A stretch of DNA of 64,000 nucleotides, taken from the NCBI RefSeq assembly GCF_900104665.1, contig NZ_LT629969.1, positions 653,716 to 717,715 on the forward strand, given 5' to 3'. The notes below the pieces were generated by a model. The model had not been told where the DNA came from. It saw nothing but the letters and a program-made list of their open reading frames with translations, and searched no databases. The DNA comes from Traorella massiliensis. GTDB lineage: Bacteria > Bacillota_I > Bacilli_A > Erysipelotrichales > Erysipelotrichaceae. Position numbers and translations under genes: made by a program. The first letter of the stretch is position 1, and every line of letters begins with the position of its first letter. Below, in pieces: positions 1 to 64,000 of the stretch.

Positions 1-43
1 AATGATAAGGCATGTATATGCCAGTGTGAAAGAGGTTGAATTT

Positions 44-1003
44 ATGCAGATATTTATAGTAGCTTTAGTTATCAGTCTTGTAGTATCCTTGGGAATCTAT
101 CCTTTAGTAATTCCCTTTCTACATAAAATTAAATTCGGACAAAGCATTCGTCAGGATGGCCCTAAAAGTCATTTGAAAAAAACAGGTACACCGACCATGG
201 GCGGCTTTGTTTTTGTGTTAGTACCGATCATCGTATTGGCTATTTTGATGCCACAGGCTTTGTTAGATACTAAAATACAGATTGTGATCATTTCTTATGT
301 TGGTTATTCCTTGATTGGTTTTATTGATGATTTCTTGATTGTCGTGAAAAAAAATAATGATGGTTTATCACCATCAGCAAAATTTTTACTGCAATTGATT
401 TTAGCTGTGATCATTTTCTTCATGTATCGAAATGTTTCTTCAATGGGTATCTTGATTCCATTTACACATGTTGAAATTGATTTGGGATGGTTCTATTTTG
501 TACTGATCTTAATTATGTTTACTGCAGAAAGCAATGCTGTGAACTTAACAGATGGTCTGGATGGGTTGAGCAGCGGTTGTGTATTGATTGCTTTAGCGCC
601 GTTTATCTTATTTTCAATCTTGCAGGGAGAATATGGGTTAGGTGTTTTCCTGATGGCGGTTTTTGGAAGCTTATTGGCTTACTTAAAGAACAATTTCTTT
701 CCGGCTAAAATATTTATGGGCGATACGGGCAGTTTGGCTCTAGGCGGCTTATTAGCAGCTGTAGCAATGGTTTTAAAACAAGAAATTTTGTTAGTTGTTA
801 TTGGTGGTATGTTCGTGCTGGAAGTATTGAGTGTCATCATTCAGGTAACTTCTTTCAAACTGACAGGAAAAAGAGTGTTTAGAATGGCTCCTTTACATCA
901 TCACTTTGAATTAGGCGGTATGAATGAAAAACAGGTTGTTTTGATGTTTTGGTGTATTGAAGCGGTCTTTGCGATCGTGGGTTATCTGATGGGGGTCCTA
1001 TAA
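44..1003 (+). CDS. mraY: Phospho-N-acetylmuramoyl-pentapeptide transferase
   Basis: Integral membrane enzyme that moves phospho-MurNAc-pentapeptide from UDP to undecaprenyl phosphate, giving lipid I. The 319-residue product has about ten hydrophobic segments and the family signatures: DD near residues 95-96, NLTDGLDGL near 167, FMGDTGS near 224 and the HHH of the last cytoplasmic loop near 285. The ATG at 44 is chosen because AGAGGTTG lies 5-6 nt upstream and the family N-terminus begins there; an in-frame ATG at 2 would add 14 unlikely residues. murD follows after one base, so this is the downstream part of a cell-wall cluster that begins outside the window. Confidence 0.96.
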   Translation: MQIFIVALVISLVVSLGIYPLVIPFLHKIKFGQSIRQDGPKSHLKKTGTPTMGGFVFVLVPIIVLAILMPQALLDTKIQIVIISYVGYSLIGFIDDFLIVVKKNNDGLSPSAKFLLQLILAVIIFFMYRNVSSMGILIPFTHVEIDLGWFYFVLILIMFTAESNAVNLTDGLDGLSSGCVLIALAPFILFSILQGEYGLGVFLMAVFGSLLAYLKNNFFPAKIFMGDTGSLALGGLLAAVAMVLKQEILLVVIGGMFVLEVLSVIIQVTSFKLTGKRVFRMAPLHHHFELGGMNEKQVVLMFWCIEAVFAIVGYLMGVL

Positions 1004-1004
1004 A

Positions 1005-2315
1005 ATGAAAAAAGTACTGGTGATTGGTGCAGCTAAGAGCGGTATTGCGGCAGCAAAGCTTTTAAAACGTCATGGCTATGAAGTCATATTGACGGATCAA
1101 AAAGAAATCAAAGAGAAAAATGAATTGGAAGAAGATGGAATGATTGTCTATGATAACGGGCATCCGGCATCTTTGAAGAATACAGGCTATGAATTTGTCG
1201 TAAAAAATCCGGGTATTCGCTATAATGTAGATATTATCGATTATTTTGTCAGGAATCATGTAAAGATCTATACAGAAATTGAAATTGCTTATCGCTATGC
1301 AAAGAAATTTCATTATGGCGCAGTAACGGGAACAAATGGTAAAACAACGATTACAAGCATGCTTGAGGCATGTTTAAAGATGAATCATCGTGCCTTAGCA
1401 GCAGGCAACATCGGTACACCGTTAAGTGAGATCGTATTTGAACATGAAGATGAGGAAAAGGACATTGCACTTGAATTGAGTAATTTTCAGCTTTTAGGTA
1501 TTGAAACATTTCGCCCTGAAGTAAGTGTTGTCTGTAACTTAGCTCCTGATCATTTGGATTATATGCCGACTTTGGAATCTTATTATGAATCAAAAATGCG
1601 TATTGCGATGAATCAAAAGGAGGATGACTGGTTTTTACGCAATGTAGATGATGAGACAGTGATGCATTATGCAAAGAATATTCAATGTGAGATCATTGAT
1701 TTTTCATTAAAGCGTCAGGATGTAGATCTTTATGTGTGCAATGGTGAAGCTTTGTTAAGAGGGAAGCATCTATTTTATGTAAAAGATCTGAAGGTCGTTG
1801 GTGAACATAATGTCAGCAATGCGATGATTGCGGCAGCCATGGCGATTAAGATGGGTGTTTCTTATGAAAATGTCGAAAAGGCATTAAAAGAATTTAAGGG
1901 TATTGAGCATCGTATTGAATATATTGGTGAAAAAGAAGGTATTTCTTTCTATAATGATTCAAAGGCGACCAATACGCAAGCGGCATGTATTGCCTTAGCT
2001 TCTTTTGAAAAGAACATTCTGTTACTTGCCGGAGGTAAGGATAAAGGGATTAGCTTTGATGAACTGCATGATTATGATGAACGTGTCAAGCATGCTTTTA
2101 CCTTTGGACAGACCAAAGAAAAAATTGCGGCTGAATTTACACATTCTACTACTTGTGAAACAATGCAGGAGGCCCTTGAAAAAGCTTTTGATATAGCACA
2201 AAAGGGGGATGTGATCTTGCTTTCTCCTGCTTGCAGCAGTTATGATCAATTTGATAATTATGAACAGCGTGGAGATTTATTCCGTGAAGCTTGTCTAAGG
2301 ATCATTCATGCGTAG
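1005..2315 (+). CDS. murD: UDP-N-acetylmuramoyl-L-alanine:D-glutamate ligase
   Basis: Cytoplasmic Mur ligase adding D-Glu to UDP-MurNAc-L-Ala with ATP. The 436-residue length is typical. An N-terminal nucleotide-sugar-binding Rossmann segment (VLVIGAAKSGIAAAK), the ATP loop GTNGKTT at residues 109-115, a central Mur-ligase region and the C-terminal NDSKATNTQA motif are all visible. It starts one base after the mraY stop and overlaps the next gene by 8 bp, so it is translationally coupled on both sides. The usual followers ftsW and murG are absent here. Confidence 0.96.
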   Translation: MKKVLVIGAAKSGIAAAKLLKRHGYEVILTDQKEIKEKNELEEDGMIVYDNGHPASLKNTGYEFVVKNPGIRYNVDIIDYFVRNHVKIYTEIEIAYRYAKKFHYGAVTGTNGKTTITSMLEACLKMNHRALAAGNIGTPLSEIVFEHEDEEKDIALELSNFQLLGIETFRPEVSVVCNLAPDHLDYMPTLESYYESKMRIAMNQKEDDWFLRNVDDETVMHYAKNIQCEIIDFSLKRQDVDLYVCNGEALLRGKHLFYVKDLKVVGEHNVSNAMIAAAMAIKMGVSYENVEKALKEFKGIEHRIEYIGEKEGISFYNDSKATNTQAACIALASFEKNILLLAGGKDKGISFDELHDYDERVKHAFTFGQTKEKIAAEFTHSTTCETMQEALEKAFDIAQKGDVILLSPACSSYDQFDNYEQRGDLFREACLRIIHA

Positions 2316-2889
2316 GGTCATTCGCCTGATCGTGGGATCGATCGTGATGGGTGGCGGTATCGCAATAGCGATGAAAGGCGGATTTGGTGTAGATCCCATG
2401 GCTCTTTTCTGGGAAGGAATTCATATTCAAACGGGTATGAGCTATGGTACGGCAAATCTTTTGGTAAGTGGAGTTATTATATTAATGCTTTTTTTCATTG
2501 ATCGTTCACAATTAGGGATCGGAACCGTCGTTAATTCTGTATTGGTTTCTTTATCAATGGATCTGATAAGTCTTTTGCCGTTAGAAAGTGAGCTTTTTCT
2601 TATCCGTTTGTTTTTATTGCTGATAGGTTTAGTATTGTTGGCCGGTGGGATCGTTTACTATGGAAGTGCTAATTTTGGAAGAGGTGCTTTTGATGGTTTG
2701 ATCTTTGGAATCGTGAATAAAACAAAATATACAATACGAATGATACGCTCATCTTTTGATCTGATACTCGTTATCTTAGGGATGCTCTTAGGAGCGAAAT
2801 TGAGTCTGGGTCCTATTGTCAGTGTGTTAACGATAGGTTATATGATGCAGTTTTTTCATACGCATTTAAGACAAATTGATGAAAAATAG
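2308..2889 (+). CDS. YczE/YitT-like integral membrane protein
   Basis: A 193-residue protein with about five transmembrane segments. It resembles the YczE/YyaS membrane family: a Gly-rich N-terminal helix (IVMGGGIAIAMKGGFGVDPM) and the FGRGAFDGLIFGI region are the recognisable parts. Function is not established; relatives have been linked to peptide or amino-acid export. The start overlaps the murD end by 8 bp with AAGGATC upstream. Its insertion between murD and the pyrH operon is unusual, and a promoter follows it, so it is probably the last gene of the mra/mur transcript. Confidence 0.7.
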   Translation: MRRVIRLIVGSIVMGGGIAIAMKGGFGVDPMALFWEGIHIQTGMSYGTANLLVSGVIILMLFFIDRSQLGIGTVVNSVLVSLSMDLISLLPLESELFLIRLFLLLIGLVLLAGGIVYYGSANFGRGAFDGLIFGIVNKTKYTIRMIRSSFDLILVILGMLLGAKLSLGPIVSVLTIGYMMQFFHTHLRQIDEK

Positions 2890-2898
2890 GATTGAGTG

Positions 2899-2927
2899 TT
2901 GAGAAAGAAGCCTTTTTCTTGTATAAT
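2899..2927 (+). promoter_or_regulatory. Promoter for pyrH operon
   Basis: TTGAGA at 2899-2904 and a perfect TATAAT at 2922-2927 are separated by 17 nt. They lie 33 nt before the pyrH start, with CAGGAGA as its ribosome-binding site. This gives the pyrH-frr-uppS-cdsA-dxr-rseP run its own start. Confidence 0.8.
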
Positions 2928-2959
2928 AAAAAAGGTTAGAATAAGTCAGGAGAACAATT

Positions 2960-3664
2960 ATGTATAAAAGAGTCTTATTGAAGCTGAGCGGGGAGGCCCT
3001 ATCTTCCAAAGATCATGCGTTCGATCCGCAAGTGTTGCGCAAATTGGCGCAGGAAATCAAAGAAGTGCATGATACGGGGGTGGAATTGGCCATCGTTGTT
3101 GGAGGCGGTAACTTCATCCGTGGTAAAGTGTGTGAGGAAATGGGACTGGAAAGAACACAGGCTGATAATATGGGGATGCTGGCAACAGTGATCAATGCCT
3201 TGGCAGTACAAAATGCCCTTGAACAGATTGGTGTTCCAACAAGAGTTCAGACAGCTATTTCCATGAATAAGGTGGCTGAGCCTTATATTTTAAGAAAGTG
3301 TTTGCGTCATCTTGAGAAAGGCAGAGTCGTTATTTTTGGAGCAGGAACGGGAAATCCTTATTTCTCAACGGATACGACAGCTGCCCTGAGAGCTAGTGAA
3401 ATCAAAGCGGATGTCATCTTGATGGCCAAAAATGGTGTGGATGGTGTTTATAGTGCCGATCCAAAAATTGTGAGCGATGCGGTCAAATATGAGAAGCTGA
3501 CTTACTTAGAGCTGATCAACAAGAATCTGCATGTGATGGATGTGACAGCTACAAGCATGTGCATGGATAATAATGTCGATTTGATCGTATTCAATATGAA
3601 TAAAGAAGGAAATATTTTAAAAGCAGTGAAAGGAGAAGTTGATGGAACGACCATCAGCAAGTAA
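2960..3664 (+). CDS. pyrH: Uridylate kinase
   Basis: Hexameric UMP kinase converting UMP to UDP with ATP, feeding RNA and UDP-sugar (including peptidoglycan precursor) synthesis. The 234-residue product has the amino-acid-kinase fold signatures: [12 protein letters not shown] at the N-terminus, GGGNFIRG, and the ATP-region [11 protein letters not shown]. The start follows CAGGAGA by 6 nt. Its 3' end overlaps the frr start, as in most bacteria where pyrH and frr are coupled. rpsB-tsf, which usually precede it, are about 34 kb away. Confidence 0.97.
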
Positions 3665-4214
3665 GATTATGCAACAAACATTAGATCAAGCTAGAGAAAA
3701 AATGAATAAGGCAATTGAAACATTGCAGAGCCATTTGGCGCAGATTCGCACAGGACGTGCTAATCCAAATATTTTAGAAAGAGTAGAAGTAGAATATTAT
3801 GGAAGTCCTACTCCTTTGAATCAGATGGCTTCTATTAGCGTTGTAGAGGGACGTCAATTGGTAGTAAAGCCTTATGATAAGACGATCCTTAGAGATGTTG
3901 AAAAGGCGATCAATGCCGCTAATATTGGTCTTACACCAATGAATGACGGTGATGTGATTCGTTTAAATGTTCCTCAGTTGACAGAGGAAACACGTAAGGA
4001 ACTCAGCAAGGATGCCAGCAAGGTGGGCGAAGATGCTAAAGTTGCCATTCGTAATATTCGCCGTGAAGCGAATGACAGCATTAAGAAGAATAAAGAACTG
4101 ACAGAAGATGATGTAAAACGTGCGAATGAAAAAGTGCAGAAATTGACAGATGAATTCACAAAGAAAGTGGATGAAATCGTTGCTGTGAAATCAAAAGAAA
4201 TCATGTCTATCTAA
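3642..4214 (+). CDS. frr: Ribosome recycling factor
   Basis: Splits post-termination ribosomes together with EF-G. The helical-hairpin sequence shows the hallmark [11 protein letters not shown] and a C-terminal [20 protein letters not shown] helix. The start at 3642 is preferred because AAGGAGAAG sits 4-6 nt upstream inside pyrH. It gives 190 residues, slightly longer than the usual 185. An ATG at 3669 would match the family N-terminus better but has no ribosome-binding site. It overlaps pyrH by 23 bp. Confidence 0.95.
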
Positions 4215-4220
4215 CAAATA

Positions 4221-4239
4221 CCCACAACATGTGGGTTTT
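4221..4239 (+). terminator. Short hairpin between frr and uppS
   Basis: CCCACA / TGTGGG with a 3-nt loop is followed by only TTTTG. It is a weak intrinsic terminator or a processing/attenuation hairpin inside the operon. Confidence 0.45.
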
Positions 4240-4257
4240 GCTTTAAGGAGGGAAGTC

Positions 4258-4956
4258 ATGTCATTTGAATATCCAAAGCATATTGCTATTATCATGGATG
4301 GCAATGGCCGCTGGGCCAAAGCTCAAAATAAACCACGTACAGCTGGACATCTTGCAGGAAGTGAAAATGTACGGCGTATTGCATTACATGCTAATAGAAA
4401 TCATGTGAAAAGCTTAACGCTGTATGCTTTTTCAACTGAAAACTGGGCTCGCCCAGAAGAAGAAAAAAATTATCTTTTTAAATTACCGGCCATATTTTTT
4501 AAAAAATATATTGCGGAATTGAAAAGAGAAAATATACGAGTTACCTATATTGGTGAAATTGAACGTTTTCCACAGAATACAGCTCGGATTATTAAAGATG
4601 CTGTAGCGCAGACTGCTGAGAATACAGGCTTAAATCTTTGTTTAGCTGTGAATTATGGCGGTCGAAGGGAAATTGTCACGGCTGCTCAAAAAGCCGCTGA
4701 AAAGCTACAGAAAAAGGAAATAGAAGAGATTACTGAAGAAGAATTTGCTTCATGTCTGATGAGTGAGACAAGTGATGTTGATCTTTTGATTCGGACTAGT
4801 GGTGAAATAAGAGTCAGCAATTTTCTTTTGTGGCAGATAGCATATGCAGAAATGATATTTGTATCATGTGCATGGCCTGATTTTGATGAAAATCAGTTTG
4901 ATGAGTGTATTTGTGAATTTCATCATCGTAATCGACGTTTTGGAGGTTTGAAATGA
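4258..4956 (+). CDS. uppS: Undecaprenyl diphosphate synthase
   Basis: cis-Prenyltransferase making the C55 lipid carrier from FPP and IPP. Family marks are the IIMDGNGRWA P-loop near the N-terminus, FSTENWARP, and the C-terminal LIRTSGE...SNFLLWQ block. The ATG at 4258 follows AAGGAGGG by 5 nt and gives 232 residues. The C-terminal HHRNRRFGG is normal for the family. It overlaps cdsA by ATGA. Together with cdsA, dxr, rseP, mraY and murD, the operon couples isoprenoid and lipid-carrier supply to wall synthesis. Confidence 0.97.
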   Translation: MSFEYPKHIAIIMDGNGRWAKAQNKPRTAGHLAGSENVRRIALHANRNHVKSLTLYAFSTENWARPEEEKNYLFKLPAIFFKKYIAELKRENIRVTYIGEIERFPQNTARIIKDAVAQTAENTGLNLCLAVNYGGRREIVTAAQKAAEKLQKKEIEEITEEEFASCLMSETSDVDLLIRTSGEIRVSNFLLWQIAYAEMIFVSCAWPDFDENQFDECICEFHHRNRRFGGLK

Positions 4957-5717
4957 AAACTCGTATATTGACCATGATCGCTATATTGGCAGTAGTCATA
5001 CCATGTCTTGTCTTTGGTGGTATTTTTATGGAAGGTCTGATATTATTTATCGTGGCTGTAGGTACTTATGAATTTTCAAAACTGGCAGATGATCCGTTTC
5101 CATTATCTTTTGTCATCATGCTGATTTTATTAGAATGGATAGGTTTATATATTCCATCTGATATCGTATTTGCTTATGTAGGGATCATTTATCTTTTGCT
5201 TTTGGCATTGCCAGTCTGGCATGTACGATTTACACCAAAAGACTCATTTATTTGTATGAGCTTTATTGCTTTTTTTATTCTTGTAGGTAATGCTGTGCAA
5301 GAAATCTATGCTTTGGGTCCACGTTATATGACACTAATTATTGTTGCTACGTATAGCTGTGATTCGTTTGCTTATTTATGTGGACGTTTTTTTGGAAAGC
5401 ATAAATTGAATGAACGCATCTCACCAAAGAAAACAATTGAAGGAAGTATTGGCGGATGGGTCTTTGGTTTTTTGTTTTCATTACTGTTTTGGAAATTATT
5501 TATGAATAAACGGGAATTTTTCCTTGTTTTGCTTTCGGGAATCTGCTGTCCGATTTTTGGGCAAATCGGCGATCTGGCTTTTTCCGCAATCAAAAGATGT
5601 TATAAGATCAAAGATTTTGGAAATCTTTTGCCAGGACATGGCGGTATATTAGACAGGGTAGATTCCTTATTGTTTAATTTAGTTTGTTTTTACTTTTTAA
5701 TGATGGTGGTGCTATGA
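4953..5717 (+). CDS. cdsA: Phosphatidate cytidylyltransferase (CDP-DAG synthase)
   Basis: Membrane enzyme making CDP-diacylglycerol from phosphatidate and CTP for phospholipid synthesis. The 254-residue protein has about seven hydrophobic segments. The conserved C-terminal half carries CDSFAYLCGRFFGKHK, SPKKTIEGSIGG and the signature GHGGILDRVDSL. It starts on the overlapping ATGA of uppS and ends on the ATGA of dxr, so translation is coupled on both sides. Confidence 0.96.
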   Translation: MKTRILTMIAILAVVIPCLVFGGIFMEGLILFIVAVGTYEFSKLADDPFPLSFVIMLILLEWIGLYIPSDIVFAYVGIIYLLLLALPVWHVRFTPKDSFICMSFIAFFILVGNAVQEIYALGPRYMTLIIVATYSCDSFAYLCGRFFGKHKLNERISPKKTIEGSIGGWVFGFLFSLLFWKLFMNKREFFLVLLSGICCPIFGQIGDLAFSAIKRCYKIKDFGNLLPGHGGILDRVDSLLFNLVCFYFLMMVVL

Positions 5718-6868
5718 AAAGGATTATTTTATTAGGTGCAAGCGGTTCGATCGGAACCCAGACGTTAGATGTGATCGAGCATCATCCGGATCAGTATGAA
5801 TTAATTGCTTTCAGCGTAGGAAAAAGAATCAATGAAGTACATCGGATTTTGGCAAAATGGCCTGTGAAATACGTCTGTGTTGGGAGCTATGAAGATCAGA
5901 AATTGCTTGAAAAGGAATATCCGCAGGTACATTTCATGAGTGGTGATGAAGGCCTTTTAGAACTTGTCAGCTTAGATGAAGGTGACTGGGTCGTAAATGC
6001 GCTTGTAGGTTTTGTTGGACTAAAGCCAACCTTATGTGCGATTGAACATCATAAGAATATCGCCTTGGCGAATAAGGAAACACTAGTTGTCGGTGGTAAG
6101 TTTGTTTCTTCAGCAATCAAGAAATATCAGGTACGATTAACACCAATCGATAGTGAACATTCAGCTATTTTTCAATGTCTTCAAGGTGTACGGCGCAGTG
6201 ATGTCGCAAAGCTGATCATTACAGCTAGTGGTGGAAGCTTCCGTGATAAAAACCGTGATGAATTAGAAAATGTGACTGTGAAAGAGGCTCTTTCGCATCC
6301 AAACTGGCAAATGGGAGCTAAGATCACGATAGATAGCGCAACATTGATGAATAAAGGCTTTGAAGTTATTGAAGCTCATTATTTATTTGATATGGATTAT
6401 GATCAAATAGATGTTTTGGTTCATCGTGAAAGTATCATACATTCATTGATCCAGACAAGAGATACAGCTCTTTTGGCACAGATGGGAACGGCTGATATGC
6501 GCCTGCCAATTCAATATGCGCTTAGCTGTCCAGATCGAGATGAACTGATCAATGGAGAAGTCTGTGATTTGAGTGCTATTGGATGTCTTCACTTTGAAAA
6601 ACCTGATTTTGAACGTTTCCCGTTATTGAAAGTTGCATATGAGTGTGGAAGAAAGGAAGGAAATGCCTGTGCGATTTTAAATGCATCAAATGAAGTGGCG
6701 GTTCAGGCATTTTTGGAAGAAAAGATTGCTTTTTTAGATATTGAAAAGCTGATCATGAAAGCATTAAAGCATATCGAATATAAAAAAGATGCTTCATTAG
6801 AAGAGATTTTTGAAGCAGACACAGCAACAAGAAATTATGTAAATGATATACTGAAAGGCGGATTTTAA
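5714..6868 (+). CDS. dxr: 1-deoxy-D-xylulose 5-phosphate reductoisomerase
   Basis: NADPH-dependent second step of the MEP isoprenoid pathway. The 384-residue protein begins with the dinucleotide motif LLGASGSIGTQTLDV and carries LANKETLVVGG, the metal/substrate motif DSEHSAIFQ, TASGGSFR and a C-terminal NASNEVAV block. The start at 5714 overlaps the cdsA stop by 4 bp; an upstream in-frame ATG would add ten residues before the motif and is rejected. The cell therefore uses the MEP pathway. No mevalonate genes are in view. Confidence 0.97.
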   Translation: MKRIILLGASGSIGTQTLDVIEHHPDQYELIAFSVGKRINEVHRILAKWPVKYVCVGSYEDQKLLEKEYPQVHFMSGDEGLLELVSLDEGDWVVNALVGFVGLKPTLCAIEHHKNIALANKETLVVGGKFVSSAIKKYQVRLTPIDSEHSAIFQCLQGVRRSDVAKLIITASGGSFRDKNRDELENVTVKEALSHPNWQMGAKITIDSATLMNKGFEVIEAHYLFDMDYDQIDVLVHRESIIHSLIQTRDTALLAQMGTADMRLPIQYALSCPDRDELINGEVCDLSAIGCLHFEKPDFERFPLLKVAYECGRKEGNACAILNASNEVAVQAFLEEKIAFLDIEKLIMKALKHIEYKKDASLEEIFEADTATRNYVNDILKGGF

Positions 6869-7923
6869 TGGATATACTTATTTCTCTAATCATTTTTTTC
6901 GTTGTATTGTCAATCATCATCATTATTCATGAGTTGGGACATTTGATTGTGGCAAAGAAATTTGGCGTTTATTGTTCTGAATTTTCTATTGGCATGGGAC
7001 CGGCGATTTATCAGTATAAAAAATCAGAAACGACGATATCAATTCGTGCTATTCCGCTAGGCGGTTATGTCCAGATGGCTGGTGAAGAAGGCAGTGATAT
7101 CGAAGGAATTCCTTTTGAAAGAACGATCAATGGTATCAAAACATGGAAACAGATCGTGGTCATGGCTGCTGGGGCAACGTTAAATATTTTATTAGCTTTT
7201 GCGATTTTTATTGGTGTCGTCATGGCCAGAGGCTATGTGAGCGCTCCTTCTGATCCAATTGTTGGTTCAATCGTGGAAAATTCACCGGCAGCCACAGTAG
7301 GTATGATGGAAGGGGACCGGATCGTCAAGATGGTACTTCCTGATGGCGAAGAAATCATTCCTGAAACGTTTGATGATTTGGTAGAAGGTATGAGCAATTA
7401 TACAGGTGGAAGTGTGATCTATACAATTGAACGTGGTTCAAAGACGTTAAATTTTGTAGTAGAACCACAATATGATGAAACTTTGCAACGCTATCTAGTG
7501 GGCTTTAATTCACAGCCTAAGGTTAGAACTATCGCATGGTATGAATCTTTCTATTATGGAGCTGAAATGCTATTTGAAATGATGGGACAAATCATTCAGG
7601 CATTTGGTAATTTAATTCGTGGTGTAGGCCTGCAGGATGTGAGCGGACCTATCGGAATCTATCAGGCAACGAGTCAGGTTGCTTCGGAAGGTTTAAATGC
7701 TTTGATCTTATGGGTAGGACTTCTTTCATTAAATGTGGGTATCTTTAATTTATTTCCAATTCCAATATTAGATGGCGGAAGAATCATCATCGTTGCCATT
7801 GAAAAGATCATTGGCCGACGTTTATCAGAAAAGATACAGACTGCAATTATGCTTGTGGGGCTGGTACTGATCGTCTTATTGATGGTGTTTGCGACAGCCA
7901 ATGATATCGGACGATTATTTTAA
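6868..7923 (+). CDS. rseP: RseP/RasP family intramembrane site-2 zinc protease
   Basis: Intramembrane metalloprotease that cleaves anti-sigma factors and remnant signal peptides. The 351-residue protein has HELGH in the first membrane helix (about residue 21), a conserved GGYVQMAGEE loop, a PDZ domain near 115-200 (GSIVENSPAA...GDRI) and the third zinc ligand in PILDGGRI near 300, within the C-terminal membrane helices. It starts on TAATG shared with the dxr stop. It closes the pyrH operon, ahead of a strong terminator. Confidence 0.95.
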   Translation: MDILISLIIFFVVLSIIIIIHELGHLIVAKKFGVYCSEFSIGMGPAIYQYKKSETTISIRAIPLGGYVQMAGEEGSDIEGIPFERTINGIKTWKQIVVMAAGATLNILLAFAIFIGVVMARGYVSAPSDPIVGSIVENSPAATVGMMEGDRIVKMVLPDGEEIIPETFDDLVEGMSNYTGGSVIYTIERGSKTLNFVVEPQYDETLQRYLVGFNSQPKVRTIAWYESFYYGAEMLFEMMGQIIQAFGNLIRGVGLQDVSGPIGIYQATSQVASEGLNALILWVGLLSLNVGIFNLFPIPILDGGRIIIVAIEKIIGRRLSEKIQTAIMLVGLVLIVLLMVFATANDIGRLF

Positions 7924-7945
7924 GGACATTTATTGTCCTTTTTTT
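7922..7945 (+). terminator. Intrinsic terminator after rseP
   Basis: AAGGACA / TGTCCTT (7-bp stem, 5-nt loop) followed by a T-run. The stem includes the rseP stop codon. Confidence 0.85.
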
Positions 7946-7946
7946 A

Positions 7947-7955
7947 TGGTATAAT
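7947..7955 (+). promoter_or_regulatory. Extended -10 promoter for nnr
   Basis: TGG-TATAAT lies 19 nt before the nnr ATG, directly after the rseP terminator. No good -35 is visible, as expected for an extended -10 promoter. Confidence 0.6.
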
Positions 7956-7974
7956 ATGACAAAGAGGTGATGGT

Positions 7975-9378
7975 ATGTTGATAGCTAGTCGGGCACAGAT
8001 GAAAAAAATCGATGAAATATTGCTTGAAAAATATACTATCGAAGAATTGGTGGATAAGGCTGCAGAATGTGTATTGGAAGAAATTTTGGACAAAGATCAT
8101 ATCTGTGTAGTCTGTGGAAGAGGGAATAATGGAGCGGATGGTTATGCTTTGGCTTTGAAACTTTTAAAAATGAAAAAACATGTTTCTGTTATTTCTTGTA
8201 AACAAGATCATTTAAGTCAGGCATGTAACTATTATTATCAGTTATGTCTTGAAAAAGGATTATTGGTGGAAGAAAAGGATGAAGCTTTCAAAAAGTGTGA
8301 TTTGCTTATTGATGCCATGTTTGGCTTTGGCTGTCATTCAAATCCGTTAGGTATTGAGGGTGAAATGATTCAGAAGATGAATGATTCTTCTATTCCGATT
8401 GTTTCGATTGATGTACCTAGTGGAATGGATTGTGATAGTGGAAAATGTTTTGAAAATTGTATCCATGCTACTAAAACAATTACTTTTTTTGCTTATAAAT
8501 TAGGTTTTTTTCATCCTGATGCGATGAAACATACAGGTGAAGTAGTGATAAAAAGACTTAAAGTTGAAGACTTTTCAAATCAGATTTGTCTTTGTGAAAG
8601 TCTTGATCAGATTTCTTTTCAAAAGAAAAGCTATGATGGACATAAATATACTTATGGAAGAAGCTTTTTGATCTGTGGCAGTGAGCAATATCAAGGAGCA
8701 GCTTTGCTGAGCACAAAAGCTTCTGTTTATACGGGATGTGGTCTTACTTGTCTTTGTTCTGATCCTCGTGTTTTGCAAGCAGCTTCACTCGCTGTTCCTG
8801 AAGCGATCCATGCTTCTTTTGAACAAGTTGCCAAGATGAGTGGGTATCAAGCGGCTTTGATTGGCTGTGGTTTGGATGGTGGCGAAGAATTGTTGAGATA
8901 TGTATTGCATCATACGCAGATGCCGCTTGTCATTGATGCATGTGCTTTAAATGTTCTTGCTTCACATTTAGATTGGCTGGATGGACAGCGATCAATTATC
9001 ATAACACCGCATTTAGGGGAGTTTAAACGGCTTTGTCCCGAACTGGATGATCCTACGATGAGTGCCATTGAATTTGCGAAAAAGTATCACATCATCGTTG
9101 TGTTAAAAGGACCACATACATTAATTACAGATGGTCATCAAAGCTATCGCTGTATGAGTGGAAATGGGGCAATGGCTACAGGAGGAAGCGGTGATGTGTT
9201 GTCAGGTATCATCGTGAGCCTTCTGGCACAGGGGTATGATCCTCTTCAAAGTGCCTGTAAGGGTGTCTATCTTCACGGAGCGATCGGGGATCAGCTGGCT
9301 CAAAAGATGCATACTGTCTTGCCATCAAAAATTATTGAAGAAATACCCTTTATGATGAAGAAATTTGAGAATGTGTAA
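7975..9378 (+). CDS. nnr: Bifunctional NAD(P)H-hydrate epimerase / ADP-dependent dehydratase
   Basis: Repairs hydrated NADH/NADPH. The N-terminal half (about residues 1-205) is the YjeF_N epimerase with VCGRGNNGADGYALA and DAMFGFG. The C-terminal half (about 215-467) is the ribokinase-like dehydratase with a nucleotide-binding GNGAMATGGSGDVLSGI block. The start at 7975 follows AGAGGTGATGGT. It appears to be monocistronic. Cys is fairly frequent in the protein, but nothing looks broken. Confidence 0.93.
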   Translation: MLIASRAQMKKIDEILLEKYTIEELVDKAAECVLEEILDKDHICVVCGRGNNGADGYALALKLLKMKKHVSVISCKQDHLSQACNYYYQLCLEKGLLVEEKDEAFKKCDLLIDAMFGFGCHSNPLGIEGEMIQKMNDSSIPIVSIDVPSGMDCDSGKCFENCIHATKTITFFAYKLGFFHPDAMKHTGEVVIKRLKVEDFSNQICLCESLDQISFQKKSYDGHKYTYGRSFLICGSEQYQGAALLSTKASVYTGCGLTCLCSDPRVLQAASLAVPEAIHASFEQVAKMSGYQAALIGCGLDGGEELLRYVLHHTQMPLVIDACALNVLASHLDWLDGQRSIIITPHLGEFKRLCPELDDPTMSAIEFAKKYHIIVVLKGPHTLITDGHQSYRCMSGNGAMATGGSGDVLSGIIVSLLAQGYDPLQSACKGVYLHGAIGDQLAQKMHTVLPSKIIEEIPFMMKKFENV

Positions 9379-9389
9379 AATTATGTTTT

Positions 9390-9420
9390 TTGATATATTT
9401 ATATAGAATTGTGCTATAAT
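9390..9420 (+). promoter_or_regulatory. Promoter for LCP gene
   Basis: TTGATA at 9390-9395 and extended -10 TGC-TATAAT at 9412-9420, with a 19-nt spacer. The start codon is at 9450. Confidence 0.6.
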
Positions 9421-9449
9421 AAAAACGTTTTGAATCGAGGTAGGGAATT

Positions 9450-10892
9450 ATGAGTAAAAGAAAATCGAAGAAACCGGAAAAAAATACGATTGATATTATA
9501 TTTTCCGCTGTTTTCTTACTTATAAGCATTATCTTTCTGGTATTGCTTTATATGCTGGATAAGCTTCCGTTGATGTACTATGCAGTGGTTGCAGTTATTG
9601 TATTTATCATAGCACTGATGTTGATCAGTTTACAGATGTCTAAGAAAATTCATAAGACAAATAAGACACTGGGAAAAATTATCATGGCTATTCTTAGTGC
9701 TGTAATGATCTTTGGAAGTGTCTACATATATAGAACAAATTCCGCTATAAAAAATATTGTTTCGGATAACACAAATAAGATTGAAGTAAGCGTCATAGTC
9801 TTAAAAGATAGTCCTATTGAATCAATAGAAGATCTTTCACAGACAATTGGTAATATCAATGTTGGTGATTATAGCTATATTGAAAAGGCGTTAGATGAAA
9901 TAAGAGAAGTTAATTCAGCGTTTTCTATACAAGATTATGTAGCTTTTGACCGTTTCGCAGATGCCTTATATAATGGAGATGTAGAAGCTATTATATTAAA
10001 TGAAGCTTTTAGAAGCCAGTTTGATGAAAATCATCCGGAATTTTCAAATGAAACAAGGGTGATCCAAAGCTATGTCTATGAAGAAGAACAAAAAGATATT
10101 TCAGTAAATGTTGATGTAACATCAGAACCGTTTACGGTTTATTTGACTGGAATTGATCAAAGCGGCAGTATTTCTACAGTAGGCCGAAGTGATGTCAATA
10201 AGGTCATGACCGTTAATCCAGCCACCCATCAAATCTTTATCGTCGATATTCCAAGAGATTATTATATTCCACAAGTATGTCAGGCAAATCAGTTAGATAA
10301 GCTGACTCATACGGGTATTTTCGGAGTAGATTGTACGGTAGAATCCGTATCGAATTATATGGGAATAGATATCAACTATTATGTGCGCATCAATTTCTCT
10401 TCTTTAGAAAAAATCGTAGATGCGCTTGGCGGTATTGATGTTAACAGTGAATATGCTTTTAGTGCTGGCGGATATACTTTTACTCAAGGTGTCAATCACC
10501 TTAATGGGGCACAAGCCTTAGCTTTCTCTAGAGAACGCTATTCTTTTGGCGGTGGCGATAATGTACGTATTGCGAACCAGACAAGAGTATTAACTGGAAT
10601 CATTAATAAAGTAACTTCACCGGCTATTATTACGAACTATCTTTCTTTTCTGGATGCCATCAGCGGTACTTTCCAGACAAATATGAGTGAAAGTGAAATC
10701 AATTCACTGATCAAAATGCAGCTGAATGATATGCAAGGGTGGACAATTACTTCGGATGCCTTGACTGGAACCGGTGGAACGGACTGGACACCTGCAAATG
10801 GTTTTAATGCTTATGTCATGTATCCGGATGAAACTTCTTTGGAAAGAGTTTTAGGAGAAATCAGGGCTATTAAAGAAGGAAGCAGTGAATAA
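9450..10892 (+). CDS. LytR-CpsA-Psr (LCP) family protein
   Basis: Membrane-bound LCP phosphotransferase, the family that attaches undecaprenyl-linked wall polymers to peptidoglycan. The 480-residue protein has a basic N-terminus and three hydrophobic helices within the first 100 residues. A region near 110-200 resembles part of a family-3 solute-binding fold (VEAIILNEAFRS). The LCP domain runs from about 225 with SDVNKVMTVN, IPRDYYIP, DKLTHTGIFG, LGGIDV and an Arg-containing SRERYSF...NQTRVL segment, so catalytic residues appear intact. It is a distant paralogue of the three-gene LCP cluster at 46.9-51.7 kb. Confidence 0.88.
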   Translation: MSKRKSKKPEKNTIDIIFSAVFLLISIIFLVLLYMLDKLPLMYYAVVAVIVFIIALMLISLQMSKKIHKTNKTLGKIIMAILSAVMIFGSVYIYRTNSAIKNIVSDNTNKIEVSVIVLKDSPIESIEDLSQTIGNINVGDYSYIEKALDEIREVNSAFSIQDYVAFDRFADALYNGDVEAIILNEAFRSQFDENHPEFSNETRVIQSYVYEEEQKDISVNVDVTSEPFTVYLTGIDQSGSISTVGRSDVNKVMTVNPATHQIFIVDIPRDYYIPQVCQANQLDKLTHTGIFGVDCTVESVSNYMGIDINYYVRINFSSLEKIVDALGGIDVNSEYAFSAGGYTFTQGVNHLNGAQALAFSRERYSFGGGDNVRIANQTRVLTGIINKVTSPAIITNYLSFLDAISGTFQTNMSESEINSLIKMQLNDMQGWTITSDALTGTGGTDWTPANGFNAYVMYPDETSLERVLGEIRAIKEGSSE

Positions 10893-10899
10893 TGAAAGA

Positions 10900-10927
10900 A
10901 AGACTCTCGATGAGAGTCTTTTCTCTT
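10900..10927 (+). terminator. Intrinsic terminator after LCP gene
   Basis: Nine-bp stem AAGACTCTC / GAGAGTCTT with a 3-nt loop, followed by TTCTCTT. Confidence 0.8.
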
Positions 10928-10953
10928 GAAAAAACAATGGGATTTGATAGAAT
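10926..10953 (+). promoter_or_regulatory. Promoter giving a probably leaderless mRNA
   Basis: TTGAAA at 10926-10931, then a 16-nt spacer and extended -10 TGA-TAGAAT ending at 10953. The ATG of the next gene is at 10961, so transcription should start at or within 1-2 nt of the start codon. No Shine-Dalgarno is present. Confidence 0.6.
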
Positions 10954-10960
10954 ATAGATT

Positions 10961-11959
10961 ATGGAAAATTTAACTGAATTTTTACGTAATTTAGCTGCTG
11001 TACTGATAGTTGCTTTTTTAATGATCTTTGCGGCATCACTGATTCCTGTTCAAAAAGCACAGGGGAGCAATACTTTTTTATATGCCCTTAGTGCAGATCT
11101 ATCCCATATTCATAGCCAGTATGCCTTATTAGAAGAAATGGAAAGCGGCAAGATACTGGCTTCTAAAAATATGCAGGATGCGATATATCCGGCTTCTATG
11201 ACAAAGATGATGACAGCCATCGTTGTTATTGAAAGTGTAGAGAATCTTTATGAAACACTTGTTATATTGGAAGATATCTATCCATATCTTTATGAACAAG
11301 AAGCTTCAATGGCTGGTTATCAGCCCAATGATGAGGTACCTATTCTGGATCTTCTCTATGGTGTTCTTTTACCTTCGGGAGCAGAATGCTCCCTAACTTT
11401 AGCGAACTATGTAGCTGGCAGTGAAGAAGCTTTCGCACAATTGATGAATGAAAAAGCAAGTGAGTTAAATATGAATCATACTCATTTTGTTAATTCGACA
11501 GGACTTCACAATGATCAGCAGGTGACGACCTTGGAGGATCTGTCCTATTTGATGCGCTATGCTTTAAAGAATGAAACATTCAAAGAAATCATTACTTCTA
11601 GCGAATATCTTTCACAGGCTACACAAAGCCATCCGGAAGGACTTTTGATGAAAAGTACGATATCTTATTCACTGATTGAAGAAAATGGTCAGGTAGATTT
11701 TTTAGGTGGTAAAACAGGATATACCGGAGAGGCTGGACAGTGCATGGCAAGCTTTGCGAAGGTGAATGGCAAAGAATATTTATTGATTACGGCAAAGGCA
11801 GATGGTGCTGCAGTATCAATGCCTTATCATATGATGGATGCCAGAGATATATATGAGCAAATTGGTATTTATAAGGCTTATGATGAAAATATGAGGATTC
11901 ATCAGAAACCTGCTTCCTTATTACATAAATATAATAGGGATACGATTCCACTAAAGTAG
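10961..11959 (+). CDS. Serine D-Ala-D-Ala carboxypeptidase (DacF/PBP5-like)
   Basis: Trims the terminal D-Ala of peptidoglycan stem peptides outside the cell. The 332-residue protein has an N-terminal hydrophobic helix (about residues 10-30), the SMTK active-site motif near residue 79 and the GGKTGYTGEAG (KTG) motif. The second motif reads SGAECS, so the usual Asn of SxN is Ala; similar SGA forms occur in some Firmicutes S11 peptidases, so activity is still likely. The C-terminal amphipathic domain seems short. The start codon has no ribosome-binding site and lies at the predicted transcription start. Confidence 0.88.
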   Translation: MENLTEFLRNLAAVLIVAFLMIFAASLIPVQKAQGSNTFLYALSADLSHIHSQYALLEEMESGKILASKNMQDAIYPASMTKMMTAIVVIESVENLYETLVILEDIYPYLYEQEASMAGYQPNDEVPILDLLYGVLLPSGAECSLTLANYVAGSEEAFAQLMNEKASELNMNHTHFVNSTGLHNDQQVTTLEDLSYLMRYALKNETFKEIITSSEYLSQATQSHPEGLLMKSTISYSLIEENGQVDFLGGKTGYTGEAGQCMASFAKVNGKEYLLITAKADGAAVSMPYHMMDARDIYEQIGIYKAYDENMRIHQKPASLLHKYNRDTIPLK

Positions 11960-11973
11960 ACAAAGGGATAAAT

Positions 11974-12007
11974 AAAATTCCACTTCATCAAGCAGAGGTG
12001 GAATTTT
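11974..12007. terminator. Bidirectional terminator
   Basis: AAAATTCCAC / GTGGAATTTT (10-bp perfect arms, 14-nt loop) between convergent genes. A- and T-rich arms give U-runs in both directions. Confidence 0.75.
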
Positions 12008-12008
12008 A

Positions 12009-12254
12009 TTATTTGCCAAATACCAGCATCACACTGCAGGCAATCAAGAGTCCTAACAGTAGTAACAATAATAATTTAGCGGGAAGATTTCCGAATTTAT
12101 GAGCAATCTTACCTATCATATGATGATCGCTCAAATCCTGATAATCTTTTTTTAATGCATAATAAACAAAAGCAATGATAGCTAAAACCCCTAAAACAGC
12201 ACCAAAAATTTGTTCACTGACAAGTGCTGAAAAAAAACGTAAAATACTTTTCAT
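12009..12254 (-). CDS. Small two-helix membrane protein of unknown function
   Basis: An 81-residue protein not recognised by family. It has one hydrophobic segment near residues 14-34 and another near 58-78, separated by a charged stretch with two adjacent His. The start follows AAGGAGAGG, a strong ribosome-binding site. It lies 43 nt downstream of the MerR regulator on the same strand and probably shares its transcript, so it may be the regulator's target or effector. Confidence 0.7.
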   Translation of the reverse strand: MKSILRFFSALVSEQIFGAVLGVLAIIAFVYYALKKDYQDLSDHHMIGKIAHKFGNLPAKLLLLLLLGLLIACSVMLVFGK

Positions 12255-12297
12255 TCTATCCTCTCCTTTTTGTAACTATACTAACATGATTTAAATA

Positions 12298-12690
12298 TTA
12301 TTTGCGTATAAGATTACTTACATAAGGTCGCTTGCCTGAAAGAACTTCATCATAGAAGTTTTGTTTCCAGTCGATATAGGCAACACTTTCTTCTAATTCC
12401 TGAATAGATATGCGTAATGCTTCCTGCTTTTTCGTAAGCATTTTTTTACGTGTTTGAATGGTTGATTCACCTTCAAGGCAAAGCTGCAGATATTCTTTCA
12501 TTTCTTGAATGGTCATACCACATTTTTTCAGACACACAAGATCTTTGATCCATTTTACATCCTGCTCATCAAAAATACGACGATTATTCTCGTCACGTTT
12601 AACATTAGGTACCAATCCCTCATTGCAATAATATTTTAACGTCTGATAGGTCATATTTGTTTCTTTACAGACTTGCATCATCGTGTACAT
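12298..12690 (-). CDS. MerR family transcriptional regulator
   Basis: A 130-residue DNA-binding regulator. The N-terminal winged helix-turn-helix is clear (TMMQVCKETNMTYQTLKYYC, then ...NRRIFDEQDVKWI), followed by a long dimerisation helix to about residue 115. The C-terminal tail is short and has no Cys cluster, so a metal sensor is unlikely; the AdhR/YfmP-like branch is more probable. The start follows GAGGAGGTAAC. It probably controls itself and the small membrane protein downstream; no operator could be singled out. Confidence 0.88.
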   Translation of the reverse strand: MYTMMQVCKETNMTYQTLKYYCNEGLVPNVKRDENNRRIFDEQDVKWIKDLVCLKKCGMTIQEMKEYLQLCLEGESTIQTRKKMLTKKQEALRISIQELEESVAYIDWKQNFYDEVLSGKRPYVSNLIRK

Positions 12691-12746
12691 TTAGTTACCT
12701 CCTCTAAAAAATTTTAATTTTTTTATAAAAAAGTTTGTAAAGAAAA

Positions 12747-12765
12747 AAGCCCTTGAAATGGGCTT
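12747..12765 (-). terminator. Terminator of tRNA-Thr
   Basis: AAGCCC / GGGCTT stem with 7-nt loop. Read on the minus strand it is followed by TTTTTTC, 11 nt after the tRNA 3' end. Confidence 0.8.
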
Positions 12766-12775
12766 GATTTAATAC

Positions 12776-12851
12776 TGGTGCCGGCTATGAGATTCGAACT
12801 CACAACCTCCGCCTTACCATGGCGTTGCTCTACCGTTGGAGCTAAGTCGGC
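12776..12851 (-). tRNA. tRNA-Thr (GGT)
   Basis: A 76-nt cloverleaf with encoded CCA. The anticodon loop ATGGTAA gives anticodon GGT, reading ACC/ACU. D arm GCTC/GAGC and T loop TTCGAAT are normal. Two weak points stand out: the acceptor stem has an A5-C68 mismatch, and the anticodon stem top pair 27-43 is A-G. It has its own promoter and terminator, so it is likely functional. Confidence 0.9.
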
Positions 12852-12859
12852 ATGGGATT

Positions 12860-12888
12860 ATTATAACGTATTTGCAAACTTTTGAAAA
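12860..12888 (-). promoter_or_regulatory. tRNA-Thr promoter
   Basis: On the minus strand TATAAT (plus 12860-12865) lies 8 nt before the tRNA 5' end. TTTTCA lies about 17 nt further upstream. It overlaps the divergent promoter of the ybaK-like gene. Confidence 0.6.
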
Positions 12889-12900
12889 GATGTTTATAAT
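12872..12900 (+). promoter_or_regulatory. Promoter of the ybaK-like gene, probably leaderless
   Basis: TTGCAA at 12872-12877, a 17-nt spacer and perfect TATAAT at 12895-12900. The ATG at 12908 is 7 nt after the -10 box, and there is no Shine-Dalgarno. Confidence 0.65.
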
Positions 12901-12907
12901 ACTTTGT

Positions 12908-13381
12908 ATGAAAAACGTTAAGACAAATGCTATGCGTCAGTTAGACGCAAAAAAAGTAAAATATGAAGTTTATACTTATGACACTGAGGATGGGATGATT
13001 GATGGCATCAGTGTCGCTCAAAAATGTCATCAGGATGTTAAACTGGTTTATAAGACTCTTGTAACTCGTTCAGCTTCTAAAAAAATCTATGTTTTTGTTG
13101 TGAATGTTGCCGATGAGCTGGACCTTAAGAAATGTGCAAAAGCGGTTCATGAAAAAAGTATTGAGATGGTACACGTCAATGAACTTTTAGGACTGACAGG
13201 TTATATACGAGGAGGATGTTCACCGATAGGCATGAAAAAGAAATATCCTGTTATTTTAAGTGATACAGCTTCTTCGATGGATTCGATTATCTTTAGCGGA
13301 GGTAAAATTGGCTGTCAGATTCATTGTTCGGTAGATGATTTTATGAAAATTACGCAAGCTTCTATGGCGCTTATTGTTTGA
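12908..13381 (+). CDS. ybaK: Cys-tRNA(Pro)/Cys-tRNA(Cys) deacylase (YbaK/EbsC type)
   Basis: Trans-editing factor that hydrolyses mischarged tRNA. The 157-residue YbaK/ProX domain has the conserved Lys segment KLVYKTLVTR, the CAKAVHEKSIEM helix and the GYIRGGCSPIGMKK loop. A start at 12908 matches the family N-terminus. A frame extending back to 12836 would run into the tRNA-Thr gene and is rejected. It overlaps the region just before the DUF296 gene and is probably co-transcribed with it. Confidence 0.92.
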   Translation: MKNVKTNAMRQLDAKKVKYEVYTYDTEDGMIDGISVAQKCHQDVKLVYKTLVTRSASKKIYVFVVNVADELDLKKCAKAVHEKSIEMVHVNELLGLTGYIRGGCSPIGMKKKYPVILSDTASSMDSIIFSGGKIGCQIHCSVDDFMKITQASMALIV

Positions 13382-13395
13382 AAGGATGGAGGACA

Positions 13396-13794
13396 ATGAA
13401 AACACATGTATTTCGTTTAACCTATGGTGCTGATTTGAAAAAAAGTCTTGAAGAATATATCAAAATGCATCATATCGATGCAGGTTATGTTGCTTGTTGT
13501 GTTGGCTGTGTCTATGAAACAGGACTTCGCTTAGCAGATGGCAAAACTCTTTTTCACGATAAAAACCGTTATGAAATTGTTTCGCTCATTGGTACGCTTT
13601 CTAAAGATGGCGTGCATTTGCATATTTCTTTGAGTGGAGAAGATGGCCATACGATGGGTGGACATTTGATGGAGGGGACACTTATCAATACGACTGCGGA
13701 AATCATTCTTCATGAATTGGATGAATTTGAGTTTGCACGTGAATTTGATGAAAAAACCGGGTATGATGAAATTGTCATGAAGGCAAAACACTAG
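13396..13794 (+). CDS. DUF296/PPC-domain protein
   Basis: A 132-residue single-domain protein of the PPC (PD1/DUF296) fold, known as small trimeric proteins in bacteria and, fused to AT-hooks, in plants. Marks are HVFRLTYGADLKKSLEEYI at the start and the HLHISLSGEDGHTMGGHL block with three His, a possible metal site. No AT-hook is present. The start at 13396 follows GGAGGA. It lies 14 nt after the ybaK-like gene. Biological role unknown. Confidence 0.85.
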   Translation: MKTHVFRLTYGADLKKSLEEYIKMHHIDAGYVACCVGCVYETGLRLADGKTLFHDKNRYEIVSLIGTLSKDGVHLHISLSGEDGHTMGGHLMEGTLINTTAEIILHELDEFEFAREFDEKTGYDEIVMKAKH

Positions 13795-13810
13795 CATTTT
13801 AAAAGGTATA

Positions 13811-13819
13811 TGATATACT
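13811..13819 (+). promoter_or_regulatory. Extended -10 promoter for trxA
   Basis: TGA-TATACT, 25 nt before the start codon. No clear -35. Confidence 0.5.
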
Positions 13820-13844
13820 AGAATCATCAAAAGGAGGATGCACA

Positions 13845-14153
13845 ATGAGAATTGTAAACAAGGAAGAATTTGAATCAATCAAAAATAATGGCATTGTATT
13901 AGTTGACTTTTATGCTGACTGGTGTGGACCATGTAAGATGGTAGCTCCAGTGCTTGAAGAACTTTCAATGGAATATGAAGGACAAATCAACTTCGTTAAA
14001 GTAAATGTTGATCAGGAAGGTGATCTTGCCGGAGAATACGGTGTGATGTCGATTCCAAATCTGGTTTTGATGAAAGATGGCCAAATAGTGAAACAGGTTG
14101 TCGGTTATCAGCCAAAACCAGCAATTAAAGCATTGATTGATACGGTTCTGTAA
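13845..14153 (+). CDS. trxA: Thioredoxin
   Basis: A 102-residue cytosolic dithiol-disulfide reductase with the active site WCGPCK near residue 27-32, an N-terminal VDFYADWC strand and the cis-Pro segment VMSIPNLVLMKDG. Length is typical. A strong AAGGAGG precedes the start. It is monocistronic, with an extended -10 upstream and a hairpin terminator downstream. Confidence 0.96.
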   Translation: MRIVNKEEFESIKNNGIVLVDFYADWCGPCKMVAPVLEELSMEYEGQINFVKVNVDQEGDLAGEYGVMSIPNLVLMKDGQIVKQVVGYQPKPAIKALIDTVL

Positions 14154-14156
14154 GTA

Positions 14157-14179
14157 AAGGCAGTAATTGCCTTTTTTCT
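14157..14179 (+). terminator. Terminator after trxA
   Basis: AAGGCA / TGCCTT with 5-nt loop, followed by TTTTCTTTT. Confidence 0.8.
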
Positions 14180-14180
14180 T

Positions 14181-14209
14181 TTGCTGATTCATACGACTTG
14201 TGGTATGAT
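14181..14209 (+). promoter_or_regulatory. Promoter for ABC-F gene
   Basis: TTGCTG at 14181-14186, a 17-nt spacer and extended -10 TGG-TATGAT ending at 14209. ATG at 14225, with GGTGA as ribosome-binding site. Confidence 0.6.
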
Positions 14210-14224
14210 TGAAACGGTGATTTT

Positions 14225-15982
14225 ATGTTAATAAGTGCAAGTGAGATAAGTAAGTTTCATAATGAGAAATGTATTTTAGATAACGTTTCTTTTTCTATCG
14301 AAGAAAATGATAAGATAGCACTTGTGGGTGTGAATGGTGTTGGCAAGAGCACGTTTTTAAAGATCTTGGCAGGAAAAGAAACTTATGAAGGAAAGATGAT
14401 TTACAAAAGTAATCTTCAGATTTCATATCTTGCACAAGATGATGATTTTGATGATGATCGTACGATTTTTGAGGTCGTACAGGAGAGGGCACCAAAATGT
14501 GAGGACTTTGAAATTCGCTCAGTGCTGACAAAACTAAAAATTGATGATCTGGATAAAAAGATCGCTACTTGTTCTGGAGGACAGAGAAAAAGAGTGGCTT
14601 TAGGTATAGCTCTTTTAAAATCGTGTGATCTTTTGTTGTTAGATGAACCGACCAATCATTTGGATAATGAAATGATCGAGTGGTTAGAAAAATATCTGAT
14701 CAAAATGAATCGTGCTTTAGTAATGGTAACCCATGACCGCTATTTTCTAGAAAGAATCGTTCATAAGATCATTGAGATCGATCGTTCTAAGATCTATGAA
14801 TATCAGGCAAATTACTCAGCCTTTCTTGAATTAAAACAACAACGAGAAGAAGTGGCTCTTGCCAATGAGCGTAAACGAAATGCCTTTTTAAGAGTTGAAC
14901 TTGAATGGATCCGTTCAAATGCTCAGGCACGCAGTACAAAAAGCAAGGAGCGTATTGCTCGTTTTGAAAAGCTATCAAATGTTGAAAAGATCAAAGAAAA
15001 CGGCAAAGTAGAACTGATTCATACTTCTACCCGTTTAGGTAAGAAAACAATCGAGATCGAGCATCTTGGAATGAGCATCAATCAGCAGACGCTCTTTACT
15101 GATTTTTCATATCATTTAAAGCGGAATGACCGAATAGGGATCATTGGCGATAATGGCTGTGGGAAAAGTACGTTTTTAAATTTGATTGCAGGTGATTTAA
15201 CCCCAACACAGGGACATATCGAAATTGGTGAAACGGTCAGAATTGGTTATTTCAAACAGGGAAGTGATGATCTGGATGATTCTAAGATCGTTAAAGATGT
15301 GATCATGGAGGTAAGCGATGATCTTGTTACTGATGAAGGACGATTGAACGCAAAAGCGATGCTGGAGAGATTTTTATTCGATTCTCATCTGCAGTATTCA
15401 CGTGTAAGCTATCTTAGCGGTGGAGAGAAAAGAAGATTATATTTATTGAAGGTACTTATGTCGGCACCTAATGTATTGCTTTTGGATGAACCAACTAATG
15501 ATTTAGATATTCAGACATTGAATGTCTTAGAAGATTATCTGGATCATTTTAATGGAGCCGTATTTGTCGTATCTCATGACCGTTACTTTTTGGATCGCTG
15601 TTGTGATTATATTTTTGCTTTTGAAAATAAAACGATTCATTCTTATGTCGGTACATATTCTGATTACTATAGTCATCATCAAAAAAATGAAAAGATCGTA
15701 AAAGAGAAGCAATCTTATAGTGAGATCAAAAAACAGCAACGGATGAATCAGCCATATCTTTCAAGTAAGGATAAAAAAGAGCTGGAAGGGATGGAAGAGG
15801 TATTGAAAAAGCTTGAAAAAGAACTTCAGGATATCGATGATGAAATGAACGAAACACAGGATTTTATAAAGATCAATGAACTTTCTAAAAAAAGAAGTGA
15901 AATCGAAGCGGAAATTGAAAGAAAGAATGAACGCTGGATCGAGTTATTAGAAATTGAAGAAGCCATTTCTTTAAAAAAATAA
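14225..15982 (+). CDS. ABC-F family ribosome-associated ATPase (Uup-like)
   Basis: Soluble protein with two ATP-binding cassettes and no membrane part; ABC-F proteins act on the ribosome. Domain 1 (about 1-250) has Walker A GVNGVGKST and signature CSGGQRKRVALG. Domain 2 (about 285-505) has GDNGCGKST and LSGGEKRRLYLL, each with a LLLDEPTNHLD-type Walker B. The linker near 205-260 is helical and basic. The C-terminal 80 residues form a charged coiled coil, as in Uup. 585 residues. Resistance or translation-factor roles cannot be told apart by sequence reading. Confidence 0.9.
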   Translation: MLISASEISKFHNEKCILDNVSFSIEENDKIALVGVNGVGKSTFLKILAGKETYEGKMIYKSNLQISYLAQDDDFDDDRTIFEVVQERAPKCEDFEIRSVLTKLKIDDLDKKIATCSGGQRKRVALGIALLKSCDLLLLDEPTNHLDNEMIEWLEKYLIKMNRALVMVTHDRYFLERIVHKIIEIDRSKIYEYQANYSAFLELKQQREEVALANERKRNAFLRVELEWIRSNAQARSTKSKERIARFEKLSNVEKIKENGKVELIHTSTRLGKKTIEIEHLGMSINQQTLFTDFSYHLKRNDRIGIIGDNGCGKSTFLNLIAGDLTPTQGHIEIGETVRIGYFKQGSDDLDDSKIVKDVIMEVSDDLVTDEGRLNAKAMLERFLFDSHLQYSRVSYLSGGEKRRLYLLKVLMSAPNVLLLDEPTNDLDIQTLNVLEDYLDHFNGAVFVVSHDRYFLDRCCDYIFAFENKTIHSYVGTYSDYYSHHQKNEKIVKEKQSYSEIKKQQRMNQPYLSSKDKKELEGMEEVLKKLEKELQDIDDEMNETQDFIKINELSKKRSEIEAEIERKNERWIELLEIEEAISLKK

Positions 15983-15991
15983 TACATTTTT

Positions 15992-16018
15992 AAGACGGTG
16001 AAGCCGTCTTTTTTTTTA
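15992..16018 (+). terminator. Terminator after ABC-F gene
   Basis: AAGACGG / CCGTCTT, 5-nt loop, followed by eight T. Confidence 0.9.
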
Positions 16019-16031
16019 TTCTGATAAAAAA

Positions 16032-16047
16032 GTTTAAAATATTAAAC
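16032..16047 (+). promoter_or_regulatory. Upstream palindromic operator of the pot operon
   Basis: Perfect palindrome GTTTAA-AATA-TTAAAC, 18 nt upstream of the -35 box. Its GTTTA half-site recurs in the downstream operator. Likely bound by the XRE-cupin regulator (inference). Confidence 0.6.
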
Positions 16048-16065
16048 AAAATATTTAAAATAGTG

Positions 16066-16093
16066 TTGCATTTATTTGAAAATTCTGTATAAT
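16066..16093 (+). promoter_or_regulatory. Promoter of the XRE-potABCD operon
   Basis: TTGCAT at 16066-16071 and TATAAT at 16088-16093, with a 16-nt spacer. It lies between two palindromes. Confidence 0.75.
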
Positions 16094-16118
16094 ATCATTG
16101 GTTCGATTAACAAAACAA

Positions 16119-16141
16119 TTTGTTTAGCATAACTAAACAAA
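16119..16141 (+). promoter_or_regulatory. Downstream palindromic operator
   Basis: Perfect 9-bp inverted repeat TTTGTTTAG / CTAAACAAA with 5-nt centre, placed after the predicted transcription start and just before the ribosome-binding site. It fits a repressor roadblock. Confidence 0.7.
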
Positions 16142-16154
16142 GAAAGGAGGGGCT

Positions 16155-16688
16155 ATGGACATAGGTCAGAAAATCAAACGCCTGCGGACGAAAAACGGAT
16201 TAACATTGGAGGAGCTGGCAAGCCGCAGCGAGCTTACCAAAGGTTTTTTAAGCCAGGTGGAAAGAAACCTGACCTCCCCCTCTATCGCAACTTTGAACGA
16301 TATACTGGAAGCTTTAGGTACGACACTGGCGGCATTCTTTAAAGAAGAACAGGAAGAAAAAAGTGTCTTTACCAAGGAAGATTATTTCGTTGATGAGCGG
16401 GATGGCTGTATCGTTAATTGGATCGTGCCAAATGCTCAAAAAAATGAAATGGAACCAATCTTGCTTGAACTTGAAGCAGGAGGAGAAAGCCAAAGACTTG
16501 ATCCGCATGATGGAGAGGAATTTGGATTTGTTCTCAGCGGACGCGTCATCCTAGTAGATGGAGATAAAGAAATTACGGTGCGCAAGGGAGAAACTTTCTA
16601 TATCAAGGGATTAAATACGCATTATCTCAAAAATGAAAGCAGTGCGCCTGCCAAAGTGCTGTGGATCACGACGCCGCCGCTATTTTAG
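16155..16688 (+). CDS. XRE-family regulator with C-terminal cupin domain (polyamine operon)
   Basis: A 177-residue regulator with an N-terminal helix-turn-helix (about 5-60: IKRLRTKNGLTLEELASRSE, then KGFLSQVERNLTSPSI) and a C-terminal cupin_2 barrel (about 105-175: HDGEEFGFVLSGRV). This is the PuuR-like arrangement found before potABCD operons, so polyamine-responsive autoregulation is inferred. Strong AGGAGGGG precedes the start; potA begins 12 nt after the stop. Confidence 0.9.
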   Translation: MDIGQKIKRLRTKNGLTLEELASRSELTKGFLSQVERNLTSPSIATLNDILEALGTTLAAFFKEEQEEKSVFTKEDYFVDERDGCIVNWIVPNAQKNEMEPILLELEAGGESQRLDPHDGEEFGFVLSGRVILVDGDKEITVRKGETFYIKGLNTHYLKNESSAPAKVLWITTPPLF

Positions 16689-16700
16689 GAGGAATAGAAT

Positions 16701-18275
16701 ATGAAACCTTTAATTCAGTTTAAAAACATCGTCAAAGAATTTGACGGCCAGATCGTTCTAAAAGGAATCAATCTGGATATTTATGAAAATGAGTTTGTGA
16801 CGTTATTAGGACCTAGCGGATGCGGGAAAACAACTCTTTTAAGGATCTTAGGAGGCTTTCTTGATCAAACGCAGGGAGAGATTTATTTTGATGGTGAGGA
16901 AATTACGAATGTTCCAGCTTATCGCCGTGAAGTAAATACAGTTTTTCAGAAATATGCATTATTTCCACATATGGATGTGTTTGATAATGTTGCTTTCGGT
17001 TTGAAAATTAAAAAGATTTCGAAAGATATCATTGAACAAAAAGTAAACCGTATGTTGAAACTTGTAAATCTGGAAGAATATGCTCATCGTGATGTTAAGG
17101 AAATGAGCGGTGGACAGCAGCAGCGTGTTGCGATTGCCCGTGCTTTGGTCAATGAACCAAAGGTATTGCTTTTAGATGAACCTTTAGGTGCCTTAGATTT
17201 AAAGCTTAGAAAAGAAATGCAGAAGGAACTTAAACGTATCCAGCAGGAAGTCGGTATCACCTTTATTTTTGTAACACATGATCAGGAAGAGGCTTTAACG
17301 ATGTCAGATAAGATTGTGGTTATGAAAGAAGGAGAAATCCAGCAGGTAGGTACACCTACGGATATCTATAATGAACCTATCAATGAGTATGTCGCTAATT
17401 TTATTGGTGAGAGCAATATTATTGAAGGTGTGATGCTGAAAGACTATCAGGTAATGTTTGAAGATAAAAAGTTTGAATGTGTTGATTTTGGATTTAAAGA
17501 AAATGAAAAAGTCGATATAGTTATAAGACCTGAAGATTTAAATATTGTACCAAAATCTAAAGGAAAGCTGAAAGGTATCGTGAAATCAGTACTATTTAAA
17601 GGTGTTCACTATGAGATTGTTGTCGAAACCCGTCCAGGTACGAGCATTACGGTAACGATGGATGTGAAAGATGATAAACCAATCGTGAATGAAAGTGCCA
17701 AAGAGCTGATGAGCGCTAATAATTTCAATCTTGATATTGAAGATGTTAAGGAATTAACAGATGCGGAAATCATTGCTCGTGCAGATGCTCAGGCTTGGAG
17801 CAGTGAAACAGATGAACTTATTTCAATTGTGAAGGTATCTCATGATATCCAGCCTCATAAGGGAACTTATCCAGTTACCTTTACAACGGCTGCGGGTACG
17901 AGCTGTACGGTCAACATGATCGTAAAAGATCAAAACCGTGTAGAATCACAAGAATATGCAGAAGAGATCTTTGCGGAAGACTTCTTTAAAAAAGTGGATG
18001 AAATTCAGGATTCTGTAGCTTTAGAAACAGATCTAAAGATCTGGGCAAATGCCCAGGCATGGGATCTTGATGAGGATATCCCGGTTGAAATTACAACTGT
18101 TGATTATGATTTTGATCCTGAAAATATTACACCAGGTCAGTATCAGGTAACCTTTAAGACAACAGGCTATGAATATAAGGTTCACACAACAGATTATGCT
18201 GAAGTTGATTCCATGGTAGGTCTATCTTTTGATCCGGAAGATATTCATATCATGAGCAAGGAAACATTCTCATGA
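16701..18275 (+). CDS. potA: Spermidine/putrescine ABC transporter ATPase with split TOBE domain
   Basis: Energises polyamine import with PotBCD. The ATPase domain is intact: Walker A GPSGCGKT (37-44), Q-loop near 83, signature MSGGQQQR (135-142), Walker B VLLLDE (155-160), H193. The protein is 524 residues, against roughly 350-380 for usual PotA. The TOBE region starts normally (VIRPEDL near 275, [11 protein letters not shown] to 310) and ends normally ([14 protein letters not shown] near 489 to the end). Residues about 311-486 between these are an insertion of two degenerate repeats (each with an AQAW motif and a GTYPVTF/GQYQVTF strand) resembling Ig-like repeats of Gram-positive surface proteins. 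It overlaps potB by ATGA. Confidence 0.93.
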
Positions 18276-19111
18276 AAAAGTTTGCGAGAATGGCTTATCC
18301 ATACGCTATCTGGGCAACGATCATGATCGTAGTGCCAATGCTGATGATCCTGTTTTATGCATTCAGTACGCAGGGAAATGATGTGGTTCAGGTACGTCTG
18401 ACACTGGATAATTTTATCTATTTTTTGACAGAGCCGGTATTGCTGAAAGTATTGGCAACTTCATTTAAGATTGCCTTGATTACAACTGTGGTCTGTATTC
18501 TGATCGGATATCCTGCCGCTTATTTTATGGCAAAGCTTGGAAGCAAATATCAAAATTTGATGATGCTGCTGATTACTCTTCCAACATGGATCAATATGCT
18601 TGTTCGAACTTATGCATGGTTAGGAATGCTTCAAAGCGGTGGTTTGTTTGATACGATTCTAGGATATTTAGGGATTGGTCCTAAACAGATGATCGGTACA
18701 GAAGGTGCTGTGATCTTTGTTATGGTCTATAATTTCCTGCCATTTATGATTCTGCAGGTTTATTCACAGCTTATCAAGATGGATACAAGCTATCTGGAAG
18801 CTGCTGCAGATTTGGGGGCTGATCGGGTTCAATCATTCTGGCGAGTGACTTTCCCGCTCTCTCTTCCTGGAGTTATCAGCGGTATTACGTTAGTATTTTT
18901 ACCGGCTGCTTCCACTTTCCAGATTTCACAGCTGATTGGACAGGGAAGTGTACAATTGATTGGTAATGTGATTGAAAATTACTTCCTGACAACTGGGGAC
19001 TGGAATAAAGGAAGTGCTATTTCACTGATCATGGCAATCATTATTATCATAAGCATGTATCTGACAAAGAAGGCCGATAAGGAAACGGCAGGGAAAAGGA
19101 GGGTATTATGA
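18272..19111 (+). CDS. potB: Spermidine/putrescine ABC transporter permease
   Basis: Membrane subunit of the polyamine importer, 279 residues with about six helices. The cytoplasmic EAA loop reads [25 protein letters not shown], the PotB/C coupling-helix consensus. It overlaps both potA and potC by ATGA, so the four proteins are made in balance. Confidence 0.94.
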
Positions 19112-19890
19112 AAAAATTATTTTCTAAATTCTATTTAGCTCTCATTCTGATCTTCTTCTATCTGCCTATTCTATATACGATTGTTTTTTCATTCAATGAT
19201 TCACGTTCATTGACAGTATTTAAAGGCTTCTCATTACAGTGGTATGAACGAATGTTCAATGACCGTAATATGATGCAAGCCATCTGGTATACTTTTGTCA
19301 TTGCTATTCTGGCAACGATTATTTCTACGATCGTGGGAACGATTGCTTCCATTGGTCTTTCTAAATCAAGAAAAGCATTGCAATTGGCAATCGAACAGGT
19401 CAACAATCTTTCGGTCATGAATCCGGAAATTGTAACGGCAATTGGCCTATTGATGTTATTTTCAAGTTTTAGAGTCATTGAAAAGGGATTTCTTACCTTA
19501 TTACTAGCGCATATTGCGTTTTGTATCCCCTACGTCATGCTTTCGGTATCTCCAAAGCTGAGATCCCTTGATCCTAACCTTGCGGAAGCAGCCCTTGATT
19601 TAGGAGCGACGCCTTGGCAGGCACTGACTAAAGTTATCGTTCCACAAATACTTCCGGGTATCGTATCAGGAGCTTTGATTGCTTTTACGATGTCCATTGA
19701 TGATTTTGTCATTAGTTATTTTGTTACCGGAAACGGTGTAAGTAATATTTCGATTCTTGTTTACTCGATGTCAAAAAGAATCAATCCATCGATTAATGCC
19801 GTCAGTACACTAGTAATTGTGATAATTACTGTTGTTCTGATATTAGTAAATATTGTTCCAATGCTAAGAAAGAAAAAGGAGGTTGCATGA
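19108..19890 (+). CDS. potC: Spermidine/putrescine ABC transporter permease
   Basis: Second membrane subunit, 260 residues with six predicted helices. The EAA loop is EAALDLGATPWQALTKVIVPQ, and the STIMD-like SIDDFVISYFVTGNG segment follows, as in PotC. It starts on the ATGA of potB and overlaps potD. Confidence 0.94.
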   Translation: MKKLFSKFYLALILIFFYLPILYTIVFSFNDSRSLTVFKGFSLQWYERMFNDRNMMQAIWYTFVIAILATIISTIVGTIASIGLSKSRKALQLAIEQVNNLSVMNPEIVTAIGLLMLFSSFRVIEKGFLTLLLAHIAFCIPYVMLSVSPKLRSLDPNLAEAALDLGATPWQALTKVIVPQILPGIVSGALIAFTMSIDDFVISYFVTGNGVSNISILVYSMSKRINPSINAVSTLVIVIITVVLILVNIVPMLRKKKEVA

Positions 19891-20957
19891 ACATGAAAAA
19901 GTTATTTACTGTAATTGGTGCGCTGTCACTGCTAACTTTGAGCGGCTGCTCAAACACACCTTCTAACTCTGATAGTGAATATCAGGGACAGACATTGAAG
20001 GTATTTAACTGGGGAGAATATATCGAACCAAGCGTTATTTCAGATTTTGAGGATGAATTTGGAGTAACAGTTGTCTATGAAACATTCTTATCAAATGAAG
20101 CAATGTACACAAAGGTTCAGACAGGTGAAACTTATGATGTCCTTGTACCTAGTGATTACATGATCGAAAGAATGGTTCAGGAAGATATGCTTCAGGAATT
20201 GGATCTGTCAAAGATTCCTAATATTGGAAACCTTGCTGATGGTGTAAAAAATCTTCCTTATGATCCAGATAACACATATTCTGTTCCTTATTTCTGGGGA
20301 AGCGTAGGTATCGTCTACAATAAAAATAATGTAGATATCAATGATCTTGAAAATGAAGGATGGGCCATCTTCCAGGATACAGATTATGCAGGTAGAATTT
20401 ATATGTATGACTCAGAACGTGATTCATTCATGATTGCTTTTAAATCTTTAGGATATTCAATGAATACAAGCAATGAAAGTGAAATTCAAGAGGCTTATGA
20501 CTGGCTGATTCAGATCAATGATACGATGTCTCCAGCTTATGTGACTGATGAAGTCATTGATGCAATGTCATCAGGTCAGAAAGATCTTGCAGTAGTATAT
20601 TCAGGTGATGCTGTAACAATTCTTATGGAAAACGAAGACATGGCATATTATTGTCCAACGGAAGGAACAAATCTTTGGAGTGATGCAATGGTAATTCCTA
20701 AGAATGCTGAAAACCCTGATCTGGCTCATGAATTCATTAACTTTATCTTAGGTTATGATGCTTCATATGCTAATTCTGAATATGCAGGTTATGCATCAAG
20801 CAATGCAGAAGTACTGGAAGAATTAAGCGCAGGTGAATTTGAAGGAAATGATGCTTATATTCCAAGAAGCGGTTATGATAAAGATGAAGTCTTTGTTTAC
20901 AACAAGGAGCTGACAGCTAAGCTTTCAGAACTTTGGGTAAAAGTAAAAGCTCATTAA
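19887..20957 (+). CDS. potD: Spermidine/putrescine-binding lipoprotein
   Basis: Substrate-binding protein of the importer, 356 residues. The N-terminus is a lipoprotein signal with lipobox LSGC, Cys near residue 22, so it is anchored to the outer face of the membrane. Typical PotD motifs: LKVFNWGEYIEPSVISDFE, VPSDYMIERM, YSVPYFWGSVGIVYN, and SGDA late in the protein. Two ATGs (19887 and 19893) can use AAGGAGG at 19876-19882; the first overlaps potC by ATGA. A terminator follows. Confidence 0.95.
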   Translation: MNMKKLFTVIGALSLLTLSGCSNTPSNSDSEYQGQTLKVFNWGEYIEPSVISDFEDEFGVTVVYETFLSNEAMYTKVQTGETYDVLVPSDYMIERMVQEDMLQELDLSKIPNIGNLADGVKNLPYDPDNTYSVPYFWGSVGIVYNKNNVDINDLENEGWAIFQDTDYAGRIYMYDSERDSFMIAFKSLGYSMNTSNESEIQEAYDWLIQINDTMSPAYVTDEVIDAMSSGQKDLAVVYSGDAVTILMENEDMAYYCPTEGTNLWSDAMVIPKNAENPDLAHEFINFILGYDASYANSEYAGYASSNAEVLEELSAGEFEGNDAYIPRSGYDKDEVFVYNKELTAKLSELWVKVKAH

Positions 20958-20965
20958 TGATAAAT

Positions 20966-20999
20966 AAGAAGGTGATTTTGATATCATCTTCTTTTATTT
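20966..20999 (+). terminator. Terminator after potD
   Basis: Eleven-pair stem AAGAAGGTGAT / ATCATCTTCTT with one G-T pair and a 6-nt loop, followed by TTATTTA. Confidence 0.8.
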
Positions 21000-21052
21000 A
21001 TGTATTTAATATGGTTTGAGCATAAAACATTTTAGATTTTTACTCTTTATAG

Positions 21053-21081
21053 AAAAAAAGACTCTTTCGTTTGAAAGAGTC
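21053..21081 (-). terminator. Terminator of the tRNA-Cys-tRNA-Leu transcript
   Basis: GACTCTTTC / GAAAGAGTC, 9-bp stem with 4-nt loop at 21060-21081. On the minus strand it is followed by a run of seven T. Confidence 0.9.
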
Positions 21082-21095
21082 AATTTAATTTAGAA

Positions 21096-21183
21096 TGGTG
21101 GGCCCGGCCGGAATCGAACCGGCACGGATTATTCATCCGAGGGATTTTAAGTCCCTTGCGTCTACCAGTTTCACCACGAGCCC
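21096..21183 (-). tRNA. tRNA-Leu (TAA)
   Basis: An 88-nt class II tRNA with long variable arm and encoded CCA. The acceptor GGGCTCG pairs with CGGGCCC (one G-U). The anticodon loop CTTAAAA gives TAA. It lies 5 nt downstream of tRNA-Cys on the same transcript. Confidence 0.95.
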
Positions 21184-21188
21184 AAGAT

Positions 21189-21262
21189 TGGAGGTTCCTG
21201 CCAGATTTGAACTGGCGATCACAGAGTTGCAGTCTATTGCCTTACCACTTGGCTAAGGAACC
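21189..21262 (-). tRNA. tRNA-Cys (GCA)
   Basis: A 74-nt tRNA with encoded CCA and the Cys-type discriminator U73. The anticodon loop CTGCAAC gives GCA. It is the first gene of a two-tRNA transcript. Confidence 0.95.
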
Positions 21263-21283
21263 GTGTTTCTTTACTGCCTGTTT

Positions 21284-21312
21284 ATTATATAAAAATTTGC
21301 AAGAAAATGCAA
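21284..21312 (-). promoter_or_regulatory. Promoter of tRNA-Cys-tRNA-Leu
   Basis: On the minus strand TTGCAT (plus 21307-21312), a 17-nt spacer and TATAAT (plus 21284-21289), about 21 nt before tRNA-Cys. Confidence 0.8.
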
Positions 21313-21380
21313 CACCCATTTTTAATTTTGTTCATGTTTCTTAATAAAAATTAGAAAGATGCTGTCTATGAGTAAAAATA

Positions 21381-21389
21381 TGATAGAAT
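21381..21389 (+). promoter_or_regulatory. Extended -10 promoter for PfkB kinase
   Basis: TGA-TAGAAT, 20 nt before the start codon. CGGAGATGA serves as ribosome-binding site. Confidence 0.55.
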
Positions 21390-21409
21390 AATAGCGGAGA
21401 TGATTTAAT

Positions 21410-22324
21410 ATGAACCCTGAAATTATTCTTGTTGGAGCAGCTATTTTGGATGTGCTGGCTTATCCTGCTGATGAGCGTGTTTTTCAGGAAGGCTCTTATT
21501 CTTGCGATGATGTTGTGTTGTCCTATGGTGGAGATGCTTTGAATGAAGCGTTGGTTCTCTCAGCTTTTAAGAAAAAAGTAGAGCTTATTACGATTCTTGG
21601 AAAAGATCAGGCAGGGGAGTTTATTTTTTCTAAATGTCAGCAACAACATATACTATTAAATGATAAGACGATGCGTGATGATCTAAAAACAGGAATTAAT
21701 GGTGTTTTGATCAAAAAGGATGGTTCACGTCACTTTCTGACGAATGCAAATGGTTCTTTAAGAAAGCTGACCTTAGAAGATATTCCGATGCCTTTTTGTG
21801 CATCTGCGAAAATTTTATGCTTTGCCAGTATCTTTGTTTTTCCTCAAATTAATGATCAGGAGCTTGCAGCTATTTTCAATATGGCTAAGAAGCAGGGAAT
21901 GGCCGTTGCGGCCGATATGACAAAATGCAAACATCAGGAAACGCTGGATGATTTAAAACAGTCCTTACCTCTTATTGATTATTTGTTTTGTAATGAGAGC
22001 GAAGCACAACTTGTTACACGTGTTAGAGGTGTTGAAGAAGCGGCTAAAAAGATTTATGATGCGGGAGTTAAAAATGTTATCATTAAAGTGGGTGCGCAAG
22101 GCTGTTATGTTTATAATGATGAAATACATCAATGGGTATCACCTAAAAAGGAAGTTGTATGTGTTGATACGACGGGTGCGGGTGATAGTTTCGTGGCAGG
22201 CTTTTTAAAAGCGCTTTTAGATAATCAATCGCTGATGGATTGTCTTGATTTCGCAAATGAATGTGGTGGTAAGGCAGTTGGTCAGATAGGAGCAACACGC
22301 TGGTTAGATGATTCAATAAAATAA
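21410..22324 (+). CDS. PfkB-family carbohydrate kinase
   Basis: A 304-residue ribokinase-fold sugar kinase. Marks: N-terminal VGAAILDVLAYP, the sugar-binding GGDALNEALVLSAF, and the PfkB signature DTTGAGDSFVAGFLKALL containing the catalytic Asp and anion hole. The substrate cannot be told; fructose, ribose or a nucleoside are all possible, and no transport genes are adjacent. It stands alone between tRNAs and thiN. Confidence 0.88.
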   Translation: MNPEIILVGAAILDVLAYPADERVFQEGSYSCDDVVLSYGGDALNEALVLSAFKKKVELITILGKDQAGEFIFSKCQQQHILLNDKTMRDDLKTGINGVLIKKDGSRHFLTNANGSLRKLTLEDIPMPFCASAKILCFASIFVFPQINDQELAAIFNMAKKQGMAVAADMTKCKHQETLDDLKQSLPLIDYLFCNESEAQLVTRVRGVEEAAKKIYDAGVKNVIIKVGAQGCYVYNDEIHQWVSPKKEVVCVDTTGAGDSFVAGFLKALLDNQSLMDCLDFANECGGKAVGQIGATRWLDDSIK

Positions 22325-22356
22325 TGATGAAATGTTCATCACTATATGCTGATTTG

Positions 22357-22365
22357 TGGTAAAAT
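22357..22365 (+). promoter_or_regulatory. Extended -10 promoter of thiN, probably leaderless
   Basis: TGG-TAAAAT ends 6 nt before the thiN ATG at 22372, and no Shine-Dalgarno is present. Confidence 0.55.
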
Positions 22366-22371
22366 GATACT

Positions 22372-22986
22372 ATGAATAAGAGATGTATTTTGATTGGTGC
22401 TGGAGAAATGAAGGAAGAAAACATTTCTCTTGAAAAAAATGATTTTGTTATAGCTGTTGATGGAGGATATCAATATTGTTTGAATTTCAATATTCATCCG
22501 GATCTAGTTGTCAGTGATTTTGATTCTTATCCCCATGAAATCAAGGGGATAGAAATTTTGCGCAGTCAGCCTGAAAAAGATGATACAGATATGATGCTGG
22601 CAATTCTGGCAGGATTAGAAAGAGGGTATGATGAATTTGTAATTTATGGAGGTATGGGAGGCCGTTTGGAACATACCTTAGGAAATATACAATGTTTAAA
22701 TTTTTTATGCCAAAAGAAAGCTCATGGGATCATGATTTCGCAAAATAGCCGTGTGGAGGTGCTTGGTAAAGGAAGCAGGAGCTATGATGCTTCTATGAGC
22801 GGATATATCAGTATTTTTTCATTAGCGGATGAATCAGTGATATCAATAGAGAATCTTAAATACTCTTTGGATCATAAAAGGATAAGCAATGCGACAACAC
22901 TAGGGGTTGATAATGAATTTATAGGAAAAGAAAGCAAGATCACTCTTCATGAGGGTTGTATCTGTATAGTAATAACGGAGGGATAA
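22372..22986 (+). CDS. thiN: Thiamine pyrophosphokinase
   Basis: Transfers pyrophosphate from ATP to thiamine. The 204-residue protein has FVIAVDGGYQYC, VSDFDSYP (Asp-rich metal motif), EKDDTDMMLAI and GGRLEHTLGNI, all standard for TPK. The usual rsgA-rpe neighbours are missing. The next gene starts 2 nt after the stop. No TPP riboswitch is present, as expected for a salvage kinase with almost no leader. Confidence 0.93.
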   Translation: MNKRCILIGAGEMKEENISLEKNDFVIAVDGGYQYCLNFNIHPDLVVSDFDSYPHEIKGIEILRSQPEKDDTDMMLAILAGLERGYDEFVIYGGMGGRLEHTLGNIQCLNFLCQKKAHGIMISQNSRVEVLGKGSRSYDASMSGYISIFSLADESVISIENLKYSLDHKRISNATTLGVDNEFIGKESKITLHEGCICIVITEG

Positions 22987-22988
22987 CA

Positions 22989-23696
22989 ATGGTTGAGAAA
23001 AGGCTGTATTTATTTAAAGATGGTGAATTATTTTTTAATGATTTTGTATTAGTGATTGATGGTGATGATTTTAAAAATAAGAGTCTTCATTATGTTCATT
23101 TAGGAGAAAAAACAACGACAGTAGGTGCTGAAACATTTGAAGGCAATTATTTGACACAGATTCATTTTCATAAAAAAATCAAATGGATCGAAAGCCGTGC
23201 TTTCGCAAATAATAGAATCGAGAAAATTGTTTTTTCCAGATTAGAGGTTCCTGTCATCGCAAAAGATGCCTTCGTAGGTAATCCGGTTTCTTTGATCATT
23301 GTTCCTTATGAGACGCTTGATGATTATAAAAAAGTGCTCAGTCAAGTAGATTTTGATCAGCCAGTAGATATCCGTTCAAATATTGAAATGAAATTTATGA
23401 AACTCAATGAGGAAAAGGTGGAGGATACGGTCATTATGATCAAGGCTTTTCCGATTTATGGCACTTATACATGGCGTATTGAAAAGGAAGAAATTGCTGA
23501 TTTGGAAACCCAGATGCGTAAAGATGAAAATCGTTATGACTTTGGAGAAATTGAACTGAATAATACATTTTATAATATTTATAAAGATGGTCACAATCAT
23601 ATATTTATTTATCGTAAAAATGATCAAGGTTATCAGGATGTAACTTTTGAGGATTTTAAAACCATTTATAATGATGCTAGAAAGGCACTTTTATGA
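22989..23696 (+). CDS. Leucine-rich-repeat (BspA-like) cytoplasmic protein
   Basis: A 235-residue protein without signal peptide. Residues about 40-110 contain two or three LRR_5/BspA-type units (YVHLGEKTTTVGAETFEGN, IKWIESRAFANNRIEKIVFS, AKDAFVGNPVSLIIV), usually seen in surface proteins. The C-terminal half is acidic and not recognised. The start follows GGAGGGA. It overlaps the following rRNA methyltransferase by ATGA. Function unknown. Confidence 0.75.
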   Translation: MVEKRLYLFKDGELFFNDFVLVIDGDDFKNKSLHYVHLGEKTTTVGAETFEGNYLTQIHFHKKIKWIESRAFANNRIEKIVFSRLEVPVIAKDAFVGNPVSLIIVPYETLDDYKKVLSQVDFDQPVDIRSNIEMKFMKLNEEKVEDTVIMIKAFPIYGTYTWRIEKEEIADLETQMRKDENRYDFGEIELNNTFYNIYKDGHNHIFIYRKNDQGYQDVTFEDFKTIYNDARKALL

Positions 23697-25012
23697 TTTG
23701 CCCAAAATGTGCCGCAAAACTGATTCATAGTGAAGGTGTTTGGCGATGTGAAAATCATCATACATATGATATTGCCAGACAGGGTTATGTTAATCTGATG
23801 CTTGGCGGCAAGGTTCATGGTGATTCTAAGGAAATGGTACAGGCTCGTCATCAGTTTTTGATGGCGGGTCATTATCGTGTGTTAAAAGAGAAATTAGAAG
23901 AAGTTATTCAAAGTCTTCAAGTACAGATATTACTTGATCTAGGATGTGGGGAAGGGTATTACACTTCTGGTATGAGTCAGTATGTTGATGAAGCTTATGG
24001 TGTTGATTTAAGCAAAGATGCTTTAAAAATAGCTTCACGGACAGATAAACATAGCCAGTATATCGTTGCGAGCATTTTTCGTTTACCTTTTGAAGATAAA
24101 AGTGTCGATTGTGTAACGAATATTTTTGCCCCGGCTCCTATCGATGAATGTGCTCGTGTTTTAAAAAAGCATGGTTTTTATGTTCGGGTAGCTCCTCATA
24201 AACGCCATCTTTGGGGATTGAAAAAAGAATTATATGATCAGGTCTATGAAAATGAAACGGATGTAATCAAGGATGAACGCTTTGAACTAATAGAACGTAT
24301 TAAGGTAGAAGATATCATCCATGTCGATCATCATGATGATATCGAGGCTTTGTTTATGATGACTCCTTACTATTGGAAAAGCAGTAAAGAGGCTGCTCAT
24401 AAAGTAGCTTCTATGGAAAGCTTACATACGGAAATTGAATTTGATATTCAAATATATCGAAAAATAGAGGAAACGGTAACGAAAAAGAACATTTATTTGA
24501 AACATGGTTTTTTCACGATTCGTAGTGCTTTTCAAAATGATGCCGGTCAGCTAGTAGAATGGTGGAATGATGGTCGTGTAATGGCTCATGCAGGTTTTCC
24601 GAAAGGCTTACATATCGATGAGGCTAAGGTAAAACAACAGTTATGTTCAGATACAAATCATAAAAGACTGATCATTGAAAAAGATTCTCGTGCTATCGGA
24701 GAGATGGGGCTTCATTATGTTGGTGATAAAACAGCTGAAATTGGTATTAAGATCTGTGACTTAAAAATGCTGGATCAAGGATATGGTAAACAAATCTTAA
24801 GCCTTCTGATCCAATACCTTTTTGAAGAAGAAAAAATGGTAAAAATCATTTTAGATACTGATTTAGAAAATGAGCGTGCACAGCACGTCTATGAACAGCT
24901 AGGTTTTAAAAAGGTGAGGGTGAATGTTGATTCCTGGGTGAATCAGTTAGGTGAAAAACGTAGCAGTGTAGATTATGAGCTAAAGCGCAAGCATTTCAAA
25001 AGCTATCTTTAA
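23693..25012 (+). CDS. RlmA-type 23S rRNA guanine methyltransferase fused to a GNAT acetyltransferase
   Basis: A 439-residue two-domain protein. Residues 1 to about 265 are RlmA-like: an N-terminal zinc ribbon (C3, C6, C19, H23), GYVNLML, the SAM motif LLDLGCGEGYYTSG near 80, and APAPIDECARVLK. This family methylates the N1 of a guanine in helix 35 of 23S rRNA. Residues about 275-439 form a RimJ/RimL-like GNAT fold with a QGYGKQIL acetyl-CoA loop and ENERAQHVYEQLGFKK. One continuous frame without a stop or internal ribosome-binding site joins them. Usual RlmA proteins are about 270-285 residues, so this is a true fusion. Confidence 0.88.
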   Translation: MICPKCAAKLIHSEGVWRCENHHTYDIARQGYVNLMLGGKVHGDSKEMVQARHQFLMAGHYRVLKEKLEEVIQSLQVQILLDLGCGEGYYTSGMSQYVDEAYGVDLSKDALKIASRTDKHSQYIVASIFRLPFEDKSVDCVTNIFAPAPIDECARVLKKHGFYVRVAPHKRHLWGLKKELYDQVYENETDVIKDERFELIERIKVEDIIHVDHHDDIEALFMMTPYYWKSSKEAAHKVASMESLHTEIEFDIQIYRKIEETVTKKNIYLKHGFFTIRSAFQNDAGQLVEWWNDGRVMAHAGFPKGLHIDEAKVKQQLCSDTNHKRLIIEKDSRAIGEMGLHYVGDKTAEIGIKICDLKMLDQGYGKQILSLLIQYLFEEEKMVKIILDTDLENERAQHVYEQLGFKKVRVNVDSWVNQLGEKRSSVDYELKRKHFKSYL

Positions 25013-25039
25013 GAATGGTATAGTCTTTTGTGAAAATTA

Positions 25040-25048
25040 TGGTATAAT
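25040..25048 (+). promoter_or_regulatory. Extended -10 promoter for ffh
   Basis: TGG-TATAAT, 23 nt before the ffh ATG. CGAGGTGGA serves as ribosome-binding site. Confidence 0.6.
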
Positions 25049-25071
25049 GGTGAGGCAAAACGAGGTGGAGT

Positions 25072-26463
25072 ATGGCATTTGAATCATTGACAAATAAGTT
25101 AAATAAGGCTTTTAAAAATTTATCCGGTCAGGGTAAACTTACAGAAAAAAATATGAATGAGATGCTCAAGGAAGTGCGGATGTCGCTTCTGGAAGCGGAT
25201 GTAAACTATCAGGTTGTAAAAGACTTCATTGCTAATGTCAAAGAAAAGGCAATGGGCACAGAAGTCATGGATTCGTTGAATCCAAGTCAGATGGTCGTTA
25301 AGATCGTTCATGATGAAATCGTTGCATTATTAGGTGATGGTGATAATGAACTGAATCTGACTTCTTTTTCAACGATCATGCTGGTAGGTCTTCAGGGTAC
25401 CGGTAAAACGACAGCAGCAGCTAAGATTGCTAATGTCTTGAAAAAGAAAAAGGGCAAGAAACCATTGTTAGTGGCTTGTGATATTATTCGTCCGGCAGCT
25501 ATTGAACAGTTAAAGACACTTGGAAGAAGCATTGATGTTGAAGTTTACAGTGAAGGTGTAGATGTTGATGTATTAACACAGGTGAAGCATGCACTTGATT
25601 ATGCGAAGGCTAATAACTATGATACGTTGATCTTCGATACTGCAGGACGTCTGCATATCAATGAAGAATTGATGCAGGAATTAAAAGATATAGAAGCTTA
25701 TCTGAAACCAAATGAAATCTTGCTGACGGTAGATGCTATGAGTGGTCAGGATATTGTCAGCGTGGCGCAAAGTTTTACGGAACAGTTACATGTAACAGGT
25801 TTGGTTGCGACTAAGATGGATGGCGATGCCAGAGGTGGTGGTATCCTTTCTGTTCGTTCATTGACAAAAGTACCGGTTAAATTTGCCAGTCAGGGTGAGA
25901 AAATTGATGATTTAGATATTTTCTATCCAGATCGCATGGCAGATCGTATCTTAGGTATGGGTGATATCATGACTCTTGTGGAACAGGCGCAAGAGAAAAT
26001 GGATATCGAAGAAAGTGAAAGAACAGCTAAGCGTATGATGAGCGGGCGTTTTACGCTTGATGATATGTTAGTGCAGCTGCGTCAGGTCAATAAAATGGGA
26101 TCACTTGGTGGAATTTTGAAAATGATCCCTGGTATGAGTCAGATGGCAGGTCAGATCGATGAGGTCAAAGCGAGTCATGATATGAAGAAAACAGAGGCGA
26201 TCATTCTGTCAATGACACAAGAGGAAAGAGATGATTCAAGCATCCTGAAGGCTTCTCGTAAGAGTCGTATCGCTAAGGGAAGTGGTGTGCAGGTCAGTGA
26301 TGTCAACAAGCTGATCAAGCAGTACGAACAAAGCAAACAGGCGATGAAGATGTTGAGTCAAATGCAAAAGGGCGGTATGCCGAATATGGCTAAGATGAAT
26401 CAGATGATGCGCTCTAGCAGCATGAATCGTCCAAAATTGAAAACAAAAGGAAGAAGAAGATAG
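25072..26463 (+). CDS. ffh: Signal recognition particle GTPase
   Basis: SRP54 homologue that binds 4.5S/scRNA and signal sequences of nascent membrane proteins. 463 residues: N domain (1-100), G domain with GLQGTGKTT (about 107), DTAGR and TKMDGDARGG, then a Met-rich M domain from about 325 (methionine-dense GGILKMIPGMSQMAGQ and a C-terminal tail). ylxM, usually just upstream, is absent, and ffh has its own promoter and terminator. Confidence 0.97.
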   Translation: MAFESLTNKLNKAFKNLSGQGKLTEKNMNEMLKEVRMSLLEADVNYQVVKDFIANVKEKAMGTEVMDSLNPSQMVVKIVHDEIVALLGDGDNELNLTSFSTIMLVGLQGTGKTTAAAKIANVLKKKKGKKPLLVACDIIRPAAIEQLKTLGRSIDVEVYSEGVDVDVLTQVKHALDYAKANNYDTLIFDTAGRLHINEELMQELKDIEAYLKPNEILLTVDAMSGQDIVSVAQSFTEQLHVTGLVATKMDGDARGGGILSVRSLTKVPVKFASQGEKIDDLDIFYPDRMADRILGMGDIMTLVEQAQEKMDIEESERTAKRMMSGRFTLDDMLVQLRQVNKMGSLGGILKMIPGMSQMAGQIDEVKASHDMKKTEAIILSMTQEERDDSSILKASRKSRIAKGSGVQVSDVNKLIKQYEQSKQAMKMLSQMQKGGMPNMAKMNQMMRSSSMNRPKLKTKGRRR

Positions 26464-26485
26464 AAGTCCAAGAGGACTTCTTTTC
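26462..26485 (+). terminator. Terminator after ffh
   Basis: AGAAGTCC / GGACTTCT with 4-nt loop, followed by TTTCATTTG. Confidence 0.8.
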
Positions 26486-26524
26486 ATTTGTGTGAAAATG
26501 TAAGAAATAAGAGAATCTATTTAT

Positions 26525-26532
26525 GATAGAAT
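26525..26532 (+). promoter_or_regulatory. Extended -10 promoter for DUF1287 gene
   Basis: TGA-TAGAAT starting at 26524/26525, 18 nt before the ATG; GGGAGGG is the ribosome-binding site. Confidence 0.5.
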
Positions 26533-26550
26533 AAGGATGGGAGGGAAAGG

Positions 26551-27210
26551 ATGAATCATAAACAAAGAAAAAGAATTTTATTGATAACAGGTATTCTAAT
26601 ATTCACAGGTATTATTGTTTTGATGCTCTACCATTTCAACATACTGCCTCATCGTTATTATGATAATGCTTATTTTGGTATAGAGACATTCAGAAGCTCT
26701 ATAGATAAAAATCAGGATGGAGTGGATGATCAAAGTGATATTTTAATGAATGCACTTCATTATATAGAAACAGAACCGAAATATAAAAGTGTTTATTATC
26801 AGGGCGGATATCCGAATGATGGTTATGGAGTGTGTAGTGATGTCGTCGCCTTTGCCTTGAAAGATGCTGGTTATGATTTGCAGATTTTAGTAGATGAAGA
26901 TATCGCTGCTCATCCGGATGATTATGATGTTGAAGTGGCAGATGCTAACATAGATTTTCGACGGGTACGCAACTTACTTGTTTATTTTCAAAATCATGCG
27001 GTTTCTTTGACAAATGATCTTAGTGATATTGAAGAGTGGCAGGGTGGGGATATCGTTGTTTTTCCTGAACATATTGGTATTATATCGGACAAAAGAAATG
27101 GGAAAGGAATTCCTTTTTTGATCCATCATGCTTCACCTTTGCAATTTCGTTATGAAGAAGATGTTTTAGAAAGATATGAGATTATTGGGCATTTTCGAAT
27201 CAGTGAATAA
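26551..27210 (+). CDS. DUF1287 family secreted/membrane-anchored protein
   Basis: A 219-residue protein with a single N-terminal membrane helix (about 8-28) and an extracytoplasmic DUF1287 domain. Family marks are GVCSDVVAFALKDAGYDLQ (candidate catalytic Cys), NIDFRRVRNL, QGGDIVVFPEHIGIISDKR (candidate His) and IIGHFR; the layout resembles NlpC/P60-like hydrolases. DKNQDGVDDQSDI near residue 53 looks like an EF-hand-type calcium loop. Function undetermined; a wall-hydrolase role is inference. It is monocistronic. Confidence 0.8.
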   Translation: MNHKQRKRILLITGILIFTGIIVLMLYHFNILPHRYYDNAYFGIETFRSSIDKNQDGVDDQSDILMNALHYIETEPKYKSVYYQGGYPNDGYGVCSDVVAFALKDAGYDLQILVDEDIAAHPDDYDVEVADANIDFRRVRNLLVYFQNHAVSLTNDLSDIEEWQGGDIVVFPEHIGIISDKRNGKGIPFLIHHASPLQFRYEEDVLERYEIIGHFRISE

Positions 27211-27247
27211 AAAAGCCAATAGTATTCAAGATGTCAAGTAAAAAACC

Positions 27248-27276
27248 TTGACATCTATTCTTCTCTATGGTAGAAT
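27248..27276 (+). promoter_or_regulatory. Promoter for the rpsP operon
   Basis: Consensus TTGACA at 27248-27253, a 17-nt spacer and extended -10 TGG-TAGAAT ending at 27276. An inverted repeat GATGTCAAG (27230-27238) / CTTGACATC (27247-27255) overlaps the -35. It may be a terminator of the upstream gene or an operator. Confidence 0.8.
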
Positions 27277-27311
27277 CATGTCCGTATAGAAAATATGGAG
27301 GAAATAAACAC

Positions 27312-27584
27312 ATGGCTGTTAAATTAAGATTAAAAAGAATGGGATCTAAAAAAGCTCCTTTTTACAGAATTGTAGCTGCTGATTCCCGTTTCCCTAGAGA
27401 TGGAAGAATTATTGAACAAATTGGATATTATGATCCAACAAAAAATCCTGCGGAAGTAAAAGTTGATGCTGAAACTGCTATGAAATGGCTGAAGAACGGT
27501 GCACAGCCAAGTGACACAGTTCGTAACATTTTATCTAAGCAGGGTATCATGAAACAGTTCCACGAATCTAAATTGTCTAAGTAA
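27312..27584 (+). CDS. rpsP: 30S ribosomal protein S16
   Basis: A 90-residue small-subunit protein with the invariant start [21 protein letters not shown] and PRDGR...IGYYDP. The ATG at 27312 matches the family start; an upstream start would add 15 foreign residues. GGAGG precedes by 10 nt. First gene of the rpsP-khpA-rimM-trmD run. Confidence 0.98.
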
Positions 27585-27832
27585 TGATTGATTACGAAAA
27601 GGTTTTATATAACCTGTGCGAACCTATCGTCAGTGATGCGTTGAATCTTTCAGTGAAACGGATGGAGACGTTAGATGAGCATGAAATCTGTCTTTATGTT
27701 TACGCAAATAGTGATGACGTGGCACGTTTGATTGGCAAGAAGGGAGCTATGGCTTCTAGCATTCGCCAGATGATGTCAGTAGCAAGCCGCAAGGAAGATA
27801 AAAAGATTACGATCAAGTTTGAATCTTATTAG
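27584..27832 (+). CDS. khpA: KH-domain RNA-binding protein
   Basis: An 82-residue KhpA/YlqC protein with a single KH motif LIGKKGAMASSIRQM. In relatives it pairs with KhpB and binds many RNAs, affecting division and wall synthesis. It starts on TAATG shared with the rpsP stop, the position conserved in Firmicutes. Confidence 0.93.
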   Translation: MIDYEKVLYNLCEPIVSDALNLSVKRMETLDEHEICLYVYANSDDVARLIGKKGAMASSIRQMMSVASRKEDKKITIKFESY

Positions 27833-27854
27833 GATGCAGTTGCATCCTATTTTT
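27831..27854 (+). terminator. Intra-operon hairpin between khpA and rimM
   Basis: AGGATGCA / TGCATCCT in near-perfect palindrome, followed by ATTTTTAG. It starts within the khpA stop codon and may reduce read-through into rimM-trmD. Confidence 0.55.
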
Positions 27855-27866
27855 AGAGGTGAGAGT

Positions 27867-28358
27867 ATGCAGCTGAGTATAGGAAAAATAGTAAATACCC
27901 ATGGGATCAGAGGAGAACTGAAGGTCATGCCTAATACAGATTCTTTGGAAGAAAGATTTGCAAAAGGAAATGAAGTTTTTATTCATTATGGTAAAGACAC
28001 GATTTACTTTGAAATTGATTCTTTTCGTATTCATAAAGGGTGTGTTCTAGTAACGTTTAAAGATCATCATCATATCAATGATGTTGAAAAATATAAAGGC
28101 CTTGATCTTTTGGTTGAGGTGGATGGCAGTGAGGATGATGACTTTTATTACTATGAACTGGAAGGTTGTCAAGTATATTATCATGATGAACTTTTAGGTG
28201 AAGTAAGTGAAATTTTAGAAACACAGGCTCATGAAATTTTGCGTATTTCTTGTGAAGGTAAGAAAGATATACTGATTCCATATGTGGAGCGGTTTATTCT
28301 AAATGTAGATGCTGATGAAAAAAGAATTGATGTTGATGTGATTGAGGGCATGTTATGA
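27867..28358 (+). CDS. rimM: Ribosome maturation factor RimM
   Basis: 16S rRNA processing factor that binds S19 during 30S head assembly. The 163-residue protein has the N-terminal GKIVNTHGIRGELKV motif, a PRC-barrel from about residue 90 (YYELEGCQVYYHDELLGEV) and IPYVERFI. The start at 27867 follows AGAGGTGAGA and fits the family. It overlaps trmD by ATGA. Confidence 0.94.
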   Translation: MQLSIGKIVNTHGIRGELKVMPNTDSLEERFAKGNEVFIHYGKDTIYFEIDSFRIHKGCVLVTFKDHHHINDVEKYKGLDLLVEVDGSEDDDFYYYELEGCQVYYHDELLGEVSEILETQAHEILRISCEGKKDILIPYVERFILNVDADEKRIDVDVIEGML

Positions 28359-29086
28359 GAATTACGATCATGACATTGTTTCCAGAATTTTTTGATTCCT
28401 TCAGGACGACTTCTATCATTAAGAAAGCGATTGAAAAAGGACACGTTGAACTTGAATGTGTCGATTATCGTCAATATACGCTTGATAAGCACAATCATGT
28501 TGATGATACGCCTTGTGGTGGAGGCGTAGGGATGCTTTTGATGGTTCAGCCAATCGTTGATTGTCTAAAAGCTGTTCGTCAGGAAAATTCACATGTTATT
28601 TTGCTTACACCGCAGGGAAAGACTTTTCATCAGAAAATGGCTCATGAATATGTACGAAACTATGAACATTTAATTCTTATCTGTGGACATTATGAAGGCT
28701 TTGATGAGCGTATTCGTGATTATGTGGATGAAGAGGTCAGTATGGGTGATTTCGTGCTTACAGGCGGTGAAATTGGCGCTATGACGATCTCAGATGCCAT
28801 CATTCGTCTATTGGATGGTGTCATTACGAAAGAGAGTCATGAGGATGATAGTTTTGAAAATGGTTTGCTTGAATATCCGCAATATACCCGTCCTATCGAA
28901 TATGATGGTAAAAAGGTACCGGAAATTCTTTTGAGCGGTCATCATGAAAACATCCGTAAATGGCGTTTAAAAGAATCATTGCGAAAAACTTATATAAAAC
29001 GTCCTGATTTATTAGAAAAAAGAGCATTCACTAAAGAAGAAAAACAGTTTTTAAGTGAAATTATTGAAGAAATTGAAAAAAAATAA
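28355..29086 (+). CDS. trmD: tRNA (guanine-37-N1)-methyltransferase
   Basis: SPOUT methyltransferase making m1G37 in tRNAs reading CNN codons. The 243-residue protein has MTLFPEFFD, GGGVGMLLM, LLTPQGKTF, ICGHYEGFDERI and GDFVLTGGE, all part of the knotted SAM site. It starts on the ATGA of rimM; a promoter follows for rplS. Confidence 0.97.
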   Translation: MRITIMTLFPEFFDSFRTTSIIKKAIEKGHVELECVDYRQYTLDKHNHVDDTPCGGGVGMLLMVQPIVDCLKAVRQENSHVILLTPQGKTFHQKMAHEYVRNYEHLILICGHYEGFDERIRDYVDEEVSMGDFVLTGGEIGAMTISDAIIRLLDGVITKESHEDDSFENGLLEYPQYTRPIEYDGKKVPEILLSGHHENIRKWRLKESLRKTYIKRPDLLEKRAFTKEEKQFLSEIIEEIEKK

Positions 29087-29203
29087 TTGCATCCTGCAAT
29101 TCATTTATGTTATTATAAATAGGCTTAAATAGGCACATTTATTCCGCTGGTAGCAATACGAATGAATAAGTGTAAAAAAACACATGAGAAAAGGAGAAGA
29201 AAG
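29086..29203 (+). promoter_or_regulatory. rplS promoter and candidate L19 leader RNA
   Basis: TTGCAT at 29086-29091 and extended -10 TGT-TATTAT ending at 29115 start an mRNA with an 80-nt leader. In it CACATTTATTC (29133-29143) pairs with GAATAAGTG (29164-29172) with two single bulges and encloses a small GCT/AGC hairpin. Position and form match the autoregulatory L19 leader of Firmicutes; a covariance search would decide. AATTGCA/TGCAATT over the -35 may also terminate trmD. Confidence 0.5.
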
Positions 29204-29551
29204 ATGAACTTAAATCTAGTAAATGAAGTAACTAAAACACAACTGAAAAAAGATCTTCCTGAAATCAGAAGCGGAAACACTGTAAGAGTGCACGTAAAGA
29301 TCAAAGAAGGAGATAAGTCAAGAATCCAGGTATTTGAAGGAATCGTTATCGCAAAACAGGGTGGCGGTATCAATGAAAATATCATCGTAAGAAAAATTTC
29401 TAATGGTGTAGGTGTAGAAAGAACATTCCCATTACATTCACCAATCGTTGATAAGATTGAAGTAATTCGTATTGGTAAGGTAAGAAGAAACAAGTTAACT
29501 TATCTGCGTGGTTTATCTGGAAAAGCAGCACGTATCAAAGAAATTCGCTAA
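29204..29551 (+). CDS. rplS: 50S ribosomal protein L19
   Basis: A 115-residue large-subunit protein at the 30S interface. Family blocks: [62 protein letters not shown] at 29204 follows AAGGAGAAGAA. It has its own promoter and leader, then a terminator. Confidence 0.98.
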
Positions 29552-29577
29552 AAACAGACTTCGGTCTGTTTTTTTTA
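29551..29577 (+). terminator. Terminator after rplS
   Basis: AAAACAGAC-TTCG-GTCTGTTTT, a 9-bp stem with UUCG tetraloop and a long T-run. Confidence 0.92.
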
Positions 29578-29632
29578 TGGTGTGGCTGGTTTATGACAAT
29601 TTATTTATTTAAGTACAAATTTATAAAAAGAA

Positions 29633-29641
29633 TGATATAAT
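29633..29641 (+). promoter_or_regulatory. Extended -10 promoter of the signal peptidase pair, probably leaderless
   Basis: TGA-TATAAT ends 6 nt before the ATG at 29648. There is no Shine-Dalgarno. Confidence 0.6.
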
Positions 29642-29647
29642 AGAAAC

Positions 29648-30208
29648 ATGAGAAAAATTGGGAATAAGACGACAACAAAACTATTGAATATACTTCAAAT
29701 GCAGGTTACATTTTTAGCTTGTTTAGCAGTGATGCTTCTAATCGTAAATTTTGTAGCTTATCCGATTCAAATTGATGGAAAAAGTATGGATCCAACGCTT
29801 CACGATAAAGATTTTGGTTTTTCCAGCATTCTTTCGCTTAAAACTCAAAAGCTAGAAAGATTTGATGTAGTTATTGTGAAAGTAGATGATGAGTATTGGG
29901 TAAAACGTGTCATGGCCCTTCCTGGTGAAACGATTTCCTGTAAGGATAACCACATATATATCAACGGAGAGCTGATTGAAGAAGATTTTCTTGATCAAGA
30001 ATATGTTCAGCAGGAAATTGAAGAACATGGTTTTTTTACGAAGGATTTTAATGAAGTTAAGCTTAATGACAATGAAGTATTTCTAATGGGCGACAATCGA
30101 GTACATTCATTGGATTCAAGAATCGTAGGACCGTTTGATACGAGTCAGCTGATTGCAAAGGATATATATATATTGTGGCCTTTTAATCATGGAAAGGTTG
30201 TGAAATAA
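29648..30208 (+). CDS. Signal peptidase I (first of a tandem pair)
   Basis: A 186-residue type I signal peptidase with one N-terminal membrane helix (about 18-38). The catalytic Ser is in GKSMDPTLHD near residue 48, the Lys in VKRVMALPGE near 88, and the box E region GDNRVHSLDSR near 152. It cleaves secretory signal peptides outside the membrane. It ends on TAATG shared with the second copy. Confidence 0.93.
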   Translation: MRKIGNKTTTKLLNILQMQVTFLACLAVMLLIVNFVAYPIQIDGKSMDPTLHDKDFGFSSILSLKTQKLERFDVVIVKVDDEYWVKRVMALPGETISCKDNHIYINGELIEEDFLDQEYVQQEIEEHGFFTKDFNEVKLNDNEVFLMGDNRVHSLDSRIVGPFDTSQLIAKDIYILWPFNHGKVVK

Positions 30209-30762
30209 TGGAAGAAGAAAGATTTGATATAAAAAAAGAAGTTTTTGATTTTGTGAAACTTCTTGTTTTTTGGTTTGTGGTGTTTCTGGTTGTTACCCGA
30301 TTTATCGTGAATCCGATTCAGGTTATCGGTAATAGCATGTATCCAACCTTAAAAGATAAAGAAAGAGGTTTTTCAAGTATTATTTCTAGAAATTTTGATA
30401 TTCATCGTTTTGATATCGTTGTTGTGGAAGCCAAGGATAATAGTAATGATCATTGGGTCAAAAGAGTCATCGGTATGCCAAATGAAACGATTGAATGCCG
30501 TGATGATGTGATTTATATCAATGGTGAACCTTTGGAACAGGATTTTTTGGATGAAGAATATGTAGCTAGTGAAGTTGCGACATATGGAAGATTCACGGAG
30601 GATTTTGGTCCATTTATTTTGGGAGAAGATGAATATTTTCTAATGGGTGATAATCGACAGCATTCTACAGATTCAAGAGTTGTAGGGGCTTTTCATAAAG
30701 ATGAAATTACAAGTGTAGGTATTTTTATCTATTATCCTTTTGATGAATTTGGGATAAAGTAA
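30208..30762 (+). CDS. Signal peptidase I (second of a tandem pair)
   Basis: A 184-residue paralogue of the preceding gene, with one membrane helix and all motifs intact: GNSMYPTLKD, VKRVIGMPNE, GDNRQHSTDSR. It overlaps its neighbour by one base (TAATG), so the pair is coupled. Both keep the same acidic insertion near residue 110-130 (LDEEYV, ATYGRFTEDFGP), showing a local duplication. Confidence 0.93.
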   Translation: MEEERFDIKKEVFDFVKLLVFWFVVFLVVTRFIVNPIQVIGNSMYPTLKDKERGFSSIISRNFDIHRFDIVVVEAKDNSNDHWVKRVIGMPNETIECRDDVIYINGEPLEQDFLDEEYVASEVATYGRFTEDFGPFILGEDEYFLMGDNRQHSTDSRVVGAFHKDEITSVGIFIYYPFDEFGIK

Positions 30763-30804
30763 TCATTAGATAAATCATGTATCATTTAGTAAAGGAAGTG
30801 AATT

Positions 30805-31674
30805 ATGGGAGAAAATAGAACAAATATCAACTGGTTTCCGGGTCATATGACAAAAGCCAAAAGGGAAATGCAGGAAAAATTAAAAATGGTAGATATGGTG
30901 GTGGAATGTCGTGATGCCCGAATTCCAAATGCTTCTAAAAACCCTTTGTTAGAAGAATTGATTGCCCATAAACCACGTTGTATCATTCTAACAAAGATAG
31001 ATAAGGCCGATCCTAAAGAAACGGAAAAATGGATCTTAAGCTTGAAAAATGATACGACAAAGGTTTTAGGGTGCAATGTATTAAAAGACAATATGACGCA
31101 GATTCTGACTTCTGCCAGCAAAGAAATCATGGCTTCTTTTATTGAACGTCAGAAAAGAAGAGGGATTAATCCAAGAGCTATTCGTATCATGATCGTGGGT
31201 ATTCCTAATGTTGGTAAATCAACACTGATCAATCGTGTTGCCAAGAAAAAAGCTGTCGTGGCAGCTGATCGTCCAGGTGTGACCCGTACATTACAGTGGG
31301 TGAAGATCAATAAAGATCTGGAGCTGTTAGATACGCCAGGTGTCTTATGGCCTAAATTTGGAGATGAAAATGTAGGTCTTTGTTTGGGAATCAGTGGAGC
31401 GATCCGAGATGAAATATTGCCGATGGAAGAGATTTTTATGTTTGGTTTAAAATACTGCATGGAGTATTACCCACAGTATCTTATCAGCCGTTTTGAAATT
31501 GAATTAAGTGATGATCCATTAGAAAATTTACGCCGAATTGCTAGAAAGCGTGGATGTATTAAAACAGCAAATGAACTGGATGAAGAAAAAGCCATGAATC
31601 TTTTTATTCGTGAAGCCCGTGATGGTTTGATCGGCAGAATTAGCTGGGAGAGAAGCGATGGAAACAGCGAATGA
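30805..31674 (+). CDS. rbgA: Ribosome biogenesis GTPase RbgA/YlqF
   Basis: Circularly permuted GTPase needed late in 50S assembly. The 289-residue protein begins INWFPGHMTKAKREMQ and shows the permuted order: G4 TKIDKAD (about 60) before G1 GIPNVGKST (about 132) and G3 DTPGV (about 175). The C-terminal helical RNA-binding domain follows. rnhB starts inside its 3' end, the same linkage as in B. subtilis. Confidence 0.95.
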   Translation: MGENRTNINWFPGHMTKAKREMQEKLKMVDMVVECRDARIPNASKNPLLEELIAHKPRCIILTKIDKADPKETEKWILSLKNDTTKVLGCNVLKDNMTQILTSASKEIMASFIERQKRRGINPRAIRIMIVGIPNVGKSTLINRVAKKKAVVAADRPGVTRTLQWVKINKDLELLDTPGVLWPKFGDENVGLCLGISGAIRDEILPMEEIFMFGLKYCMEYYPQYLISRFEIELSDDPLENLRRIARKRGCIKTANELDEEKAMNLFIREARDGLIGRISWERSDGNSE

Positions 31675-32281
31675 ATATGAAAAACGCTGGTGGAAGGATG
31701 GAAAGACATATGTCATCGGAATGGATGAGGCAGGACGTGGACCATTAGCCGGTCCTTTAGTAGTGGCAGCTGTTTGCTTTGCAAAGGGCTACCATCATGA
31801 AGGAATCTACGATTCTAAAAAGGTTAGTGAGAAAAAACGTGAAGAAATGTTTAAGATCATCCTTGAAGATGCTTTAGAATATCATATCAAGATCGTAAGT
31901 CCTCAAGAAATTGATCGTTTAAATATTTATCGGGCCACACAGAAAGCGATGGAAGAGCTGGGTCATGAATTCAAGTGTGTTGAAGGAATCTTGACAGATG
32001 CGATGCCTTTGAATGGCATGTCTTGTGAAGTTTGTGCGATCGTAAAAGGCGATCAGAAAAGTGTCAGCATTGCGGCGGCCAGTATTTTGGCGAAAGTTGT
32101 CCGTGATCACATCATGAAGGGCTATGATCTTCTCTATCCGGAATATGGATTTGCGAAACATAAAGGATATGGGACAAAACAGCACTTAGAAGCTATAGAA
32201 AAATATGGAGTATTAGAGATTCATCGTGAAAGTTATGGTCCAATAGCTAAACAAAAAATAAAACAATTACAATTATTTTAG
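31658..32281 (+). CDS. rnhB: Ribonuclease HII
   Basis: Cleaves RNA in RNA:DNA hybrids and at single ribonucleotides in DNA. The 207-residue protein has the DEAGRGPLAGPLV motif with catalytic Asp/Glu, YDSKKVSEKKRE, and AAASILAKVVRD. The start follows GAGAAGCG and overlaps rbgA by 17 bp. Confidence 0.95.
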   Translation: METANEYEKRWWKDGKTYVIGMDEAGRGPLAGPLVVAAVCFAKGYHHEGIYDSKKVSEKKREEMFKIILEDALEYHIKIVSPQEIDRLNIYRATQKAMEELGHEFKCVEGILTDAMPLNGMSCEVCAIVKGDQKSVSIAAASILAKVVRDHIMKGYDLLYPEYGFAKHKGYGTKQHLEAIEKYGVLEIHRESYGPIAKQKIKQLQLF

Positions 32282-32282
32282 G

Positions 32283-32328
32283 AAAAATCACCTTTTTGTG
32301 CATATATAAGAGTAGAGGTGATTTTTTT
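32283..32328 (+). promoter_or_regulatory. Hairpin masking the dprA ribosome-binding site
   Basis: AAAAATCACCT (32283-32293) pairs perfectly with AGGTGATTTTT (32316-32326). The second arm contains the GAGGTG ribosome-binding site, and a T-run ends at the dprA ATG (32329). The element can act as terminator for rnhB, as translational block for dprA, or both. Confidence 0.6.
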
Positions 32329-33048
32329 ATGAGAGAACAGATTTTATATTATGCATTGAAATATCATGGTGAGTATGCTTCCATGCATCAGGCAATCATG
32401 CGTAATGAAAAGTGGGAAAGAATAAATTGTAAGCAGCGTTATCTAACTATATTGGACGAAGATTATCCAAAAGAACTTCTTCTTTTAGACGATCCTCCTT
32501 ATATTCTTTTTTATGAAGGTGATTTGACGCTTTTAAAATATCCAAAGGTATGTGTGATTGGTTCTAGAAATTGTTCCAGGTATGCAAACAATAGTTGTTA
32601 TGACCTGATTCGCTCATTGGATCCGCAAACAGTCATCGTTAGTGGAATGGCAAAGGGAATCGATGCCTTAGCTCATCATAATGCGCTTAAACTTGGCTAC
32701 AAGACGATAGGCGTCATTGGCTGTGGCCTGGATAAAAGTTATCCAAAAGAAAATGATGAATTGTATGAAAAAATGAAAAAAGATCAGTTATTGCTTAGTG
32801 AATATCCAGCAGGTTCTTTACCTTTGGCCCATCATTTTCCTTGGCGCAATCGTATTTTAGCGGCATTAGGTGACAGGTGTTATGTTGTGGAAGCAAAAAG
32901 TAAAAGTGGTACGATGATCACTGCGGATTATGTTCAGTCATTAAATAAAGAAATCATTGCTTTTCCATATCGTTTTGATGATGATTTTGGGATTGGATGT
33001 AATTATTTGATTGAACAGGGAGCCAGCATTTTTATAAAGGAAAGATGA
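32329..33048 (+). CDS. dprA: DNA-processing protein DprA
   Basis: Loads RecA on incoming single-stranded DNA in transformation. The 239-residue protein has the Rossmann core: YILFYEGDL, VIGSRNCSRYA, VSGMAKGIDALAHHNAL, VIGCGLDKSYPKEN, FPWRNRILAALGD. The N-terminal part is short (about 60 residues), and the C-terminal winged helix of longer DprA proteins is missing. The ribosome-binding site is inside a hairpin. Confidence 0.92.
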   Translation: MREQILYYALKYHGEYASMHQAIMRNEKWERINCKQRYLTILDEDYPKELLLLDDPPYILFYEGDLTLLKYPKVCVIGSRNCSRYANNSCYDLIRSLDPQTVIVSGMAKGIDALAHHNALKLGYKTIGVIGCGLDKSYPKENDELYEKMKKDQLLLSEYPAGSLPLAHHFPWRNRILAALGDRCYVVEAKSKSGTMITADYVQSLNKEIIAFPYRFDDDFGIGCNYLIEQGASIFIKER

Positions 33049-33054
33049 AAAGTG

Positions 33055-33084
33055 TTGACAAAAAGAAAAAAACAAGAATAATAA
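33055..33084 (+). promoter_or_regulatory. Candidate topA promoter
   Basis: Perfect TTGACA at 33055-33060, with a poor AT-rich -10 (TAATAA) about 18 nt downstream. The A-rich spacer could make it supercoiling-sensitive (inference). Confidence 0.45.
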
Positions 33085-33106
33085 TAAAGAAGTGAGTGTG
33101 ATAAAA

Positions 33107-35236
33107 ATGAAAAAATTGGTAATTGTGGAATCCCCATCAAAATCAAGAACAATTGAAAAATATTTAGGAAATGACTATAAAGTAGTTTCTAGTAAAGGAC
33201 ATATACGTGATCTTGCAACCAGTGGTAAGGGTGGACTGGGAATTGATATTGAAAACAATTTTACGCCAACCTATGTGATCAGCAAAGATAAAAAAGAGAC
33301 TGTCAAAGAATTAAAAGAAACTGCTAAGAAATGTTCTGAAATCTATCTGGCGAGCGACCCCGATCGTGAAGGAGAGGCTATCGCCTGGCATTTAGCGGAA
33401 GTATTAGAAGTAGATAAAGATCAGAAAAATCGTGTCATCTTTAACGAAATTACTAAAAATGCGGTTATTGAAGCTTTTAAGTCACCTCGTACGATCGATA
33501 TGGATTTAGTTAAGAGTCAGGAAACAAGAAGAATGCTGGATCGTATCATTGGATTTAAGCTTTCAGGACTATTGCAGAATAAGATCAAATCAAAGAGTGC
33601 AGGACGTGTACAATCGGTAGCATTGAATCTGATCGTAGAAAGAGAAAAAGAGATTCAGGCGTTTAAAAGCGAGGAATACTGGACGATCGATGCTTTGGTG
33701 ACTAAAAATAATAAGAAATTTAAAGCTTCTTTAAATAAGGTGCATGGTAAAAAGATAAAAATAAAAAATGAAGAAGAGGCGAAAGCTATTGAAAATGCCT
33801 GCAATGGTGACTATGTTATTACTAAGATCGATAAAAAAGTAAAAAAGAAGCAGCCACGTCTTCCCTTCATTACTTCAACGCTTCAACAGGAAGCTTCTAC
33901 AAAACTAAATTTTTCTAGTAAGAAAACGATGAGCATCGCTCAGAAACTTTATGAAGGTATTTCTATTAAAGGTAATCATGAAGGTTTGATTACATATATG
34001 CGAAGTGACTCAACACGATTGAGCGATGTGTTTGTGAAAGAGGCTTTTGACTATATTGAAAAAGAATATGGAAAGAAATATGTGGGGAAGGTACATCAGA
34101 AAAATAACAAAAATGCCCAGGATGCCCATGAAGCGATTCGTGTGACTCACATTGACTATACACCTGATTCTATCAAAGAAGATTTAACGAATGATGAATA
34201 TAAGCTTTATAAATTGATCTATGCACGAAGCATCGCTTATCTGATGGCTCCAAGTCAGAGTGACAGTGTTAGTGTAACGATTGAAAATGAGGGGCATGAA
34301 TTTAATGCTTCTGGTTCTGTTTTAACTTTTGATGGATATTTAAAGGCTTATAAAGATTATGAACAGAATAAAGATGAAGTACTTCCGGAAATGAGCGAAC
34401 AGGAAGTTTTAAAGAATGTTTCTTTGGAAAGAAAACAGCATTTTACAGAACCGCCATTACGTTATTCTGAAGCAAGACTGATCAAAGAAATGGAAGAAAA
34501 GGGAATTGGACGGCCAAGTACCTATGCAAGTATTATTGATACGATTCAGAAACGTTTATATGTGGAACTTGTGAAAAGTAATGAAAATAGTAAAACAAAG
34601 GTATTCATCCCTACAGAACAAGGCTTTTTGACCGATGCCAAGCTTCAGGAATATTTCTCAAGCATCATCAATGTCTCTTATACAGCTAATATGGAAAAAG
34701 ATTTGGATGAGATTGCGGAAGGAAGAAAAGAAAGTTATACAGAATTAAAGGAATTCTATGATAAATTTGTACCGCTTTTAGATGAAGCTTATGAAAAAAT
34801 GGAAAAATTAGCACCTCAAAAGACAGGTGAACTTTGTCCGGAATGTGGCAGTGAGCTGGTTTATCGCAATGGAAAATATGGCCGTTTTATTTCTTGCAGT
34901 AACTTTCCAGCTTGCAAATATACAAAAAGTGAGAATGAAGAAGAAACGCAATCTGAAGAAACATGTCCAAATTGTGGCAGTCCGATGGTAATGAAAAAAG
35001 GCCGTTATGGAAGCTTTTTAGCATGTTCCAATTATCCAAAGTGTAAAACGATCAAGAAAATCAATGCACCTAAAGAGGAACCAAAACCAACAGGTGAGAT
35101 GTGTCCGGAATGTGGTAAGCCGCTTATTGAACGTAAATCAAGATATGGAACGACCTTTGTCGGCTGTTCAGGCTTTCCAAAATGTCATTACATAAAAAAA
35201 CAGCCAAAAAAGAAAAAAGGTGAAGAAAATGAATAG
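33107..35236 (+). CDS. topA: DNA topoisomerase I
   Basis: Relaxes negative supercoils. 709 residues: TOPRIM domain ([31 protein letters not shown]), catalytic Tyr in [10 protein letters not shown] (about 300), RPSTYASI, then three C-terminal zinc fingers, each with paired CxxC ([24 protein letters not shown]). The ATG at 33107 is preferred since the family starts [12 protein letters not shown]; a GTG at 33092 is an alternative. It overlaps trmFO by 8 bp. Confidence 0.97.
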
Positions 35237-36524
35237 TGTCAAAGTGATCGGTGCAGGCCTTGCCGGCTGTGAAGCAACCTGGCAGCTAGTAAAGCGTAAT
35301 ATTCCTGTGACCTTGATTGAAATGAGACCTAAAAAAAGCACGCCAGCTCATAAAAGTGCTTATTTTAGTGAGCTTGTTTGTAGTAATTCACTACGCAGCA
35401 ATGAGATAACAAGCGCAATAGGTCTTCTAAAAGAAGAAATGCGCCAGTTTGATTCTTTGATCTTGCAGGTGGCTGAAAAACATCGCTTGCCGGCAGGAAG
35501 TGCCTTAGCCGTAGATCGTGAGGAATTTGCGAAAGAAATTACCCAGCGGTTAAGTGAGCATCCATTGGTGACGATCGTTCATGAAGAAGTAGGTGAGATT
35601 CCAGAAGGGGCTTGTATCATTGCAACCGGTCCTCTAACAAGTGATGCTCTTTCAAAAAGTATTCAAGATCTGCTTCAGGAAGAATCTTTCTATTTTTATG
35701 ATGCCGCAGCACCTATCATTGAAAAGGATTCAATCGACTTTACAAAAGCGTACTATAAATCACGTTATGATAAAGATGAAGCCAGTTATATCAATTGTCC
35801 TATGACAAAAGAACAGTTTGAAGTTTTCTATCAGGAAGTCATTCATGCAGAATGTGTTAAGATGCATGAATTTGAAGAAGAAAAGTATTTTGAAGGATGT
35901 ATGCCATTTGAAGAAATGGCCAGAAGAGGTGAAAAGACACTTTTATTTGGTCCGATGAAGCCTGTAGGTCTAGAAACGGATGAAATCAAGCCATATGCAG
36001 TTGTTCAGCTTCGTCAGGACAATGCCGCAGCCTCTTTATATAATGTCGTTGGTTTTCAGACCCATTTGAAATGGCCAGAACAAAAAAGAGTGCTTTCTTT
36101 AGTTCCAGGACTTGAAAATGCTCGCTTTGCCCGTTATGGGGTCATGCATCGCAACACGTATATTTGTTCACCAAAGGTGTTAAAAGCTACTTATGAGTGT
36201 AAGCTAAAAGACGATTTATTCTTTGCCGGTCAGATGTGTGGTGTCGAAGGATATATCGAATCAGCTGCCAGTGGTATGTTAGCAGGACTGAATATGGCAA
36301 ATCGTATGCGTGGCAAGGAATGTGTCATTTTGCCGCCAAGCTGTATGATGGGGGCTATGGCTCACTATATTACGCATACACATCCTAAATATTTTCAGCC
36401 GATGAATGCTACTTATGGAATCATGCAGTGTCTTTCTAAAACAAATAAGCATAATAAAAAAGAAGTGCTGGCGAAACAAGCATTAGATATCATTCAAGAA
36501 AAGAAGGCATGTTTTGATGAATGA
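35229..36524 (+). CDS. trmFO: Methylenetetrahydrofolate-tRNA-(uracil-5-)-methyltransferase
   Basis: FAD- and folate-dependent maker of m5U54 in tRNA. The 431-residue protein opens with the FAD motif [15 protein letters not shown]. It also has [40 protein letters not shown] and a late [16 protein letters not shown] segment. AAGGTGAAG precedes the ATG at 35229. topA-trmFO-xerC is the conserved Firmicutes order. Confidence 0.96.
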
Positions 36525-37401
36525 ATGGATCGATAAATTTCTTGATTACATTGCTTCTGCCAATACGAATAGTGAACACACAAGAGATGCTTATCAACGT
36601 GATTTGAATCATTTTCAAACCTTTTTAGAAAGGGAACAAATCAGTTATGATCAGGTAGATCGTCAAATTATTCTTAACTATATTACTTATTTAAGAATGG
36701 AATGTAATTTAAAAAATTCATCTGTTTTAAGAAGGATATCGACCGTACGTTCATTTTATCGCTATTTAAGTGAATATCATGGCTTAGATAAAAATCCATT
36801 TGCGCTGATCAAACTAGGAAAAAAAGAGAAAAAGATTCCTGAATTTCTCTTTTATGATGAAATGGATGCTTTATTAAACAGTATTTCTCTTGATAATGAT
36901 GAAAATATTCGTAATCGGGCAATGTTTGAGATCATGTATGCCTGTGGTCTACGTGTCAGTGAAGTTGTATCATTGCGTATTGATGATATTGATCTTAATG
37001 AACAAATATTACGAGTTATCGGAAAGGGAAGCAAAGAAAGGATCGTGCCTTTTTATGATGAAGCAGCAGAAATCTTAAAGTTGTATTTGAAAGAAGTGCG
37101 AAGAAAATGGTGTGATGAAAAAGAACGTATCTGTTTCCTCAATTTGAAAGGAAAACCATTAACAACTCGTGGAGTACAGTATATTTTAGATAAGGTCGTT
37201 TTAAAAAGCGGGCTGCTTTTAAAGGTACATCCGCATATGTTCCGCCATTCATTTGCAACCCATCTTCTTGATAACGGAGCGGATCTAAGAGTTGTGCAGG
37301 AACTGTTAGGACATTCGTCTCTTTCGACGACACAAATCTATACTCATGTATCCAGAGAACATTTAAAAAATACCTATGAAAAAGCTTTTCCACGTGGATA
37401 G
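36517..37401 (+). CDS. xerC: Tyrosine recombinase XerC
   Basis: Chromosome-dimer-resolution recombinase, 294 residues. N-terminal SAM-like core-binding domain to about 100, then a catalytic domain with the R-K-H-R-H-Y set: [47 protein letters not shown]. Its fixed place after trmFO, and normal length, argue against a phage integrase. It overlaps trmFO by 8 bp. hslUV and codY, which follow in Bacillus, are missing. Confidence 0.94.
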
Positions 37402-37454
37402 TTTAATGTACTATACATCTTGTGGTGAATTATGAATGAAATTCCTATGAAATC

Positions 37455-37487
37455 AATAAAAACGCTTGTTTTTCAGGCGTTTTTATT
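37455..37487 (+). terminator. Terminator after xerC
   Basis: AATAAAAACGC / GCGTTTTTATT (11-bp perfect arms, 11-nt loop). Its loop holds the -35 of the rpsB promoter. Confidence 0.8.
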
Positions 37488-37494
37488 CTATAAT
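37466..37494 (+). promoter_or_regulatory. rpsB promoter embedded in the xerC terminator
   Basis: TTGTTT at 37466-37471 in the terminator loop, a 17-nt spacer and TATAAT at 37489-37494. Predicted transcription start near 37501. Confidence 0.7.
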
Positions 37495-37500
37495 AAACAG

Positions 37501-37622
37501 GCGCAATGCGCAAAATACACACATCATGGATTCTCTGATCCGTGCCTTAGTCCCGAAGCTGGTTGATGATGATAGGTTATCAGAGATTTGAAATGATGGA
37601 GGAAAAACGGAGGAAAAAGTAT
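37501..37622 (+). ncRNA. Structured rpsB (S2) mRNA leader, candidate autoregulatory element
   Basis: The 122-nt leader begins with GCGC-AAT-GCGC. TCTCTGAT (37532-37539) pairs with ATCAGAGA (37579-37586). CATCAT (37522-37527) pairs with ATGATG (37566-37571), which makes a pseudoknot with that helix, or with ATGATG (37593-37598) beside a GGAGG. GGAT/ATCC (37528-37531, 37538-37541) is a competing local hairpin. Such exclusive pairings suit S2 autoregulation; the pairing is seen, the function inferred. Confidence 0.6.
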
Positions 37623-38588
37623 ATGGCAGTCATTTCAATGAGAAAATTATTGGAAGCAGGTACTCATTTTGGACACCAGACTCGCAGATGGAATCCAAAA
37701 ATGAAACCAAACATTTATACATCAAGAAACGGTGTATATATCATTAATCTTGAGAAAACTCAAGAACAGATCGAAGAAGCTTACAACAAGCTGAATCAGA
37801 TTGCTGCAGAAGGTGGAAAGATACTATTCGTTGGTACAAAGAAACAGGCTCAGCAGATCGTTATGGAAGAAGCTTTACGTTCAGGTTCATTCTATGTTAA
37901 TCAGAGATGGCTTGGAGGACTTCTTACAAACTTCAGAACAATTCAGAAACGTGTTAAACGTCTGATTGAAATTGAAGAAATGGAAGCAAATGGTTCTTTG
38001 GAAGTTTATCCTAAGAAAGAAGTTGCTCAGATCAAGAAAGAAAAAACAAAATTAGAAAATTCATTAGGTGGAATCAAGGAAATGAAGAAGCTTCCTAACG
38101 CTTTATTCGTTATTGATCCTAAAGAAGAACATAATGCTGTTGCAGAAGCTAAGAAGTTAGGTATTCCTGTATTTGCAATGGTAGATACTAACTGTGATCC
38201 AGAAGTAGTTGATTATGCAATTGCTTCAAATGATGATGCTGTTCGTTCAATTAAGTTAGTGGTTGAACTGATGGCAGATGCGATTGTAGAAGCTAAGGGC
38301 GGATTATTGTCAGTAGCTCGTCAGGTTGAAGAAGAACCAGATGTTACAATGGCTGATGTAATTGTGAATGTGGAAGAACAGATTGCTGAAAATGAAAGAA
38401 GACGTCGTCAGAAAAATGAAGAAAGACGTGCTCAGCAGGCTCAGCGTCGTCCTTACAACAGAGATGGTAAAAGAGGCGGACGTTCATTCGCAAGAAAAGA
38501 AAAAGAAGAAGTAGCAACAGAAGGAACAGTTGCTGAACCAGTAGTTGAAGCTAGTGAAGCAAAAACAGAAGCAGAAGCTGCTGAATAA
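37623..38588 (+). CDS. rpsB: 30S ribosomal protein S2 with long C-terminal tail
   Basis: Small-subunit protein needed for S1/bS21 region assembly. The start [19 protein letters not shown] is canonical and follows GGAGGAAAAAG. Core motifs: [47 protein letters not shown]. The product is 321 residues, while many S2 proteins have about 230-260. The extra 80 residues are a basic, Arg/Gln-rich stretch ([19 protein letters not shown]) followed by an acidic Glu/Ala tail, likely disordered. Confidence 0.97.
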
Positions 38589-38606
38589 TTACAGGAGGAA
38601 AAGCAA

Positions 38607-39497
38607 ATGGCAATTACGGCACAAGATGTAAAAGCATTAAGAGAAAAAACAGGTGCAGGAATGATGGACTGCAAAAAAGCCCTGATTGAATGCGATGGTG
38701 ATATTGAAAAGGCTAGCGAATGGCTAAGAGAAAAAGGTATTGCAAAAGCTGCTAAGAAAGCTGGACGCATTGCTGCTGAAGGTGCTACTCGTGTAGCTGT
38801 TGACAACAATACAGCAGTTATTTTTGAAGTAAATTCAGAAACAGATTTCGTTGCGAAAAATGAACAGTTTTTAGCACTTATGGATACGATCCAGAATCTA
38901 TTGCTGGAAAATAAGCCAAGTACGCTTGAAGAAGCAATGGCTGCAACTGCAGATGGTAAGACATTAGAAGAATTAGTAACAGATGCAACAGCAACTATCG
39001 GTGAAAAAATTACTTTCAGAAGATTTGAAGTTGTTGAAAAAACTGATGCTGATGCTTTCGGTGCTTATATTCATATGGGTGGCAAGATTTCTGCTTTAGC
39101 TGTTTTAGCGGGTACAAATGATACTGTTGTAGCTAAGGATGTAGCAATGCAGGTTGCATCTATGAATCCTCAGTATGTTTCTCGTGAAAACATGCCTCAG
39201 GAAGCCATTGAAAATGAAAGACACGTTCAGATGGAAATCTTAAAGAACGATCCTAAACTTTCTAACAAGCCTGAAAAAGTGCTTCACGGTATCGTTGAAG
39301 GAAGACTGACAAAGTCTCTTCAGGAAATCTGCTTAGTTGATCAGGTTTATTTTAAAGAACCAGATTTGAAAGTTGGACAATATGTAAAAAACCATAACGC
39401 TAGCGTAAAATCATTTGTACGCTATGCTGTTGGTGAAGGTATTGAAAAACGTCAGGAAAACTTTGCAGAAGAAGTAATGTCACAGATCAACGGATAA
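38607..39497 (+). CDS. tsf: Elongation factor Ts
   Basis: Nucleotide exchange factor for EF-Tu, 296 residues. N-terminal UBA-like domain with [19 protein letters not shown], then the EF-Tu-contact motif [10 protein letters not shown] (TDFV) near 80, and the two-subdomain core. It starts 18 nt after rpsB with CAGGAGG, as in nearly all bacteria, but pyrH and frr do not follow. Confidence 0.97.
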
Positions 39498-39505
39498 AAT
39501 TGTTT

Positions 39506-39537
39506 AGCTCCTATGCATCGCATAGGAGCTTTTTTTA
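39506..39537 (+). terminator. Terminator after tsf
   Basis: AGCTCCTATG / CATAGGAGCT, 10-bp stem, 5-nt loop, then TTTTTT. Confidence 0.93.
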
Positions 39538-39547
39538 ATCAAAATAA

Positions 39548-39575
39548 TTGTATAACACCTAAAACATGTTATAAT
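39548..39575 (+). promoter_or_regulatory. Promoter for the small zinc-ribbon gene
   Basis: TTGTAT at 39548-39553, a 16-nt spacer and extended -10 TGT-TATAAT ending at 39575. Confidence 0.6.
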
Positions 39576-39629
39576 AATAGTAATCATTCTCAAAATATAA
39601 GGAATGAAATGATAGAAAGGAAAAAAGTT

Positions 39630-39791
39630 ATGTGGATGTGTTCAATTTGCGGTTATGAATTTGATGGAGAAGAGTTTTTAAATGAGGATGGTTATGTTTG
39701 TCCTTTATGTGAATCCAAAGACTCTTATCGTAAAAGAGATATGTCAATGGAAATTGAAATGGCTGTAAGAGAAATTAAAAATAATGATTAG
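39630..39791 (+). CDS. 53-residue rubredoxin-like zinc-ribbon protein
   Basis: A very small protein with two CxxC knuckles (CSIC at 4-7 and CPLC near 27-30) spaced as in the rubredoxin-like domain of rubrerythrins, and an acidic C-terminal helix. The FDGEEFLNEDGYVCPLC spacing suits one bound Fe or Zn. AAAGG precedes the ATG by 9 nt. It has its own promoter and terminator, so it is an independent gene. Possibly an electron carrier, but a structural zinc ribbon is equally likely. Confidence 0.8.
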   Translation: MWMCSICGYEFDGEEFLNEDGYVCPLCESKDSYRKRDMSMEIEMAVREIKNND

Positions 39792-39792
39792 G

Positions 39793-39818
39793 AAGCTGCT
39801 TAGGCAGCTTTTATTTTT
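39793..39818 (+). terminator. Terminator after zinc-ribbon gene
   Basis: AAGCTGC / GCAGCTT, 4-nt loop, then TTATTTTT. Confidence 0.88.
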
Positions 39819-39859
39819 GAAAAAGAATAAAATTTATAGACTACAGTTGATTTAAACTG

Positions 39860-39868
39860 TGGTATAAT
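39860..39868 (+). promoter_or_regulatory. Extended -10 promoter of the corA transcript
   Basis: TGG-TATAAT, with no good -35. Predicted start near 39875, giving a leader of about 110 nt before corA. Confidence 0.6.
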
Positions 39869-39891
39869 GAAGCAGGAAAGAAGGTGTTTGT

Positions 39892-39969
39892 ATGTCTCCT
39901 GAGCCCTTAGGCCCTGATCGAAGTAGAATGAATAAGAAAACAGGAGATGTGCAAGACTATCTCCTGTAA
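39892..39969 (+). CDS. 25-codon leader peptide upstream of corA
   Basis: A complete small ORF with ATG, stop TAA and its own ribosome-binding site (AAGAAGGTG, 7 nt upstream). The peptide starts MSPEPLGPDRSR, rich in Pro with an acidic residue before one Pro, and ends ...VQDYLL. Its codons 2-4 form arm 1 of a three-stem attenuator, and its stop lies in arm 3, 15 nt before the corA ATG. By analogy with the Pro-rich leader peptides of enterobacterial Mg2+ transporter genes (MgtL, CorL), it is proposed to sense ribosome behaviour under Mg2+ limitation. No sequence homology is claimed. Confidence 0.75.
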   Translation: MSPEPLGPDRSRMNKKTGDVQDYLL

Positions 39970-39980
39970 AAAGGAGGTAG
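39892..39980 (+). promoter_or_regulatory. Three-way attenuator controlling corA translation
   Basis: Arm 1 TCTCCTG (39895-39901), arm 2 CAGGAGA (39941-39947), arm 3 TCTCCTG (39960-39966), arm 4 AGGAGG (39972-39977, the corA ribosome-binding site). 1:2 extends to ten pairs over the leader start codon (39892-39901 with 39941-39950). 2:3 is nine perfect pairs (39940-39948 with 39959-39967). 3:4 is nine pairs with one G-U (39957-39965 with 39972-39980). 2:3 excludes both 1:2 and 3:4. This is the logic of a leader-peptide switch. Confidence 0.75.
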
Positions 39981-39984
39981 GAAT

Positions 39985-40923
39985 ATGATTGAATTCTACA
40001 AGACTTTTAATAATGTAACAAAGAAAATTGATGCACCTGAAAAAGGGTGCTGGATTAATGTCGTACATCCGACGACTGAAGAAACAGATTATCTGATCAA
40101 TGAAATTAAGGTTTTGCCTGAATTTGTCAAAGCTTCTCTGGATGAAGAAGAAAGTTCACACGTAGATTATGATGAAGATGAAGGACAGACACTTGTGATC
40201 GTAGACTATCCAAATGCTGATGATGATCCGAATAATAAGACACTATTGTATACAACTTTACCCTTAGGTGTTGTCATTATGAAGGATTACATTGTTACAA
40301 TTGCACTTCAGGAAAATCTCAATATAGAAGATATGGCTGAAGGAAGAGTGAAGGGGATGAATACAGAGTTAAAAACCCGCTTCTTACTTTTACTGCTTTT
40401 GAGAATTTCTCAACGTTATCTGATTTATCTGCGTCAAATTGATAGAGAGTCTTCTAGAACAGAAAGAGTGCTTCATCAGTCTATGCAGAATAAAGAATTG
40501 ATTCAAATGTTAGGACTTGAAAAATCACTTGTTTATTTCTCGACTTCTTTGAAGGCCGATGAGGTCACCTTGAATAAGATCATGCGTGGCAAGCTGATTA
40601 AGATGTATGAAGATGATCAGGATCTTTTAGAAGATGTTATGATTGAAATTCATCAGGCGGTCGAGATGTGTAATATTTATTCAAATATTTTATCAGGTAC
40701 GATGGATGCTTTTGCTTCCGTTATCTCGAATAATTTGAATATTGTTATGAAGGTATTGACTGTCATTACGATCGTTATGGCCATTCCTAATATTATTTTT
40801 AGTTTCTATGGAATGAATGTTGAAGGACTTCCAATTGCTCAGTGGTGGTTCCCAACTCTTCTGGCAGTGATTGCCTGTGTGATTGCTACTTGGATTTTTA
40901 AGAAAAAAGATATGTTTCATTAA
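39985..40923 (+). CDS. corA: CorA-family Mg2+/divalent cation transporter
   Basis: Pentameric channel-type Mg2+ transporter. The 312-residue protein has a large acidic cytoplasmic N-domain, a long stalk helix and two C-terminal membrane helices. The selectivity motif YGMNVEG lies near residue 276, and the tail is basic (KKKDMFH). The start follows AAGGAGG, which can be sequestered in the leader. A bidirectional terminator separates it from the convergent CCA enzyme. Confidence 0.94.
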   Translation: MIEFYKTFNNVTKKIDAPEKGCWINVVHPTTEETDYLINEIKVLPEFVKASLDEEESSHVDYDEDEGQTLVIVDYPNADDDPNNKTLLYTTLPLGVVIMKDYIVTIALQENLNIEDMAEGRVKGMNTELKTRFLLLLLLRISQRYLIYLRQIDRESSRTERVLHQSMQNKELIQMLGLEKSLVYFSTSLKADEVTLNKIMRGKLIKMYEDDQDLLEDVMIEIHQAVEMCNIYSNILSGTMDAFASVISNNLNIVMKVLTVITIVMAIPNIIFSFYGMNVEGLPIAQWWFPTLLAVIACVIATWIFKKKDMFH

Positions 40924-40943
40924 AAAAGTAATGAATATAAACG

Positions 40944-40971
40944 ATAGCGTCAGCTTTATTGCTGACGCTAT
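40944..40971. terminator. Bidirectional terminator between corA and cca
   Basis: ATAGCGTCAGC / GCTGACGCTAT, 11-bp stem with 6-nt loop. Convergent genes use both sides. Confidence 0.85.
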
Positions 40972-42128
40972 TATTTCTTCATCAATGATTTTATATAACT
41001 TAGAAGATATTCTTTTTGATTGAGAGAAGGGGAAGCTAGCACTAGCTCAGCACATCGATGCAGGGCTTCTTTGATTTGTTTTCCTTCCAAACCTAAGGTA
41101 ATTAAGTCGTTGCCGTTAATAGCAAGCTTATCTAAGTAGTCGTGCTCTTCAATCATTTGATGAAATAAAGTAAGATCGATTTGCTTAAAACATAATATCT
41201 TTTCACTTAATTCAATTCCGTTTTCATAGATTAAATGTCGCAGGGTAACCGGATCATTTGAAAGGGCAATTTTCTTGTATTCAACTAGTTTTTCAACTTG
41301 GCGGATCATCTTTTTCGAACAATGCCATTTTTTTAATGTTTTTCTGGCATATGAACCAGAAAAGAAAAAACAGGCTATCTTGCATTCCAGATCATGTGGA
41401 GCTTTTTCAAGAGCAGAGGCGATAGAAGAATGAGCCTTGATATCGAAATAAGGAAATAAGTGATAATAAACAAGGATAGAATACGGATTTTTATCTTTGA
41501 TCATGAGCATTTTTTTTAGTTCATCGACTTTCCGTTCAATGGAAATAGATTCTAATTCAGGAAGAGATCTGAAGAGAGCTTTTTCTGTTTCCTTTTCAAT
41601 CGTAAAACCCAAGGAGTAAGCAAAACGTATGGCTCGTAAAATGCGTAAAGCATCTTCATGAAATCGTTTTTGAGGATCACCGATACAGCGAATGATTTTA
41701 TGATTTAAATCATCAAGCCCGTGATGTTCGTCAATAAAGTTTCCATCGGGGTCACAGGCAAAAGCATTGATAGTGAAATCTCTTCGCTTTAAATCTTCTC
41801 GAAGAGAGCGTGTAAAAACAACACTTTTAGGAGCACGATGATGGATATAATCTTTTTCAATACGAAATGTAGTAATTTCAATATGGTGGTGCTGATTGAT
41901 GATCGTGAGGGTTCCATGACGTACCCCTGTTTCTATAATTTTATATTCACTAAGTATTTCTTTCATTTCTTCAACACTGGCAGCCGTAGCAGCATCGTAG
42001 TCATGAACTTCTTTTCCTAATAAAAAATCACGGATACAGCCTCCGACATAATAAGTTTCATAATGTTCACTCAGCTTTTTGACTACTTCTTGAATTGGCT
42101 GAGGAGGTAATAGTTGCAAAGTTTTCAT
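40971..42128 (-). CDS. cca: CCA-adding tRNA nucleotidyltransferase
   Basis: Builds or repairs the 3' CCA of tRNAs without a template. The 385-residue class II enzyme has the head motif YYVGGCIRDFLLGK followed by the metal-binding DYD, then ETGVRHGTLT, the RRDFTINA motif, and the EDALRILRAIRFA neck. ATG at 42128 is the family start; a start 46 codons upstream would run through the divergent promoter. TATAAT lies 9 nt before the ATG and there is no Shine-Dalgarno. The three tRNAs in the window encode CCA, so repair is the likely role. Confidence 0.94.
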   Translation of the reverse strand: MKTLQLLPPQPIQEVVKKLSEHYETYYVGGCIRDFLLGKEVHDYDAATAASVEEMKEILSEYKIIETGVRHGTLTIINQHHHIEITTFRIEKDYIHHRAPKSVVFTRSLREDLKRRDFTINAFACDPDGNFIDEHHGLDDLNHKIIRCIGDPQKRFHEDALRILRAIRFAYSLGFTIEKETEKALFRSLPELESISIERKVDELKKMLMIKDKNPYSILVYYHLFPYFDIKAHSSIASALEKAPHDLECKIACFFFSGSYARKTLKKWHCSKKMIRQVEKLVEYKKIALSNDPVTLRHLIYENGIELSEKILCFKQIDLTLFHQMIEEHDYLDKLAINGNDLITLGLEGKQIKEALHRCAELVLASPSLNQKEYLLSYIKSLMKK

Positions 42129-42137
42129 CTTAGTTTT

Positions 42138-42166
42138 ATTATAGATTGGAAAGGAAAAGGTAACAA
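42138..42166 (-). promoter_or_regulatory. Promoter of cca, near-leaderless
   Basis: On the minus strand TTGTTA (plus 42161-42166), a 17-nt spacer and TATAAT (plus 42138-42143), with the ATG beginning 10 nt after the box. It reaches into the divergent methylase leader. Confidence 0.6.
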
Positions 42167-42170
42167 GAGA

Positions 42171-42704
42171 ATGTTGAAAAAAGTTGTAGATATTGCTCAT
42201 GAAATATTGGCTGAGGGGGTTGATGAGCAGAGTGTTGCAGTTGATTTTACATGTGGGGGAGGACATGATTCACTTTTTTTAAGCAAGTATGTTTCTTTTG
42301 TATATAGCTATGATATTCAAAAAGAAGCACTTGATGATGCGAAAAAATTGTGTTCTCAAGTTTCAAATATCGAGTTTCACCATAAGAGCCATTTGTATTT
42401 TGATGAGGATGTAGAACATTTTGATAGAGGCATTTTTAATCTAGGATATTATCCTAAAGGGAATAGAAATATTATTACAAATGCAAATGAAGTATTACTG
42501 ACAATAAAAAAAGCAGTGGAGAAATTAAATCATGGCGGTAAGATTGTGATCGTTTGTTATCCAGGTTTTGAAAGTGGAAAATTAGAAGCTGAGCAAATCG
42601 AAAAAGAGCTTGCTTCTTTTGAAAGCAAGTTTTATGATATTTATCGCTTTGGATTGTTAAATCGCCATTTGGCACCATACATAATAGGGATTGAAAAGCA
42701 TTAG
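42171..42704 (+). CDS. YtqB/MnmM-like SAM-dependent tRNA/rRNA methyltransferase
   Basis: A 177-residue class I methyltransferase of the YtqB family (B. subtilis YtqB is MnmM, the last step of mnm5s2U34 in tRNA). Marks: AVDFTCGGGHDSLFLSK (SAM motif I with GHD), FNLGYYPKGN and VCYPGFESG. The ATG at 42171 is the family start; AAGG lies about 11 nt upstream, a weak site. Divergent from cca with 42 nt between starts. Cca and MnmM both act on tRNA. Confidence 0.86.
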   Translation: MLKKVVDIAHEILAEGVDEQSVAVDFTCGGGHDSLFLSKYVSFVYSYDIQKEALDDAKKLCSQVSNIEFHHKSHLYFDEDVEHFDRGIFNLGYYPKGNRNIITNANEVLLTIKKAVEKLNHGGKIVIVCYPGFESGKLEAEQIEKELASFESKFYDIYRFGLLNRHLAPYIIGIEKH

Positions 42705-42715
42705 GGGGAAAAAGA

Positions 42716-43384
42716 ATGAATCAGGAAAGACAAATGTCACAATCAATGCCATTAGCAATCCTGCTAACACTGGCAGGAGGGTTTCAGGACGCTTATTCAT
42801 ATAATAGCCGAGGACATGTTTTTGCGAATGCTCAGACAGGAAATATTGTTTTATTTGCTCAGAATTTGATGAGTGCTCAGTTTAGCCAGGCCCTCCATTA
42901 TCTTTTACCGATATTAGCATTTATATTGGGTGTTTATATTAGTGAAAAAATTCATCAGAAATATAAATATTCGCACCTTTTTCACTGGCGCCAGCTTGTA
43001 TTAGTCAGTGAGATTTTTTTGCTGATCTTAGCAGGATTTCTAAAAACAGATATGATTGCGAATGTCCTTTTATCATTTGCCTGTGCCATGCAGGTACAGA
43101 GCTTTCGTAAGTTTAAAGGAATTTCTTTCGCAACTACAATGTGTATCGGTAATATGCGAAGTGCTACAGAAATGCTTTGTCATTATCATCTAAACAAAGA
43201 TAAAGAGTTAAAAAGGAAAAGTTTGTATTATTATTTGCTGATTCTTACTTTTGCTTTTGGGGCAGGTATAGGTGCTTTATGTTCTTGGCAATGGGGGAAT
43301 TATGCTATTTGGATCGCTGCATTCTTTATGCTTATAGGAGTCATTTTGATGTTTGTCCAAGAAGAGAAGCACGTAAAAGAATAA
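42716..43384 (+). CDS. YoaK/DUF1275 family membrane protein
   Basis: A 222-residue protein with about six hydrophobic segments. Family marks are GGFQDAYSYNSRGHVFANAQTGNIV near the N-terminus and the MQVQSFRK...ATTMCIGNMRSA block in the middle. Role unknown; a transporter is likely. It starts 11 nt after the methylase with AGGGGG as ribosome-binding site and is probably co-transcribed. Confidence 0.83.
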   Translation: MNQERQMSQSMPLAILLTLAGGFQDAYSYNSRGHVFANAQTGNIVLFAQNLMSAQFSQALHYLLPILAFILGVYISEKIHQKYKYSHLFHWRQLVLVSEIFLLILAGFLKTDMIANVLLSFACAMQVQSFRKFKGISFATTMCIGNMRSATEMLCHYHLNKDKELKRKSLYYYLLILTFAFGAGIGALCSWQWGNYAIWIAAFFMLIGVILMFVQEEKHVKE

Positions 43385-43397
43385 AAAATTAAAATAA

Positions 43398-43424
43398 TTA
43401 GCACTCAGGGGTTGACAGTGCTAA
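43398..43424 (+). promoter_or_regulatory. CIRCE operator 1 (HrcA)
   Basis: TTAGCACTC-N9-CAGTGCTAA, one mismatch to the consensus. It overlaps the -35 box. Confidence 0.93.
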
Positions 43425-43439
43425 TTTATGTGCTATAAT
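43412..43439 (+). promoter_or_regulatory. clpB promoter
   Basis: Consensus TTGACA at 43412-43417, a 16-nt spacer and extended -10 TGC-TATAAT ending at 43439. It lies between two CIRCE elements. Confidence 0.9.
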
Positions 43440-43443
43440 ACCA

Positions 43444-43470
43444 TTAGCACAAAGTGATTGAGAGTGCTAA
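43444..43470 (+). promoter_or_regulatory. CIRCE operator 2 (HrcA)
   Basis: TTAGCACAA-N9-GAGTGCTAA, two mismatches in the left arm. It covers the transcription start and ends at the clpB ribosome-binding site. Confidence 0.93.
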
Positions 43471-43483
43471 AGGAGGGATTCTC

Positions 43484-46021
43484 ATGGATGTAAATCAATT
43501 ATCAGAAAATATGCAGAAAATATTGCTGAAGGCAATTGAAAAAGCTAAGAACTATCAGCATGTGAGCGTAGATACATTAGAATTTTTAGAAGCTATATTT
43601 GAGGATAACACACTTGACGGCCTTTTTAAGCGTGTTTCACTTGATAAAGAAAAAGTATTTGAAATTCTTCGGGATGAAAATACGCATATTGCTAGAACCT
43701 CTTATAGGGATATTACGTTAAGTAATAAGGTTCAGGAAAGCTTTATGAATGCGAAAAAATGGTCAGATGAACATGATGAAAGCTATATGAGTGTATTTAG
43801 TGTTCTGCTGGCTCTTTTAAAGAATAAAAGCAGTATTTCACAACGTGTCGTTAGTGAATGTCACATTGATTTGAAAAAGCTGGAAAATGAAGAAATGATT
43901 CGCAGAGGGGGAATGAAGATGAATACCCAGACGAGTGAAAATAACATTGAAGCTTTAAGTAAATATGGACGTGATTTAGTTGAGGATGTAAAGGATGGCA
44001 AAATTGATCCTGTTATTGGACGTGATGAAGAAATTCGTCGTGTAATAGAAATCTTATCACGAAAAACTAAAAATAATCCTGTTTTGATTGGTGAGCCAGG
44101 GGTTGGTAAAACAGCTATCGTAGAAGGTATTGCCTGGAGAATCATGAAGGGGGATGTCCCTTTAACATTAAAAGATAAAAAATTGATTGAATTGGATATG
44201 GGAGCATTGATTGCCGGTGCTAAGTATCGTGGTGAATTCGAGGAACGTTTAAAAGCGGTTCTTGAAGAAGTTAAAAATGCAAATGGCGGTATCATTTTAT
44301 TTATTGATGAAATTCATAACCTGGTAGGTGCCGGTAAAACAGAAGGCAGCATGGATGCCGCAAATCTTTTAAAACCGATGCTGGCTCGTGGAGAATTACG
44401 TTGTATCGGTGCTACAACTTTCGATGAATATCGTAAATATATTGAGAAGGATGCTGCTTTAGAGAGACGTTTTCAGAAAGTTATGGTCAATGAACCGAGT
44501 GTTGAAGATACGATTTCCATTCTTCGTGGATTAAAAAGCCGTTTTGAATCTTATCATGGTGTAAAAATCCTCGATGAGGCAATTATAGCTAGTGCAACAC
44601 TTTCCAATCGTTATATTACGGATCGTTTCTTACCGGATAAGGCTATCGATTGTATCGATGAAGCCTGTGCTATGCTGCGTGTAGAAATGGATTCGATGCC
44701 AACAGTATTGGATGAGCTTTCTCGTAAGATCATGCAGCTGGAAATTGAAGAAACAGCTTTAAAACAGGAAGAAGATAAAAAGACCCAGGAACGATTGGCT
44801 GAAATTGTTGAAGAGCTTAAAGAACTTAAGACAAAACGTGATGAATTGCATGCGAAATGGATGGATGAAAAGCGTGATCTGGAAGCCAGCAAGCAGGATA
44901 AGATTGATTTGGAAAAGGCTAAGCTGGAACTTGAAAGAGCCCAAAATGATGCCCGTTATGAAGAAGCAGCTCGTTTACAGTATCAGACGATACCAAATCT
45001 TGAAAAACGTATCAAAGAGGCTAGTGAGAATATAAAAAGTGATTCTTTGATTCAGGAGACGGTCAATGAAGAAATGATCGCAAAAGTGGTTTCCCGATGG
45101 AGCGGTGTTGAAGTGAGCCGAATGGTTGAAAGTGAACGTATCAAACTTCTTCATTTGCGTGAAGCTTTAGGAAAACGGGTCATTGGTCAGGATGAAGCAT
45201 TGACGCTCGTTAGTGATGCGATCATGAGAAGCAAGGCACAAATTCAAGATGAAAATCGTCCTATTGGTTCCTTCCTTTTCTTAGGCCCTACAGGTGTTGG
45301 TAAGACTGAAGTCGCAAAAGCATTAGCTGAACAGTTGTTTGACAGTGAAAGTCATATCATTCGTATCGATATGAGCGAGTATATGGAGAAACATAGTGTG
45401 AGCCGTCTGATTGGTGCTCCTCCAGGATATGTTGGCTATGATGAAGGAGGTCAGCTTTCTGAAGCGGTTCGCCGTAATCCTTATTCCATCATTCTTTTTG
45501 ATGAGGTTGAAAAAGCACATCCAGATGTATTTAACCTCTTGCTTCAGATTTTAGATGATGGACGTATTACAGATAACAAAGGTGTTACGATTGACTTTAA
45601 AAATACCCTTTTGATCATGACAAGCAATTTAGGAAGCGAGCATGCGAATGATGTGAATCCTAAGGAAGGTTATATGGCGGCTGTTAAATCATTCTTTAAG
45701 CCAGAATTTATTAATCGTATTGATGAAATTATCGTTTTCAATTCACTTAATGATGAAATGTTACGCAAGATTGCTCATAAGTTTATGAATGAATTAGTTG
45801 AACGCTTAAAACAAAAAGATATTACGCTTGAAATCAGTGATCGTGTTTATGAAAATATTTCAAAATATGGTGTTGATGCAGTATATGGTGCTCGTCCAAT
45901 GAAACGTTATATCCAACGTAATATTGAAACGATGATCGCAAGAAAGATCATTGAAGGAACGATCAGTAAGGATCAGCGTGTACTGTTAGATGTTGAAAAT
46001 GATGAATATGTGATACGATGA
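43484..46021 (+). CDS. clpB: Disaggregase ClpB
   Basis: Hexameric AAA+ chaperone that works with DnaK to dissolve aggregates. 845 residues: N-domain (1 to about 145), AAA1 with GEPGVGKT (about 208), a coiled-coil middle domain (about 400-525), AAA2 with GPTGVGKT (about 605), and the D2 small domain. It lacks a ClpP-binding IGF loop, as ClpB does. AGGAGGG precedes the ATG at 43484. HrcA control via twin CIRCE rather than CtsR. An internal ATG at 43919 (residue 146) has GAGGGGG upstream. Confidence 0.97.
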
Positions 46022-46032
46022 AATAAATGTTT

Positions 46033-46067
46033 AGAAGTTCAATTGTGAAATTGAACTTCTTTTTTTA
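46033..46067 (+). terminator. Terminator after clpB
   Basis: AGAAGTTCAATT / AATTGAACTTCT, 12-bp stem with 4-nt loop, then seven T. Confidence 0.93.
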
Positions 46068-46076
46068 TGATAAATA

Positions 46077-46085
46077 TGTTATAAT
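46077..46085 (+). promoter_or_regulatory. Extended -10 promoter
   Basis: TGT-TATAAT, 42 nt before the ATG of the next gene. Confidence 0.55.
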
Positions 46086-46127
46086 CTACATGTTGAATCT
46101 TTATGATTGGGTATTTGGAGGATAAAT

Positions 46128-46796
46128 ATGGATAACAGAATTTTGATAGCTATCATTGTCTGTATTATTTTGGCAGTGATAATTAATATTGTTGGAAAAT
46201 ACATAAGAAAGAAATATACAATAAAGCTTATGAAGGCTATGATGACTGATGAAGATGAGTTTTTAAAGCTTCTTGATTCTTTTATAGTAAAGTATCTTTT
46301 TGCACCATATAATCGTGAATTTATGCGTTTAAATAATTATATTGCCAGAAGTGCTGATAAAAAGGTAAAGGAACAGATCTCACTGATGGAAAAGATGCGT
46401 ATGAATCGTAAGCAACACTTTGCCGTATATCAGACAGCTTTTCAGTATTTTATTACGATTAATAGTGAATCGAACGCTAAAAACATGCAGCGTAAAATGA
46501 ATATTTTTATTGATGAAAATAATCTTGATCCGCAAATGAAAAAGAGTATTGAGATGGATATGAAGATGTATTTTGATAAAGATATTTCTACGATTCCTTA
46601 TATTGATGAAAAAATAGAAGATAGTGATGATGCGGAAAAAGCAGTTTGGAATCTTAAAAAAGCATATGTTTTGAAAGCTAATAAAAAGCTAGAGGATGCT
46701 AAAGAATGTATTCGCTTAGTTATTCAATATACAAATGATCCAACACAGAAAAAAATCATGCAGGAACTATTAGACAATGATTTAAAAGATTTATAG
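46128..46796 (+). CDS. Single-pass membrane protein with helical cytoplasmic domain, unknown function
   Basis: Not recognised. The 222-residue protein has one N-terminal membrane helix (about 4-24, ILIAIIVCIILAVIINIVG) followed by basic residues, predicting the C-terminal domain inside the cell. That domain is mostly helical and charged, with a final segment (about 175-220, AEKAVWNLKKAYVLKANKKLEDAKECI) that looks like one TPR-type hairpin. TTGGAGGA precedes the ATG. It is monocistronic, just upstream of the LCP cluster but with its own terminator. Confidence 0.72.
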   Translation: MDNRILIAIIVCIILAVIINIVGKYIRKKYTIKLMKAMMTDEDEFLKLLDSFIVKYLFAPYNREFMRLNNYIARSADKKVKEQISLMEKMRMNRKQHFAVYQTAFQYFITINSESNAKNMQRKMNIFIDENNLDPQMKKSIEMDMKMYFDKDISTIPYIDEKIEDSDDAEKAVWNLKKAYVLKANKKLEDAKECIRLVIQYTNDPTQKKIMQELLDNDLKDL

Positions 46797-46817
46797 GAGA
46801 TAATTCTCCTTTTTTTG
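46795..46817 (+). terminator. Terminator before the LCP cluster
   Basis: AGGAGA / TCTCCT, 4-nt loop, then TTTTTTT. The stem starts in the stop codon. Confidence 0.85.
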
Positions 46818-46887
46818 TTCAATGAGTGCGAACAATTTTCAGATAAGGGAGAATCACAAAATTTCACATTTAATCCTCTATGAAAAG

Positions 46888-46896
46888 TGGTATAAT
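46888..46896 (+). promoter_or_regulatory. Extended -10 promoter of the LCP cluster
   Basis: TGG-TATAAT, 27 nt before the ATG of the first LCP gene. TAGGAGAAA is the ribosome-binding site. Confidence 0.6.
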
Positions 46897-46923
46897 ACAA
46901 ATGTTATTTTTAGGAGAAACGAT

Positions 46924-48522
46924 ATGAAGAATAGGAAAAGGAAAAGGAAAAGAATCGATAACAAAGTAGACTTTGTTTTATTACTGATATTTTTGGTAAT
47001 TGGATTATATTTTGGAATAGAAGCAATTCTTGGAAATTTGATCCCATTAAAATATATCCTTATATTTTTAGTAGTAGTTTTATTTTTGTTTGTTGGTATT
47101 TTTCTTACATTTAAAGTGAGAAATTCAACTTTTCGTGTTTTTAGAAAAGTATTTTTAGTGGTTGTATGTGTCGTATTATTATTTGGAGGAATTTTCCAGG
47201 GACAAATCAGAAATGCTTTTTCAAATGTAAATGACGGTTCTTTTTATAAAGATTACATGTATGTCATTACATTGAAGGATAACAGTTATGAAAATATAGA
47301 AGATGTAGGTGTACTCGGATATTTAAGCCAGAGTGATGATCTTTTAGAATATTCGCTGGAACAACTGAGCGAATATCAGTTTGAAAAAAAGACATATGAT
47401 AGTCTTGAAGAAGAACTTTCAGAATTGGAAGGCGGAGAAGTTGATGCGGTATTGATCAGTGCAAAGGATCAGACGTTGCAGGAATTAAATAATGACAGTT
47501 TTTCGGGGAAATATAAAACGATTCATACGATAGAAATGACGATTGAAAGCAACAATGATGTCGTTTCAAATGATTTAACTTCAAAGCCCTTTGTTGTATA
47601 TATAGCAGGACTTGATAATATGGGTGAGCCTACACAATTAGGTTTGCATGATGTCAATATGCTTTTGATGGTTGATCCAATCAATCATCATGTTGAAATG
47701 GTTTCAATTAATCGTGACACTTATATACCAAATCCGATGATGAATGATTATCCGGATAAGCTGACTCATCTTGGGTGGTATGGGCCTGAAACAGCCATGA
47801 ATACGTTAGAAAGAGTTTTCGGTATTCAAATTGATTATTATGCGAAAGTTACTTTTGAGTCATTGATCAAAATTATTGATACTCTAGGCGGGATTGATGT
47901 CGATGTACAAATATCTTTTACGGAACAAGATGAGAATCGCTCTTTTGAAGAAGGTGATTTAATACATTTGGAAAAAGGTTATCAGCATCTCAATGGGTCA
48001 CAAGCTTTAGCTTATGCCAGACATCGTCATACAGAAGGATGGGATGTCAAAGGAAGAGAACAGGCTCAGCGTGATATCATTGCGGCTATCGTAGATAAGA
48101 TGCTTTCAGTTGAGGGAGCATTGAAATTAGGTGATGTGGTGAATGTGGCGGCAAGCTATGTATCTACAAATATGTCAATGGATAGTGCACGCTCTTTTGT
48201 GAAGAGTGCCATTGATTCAGGACACGGATGGACTTTCGGTTCATCGACGGTAAATGGAGATGTTGAGGTACTTCTTCCTTGTGCCATGGAAAATGATTTA
48301 GAACGTTCTGTAGTATTATTAGAGGAAAATGATATTCAGCTTGTGCATGATATTTATACATCCATGAATACACAGATACATTTTAATGATTTTGCGTTTG
48401 ACTTAGATGATATGGAAAAGTATATGGATACTTTTACTCTTGACAAACATGTAGTAACGCTAGAAAATTATTATGATGTGGTGCCAGAATACTTTCCGGA
48501 GTATTTAAGGTATAGATTTTAG
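46924..48522 (+). CDS. LCP family protein, first of a tandem triplet
   Basis: A 532-residue LytR-CpsA-Psr phosphotransferase. Basic N-terminus, three membrane helices within about 12-105, then a segment near 110-205 like part of a family-3 solute-binding protein (IEDVGVLGYLSQ; GGEVDAVLISAKDQ). The LCP domain has HDVNMLLMVDP, INRDTYIP with the catalytic Arg, PDKLTHLGW, LGGIDVDV and ARHRH...GREQAQRDI, so it looks active. A conserved tail (NDFAFDLDDMEKY, FPEYLRY) is shared with the next gene. Likely attaches glycopolymers to peptidoglycan. Confidence 0.9.
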   Translation: MKNRKRKRKRIDNKVDFVLLLIFLVIGLYFGIEAILGNLIPLKYILIFLVVVLFLFVGIFLTFKVRNSTFRVFRKVFLVVVCVVLLFGGIFQGQIRNAFSNVNDGSFYKDYMYVITLKDNSYENIEDVGVLGYLSQSDDLLEYSLEQLSEYQFEKKTYDSLEEELSELEGGEVDAVLISAKDQTLQELNNDSFSGKYKTIHTIEMTIESNNDVVSNDLTSKPFVVYIAGLDNMGEPTQLGLHDVNMLLMVDPINHHVEMVSINRDTYIPNPMMNDYPDKLTHLGWYGPETAMNTLERVFGIQIDYYAKVTFESLIKIIDTLGGIDVDVQISFTEQDENRSFEEGDLIHLEKGYQHLNGSQALAYARHRHTEGWDVKGREQAQRDIIAAIVDKMLSVEGALKLGDVVNVAASYVSTNMSMDSARSFVKSAIDSGHGWTFGSSTVNGDVEVLLPCAMENDLERSVVLLEENDIQLVHDIYTSMNTQIHFNDFAFDLDDMEKYMDTFTLDKHVVTLENYYDVVPEYFPEYLRYRF

Positions 48523-48537
48523 AATAGGAGTGATATT

Positions 48538-50127
48538 TTGAAAGAAAGTACAAAAAAAATCAATAAGAGAATTGATCTAGTACTGCTGATCCTTTTTCTT
48601 GCAGGAAGTATTTATTTTTTGGTTGAAGCAATCGTTGGTGAATTGATTCCGATGAACTATATTTTGATTGCTGGCGTTATATTGCTATTGATTTTTATTT
48701 TAATATTTGTCAGCTTTCGAATAGAAAATATGGCAGCCTTTATTATTCGTAAAATTTTGTTAGTATTTTTATGTTGTGTGCTCGGTTTTGGGGCAGTGTT
48801 CCAGGGAAGAATACGGAGTGCATTTGCGAATGTCGATGACGGTTCTACCAATATCAGCAGAATGTATGTGATTGCCCTGAAGGATTCATCTTTAGAAAAC
48901 ATTGAAGATGTGAATGTACTTGGTTATGTGGATCATGTCAATGCTTTAATTACTTATTCGATGGAACAGCTAGAAAGTTATTCTATGGAAAATATGGCTT
49001 ATGAAAATACTGATGAGATGCTTGCTGCTTTGAATGATCACGAAGCTGATGCAGTTTTAATTAGTGATCAGGATCAGACTTTTGAAATTCAGAAAGAAGA
49101 CAGTACATATTCAGATGATTACAAAGTGATCCATACGATCGAGATGACAACAACAACGGAGTCAGATGTTGTTGAAAGTGATCTGACAGAACCTTTCGTA
49201 GTTTATGTTTCTGGAATGGATGATATGGGTGAGCCAACTTATAATGGTTTAAGTGATGTTAATATGCTTTTAATGGTAGATCCTAAAAATTATCATGTTG
49301 AAATGATTTCAATAAATCGTGATACATATGTTCCAAATTCTAAATATGATGATTATCCGGATAAGCTGACTCATCTTGGCTGGGATGGTGTCGAAGCAGG
49401 TGCGGAAGCACTAGAGAAAATTTTTGGAATTGAAATTGATTATACTGCGAAAGTAACTTTTGAATCATTGATTGAAATTGTAGATACATTAGGCGGTATT
49501 GATGTTGATGTACAGCTGGATTTCTGTGAACAGGATGAAAATCGTTCATTTGCTTCTTCTGATTTGATCTGCTTGAATAAAGGCTACCAGCACCTTAATG
49601 GTTCTCAGGCTTTGGCGTATGCTCGTCATCGTCATACTGCCGGATGGGATGTAAAGGGAAGAGAACAGGCTCAACGTGATATCATTGCTGCTGTAGTAAA
49701 TAAGTTGCTTTCTGTTGAAGGGGCTTTAAAAGCAGGAGATGTTTTAAATGTTGCATCTAACTATGTGTCTACAAATCTTCCGATGAGCAGTGTGAAATCG
49801 TTCGTAATGAACGCTATCAGCGATGGTCATGAATGGACATTTGGTTCTTCTACCATAAATTCAAATTATGAATATCTTTTCCCTTGTGCAAGTTATACGA
49901 GTCAGGATCTTTATGCAGTTTTATTAGAGGAAGAAGATATTATGCATGTGCATGATTTATATGTAACGATGAATTCAGATGAAACCTTTAATGATTTTGC
50001 TTTTGATTTAAATGATATGGAGAAATATGAAAATACTTTCGAGCTTGATCCAAAGGTAATTACAGTCGAAAATTACTATGATACAGTTCCAACTTATTTT
50101 CCAAGTTATCTTAGATATAATTTCTAA
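48538..50127 (+). CDS. LCP family protein, second of a tandem triplet
   Basis: A 529-residue close paralogue of the previous gene, with all the same parts: three N-terminal helices, solute-binding-like linker (IEDVNVLGYVDH; DHEADAVLISDQ), intact LCP motifs (SDVNMLLMVDP, INRDTYVP, DKLTHLGW, ARHRHTAGWDVKGREQAQRD) and the same tail. It begins with TTG at 48538; TAGGAGTGA lies 4-5 nt upstream and no ATG fits. 15 nt after the first copy, so one operon. Confidence 0.9.
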   Translation: MKESTKKINKRIDLVLLILFLAGSIYFLVEAIVGELIPMNYILIAGVILLLIFILIFVSFRIENMAAFIIRKILLVFLCCVLGFGAVFQGRIRSAFANVDDGSTNISRMYVIALKDSSLENIEDVNVLGYVDHVNALITYSMEQLESYSMENMAYENTDEMLAALNDHEADAVLISDQDQTFEIQKEDSTYSDDYKVIHTIEMTTTTESDVVESDLTEPFVVYVSGMDDMGEPTYNGLSDVNMLLMVDPKNYHVEMISINRDTYVPNSKYDDYPDKLTHLGWDGVEAGAEALEKIFGIEIDYTAKVTFESLIEIVDTLGGIDVDVQLDFCEQDENRSFASSDLICLNKGYQHLNGSQALAYARHRHTAGWDVKGREQAQRDIIAAVVNKLLSVEGALKAGDVLNVASNYVSTNLPMSSVKSFVMNAISDGHEWTFGSSTINSNYEYLFPCASYTSQDLYAVLLEEEDIMHVHDLYVTMNSDETFNDFAFDLNDMEKYENTFELDPKVITVENYYDTVPTYFPSYLRYNF

Positions 50128-50146
50128 ATAGAATGGAGGTGGGCAT

Positions 50147-51742
50147 ATGAGAAAAGATAGAATCAGTACGACAATTGATCTGATTTTACTGATTATCTTT
50201 ACAGTGTCCGCCATTTTCATGTCAACTCAGCTCTATTTAGGAAATATTGTTTCATTTTTATGGCTGATTCTCTTGATATTGCTTTTTATTGCTTTTCTGA
50301 TAGGTATGTTTATTTGGCTTCTTTTAACCAGAAAATTAGCCTGGTTACGTCGTTTCATTTTATTAATTCTGAGCATTGCCTTAGTAATTGGAGGATTTTA
50401 TTTAGGAGATAAACGTTCTGCTGATCAGCAAAAAGAAGAAAATGTAATGGATTATCAGATGAACCTTCTCAGTAATGATGAAAATATAAAAGATTCTCAA
50501 GATCTTAATGGTAAGAAAATAGGTTTTGTAATGAATGATCGTAATCATATTCAGACTTTTCAAGATATCAACGTTTCTTTTCAGACGCAAAACTGTGAGT
50601 TTGTTGAATATTACAATATGGATTATTTAATACGAGCATTAGAAGCGAATGAGATTCAGGGAATGATTTTTAGTGATCATAATCTAGCTGTTTTAGAAGC
50701 CACATATCCACAAATATATCAAGATCTTATTCTTTTAAGTCAAAATGTACATGAAGTTCAGATCTCTCATGTGTCAAAACCTCTAGATGAAAATCAGCCA
50801 ATCAGTATTCTTCTTACTTTAAGCGAAGATGATATTCCTGTAGATTATGTTTCATATTCAATAAAATGCTTGATTCTGTTTATTGATCCTCTTGATCATG
50901 AATTTACGGTCATTGAAATACCAAATAACCTGTATATTCCTAATGTTGCCTATGATTCTTATCCTGATGCACTATATAATGTTTCATATAATGGAATTGA
51001 CAATCTATTATATTCTATTGAAAGTATATTTAGCGTTGAATTTGATTATTTCATCAAGACAAATATTCAGTCGATTTTAAATTATGTGGATATCATGCAG
51101 GGAGTTAGTATTCCTCAAGAAGTCTGTGTAGAAGAAGTCTGTACGATAGAAAAAGTAATGATGAATGCTGAGCAAGTGGCTGATTATTATGAAAAAAGTA
51201 ATGATATCAATGCAGTAATTGAAGGTATTTTTGAAAAAAGAAATGAATTAAAAACTACAAAGCTCATGAACTTTTTAAACAATTATAAGTGCAGCTCTTT
51301 TACTAATCTTTCTACTACGGAACTTAGAAAATTGGTGACAGTATTAGGTGAAGAAGAATGGTATTTTGAAAGTCATACTATTAATGATTTAACCGCTTCT
51401 TATGAGCCATGCGTAAGTTTTGGAGCTATCGATACTTATGAAGTATCGATTATAGACACTGAATTTTTGACTCAGATATATCGTTACTTCTTGGAAAATG
51501 CTCATATGGACATTATGAAAAATTTTGCTTTTGATCTTGATCGAATGAGAAATAACAGGATTTTACCTTATTCGAATGAAAAGCTCATTACTACAGACAA
51601 TATGAATTGGAAGGTATCCGAATATTTTGCGTTGCTTCCTGAATCGATCGTTAGTCTGATTGAAATTGAAAAATGGAACGGAACGATTCATTTTGAAAAG
51701 CCAAACTATGATCCGGATGCCCCAATTCAACAAATAGAATAA
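50147..51742 (+). CDS. Degenerate LCP-like protein, third of the triplet
   Basis: A 531-residue protein with the same architecture (three N-terminal helices, linker, LCP-like region, NFAFDLDRM tail), but the LCP active site is gone. Where its siblings have INRDTYIP it has IPNNLYIP; PDKLTHLGW is PDALYNVSY; and the Arg-rich ARHRH...REQAQRD stretch is reduced to ADYYEKSNDINAVIEG. The frame is open over its whole length with a good ribosome-binding site (ATGGAGGTGG), so it is not a decaying pseudogene. A non-catalytic partner or sensor is inferred. A terminator follows. Confidence 0.8.
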   Translation: MRKDRISTTIDLILLIIFTVSAIFMSTQLYLGNIVSFLWLILLILLFIAFLIGMFIWLLLTRKLAWLRRFILLILSIALVIGGFYLGDKRSADQQKEENVMDYQMNLLSNDENIKDSQDLNGKKIGFVMNDRNHIQTFQDINVSFQTQNCEFVEYYNMDYLIRALEANEIQGMIFSDHNLAVLEATYPQIYQDLILLSQNVHEVQISHVSKPLDENQPISILLTLSEDDIPVDYVSYSIKCLILFIDPLDHEFTVIEIPNNLYIPNVAYDSYPDALYNVSYNGIDNLLYSIESIFSVEFDYFIKTNIQSILNYVDIMQGVSIPQEVCVEEVCTIEKVMMNAEQVADYYEKSNDINAVIEGIFEKRNELKTTKLMNFLNNYKCSSFTNLSTTELRKLVTVLGEEEWYFESHTINDLTASYEPCVSFGAIDTYEVSIIDTEFLTQIYRYFLENAHMDIMKNFAFDLDRMRNNRILPYSNEKLITTDNMNWKVSEYFALLPESIVSLIEIEKWNGTIHFEKPNYDPDAPIQQIE

Positions 51743-51766
51743 AAATACACCAATCAGGTGTATTTT

Positions 51767-51767
<1 letters not shown>
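51741..51767. terminator. Bidirectional terminator between the LCP cluster and purA
   Basis: AAAAATACACC / GGTGTATTTTT, 11-bp stem, 5-nt loop, between convergent genes. Confidence 0.9.
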
Positions 51768-53065
<1,298 letters not shown>

Positions 53066-53075
53066 TTACTGATAC

Positions 53076-53104
53076 ATAATATCATTTTTTTATATTTTAG
53101 GCAA
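53076..53104 (-). promoter_or_regulatory. purA promoter
   Basis: On the minus strand TTGCCT (plus 53099-53104), a 17-nt spacer and extended -10 TGA-TATTAT (plus 53076-53081). No purine riboswitch or PurBox pair was recognised. Confidence 0.65.
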
Positions 53105-53120
53105 TTTCTATTTAGAATAA

Positions 53121-53186
53121 AATAACTCATTATGCCATGAAAAAAAAAAGAAAATAATTGACAAATTAACGATGAGTTATTAAGAT
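53121..53186 (+). promoter_or_regulatory. Promoter of the GS-like/ANTAR/pyrG operon with inverted repeat
   Basis: TTGACA at 53158-53163, a 17-nt spacer and TAAGAT at 53181-53186. A perfect 10-bp inverted repeat AATAACTCAT (53121-53130) / ATGAGTTATT (53172-53181) spans the -35, with the right arm touching the -10. It may be a pair of regulator half-sites. Confidence 0.6.
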
Positions 53187-53195
53187 ATATTAGTA

Positions 53196-53238
53196 GGACA
53201 AAGGCGTTCCACATCTTTTTTGTGTTGAATGCTTTTTT
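53196..53238 (+). promoter_or_regulatory. ANTAR-type hexaloop overlapping a leader terminator
   Basis: GGAC (53196-53199) and GTTC (53206-53209) close a six-base loop AAAGGC with A at position 1 and G at position 4, the ANTAR-target rule. The loop and 3' arm (53200-53213) can instead pair with 53221-53236 (13 pairs with a 2-nt bulge), followed by a T-run: an intrinsic terminator. Only one forms at a time. A second upstream hexaloop, usual for ANTAR targets, was not found. Confidence 0.6.
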
Positions 53239-53256
53239 CATATTTAGGAGGTATTT

Positions 53257-54360
53257 ATGAACGAAACAGAACGTGAAGTCTTGCGATTTGTAGAAGAAAA
53301 TGATGTGAAATTCATTCGTCTTACTTTTACTGACCTTCTAGGAATACAAAAAAATATGTCAATTATGCCTTGTGAATTAGAAAAAGCATTTTCAAAAGGA
53401 ATTCCTTTTGACACTTCAAAATTCCAAGGCTTTTTTCATGAAAAGGCTTTTTTACGCCCTATCGCTAATACCTTAGCTCTTTTACCTTGGCGTCCTCAAA
53501 GTGGGCGTGTCATTCGCTTATTTTGTGATATCATCGATGAAAAAGGAAATCATACCAAATATGATTCCCGAAATGTACTTCATCAAACGATCATCAAGGG
53601 CAAAAAAAAGGGATATGAGTTTCATTTAGCGTTTGAATGTGAATTTTATCTTTTTAAAAATGATACTTATGGAAATATGACAAACGAACCGATCGATCAT
53701 GGTTCATATTTTGATATAGCTCCATTAGATCAGGCAGAAAATATTCGTCGTGACATTTGTCTGACTTTAGAAAAAATGGGCATCCAGCCATTAAGCAGTC
53801 ATCATGAAGCTGGATGGGGACAGAATGAGATCGTATTTGCGGAAGATGAGCCTTTATGTGCCTGTGATAATTTTATGACATATAAAAGTGTCGTAGCTAC
53901 TATGGCCTCTTTGAGCGGTCATACAGCGAGCTTTCATCCTTTGCCGATCCAAGGTCAGCCGGGAAGCGGGCTCCATATAAAAATTATGATACAAAAGGAT
54001 GATGTCTGGATTGAGAAAAATGATTTTGAGTTGAAACAGTTAAAAAAACGTATTCAGAATCGGCTTCCTGAAATGTGTGCCTTGCTTAATACTAAAAAAG
54101 AATCATATGAAAGAGTGAATCATCTTGATCCTCATCAACTCATTGAGATTGATCATGAAAGTGTGATCCTTCATGCTGCTGATAGCATGTGTAATCCATA
54201 TTTAGCCGTTTCGTGTATTTTAGAAGCTCTTATGGATGAAGAAAAAAAAGATTACGATATATTACCCGCTTGTCTTGAAGATGCGCATAAGATAGCACAT
54301 GATTCTTCGTTTCTTTCATCTTTTTTAAGTGAAAGCATCTTAAAGGTCTATAGTCATTAA
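53257..54360 (+). CDS. Shortened glutamine-synthetase-like protein
   Basis: Clear homologue of type I glutamine synthetase but only 367 residues (usual about 440-470). The first part is well kept: VKFIRLTFTDLLGIQKN, metal ligands E127 and E129 (FECEF), E184 in SHHE, E191, GSGLH with H240. After YERV (about 284) the block carrying the flap GYEAP, the NRS Arg, and the IRIPASR...VEVRS catalytic Arg/Glu residues is missing or replaced (LIEIDHESVILHAADS) before NPYLA resumes. Normal catalysis is doubtful; a glutamine-sensing or altered-substrate enzyme is inferred. AGGAGG precedes the start. The ANTAR gene starts 1 nt after. Confidence 0.85.
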   Translation: MNETEREVLRFVEENDVKFIRLTFTDLLGIQKNMSIMPCELEKAFSKGIPFDTSKFQGFFHEKAFLRPIANTLALLPWRPQSGRVIRLFCDIIDEKGNHTKYDSRNVLHQTIIKGKKKGYEFHLAFECEFYLFKNDTYGNMTNEPIDHGSYFDIAPLDQAENIRRDICLTLEKMGIQPLSSHHEAGWGQNEIVFAEDEPLCACDNFMTYKSVVATMASLSGHTASFHPLPIQGQPGSGLHIKIMIQKDDVWIEKNDFELKQLKKRIQNRLPEMCALLNTKKESYERVNHLDPHQLIEIDHESVILHAADSMCNPYLAVSCILEALMDEEKKDYDILPACLEDAHKIAHDSSFLSSFLSESILKVYSH

Positions 54361-54361
54361 T

Positions 54362-54919
54362 ATGAAAAACTGTCTTCTTGCAGGTACGATTTCTTCGCCT
54401 TTATTAGCACGGTGTCAAATGTATTATGATACAGTTGATATCGTGACAAGCGGTGCAGAAGTCAGGCAGCGATTAAATATCCAGTCTTATTCTTGTGTAA
54501 TGATCCAGACACCACTGATTGATGAATTTGGAGATATGCTGGCACGATATGCGGCTTCAGACCCTTATTGTCTAGTAGTTTTGTGGGTGAAGAAAGAAAT
54601 GGTAGAAGAACTTGCACAGACGATGGAAAATGTGTATGTTTGCAATATGCTTTATGATATGGATGAGTGGGAATCTTTGATGCATTTTTTAAGTGTGACT
54701 TGTCAGAAGCTTGATATTATTCGTGCACAGAAAGAGGATCTAATGAAAAAAATTGATGAGATCCGACTAGTGGACCGGGCTAAATGTCTTTTAATTGAAA
54801 AGTTTCATTATTCAGAAGAAAAAGCACATTATACAATTGAAAAGAAAGCGATGGATAATCGGTTGAGCCGTTTGCAGGTGGCACAAATCATTATTCGTCA
54901 TATAGAAAAGGAGGAATAG
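54362..54919 (+). CDS. ANTAR-domain antiterminator with degenerate receiver
   Basis: A 185-residue RNA-binding regulator. Residues 1-115 are a receiver-like fold; at the usual phospho-acceptor region it reads [13 protein letters not shown] with Gln in place of Asp, so control by phosphorylation is unlikely. A coiled-coil linker (about 115-135) leads to the C-terminal ANTAR helices ([20 protein letters not shown]...[14 protein letters not shown]). ANTAR proteins bind paired hexaloop hairpins to prevent termination; related genes next to glnA are known in clostridia. It lies between the GS-like gene and pyrG. Confidence 0.88.
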
Positions 54920-54921
54920 CA

Positions 54922-56526
54922 ATGAGAAAATATATTTTTATTACAGGTGGTGTTGTAAGCGGGCTTGGAAAGGGAATAACTGGTGCATCACTGGGAAGGC
55001 TTTTGAAAAGCCGTGGTTATAAAGTGATCAGTCAGAAACTAGATCCTTATATCAATGTAGATCCCGGTACGATGTCCCCTTATCAGCATGGAGAAGTATT
55101 TGTAACCGAAGATGGTGCAGAAACAGATTTGGATTTAGGACATTATGAACGTTTTATTGATGAGAATTTGAATCATTTTTCTAATTTAACAACAGGAATG
55201 GTTTATCATAAAGTACTTAGTGCAGAAAGAAGAGGAGAATATCTTGGTGAAACGGTACAGGTCGTGCCGCATATTACTAATGAAATAAAAAAATATGTAT
55301 ATCAGGTCGGAGAAAAAAGCGAAGCTGATATCGTCATTTCTGAGATAGGCGGAACGGTAGGGGATATTGAAAGTCAGCCATTTTTAGAATCAGCCAGACA
55401 GCTTTCGTTAGAAGTCGGTCGTGAAAACTGTTGTTTTATTCATGTAACACTAGTACCTTATATTTCAGGAAGTAATGAATATAAATCGAAGCCAACGCAG
55501 CACTCAGTACGGGAATTACAGTCTTATGGTATTCATCCGAATATCATTGTTACACGCAGTGAAGGACATTTAGGATCTGGCGTGCGTAAAAAGATCTCTC
55601 TTTTCTGTAATGTGTTACCGGAATGTGTCATTGAAAATGAAACTTGCAAGAGTCTTTATGAGGTTGTACTGATGTTAGAAAAACAACATTTTTCTGAAGT
55701 TGTTTGCACGCAGTTATCTTTGCCGCCAAAACCGATTGATTTAAGTGAATGGAGGAGTCTTGTCGAAAGAATCAATGACTGCAAAAGAGAGGTTACGATT
55801 GGTCTTGTAGGAAAATATGTACAGCTTCACGATGCTTATCTTTCAGTAATGGAATCTTTATATCATGGCGGTTATACCCATGGCAGCAAAGTTGTGATCC
55901 AATGGATCGACAGCGAAGAAATTACTCCATATAATGTTGAAGAAAAATTGGCAGGCTGTGATGGGCTGATCATTCCAGGAGGTTTTGGTTCTCGAGGTAT
56001 TGAAGGAATGATCGAGGCGGCTCATTATGCCCGTATCCATCATCTGCCACTTTTAGGTATATGCCTTGGTATGCAGGTCATGACGATTGAATATGCCCGT
56101 CATCAGCTTCATTATCAGGATGCGAATTCTTATGAATTTGATCCGTTATCAAAACATTGCGTCATTCATTTTATGGAGCATCAGTCAGATGAAATTTCAA
56201 AAGGAGGCACGATGCGTTTAGGGGCTTATCCTTGTCAGATCGCACCGGATACAAAGATGCGTATGCTTTATGATAAAGAGGTGATTCATGAGCGTCATCG
56301 TCATCGTTATGAGTTTAATAATGATTATCGTGAAGAAATGGAAAAAGAAGGACTTGTTATCGCAGGAACAAGTCTTGATGGAAAACTTGTCGAAGCAATT
56401 GAAGTAAAAGATCACGACTTTTATATTGGTGTACAGTTTCATCCGGAATTTAAATCCCGGCCAAATCGTCCGCATCCGCTTTTTGTCGGACTCATCCATG
56501 CAGCTATCATTCATTCGCAAAAATAG
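54922..56526 (+). CDS. pyrG: CTP synthase
   Basis: Makes CTP from UTP, ATP and glutamine. The 534-residue protein has the synthetase domain with [20 protein letters not shown] (P-loop) and [21 protein letters not shown], and a class I glutamine amidotransferase domain with GGFGSRG, Cys in GICLGMQ (about 375) and HPEFKSRP. It starts 2 nt after the ANTAR gene with AAGGAGG. Being a glutamine consumer, its linkage to a glutamine-responsive antiterminator is sensible. No sign of the C-rich pyrG attenuation leader. Confidence 0.97.
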
Positions 56527-56546
56527 TGCCAGTTTTGGCACTTTTC
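56525..56546 (+). terminator. Terminator after pyrG
   Basis: AGTGCCA / TGGCACT, 4-nt loop, then TTTCTTTC. The stem begins in the stop codon. Confidence 0.85.
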
Positions 56547-56595
56547 TTTCAATTTTGTAAGACTTTCACTTTCATGAGAATCATGGCGTAAAACG

Positions 56596-56604
56596 TGTTA
56601 TAAT
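56596..56604 (+). promoter_or_regulatory. Extended -10 promoter of the glycolipid operon
   Basis: TGT-TATAAT, 33 nt before the first start codon. -35 poor. Confidence 0.55.
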
Positions 56605-56637
56605 GATAAAGATGAATTGAATCATGTGGAGGCTTCT

Positions 56638-57648
56638 ATGAAGGTTTGTCTATATTTTGAAGGAAAAAAAATCATCAAAACAAGTGGGATCGGCCGTGCT
56701 TTGAAACACCAGATGGCTGCTTGTGAATCAGCGGGCATCAGTTATACGCTTGATCCGGATGATGATTATGATGTTCTACATATCAACACGGTAGGGGTTA
56801 GCTCATTACCGGTAATTAATAAGGCAAGAGCTAAGGGGTGTAAAGTGATTTATCATGCACATTCCACAGAAGAAGATTTTCGTAATTCGTTTGTGTTAAG
56901 CAATCAGATCGCACCTGTTTTTAAGAAGATGCTGATTAGTTATTATTCAAAAGCAGATCTTATCCTGACACCGACACCATATTCTAAAAAACTGCTTGAA
57001 GGATATGGAATTACGGTGCCAATTTACGCTTTAAGCAATGGTATTGATCTGAATCGTTTTCATTATGATCCGGAAAAGGTCAAGGCGTTTCGACGATATT
57101 TTTCATTAAAAGATGAAGATAAAGTCGTTATTTCAGTTGGGTTGTATTTTGAAAGAAAAGGAATATTAGATTTTATGGAAGTAGCTGAAAATATGCCGGA
57201 TGTAAAATTTATCTGGTTTGGCTATACACCGCTAATTTCTATTCCCAAAAAAATAAGGGATGTGGTTACAGACGAACATCCGACAAATGTAATTTTACCG
57301 GGTTATGTTAAAGGAGCAGTTATTGAAGGAGCCTATGCAAATGCAGACTGTTTCTTTTTTCCAAGTTATGAAGAAACTGAAGGTATTGTAGTGCTGGAAG
57401 CACTAGCAAGCTCTCAGAATGTTTTGTTGCGTGATATTCCGGTATATGATCCATGGCTGGTTCATGGTCAGAATTGTTACAAAGGGAAAAATAACGAAGA
57501 ATTTATTGCTCAGCTCAGAAAGATTCTAAACCATGAATGTGCTGATTTAAGAGAACAGGGAAGGATCACTGCAGAAAAGAGAAGTATTCAGGAAGTAGGG
57601 CGAGAACTGAAAAAAATCTATGAGGGTGTTTGTGAGGGAAATATATGA
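56638..57648 (+). CDS. GT4-family glycosyltransferase
   Basis: A 336-residue GT-B glycosyltransferase. YHAHSTEEDF (N-domain), SNGIDLNRF, SVGLYFERKG and the C-terminal EETEGIVVLEALA (donor-binding E-x7-E) are recognisable. It resembles the second enzyme of Firmicutes diglucosyl-diacylglycerol synthesis (BgsA/LafA type). It is followed by a YbhN-like membrane protein and another GT4, as in glycolipid operons of lactic acid bacteria, so it probably makes the membrane glycolipid anchor (inference). TGTGGAGG precedes the ATG at 56638. Confidence 0.82.
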   Translation: MKVCLYFEGKKIIKTSGIGRALKHQMAACESAGISYTLDPDDDYDVLHINTVGVSSLPVINKARAKGCKVIYHAHSTEEDFRNSFVLSNQIAPVFKKMLISYYSKADLILTPTPYSKKLLEGYGITVPIYALSNGIDLNRFHYDPEKVKAFRRYFSLKDEDKVVISVGLYFERKGILDFMEVAENMPDVKFIWFGYTPLISIPKKIRDVVTDEHPTNVILPGYVKGAVIEGAYANADCFFFPSYEETEGIVVLEALASSQNVLLRDIPVYDPWLVHGQNCYKGKNNEEFIAQLRKILNHECADLREQGRITAEKRSIQEVGRELKKIYEGVCEGNI

Positions 57649-58667
57649 AAAAAGATTTTAAAAAATATGCCTTTAGCATCGTACTTTTGATTGGATTGAC
57701 CGGTTTTGCATTATGGTATGTGCTCAAGGATGATAAAGATGTGGTCTTAGCAGAATTAAGCAGCATTTCACCTTTAAATTTTATAGGTATCATGGCATGT
57801 TCACTTTTCTATTTTGCATTTGTGGCACTTTCACTTTATGTGATTGCAAAAGAAAAGTATCCGCATTATAAGTTTTTACCATCATTATCAAATGCCTATG
57901 TTGGAGGATTTTTTAGTGGTATTACGCCAAGTGCGAGCGGCGGACAGGTAGGACAGGTTTATGTTTTTTATAAACAGGGAATTGATTCTAGTGATGCAGC
58001 GGGCATTCTCTGGCTGGACTTTGTGATGTATCAGGTCGTATTGATTTTTTATACGACAGTGCTGGTTATTTTGCGTTTTCCAGTATTTTCAAGTCGTGTT
58101 CCAGCACTTTTCGTTATGATCTTTATTGGTTATCTGATGAATGGTGTCGTGTTGGCAATGCTGTTTTCGATGGCTTTTTTTCCTGTAAAATTTAAAAGGT
58201 TTTGTTTGAAAATAGTTACTTTGCTGCATAAGCTGCATTTAATACGTGACTCAGAAAAAGCACTGAAAAAATGTGATGATTATTTAGAGGCATTTACAAA
58301 TAATATCAATAAAAATAGAAGCAATAAGAATTTGATATGGAAATTAGTCTTAGTAAATATTATGCGTCTTACTGTTTATTATTCAATTCCTTTTATCATT
58401 GGAAAACTGATTCATGTAGATATGAATTTTCTTGATTCATTAGCACTTTCCAGTTATATTTCAATGGCTAATACTTTTTTCCCGGTACCAGGAGCCAGTG
58501 GCGGTACAGAAATGATGTTTCTACAGCTTTATTCTTTGATTTTACCATTGACACAAGTATCTACGATATTGATATTATGGAGGGTCGTGACTTTCCATTT
58601 GGCTTTGATAATAGGATGTATCATGTTTATTATTGAAAAGATTAGAAGAAGGAGGATCATTATATGA
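57645..58667 (+). CDS. YbhN/LPG-synthase-TM-like membrane protein
   Basis: A 340-residue protein with about seven or eight membrane helices from the UPF0104/lysylphosphatidylglycerol-synthase transmembrane family. The family block AYVGGFFSGITPSASGGQ near residue 85 and VPGASGGTEMMF near 285 are clear. No soluble aminoacyl-transferase domain follows, so it does not aminoacylate lipids itself; a lipid flippase is the favoured role. It overlaps both neighbouring glycosyltransferases by ATGA. Confidence 0.85.
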   Translation: MKKDFKKYAFSIVLLIGLTGFALWYVLKDDKDVVLAELSSISPLNFIGIMACSLFYFAFVALSLYVIAKEKYPHYKFLPSLSNAYVGGFFSGITPSASGGQVGQVYVFYKQGIDSSDAAGILWLDFVMYQVVLIFYTTVLVILRFPVFSSRVPALFVMIFIGYLMNGVVLAMLFSMAFFPVKFKRFCLKIVTLLHKLHLIRDSEKALKKCDDYLEAFTNNINKNRSNKNLIWKLVLVNIMRLTVYYSIPFIIGKLIHVDMNFLDSLALSSYISMANTFFPVPGASGGTEMMFLQLYSLILPLTQVSTILILWRVVTFHLALIIGCIMFIIEKIRRRRIII

Positions 58668-60655
58668 GAGTAGGACTATTTTCAGATACCTACCTGCCAG
58701 ATCTTAACGGGGTAGCTACAAGTGTAGAGACTTTGCGTAAGACACTGGAGGAGCATGGACATGATGTTTTTGTGATAGCAAACCATAAAGGTCTTTTGCA
58801 TTTAAAAAGTGAATGCAATATATTGCGGCTTCCAGGCATTGAACTGAAATGGCTATATGGTTATAATATGTCCTCTCCGTTACAGTTAAAAGCGAAAGAA
58901 GAAGTCAAGGCAATGAATTTAGATATCATACATGTACATACGGAGTTTGGAGTAGGTATCTTTGGACGGAATGTTGCGAAAGATTTAAATATTCCTATTG
59001 TTTCAACATACCATACGATGTATGAAGATTATACCCATTATTTGAATATTTTCGGATTAGAGATCGTTGATAAAGCTACAAAAACGCTTGTAAGCACCTT
59101 ATCTAAAATCTGGAATGATGCAGCACAAGTGGTCATTGCGCCTTCACAGAAAACAAAAGATACATTGATAAGATATGGTGTAAAAGCACCAATTCATATA
59201 ATTCCTACAGGAATTGATTTAAGTCAGTTTAATGTTAATAATATTGATCCTGCATTAGTAGCGAAGCTAAAAGAAAAATATGGTATTAATAAAGAAGATC
59301 AGGTCATTGTGTATGTTGGCCGTGTAGCTAACGAGAAATCAATTGATATCGTAATTCGAGGATTCAAGAAATATGCATTGGCTGATGAACATCATAAACT
59401 GATGATCGTTGGTGGCGGTCCTAGCCTTGATGAATTAAAAGAACTGGCAAAAACAGAAGGAATTGAAAAAAATGTGATCTTTACGGATCGTCAGGAAAGA
59501 AAGCTGATACCGGCGTTTTATGAATGTGCTGAGGCTTTTGTTAGCTGTTCTACAAGTGAAACACAAGGATTGACTTATATTGAAGCGATGAGTTGTTCGC
59601 TTCCTGTCTTTGCAAGAAAAGATGAAGTACTTTTAAATCTTATCGATGAAGGGAAAAGCGGTTATTTTATTGATGAAGATACTTTTTCAGACCGGTTATT
59701 TGATTTCTTTGCTCTCAGTGAAGAAAAAAGAAAAGAAATGGGACGATATGCCCGTGAAAAAATGATGGGATATGATACGGAAGTTTTTTATGAACGTGTA
59801 GCTGCCTGCTATGAACAAGCTTATGCTTCTTATTTTAAGACTTTGACCATTAAAAAAGTAAAGAGCAATAATGAGTATGTTACTTTAACTTTGAAAGATT
59901 CACAAGAAGAAGAGATTCAATGTATGGTTTCTCTGGAAGATTATTTTGCTTTTGAACTAAAAAAAGATGGTGTTGTTCATGAATTGACATTACAAGAACT
60001 GCAGCGTAGGGAAGTTATTTTAAAAGCCTGGATATTGTGTATAAAAAAACTGGCTGCTAAAGACCGTACACGTAAAGAAATGTATGATATTCTTTTAAAG
60101 GATAATACTTTAGATGCCAAGACAATGAATGATATGATTGATAAGCTGGAAGAAAAAGGTTATATCAATGATCAATCTTATCTGATGAATCATTTAGAAA
60201 AAATGAGTGATTCTTTGGAAGGAAAACAAAAAATCATTCGTACGCTTGTGAAAAAAGGACTTCCATATGAAATGGTCAAAGAAGGAGTAGATTCTTATAG
60301 TGATGCTTCTGAAAGAACAAAGGCAATACGTTATATCAAAAAGAATGAAAAGCTGATGAAAGAAGGCAGCGTTAAAATGAAAAAACAGATGTTGATTTCA
60401 CGTCTGATAAATCATGGCTATTCATTTGACACAGCTAAAGATGTCGTGAATAACTATGAATTTACAGATGACTTTCTCAATGATACGGATTCTTTATATA
60501 AAGCTATTCAGAAAGCGATACGTACGTATTCACGAAAATATAGTGGACAGGATCTTAAGCGCATGGTGTTGAATCAGCTGATACGTAAAGGATTCAGTTC
60601 TGATGATGTGTTAATGGCAATTGAAGAAATGGAGATTTTTAAAGATGAAAATTAA
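58664..60655 (+). CDS. GT4 glycosyltransferase fused to a complete RecX-like domain
   Basis: A 663-residue protein. Residues 1-390 are a GT4 enzyme like diacylglycerol glucosyltransferase (LFSDTYLPDLNGVATS, HVHTEFGVGIFG, PTGIDLSQF, YVGRVANEKS, STSETQGLTYIEAMSC). Residues about 391-660 match RecX from end to end: a beta N-terminal part (SLEDYFAFELKKDG), then helical three-helix units (LAAKDRTRKEMYDILL; LEEKGYINDQSYLMNHL; IIRTLVKKGLPYEMV; LISRLINHGYSFD; LNQLIRKGFSSDDVL). RecX modulates RecA. No stop, and no ribosome-binding site with ATG, separates the halves. It overlaps yhaM by 11 bp. Confidence 0.85.
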   Translation: MRVGLFSDTYLPDLNGVATSVETLRKTLEEHGHDVFVIANHKGLLHLKSECNILRLPGIELKWLYGYNMSSPLQLKAKEEVKAMNLDIIHVHTEFGVGIFGRNVAKDLNIPIVSTYHTMYEDYTHYLNIFGLEIVDKATKTLVSTLSKIWNDAAQVVIAPSQKTKDTLIRYGVKAPIHIIPTGIDLSQFNVNNIDPALVAKLKEKYGINKEDQVIVYVGRVANEKSIDIVIRGFKKYALADEHHKLMIVGGGPSLDELKELAKTEGIEKNVIFTDRQERKLIPAFYECAEAFVSCSTSETQGLTYIEAMSCSLPVFARKDEVLLNLIDEGKSGYFIDEDTFSDRLFDFFALSEEKRKEMGRYAREKMMGYDTEVFYERVAACYEQAYASYFKTLTIKKVKSNNEYVTLTLKDSQEEEIQCMVSLEDYFAFELKKDGVVHELTLQELQRREVILKAWILCIKKLAAKDRTRKEMYDILLKDNTLDAKTMNDMIDKLEEKGYINDQSYLMNHLEKMSDSLEGKQKIIRTLVKKGLPYEMVKEGVDSYSDASERTKAIRYIKKNEKLMKEGSVKMKKQMLISRLINHGYSFDTAKDVVNNYEFTDDFLNDTDSLYKAIQKAIRTYSRKYSGQDLKRMVLNQLIRKGFSSDDVLMAIEEMEIFKDEN

Positions 60656-61577
60656 CGAATTGACAGATGGAACACGTGGACGTTTTACATTTTTGTTGAG
60701 TTCACTTACAAAGGGAGTGACAAGCAAAGGAGCAACCTATCTTTCTTGTGTGCTTCAAGATAAGACTGGAAGTATTGATGCGAAATACTGGTCGCCTTCA
60801 AGTGAAGAGGTCAATACGCTTAAGCCTGGAATGATCTTAGAAATTGATGGAGAAGTTTTAAACTACAATAAACAGCTTCAGATGAAAATCAATGCAGTTA
60901 AGGTCATTGATCGTTCACAAATCAATTTAAATGATTTCATCAAAGAAGGGGAAATTCCTCGAAGTGAATTGAAAAAGAAAATCAGTGAAGTGATTGATTC
61001 ATTTGAAAACCAGACATTAAAAACATTGCTTCTTAAAGTTATGGAACATTATGAGCTTGATTTTTATAATTATCCTGCTGCTGCCAAGATTCATCATGAT
61101 TTTGTGGGTGGACTGGCAACGCATGTATGGGGGATGATCCGTTTATCTCTTGCAATTTGTGAGTGCTACCCTTCCTTAAATAAAGAATTGCTGTTAACGG
61201 GAGTCATATTGCATGATATCGGTAAATGTATTGAGCTGAGTGGTCCGGTAATTACTGAATATACAGTTGAAGGCAAACTTTTAGGACATATTTCTATCAT
61301 GCAGGCGATCGTAGCTGAAATTGCACACCAGAATGGATTAGAAGGTGAAGAGATTACTTTAGTACGTCATATGATTCTTTCACATCATGGTGAATATGAA
61401 TATGGTTCACCTGTATTGCCAATGATACCAGAAGCAGAAATTCTTCATTATATTGATAATATTGATGCTCGTATGAATGTGATTGCGAAAGCTTATGATG
61501 GAGTCAAAGAAGGAGAATTTACTTCTCGGCAGTTTGCACTTGAAAACAGATCTTTTTATAAAAGTCATTTGAAATAG
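60645..61577 (+). CDS. yhaM: 3'-5' exoribonuclease YhaM family
   Basis: A 310-residue protein: N-terminal OB-fold nucleic-acid-binding domain (about 10-90) and a C-terminal HD hydrolase domain with HDFVGGLATHVWGM, the HD pair in ILHDIGK at 190-191, and LSHHGEYEYGSP. YhaM trims RNA and DNA 3' ends. The ATG at 60645 is used (GGAG 10 nt upstream), inside the end of the GT-RecX gene. Co-transcribed with the glycolipid genes. Confidence 0.93.
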   Translation: MKINELTDGTRGRFTFLLSSLTKGVTSKGATYLSCVLQDKTGSIDAKYWSPSSEEVNTLKPGMILEIDGEVLNYNKQLQMKINAVKVIDRSQINLNDFIKEGEIPRSELKKKISEVIDSFENQTLKTLLLKVMEHYELDFYNYPAAAKIHHDFVGGLATHVWGMIRLSLAICECYPSLNKELLLTGVILHDIGKCIELSGPVITEYTVEGKLLGHISIMQAIVAEIAHQNGLEGEEITLVRHMILSHHGEYEYGSPVLPMIPEAEILHYIDNIDARMNVIAKAYDGVKEGEFTSRQFALENRSFYKSHLK

Positions 61578-61604
61578 GGATTTCGGTTGAAATCCTTTTT
61601 TTTG
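61576..61604 (+). terminator. Terminator after yhaM
   Basis: GGATTTC / GAAATCC, 4-nt loop, then eight T (stem from 61578). Confidence 0.88.
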
Positions 61605-61630
61605 AAATCATGATGCTTAATACTATTGCA

Positions 61631-61636
61631 TAGAAT
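61631..61636 (+). promoter_or_regulatory. -10 box of the M20 peptidase gene, probably leaderless
   Basis: TAGAAT ends 5 nt before the ATG at 61642; no Shine-Dalgarno, and no -35 at normal spacing. Weakest of the leaderless candidates. Confidence 0.4.
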
Positions 61637-61641
61637 AAAAC

Positions 61642-62751
61642 ATGAAAATAAGAAAAGAAATTCAAATGCAGTATGATACGCTTTTGCGTATCAGAAGAGA
61701 ATTGCATCAAATTCCGGAAACTGGTTTTGATACTTATAAGACAATGGCTTATATCACACAGCAGATTCCTATCATGGTCAGTGAATATGATGGATTTAGC
61801 GGTGTTTTTTATTTGCAAGGGCAAAATAAAAAATGTCTTGGTTTTCGCTGTGAATTGGATGGCTTGCCAATTAGAGAAAAAAATTCATTTACTTATGCAT
61901 CATTCAATGGAAACATGCATGCCTGCGGACACGATGCTCATATGGCTATCATGATCTGTACTTTGCTTTATTTTATTCAATATCCACCTAAGTATTCTTT
62001 GCTTTTTATCTTTCAGCCTGCTGAAGAAAGTGGTGGAGGAGCTAATTATATGATTCAAAAAGGAATTTTTGAAAAATATGGAATTGAATATTTACTGGCA
62101 GTACATGTTTTTCCACATTTGAAGGATAAAATTGGCTGCTGTAAGGGCGTATTGATGGCTAGAAGCTGTGAAATCAAGGTGATTGTCCGTGGGAAAAGCG
62201 TTCATGCTGCTCATTCTGAGCAAGGAATTGATGTGATAAAAATATTGTATCAATTTTTAAATTGGGTCGATGAACTTAAAGGAAATCTCAAATCAGATCT
62301 GATTCATTTTGGCAGGATGAATTGTGGAGAAGTATGTAATGCTGTAGCAGCTTATGGGGTCTTGGAAGGAACGATGCGCTGCTTTGACGATATAAACTAC
62401 GATATGATCCGCACTCAAATGATCCGTCAGTTAAGTATAATTGATGAAGAATATCATTCGACTTCAGAAATCATTTTTTCAGAGGGTTATGAAAAAGTAG
62501 TCAATGATGAAAAACTCAATGAGTATGTTTTACAGATTGCGAAAGAAGATTATGTCGAAATGAAGCCGTTATATTTAAGTGAGGATTTTTCTTTTTATAG
62601 AAAAAAAAGTCCATGCTGTCTATATTTATGTGGATTAAGCAGTGAAGAAGATCTTCATTCCTCATCTTTTGATTTAAAAGAAGAAGAATGTCTTAAGGCA
62701 GTGGAAATGAATGTTTCATTGGCAGAAAGAATATTTTGTGAAATGATGTGA
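61642..62751 (+). CDS. M20-family amidohydrolase (aminoacylase/N-acetyl-DAP deacetylase-like)
   Basis: A 369-residue M20D metallohydrolase. Metal/catalytic motifs: RRELHQIPE, GFRCELDGLPI (Asp), MHACGHDAHMAI (Cys/His metal ligands), FQPAEESGGGA (catalytic Glu pair), AVHVFPH, with the lid dimerisation domain about 175-290. The substrate could be N-acetyl-diaminopimelate or another N-acyl amino acid. ATG at 61642 is chosen from the -10 box 5 nt upstream; a Met nine codons later also lacks a ribosome-binding site. Monocistronic. Confidence 0.87.
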   Translation: MKIRKEIQMQYDTLLRIRRELHQIPETGFDTYKTMAYITQQIPIMVSEYDGFSGVFYLQGQNKKCLGFRCELDGLPIREKNSFTYASFNGNMHACGHDAHMAIMICTLLYFIQYPPKYSLLFIFQPAEESGGGANYMIQKGIFEKYGIEYLLAVHVFPHLKDKIGCCKGVLMARSCEIKVIVRGKSVHAAHSEQGIDVIKILYQFLNWVDELKGNLKSDLIHFGRMNCGEVCNAVAAYGVLEGTMRCFDDINYDMIRTQMIRQLSIIDEEYHSTSEIIFSEGYEKVVNDEKLNEYVLQIAKEDYVEMKPLYLSEDFSFYRKKSPCCLYLCGLSSEEDLHSSSFDLKEEECLKAVEMNVSLAERIFCEMM

Positions 62752-62755
62752 AGTC

Positions 62756-62783
62756 TTGACTTCATTTGAAGGATGACTATAAT
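62756..62783 (+). promoter_or_regulatory. Promoter of the MarR-ABC operon
   Basis: TTGACT at 62756-62761, a 16-nt spacer and TATAAT at 62778-62783. Confidence 0.8.
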
Positions 62784-62803
62784 AGTTAATATGGTTAACT
62801 ATT
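62781..62803 (+). promoter_or_regulatory. MarR-type operator
   Basis: Perfect 9-bp inverted repeat AATAGTTAA / TTAACTATT with 5-nt centre, overlapping the -10 box and the transcription start. This is the usual position for a MarR autorepressor. Confidence 0.8.
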
Positions 62804-62815
62804 GGAGGTGATCGA

Positions 62816-63280
62816 ATGGATGAAATCAATAGGAAACAGATGAAGATTCTTTTTGAAATCAAACAAAAAGTACATCATCTGTGTCTTTCACCAACACTTT
62901 CTATGTCATTGTTTTCAATTCTAAAAACGATTGAAACACAGTCAAAGATGATAAAAATTGCTGGTGAAGAAATAGTGGCCATGAGGGTGAATGATTTATT
63001 TGATACGATTCATGTAAGCCGGCCGGCAATTTCCAAAGCTTTGAAAGAGTGTGAGTCTAGAGGGTATATTAGCCGGTTTATAAGTGAAAAGGATAAACGG
63101 TTTAGTTATGTCAGTCTAAAGGAAAAAGGAAAAGAAGTCATTTTTCAATCAGAAGCTGAAATCAAGGAATCTGTAGGATGGATCATTGCCCAGTTTAGTG
63201 ATGAAGAAAAAGAACAGTTTAAAAATCTGATGATACGTATTAATCAGATTTTAGATGATTTTGAAAAGAGAGGACGTTAG
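62816..63280 (+). CDS. MarR family transcriptional regulator
   Basis: A 154-residue dimeric winged-helix regulator. The recognition region reads VNDLFDTIHVSRPAISKALKEC and the wing SRGYISRFISEKDKRFSYVSLKEKG. A longer N-terminal helix precedes it. TTGGAGGTGAT gives a strong start. The gene sits behind a palindromic operator and before an ABC exporter, so ligand-induced export of a toxic compound is the likely theme (inference). Confidence 0.9.
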   Translation: MDEINRKQMKILFEIKQKVHHLCLSPTLSMSLFSILKTIETQSKMIKIAGEEIVAMRVNDLFDTIHVSRPAISKALKECESRGYISRFISEKDKRFSYVSLKEKGKEVIFQSEAEIKESVGWIIAQFSDEEKEQFKNLMIRINQILDDFEKRGR

Positions 63281-63282
63281 AA

Positions 63283-64000
63283 ATGCTGCGACTAAAAAAG
63301 TATTTGAAACCATATCTGCTTATGATTGTGGTGTCCATTGGTCTTTTGTTCGCTTCTAATATCTGTGATTTGAAATTACCGGATGTCATGAGCGATATCG
63401 TCAATGTTGGAATCCAGCAAAGTGGAATCGAACATGCTTCGATGGATATAATTAGTGAAGATGGTCTTGATTTTCTTACTGTGTTTATGGAAGAAGATGA
63501 GGCAGAACTTGTGAAAGACTCCTATGTCTTGGAGGATGGGTATTATCATCTGAATTCTAATGCTGACAGAGAGACTCTGGACGAAATTTTTTCTGTTAGT
63601 GAATGGACACTGATCAATGCGCTTCAGGAATTGCAGGGAACTTCTGGAACAGAAAGTATTAGCGAATCTGTGGATGATGTGGATCTTCGTGAACTGTATA
63701 CAACAAAGCCCCTTTTTGAAATGATGGATTTAAGCAATGCCAGAAGCAGTGCTCTTGCATTGGATGAATCAATGCGTAGCAGTACCGGTGTTGTTTTCGC
63801 AAAAATGTTTTATGAAGAAGCTGGAGAAGATACTTCAGCTATGCAAAGTCAATACATTTTATCAAGTGGGATTAAAATGCTAGGCATTGCCTTCATAGGA
63901 ATTTGTGCAACGATTGCAGTCAGCTTTATTGCTTCAAAAGTGAGCAACGGTATTGGGCGAGATCTTAGAGAAGATATTTTTAAGAAAGTTGAAAGTTTTT
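63283..64000 (+). CDS. ABC exporter with large extracellular insertion (partial, runs off the window)
   Basis: Open frame of 239 codons from ATG 63283, still open at 64000. AGAGGA precedes by 9 nt, 2 nt after the marR stop. The first membrane helix (about 12-33, LLMIVVSIGLLFASNICDL) is followed by LPDVMSDIVNVGIQ, as in heterodimeric multidrug exporters (YheI/BmrC, LmrC type). A predicted extracellular acidic insertion of roughly 150 residues follows (about 50-205), then the second helix (about 208-228) and GIGRDLREDIFKKVESF, the cytoplasmic coupling region. The ATPase domain must lie beyond the window. Confidence 0.82.
   Translation, partial: MLRLKKYLKPYLLMIVVSIGLLFASNICDLKLPDVMSDIVNVGIQQSGIEHASMDIISEDGLDFLTVFMEEDEAELVKDSYVLEDGYYHLNSNADRETLDEIFSVSEWTLINALQELQGTSGTESISESVDDVDLRELYTTKPLFEMMDLSNARSSALALDESMRSSTGVVFAKMFYEEAGEDTSAMQSQYILSSGIKMLGIAFIGICATIAVSFIASKVSNGIGRDLREDIFKKVESF

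Follow-up and report, generated by a model that had tools for sequence, protein, structure and literature searches.

A conserved leader peptide and mutually exclusive RNA stems before corA in Erysipelotrichales: a candidate Mg2+ switch

Described Mg2+-responsive leaders and the corA locus

Sensing of Mg2+ through instability of the ribosome on its nascent chain is described from enterobacteria, where it mostly concerns the Rho-dependent mgtL and corL leaders, and also mgtQ. A four-armed RNA is furthermore characteristic of the ermC-type attenuators, in which a ribosome positioned on arm 1 allows arm 2 to pair with arm 3 and the downstream ribosome-binding site to become free. In Escherichia coli, acidic residues at the nascent N-terminus destabilise ribosomes, an effect which is suppressed by high Mg2+ (PMC9718836); MgtL of this species begins with MEPDP (PMC8934632), and its EPDP motif destabilises ribosomes at low Mg2+ (PMC11282234). 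For mgtQ-mgtB of Salmonella, the four-arm logic is backed by mutations of the arms and their compensation, and both Asp2 and Glu5 are needed (Choi et al. 2021; PMC8092293). Translation of corL is inversely related to corA expression, and the conserved N-terminus of E. coli CorL, which had been cited as a Pro-rich precedent in the first-pass annotation of the present DNA, holds a single proline (PMC11552253).

In the current work, the window (the whole analysed stretch of 64,000 nucleotides from Traorella massiliensis) was found to contain a corA gene preceded by a short leader ORF and four RNA arms, for which the right comparisons are MgtL with respect to the peptide and Salmonella mgtQ-mgtB with respect to the RNA. 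The features common to mgtQ-mgtB and the corA leader are a short leader with acidic residues near its start, the location of arm 1 inside the leader, a closed form (stems 1:2 and 3:4) as opposed to an open form (stem 2:3), control at translation, and a stem 3:4 that hides the ribosome-binding site of a Mg2+ transporter gene (CorA being such a transporter here by family only). However, mgtQ consists of 8 codons with acidic residues at 2 and 5, is located between two operon genes (mgtC and mgtB) behind a PhoP-dependent promoter and controls mgtB, whereas the corA leader of 12-31 codons is probably the first in its own transcript, carries [DE]-P at residues 4-5, would control corA, belongs to Bacillota and has its start codon itself within stem 1:2. 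Since gene, length and acidic positions differ, an mgtQ orthologue was ruled out.

The likeness to mgtL (the mgtA leader of E. coli and Salmonella) consists of the M-x-P-D-P start and the link to a Mg2+ importer, but mgtL acts via Rho-dependent transcription termination whereas the corA leader hides a ribosome-binding site; the two transporter families are unrelated, and no sequence relation is seen past the first residues. The corL leader of E. coli and Salmonella is likewise an ORF before corA, yet it differs by its Rho-dependent termination, UUG start, single Pro and RNA design (PMC11552253). A stem hiding the Shine-Dalgarno (SD) sequence gives a sufficient read-out without a Rho-dependent terminator. 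The ermC-type attenuators differ in that arrest is drug-dependent and occurs at a later codon, the controlled gene confers resistance, and arm 1 is located away from the leader start codon. Filing the locus as mgtQ, mgtL or corL was rejected, as either RNA or peptide is alike but the defining features differ: the leader is a candidate Mg2+ switch which works like mgtQ, starts like MgtL and belongs to neither.

Cis-acting Mg2+ control in Bacillota is also provided by the M-box (ykoK) riboswitch RF00380, which differs by direct sensing through the RNA. An Rfam scan of the window returned no riboswitch at corA, RF00380 included. The only M-box found in the same genome sits before the gene for an mgtA-type Mg2+ P-type ATPase (G000:C6:110418-110579; L146, L171), no MgtE was found in this genome, and two different Mg2+ controls, M-box and corA leader, would coexist in it. 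Leaders of this kind in Bacillota or other Gram-positives were not reported in any of the open-access full texts searched. The occurrence of the same peptide start on a corA-locked leader in two Bacillota orders far removed from each other would establish this kind of sensing as widespread and as probably having more than one origin.

A leader ORF and three exclusive stems precede corA

The locus comprises the following elements:

39791..39812, + strand: hairpin resembling an intrinsic terminator, belonging to the zinc-ribbon ORF upstream (stem of 9 pairs with a T tail)
39860..39868, + strand: candidate extended -10 promoter, TGGTATAAT (from sequence; no good -35; absent from the promoter scan output)
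39878..39886, + strand: leader SD, AAGAAGGTG (from sequence; GGTG invariant in the 41-sequence alignment)
39887..39901, + strand: arm 1, including the leader start codon (fold, orthologue pairings, covariation with arm 2)
39892..39969, + strand: leader ORF of 25 codons, MSPEPLGPDRSRMNKKTGDVQDYLL, stop TAA (ORF in sequence; N-terminus conserved among orthologues)
39892..39906, + strand: M-S-P-E-P, the conserved M-x-x-[DE]-P motif (codon 4/5 counts in 38 distinct leaders; position-strict)
39940..39955, + strand: arm 2, of which 39941-39955 pairs with arm 1 or 39940-39948 with arm 3 (arm-swap tests)
39957..39967, + strand: arm 3, with arm 2 or arm 4 as partner (pair derivation, arm-swap tests)
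39972..39980, + strand: arm 4, the corA SD AGGAGGTAG, hidden in 3:4 (fold, pair derivation, arm-swap test)
39985..40923, + strand: corA, CorA-family divalent-cation transporter of 312 aa with YGMN motif (PF01544, E 4.3e-50)

The corA product matches PDB CorA chains (E 5e-22) and stays under the equivalog cut-off of TIGR00383 (NCBIfam CorA; 110.9 vs 200.75 bits), its putative substrate (Mg2+ as opposed to Co2+, Ni2+ or Zn2+) being assigned by family only. A small zinc-ribbon/rubredoxin-like ORF (39630-39791 of the window) is situated between tsf and the corA unit. Considering that the terminator-like hairpin at 39791..39812 closes this ORF, corA probably has its own transcription start; from TGGTATAAT, the 5' end of the leader mRNA would be located approximately 17-20 nt ahead of the leader ATG. 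A TGNTATAAT-like element, with its end 23-31 nt 5' of the leader ATG, is shared by 41 of 43 orthologues, and the leader is therefore probably first in its own transcript.

The sequence GAAGGTG is placed 5 nt 5' of the leader ORF, which with its 25 codons and its own ribosome-binding site was found exactly as the first-pass annotation had given it. Every pair of the three exclusive stems proposed there was re-derived: the core of stem 1:2 (39892-39901 with 39941-39950) has ten pairs of which two are G-U, stem 2:3 (39940-39948 with 39959-39967) nine Watson-Crick pairs, and stem 3:4 (39957-39965 with 39972-39980) nine pairs of which one is G-U. An inverted-repeat search recovers 1:2 and 2:3. The ten pairs previously assigned to 1:2 are correct, but the real stem extends further, joining 39887-39901 to 39941-39955, and the start codon of the leader lies inside it. 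For 39876-39999, the minimum-energy fold consists of exactly 1:2 and 3:4, at -36.2 kcal/mol (z = -4.3; 0 of 200 shuffles equally stable), and in forced folds of 146 nt the combination of 1:2 and 3:4 amounts to -38.8 kcal/mol vs -31.5 kcal/mol for 2:3. Alternative stems of the kind expected of an attenuator, 1:2 with 3:4 as opposed to 2:3, are present, and fold and pairs agree that stem 3:4 covers the corA ribosome-binding site, as had been proposed.

The leader peptide and all three stems are conserved

Orthologues of corA were gathered by protein search in the family, the order, the class and one clostridial order. The first-pass annotation, which had interpreted the locus as a leader-peptide attenuator acting on corA translation, had proposed a comparison of related corA upstream regions and had named lack of conservation as evidence against this interpretation; the comparison was performed, and both the uORF and the arms are conserved among orthologues, with covariation of the latter. 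Two Erysipelotrichales families supplied 40 close corA orthologues, of which 34 have an SD-preceded M-x-x-[DE]-P leader (examples being MSPEPESPY, MAPEPEANY, MSPDPSEYY, MSSDPIGIC, MSPEPEQVY and MTPEPEPRI). Among 38 distinct leaders, codon 4 specifies Asp or Glu in 34 and codon 5 Pro in 36; at these codons nucleotide conservation is 0.89-1.00 at positions 1-2 vs approximately 0.5 at position 3, with all four Pro codons and each of GAA, GAG, GAC and GAT in use. The conserved part is [DE]-P at exactly residues 4-5 (34 of the 40 loci, any other position at most 4), rather than a general richness in Pro as had been claimed. Considering that codons 4-5 fall outside the arm 1 core in most species, the constraint acts on the peptide, and the acidic and Pro residues of the leader N-terminus appear from these sequence comparisons to be selected as such.

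The C-terminal remainder of the leader drifts; across orthologues its length ranges from 12 to 31 codons and its stop ends 10-46 nt 5' of corA, being placed ahead of arm 2 in L054 and L055 and within the 2:3 loop in L051. A function in the leader C-terminus or stop was dropped, as lengths and stop positions vary among species. Two loci with a more distant corA (L043 and L044, genus g3) have leaders of the form MD[AS]GPYH, with the acidic residue at 2 and Pro5, and an inverted repeat close to the corA SD.

Stem 1:2 pairs 7 to 18 bases among the Erysipelotrichales orthologues listed, and two-sided changes are seen as AUGUCUUU/AAAGACAU in L010, as AUGUCUUCG/CGAAGACAU in L019 and L020, and as UUGUAUAUGGCUCCUG/CAGGAGGCAUAUGCAA in L008. 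In a fixed-register count, 88.8% of the cells of this stem are paired vs at most 53% when slid, with 20 double-sided changes vs 6.7 in shuffles. The MAFFT alignment is unfit for counting 2:3 and 3:4, because arm 3 is mis-registered in it (in rows such as L003 and L019), and alignment-free arm swaps with free register were therefore used. When arms were swapped between species, own partners were better than all 20000 permutations for each of 1:2, 2:3 and 3:4; among 19 representatives, chosen at approximately one per genus, the own arms were matched in 0, 0 and 2 of 50000 permutations, respectively.

The leader is specific to corA, such a uORF being present in 0 of 209 other genes (from the window and the flanking genes of the loci), and [DE]-P at residues 4-5 occurring at 1 of 39 other corA loci. 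The pattern AGGTG-N3-7-ATG-NCN-CCN-GAN-CC (SD plus M-[SPTA]-P-[DE]-P) has 33 matches in 245 genomes of the order, 31 of which are by coordinates directly before corA; the reversed control pattern has 0 matches in the same 245 genomes. One of the two non-corA matches (L288) was discarded as it sits within a long ORF. Hits of a looser pattern in 120 genomes of the class were, corA leaders aside, confined to the starts of ordinary genes and to ORFs arising by chance. No such leader precedes corA of Collinsella, Eggerthellaceae, Acholeplasmatales, Catenibacillus/Scybalocola and most other families of the class. The corA products of Catenibacillus and Scybalocola (L093, L094, L140), with 71-73% identity to the Traorella protein, are encoded without the leader, as if the gene had moved without its control region. 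In one genome of the same genus (G001, approximately 100% complete) corA had no match, from which the gene seems to be dispensable in the genus.

The comparison had been proposed for Erysipelotrichia, where the leader is indeed conserved, but the system is wider, as a second group was encountered in a clostridial order (reached via a Ruminiclostridium-labelled MAG, and probably Oscillospirales), with an SD-preceded M-x-x-[DE]-P leader at 50 of 70 corA loci. These leaders, often with a GTG start, include MTADPCG, MKADPCG, MKPDPLC, MNPDPYS, MSGDPRS, MSPEPRS and MGADPCS, and residue 3 is often Ala, Ser, Gly or Thr in place of Pro. The codon table of this set gives 100% at codons 4-5 by construction, since leaders were picked by motif; this does not affect the 50 of 70 count or the positional contrast: 50 of the 70 loci carry [DE]-P at residues 4-5, and no other position from 2 to 11 has it in more than 4. 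At four loci (L211, L213, L214, L226), M-x-x-[DE]-P leaders with a GTG start begin 58-70 nt before corA and overlap its start, which leaves scant room for a four-arm design, and another read-out may operate. At L218 and L220-L224, MSSDP/MSGDPLSRE leaders are located approximately 186-206 nt ahead of corA, and the long conserved spacer may hold further RNA structure.

Model-RNA response, proposed mechanism and alternatives

Folding was modelled with ViennaRNA, a block from -15 to +20 of the leader start mimicking a ribosome at or shortly after initiation. With arm 1 covered in this manner, opening of the corA SD costs a mean of 2.1 instead of 6.4 kcal/mol, and 39 of 43 orthologues show a drop exceeding 1 kcal (controls: shuffled 3.0 to 3.1; block in the spacer 7.2 kcal/mol). 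For the clostridial loci the corresponding change is from 7.8 to 3.9 kcal/mol, in 37 of 46 (shuffled 3.4 to 3.4). A ribosome on arm 1 would thus, according to the model, free the corA SD, as in an attenuator. A block on arm 2 likewise makes the corA SD easier to open in 24 of 43 orthologues, and on its OFF side the model is therefore not clean. For the window itself, a modelled ribosome on arm 2 leaves 3:4 fully closed, and one at the leader stop covers the corA SD; the latter possibility had been raised before and holds for the window, but the stop position is not conserved. Considering that it varies from 10 to 46 nt before corA, the leader stop should not carry the mechanism. With 146 nt of the window, alternative 5' pairing leaves the corA SD partly open when no ribosome is present; because this longer 5' flank weakens the OFF state, the opening energy changes little (2.3 to 1.8 kcal/mol).

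These elements probably constitute a translation attenuator with a nascent-peptide sensor, in which hold-up or loss of the ribosome at M-x-x-[DE]-P in low Mg2+ opens corA. By analogy with the enterobacterial leaders, we infer that the leader is translated, that ribosomes are held up or drop off at M-x-x-[DE]-P, that Mg2+ is the signal and that low Mg2+ corresponds to the ON state. In the absence of a ribosome on the leader start, 1:2 would pair and arm 3 would hide the corA ribosome-binding site (OFF); stem 1:2 would at the same time sequester the start codon of the leader. A ribosome initiating on the leader would cover arm 1. In low Mg2+ it would be held or lost at M-x-x-[DE]-P and never reach arm 2, and new initiations would keep arm 1 mostly covered, so that 2:3 pairs, ribosomes have access to the corA site and CorA is produced (ON). 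In ample Mg2+, the ribosome would run through, open 2:3 and leave, upon which 1:2 and 3:4 would re-form (OFF). The RNA is designed to signal that a ribosome lingers on approximately the first five codons, and it is exactly there that the conserved residues sit.

Most documented ribosome-destabilising sequences carry more acidic residues than the corA leaders, each of which has only one or two, and a purely compositional effect does not predict the strict position 4-5. Considering this strict position and the few acidic residues, a specific pause rather than general destabilisation is possible. As to a wider reading, the odds appear evenly balanced that M-x-x-[DE]-P acts during early elongation as a nascent-peptide sensor of Mg2+ with strict position, placed before corA in much of Bacillota, combined with RNA designs of several kinds (four-arm, overlapping and long leaders), and reached independently by enterobacterial MgtL (M-E-P-D-P). 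If true, bacteria in general, and not enterobacteria alone, would sense Mg2+ through ribosome instability by means of a simple five-residue code. The conserved corA leader itself supplies dozens of natural sequence variants, which would define M-x-x-[DE]-P as the minimal sensing motif, and it opens the way to a direct test in genetically simple Gram-positive hosts.

The same RNA switch could respond to a shortage of charged tRNA-Pro or to weak EF-P activity instead of Mg2+, given that Pro5 is the most conserved residue (36 of 38) and that the Salmonella MgtP leader answers to charged tRNA-Pro (PMC8092293). We regard this as unlikely: the Pro codons usually number one or two and stand singly, PP is absent from the conserved start, any of the four Pro codons may be used, Pro3 is frequently Ala, Ser, Gly or Thr in the clostridial leaders, and the acidic residue 4, for which a Pro sensor has no need, is nearly as strict. 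Somewhat less probable still is a leader that senses a general early-translation hold-up, for example antibiotic stalling on short nascent chains, with corA ON as part of a stress response. Its four-arm logic would be that of ermC-type leaders and, as arm 1 covers codons 1-4, any early hold-up would be predicted to open corA; however, the target encodes an ion transporter rather than a resistance function, the pattern goes with corA alone (in the 245 order genomes and the 120 class genomes), and M-x-x-[DE]-P resembles the Mg2+-sensing MgtL. To our knowledge, it matches none of the known drug-arrest motifs.

To translational coupling, in which the leader serves as first cistron and the corA site is re-opened by ribosomes that terminate at the leader stop, so that corA expression rises constitutively with leader translation, we attach the same low probability. 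Many species have the leader stop 10-20 nt ahead of corA, and the leader overlaps the corA start in some clostridial loci (L211, L213, L214, L226), but the stop is not conserved, being before arm 2 (L054, L055) or in the 2:3 loop (L051), and coupling leaves the conserved 1:2 and 2:3 stems and the fixed [DE]-P at 4-5 unexplained. A chance ORF with chance inverted repeats, although short ORFs and SD-like repeats (GGAGG/CCTCC) are common, is refuted to a negligible residue by conservation, covariation, gene specificity and the 0 of 209 background.

Two loci from another family of the class (L153 and L154) have the leaders MPEDICRYY and MSSDINRST, with Asp4 without Pro5, approximately 141-145 nt before corA and followed by a T-rich stretch, and are possibly a transcription-attenuation version.

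Follow-up and report, generated by a model that had tools for sequence, protein, structure and literature searches.

In a 64,000-nucleotide stretch of the Traorella massiliensis genome (the window hereafter), one gene encodes a glycolipid-type GT4 glycosyltransferase that continues directly into a complete RecX protein. The preliminary description had claimed such a single-chain fusion, and we find that it is real and that it extends across the order Erysipelotrichales, mostly gut-dwelling bacteria. We consider it likely that the product is a bifunctional single chain, which arose when overlapping, translationally coupled GT4 and recX genes merged and in which the two domains act independently. 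The functional coupling of envelope synthesis to DNA repair that had also been proposed is not supported, because the merging of overlapping operon neighbours explains the fusion and the two domains have been lost or split separately in relatives.

Table 1. Features of the fusion gene and its neighbourhood in the window.
Feature	Coordinates	Strand	Evidence
Upstream GT4, IagA/BgsA type (LTA glycolipid anchor, alDGS-like)	56617..57648	+	NF053513, E 1.9e-155, above cut-off
Flippase-like membrane protein, TIGR00374	57645..58667	+	4-nt overlaps (ATGA) with both neighbours
GT4-RecX fusion gene, 663 aa	58664..60655	+	Uninterrupted ORF, ATG start, TAA stop; domain matches; order-wide conservation
GT4 glycosyltransferase domain, GT-B fold, residues 1-388, MGS-like (monoglucosyl-diacylglycerol synthase type)	58664..59827	+	NF049988; invariant residues; GT4 matches in the PDB
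GT4 E-x7-E motif, E299 to E307, ETQGLTYIE	59558..59584	+	Sequence; both Glu invariant
Junction: last GT helix (372-390) to first RecX strand (393-401), no linker	59777..59866	+	Model; alignment of 65 fusions
RecX domain, residues 391-663	59834..60652	+	NF010733 match; RecX profile matches in the PDB; RecX_HTH3/HTH1
N-terminal beta part of RecX, residues 393-439	59840..59980	+	Model strands 393-401, 405-411, 417-423, 437-439
Four tandem three-helix RecX units, residues 440-655	59981..60628	+	Model helices
yhaM, 3'-5' exoribonuclease	60645..61577	+	NF010007, E 9.8e-110; start overlaps fusion end; GGAG at 60631-60634

Residues 1-390 had been described as a GT4 lipid glycosyltransferase, and an intact enzyme of this glycolipid type indeed occupies residues 1-388: Pfam places Glyco_transf_4 at 15-187 (E 1.6e-32) and Glycos_transf_1 at 201-365 (E 2.2e-32), and the best NCBIfam match is NF049988 (E 1.1e-75 over 1-387/398, nearly the whole length). 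The protein shows the GT-B fold, the E-x7-E motif and the conserved donor-site arginine and lysine of GT4 enzymes. G16, H117, R220, K225, E299 and E307 are invariant across 59 fusions, and the PDB structures matching the model are GT4 chains with Z of 24-32 (PimB' at 31, PimA at 29). The score against NF049988 stays below the equivalog cut-off for alMGS, the 1,2-diacylglycerol 3-glucosyltransferase (255.5 versus 400 bits), and we therefore call this half MGS-like rather than alMGS. alMGS itself, whose known activity is transfer from UDP-glucose to diacylglycerol, is a monotopic enzyme on the cytosolic membrane face, held there by an amphipathic helix (PMC6506492). By homology, the most probable reaction of the glycosyltransferase half is transfer of glucose from a nucleotide sugar to diacylglycerol at the inner membrane face, where it would work with the BgsA-type glycosyltransferase and the flippase-like protein whose genes lie upstream.

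The rest of the chain aligns with the NCBIfam RecX model NF010733 (PRK14135), residues 393-657 covering model positions 4-264 of 267 (E 6.7e-37), a coverage that marks the domain as complete. The earlier reading of residues ~391-660 as a full RecX with its beta part and tandem three-helix units is thus borne out, and the profile search that had been suggested as a check recovers both GT4 and RecX, the latter strongly beyond residue 390. In the full window protein Pfam calls RecX_HTH3 at 609-652 (E 1.1e-9, above the curated cut-off) and RecX_HTH1 more weakly, with HTH1 rising above its cut-off once the RecX part is scanned alone; RecX_HTH2 is not called in the window protein and is called in 22 of 36 fused relatives. 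An AlphaFold2 model built from 59 fusions (mean pLDDT 88.1) contains the GT-B fold and the RecX parts, and resolves the helices of the four units at 440-465/470-480/485-497, 503-516/521-530/535-543, 547-562/570-583/588-597 and 607-622/628-641/646-655; its pTM of 0.58 means that the placing of the two halves relative to each other is not to be trusted. A single-sequence model of the RecX part alone is poor (pLDDT 63). Note that the structure lists from Foldseek and VIA were filled by GT4 chains; the identity of the RecX half rests on the comparison of sequence profiles with the PDB, where a profile of 36 fused RecX parts matches 3e3v (2e-29), 3d5l (7e-26), 3c1d (5e-11) and 3dfg (4e-7). Free RecX of Bacillus subtilis (264 aa) modulates RecA and promotes disassembly of RecA threads (PMC3527212); the E. 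coli protein binds to inactive filaments of RecA (PMC9252578). The fused RecX would act in the same manner, binding RecA on single-stranded DNA and restraining or remodelling the filaments.

Conservation of the fusion across the family, another point that had been marked for checking, extends to the order as a whole: of the 52 order genomes in a class-wide sample, 49 have a match along the entire window protein. RecX is present in 235 of 244 genomes of a sample of the order and, among the matches listed, 126 of 150 lie in open frames of at least 620 aa. An uncultured Traorella, at 92% identity, is the closest named relative; among the named carriers are Dielma fastidiosa, Longicatena caecimuris, Amedibacillus dolichus, Breznakia pachnodae, Holdemanella and Faecalicoccus. 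The fusion also occurs in the order's other family (f2), with which a Coprobacillaceae record (Thomasclavelia) groups. Outside the order, the class-wide sample holds no fusion among the matches listed, glycosyltransferase matches ending near residue 390-410; nor does the phylum-wide sample among its listed matches, which came in practice from the same class and in which RecX frames measure about 170-350 aa.

Some order members depart from this pattern. No RecX was found in three genomes estimated to be 98-99% complete (G041, G062, G207), of which the first two also have no glycosyltransferase match and the third only a weak GT4 match. At a further locus (L012 of genome G061, 413-2289) the glycosyltransferase part of the fusion contains a frame break, as a pseudogene or through an assembly error; most relatives are intact.

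The arrangement from which the fusion would have arisen can still be seen among neighbouring families and in related genomes from metagenomes. There the genes run flippase-like, glycosyltransferase, recX, yhaM, and the two that are fused in the window remain distinct. Relative to the glycosyltransferase, recX lies in the +1 frame in every outgroup locus examined, and the two genes mostly overlap, out of frame, by ~23 nt, a length that is nearly constant across several families (loci L056, L060-L062, L067, L069 and L186 among others). The usual recX start in the outgroup is a GTG located 22 nt ahead of the final base of the glycosyltransferase stop codon, and the GGAGG-like ribosome-binding site of recX lies inside the last codons of the glycosyltransferase, with a Shine-Dalgarno match of at least 5 bases in most outgroup loci. 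Imagine an ancestor of this kind, with recX beginning within the last ~23 nt of the glycosyltransferase gene, in the +1 frame, under its own Shine-Dalgarno sequence and translationally coupled: a frame change on the scale of one base (an indel) within the overlap, at the base of the order, would have joined the frames with both domains kept, perhaps in a single mutational step. A glycosyltransferase tree (quick method) puts the order's orthologues into one clade (SH-aLRT 97) that contains fusions from both families, with the split genes and two sequences lacking RecX nested inside it. This is the pattern expected for one fusion followed by later reversals, and the tree fits a single such event at the order's base. 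Two other glycosyltransferases without RecX (G133, G169) sit on long branches within the outgroup and could be other enzymes.

Does the host possess any RecX other than the fused one? The preliminary description had advised looking for a stand-alone recX, and searching the genome (2.6 Mb, 99% complete) with two models turned up no such second gene, leaving the fusion as the only RecX detected, in a genome with one intact recA on another contig. Nor is there, across 65 fusions, a conserved internal start or Shine-Dalgarno sequence at the junction above background: Shine-Dalgarno matches of 4 or more bases occur there in 13 of 65 fusions compared with 20% of background windows, and in-frame starts preceded by a Shine-Dalgarno sequence are not enriched at the junction relative to the rest of the fusion gene. 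Given that no internal start is conserved, RecX is probably produced only as part of the fused chain; as far as sequences can tell, the arrangement with two products has disappeared with the fusion. We would expect the chain to stay uncleaved, proteolytic separation of the halves in the cell being possible. The likely physical outcome would be 1:1 production of the two halves, with RecX kept at the membrane or close to it. Such tethering is plausible, since alMGS, the relative that has been characterised, is a monotopic membrane enzyme of the inner face (PMC6506492). Most RecX in fusion carriers would then meet RecA at the membrane, unless the chain is cleaved.

It might be argued that the fusion has been kept for this very reason, either because membrane-tethered RecX regulates RecA or because lipid synthesis responds to DNA damage. 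The argument can draw on a fusion that is conserved in two families and has seldom been split, on a RecX that has no independent start, on the monotopic membrane nature of alMGS-type enzymes (PMC6506492), and on the static polar foci that B. subtilis RecX-YFP sometimes forms in competent cells (PMC3527212). However, the merging of overlapping genes requires no functional link, no interface or joint conserved motif between the halves was identified, and the two halves occur apart in relatives. In three related species it is split again into adjacent genes (L163-L165). RecX sits beside yhaM with no glycosyltransferase at L166, L167 and L175-L177, species group g4 likewise has RecX next to yhaM and lacks a glycosyltransferase there, and conversely the glycosyltransferase occurs without RecX in G114, where a close homologue lies elsewhere in the genome, and at L162. 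Genome G085 (L181, 4761-5918, minus strand) encodes a 385-aa RecX protein whose first ~108 residues resemble a worn glycosyltransferase remnant; the first 60 match the glycosyltransferase profile weakly (E 0.0026, a single sequence), and this single-contig genome yielded no further match to the glycosyltransferase. With separations in both directions, we read the domains as acting independently, neither seeming to need the other, and functional coupling strikes us as unlikely. We are a little more doubtful still of its strictest form, in which the order's only RecX is obligately tethered and control of RecA filaments takes place at the membrane, where it depends on or reports to glycolipid synthesis. 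If the chain is instead a bifunctional product of merged neighbours with independent domain functions, as the sequences suggest, the fusion would persist because it is little harmful or modestly beneficial, for example through matched dosage; its long persistence in both families could point to some advantage other than a merger by chance.

A different scenario is that the RecX part no longer acts on RecA and has become an appendage of the glycosyltransferase, for oligomerisation or for binding of lipid or nucleic acid. At first sight the scores seem to allow this, since fused RecX parts fall below the curated RecX equivalog cut-off: the window RecX reaches 127.6 of the 240 bits set for NF010733, at full coverage. 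Yet 240 bits is reached by none of 392 phylum genomes, most of them with unfused recX, so that this cut-off does not discriminate here. Note, nonetheless, that with both halves below their NCBIfam equivalog cut-offs neither the exact glycosyltransferase substrate nor RecA activity is assured by homology. More tellingly, RecX_HTH3 and RecX_HTH1 are recognised in 36/36 and 35/36 fused members, as often as in unfused members of the order (17/17 and 16/17) and in the outgroup (17/21 and 16/21). The fused RecX is the only one found, beside an intact recA, and RecX outlives the glycosyltransferase in several lineages. Set against the glycosyltransferase, fused RecX has not diverged faster than its unfused outgroup counterparts, and at equal glycosyltransferase divergence fused RecX parts are at least as similar as the unfused outgroup ones; together with the HTH recognition, this comparison excludes degeneration of RecX in the fusions. 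Against the 92% relative, dN is 0.045 in either half, with dS at 1.8 in the glycosyltransferase and saturated in RecX. The low dN relative to dS in the glycosyltransferase, the saturated dS in RecX, the recognised domains and the invariant residues indicate purifying selection on both halves. We regard the appendage scenario as quite improbable, and hold to a RecX half that would still bind RecA.

That sequencing or assembly joined two genes, for instance through an error removing a stop or frameshift as the preliminary description had cautioned, has next to no likelihood: nothing at the window locus was found to support it, and the same fused frame recurs, down to 32% identity and within one clade, across dozens of genomes obtained independently from isolates and metagenome assemblies (named strains of Dielma, Longicatena, Amedibacillus, Breznakia and Faecalicoccus included), which identifies a true single-gene fusion.

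In the window, the fusion belongs to a tightly packed series that runs pyrG, the BgsA/IagA-type GT4, the flippase-like gene, the fusion and yhaM, the two immediate neighbours being those named previously. The true start of yhaM is probably the ATG at 60645, 11 nt inside the 3' end of the fusion. yhaM lies directly 3' of recX, fused or not, in 118 of the 120 related loci with room to see it (outgroup 26/26, fusions 70/71, unfused order members 22/23), and the adjacency survives loss of the glycosyltransferase. A survey of Firmicutes recX reported no conserved genomic context (PMC3527212); the recX-yhaM pair is such a context, missed by that survey.

In surveys from 2005 (PMC1193525) and 2012 (PMC3527212), recX of Firmicutes figures as a gene on its own, distant from recA. 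Our literature search, which covered non-subscription papers, found no report of a fusion between RecX and a glycosyltransferase; domain databases may list the architecture, which we rate as a new combination of two known families. Its interest lies in an order-wide fusion of proteins from unrelated processes for which the overlapping, fused and re-split states are all visible, and which thus provides a clean case of overlapping operon genes merging. It also allows one to ask, in a natural setting, if RecX functions when attached to the membrane. In addition, it reveals which protein is the RecX of Erysipelotrichales, one that annotation as a glycosyltransferase could mask.

How does the fusion compare with systems already described? 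With the alMGS-type GT4 of Acholeplasma laidlawii, the glycosyltransferase half shares the full-length match, the GT-B fold, the E-x7-E motif and an adjoining second glycosyltransferase of BgsA/alDGS type; it differs in scoring below the equivalog cut-off, in carrying a C-terminal RecX, and in an N-terminal half that is near neutral rather than clearly basic. Set beside the long stand-alone RecX of Firmicutes (B. subtilis RecX/YfhG, 264 aa; PDB 3e3v), the RecX half has the same length of ~270 aa, the same N-terminal beta part, tandem three-helix units and NF010733 coverage, and, like other Firmicutes recX, a position far from recA (PMC1193525), whereas it has no start codon of its own and is covalently joined to a glycosyltransferase. 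A third counterpart is the overlapping glycosyltransferase-recX-yhaM cluster of neighbouring Bacilli families (for example L056, L062, L067, L186), which has the same gene order, usually with the flippase-like gene upstream; there, two genes overlap by ~23 nt in different frames, whereas in the window they form one chain.
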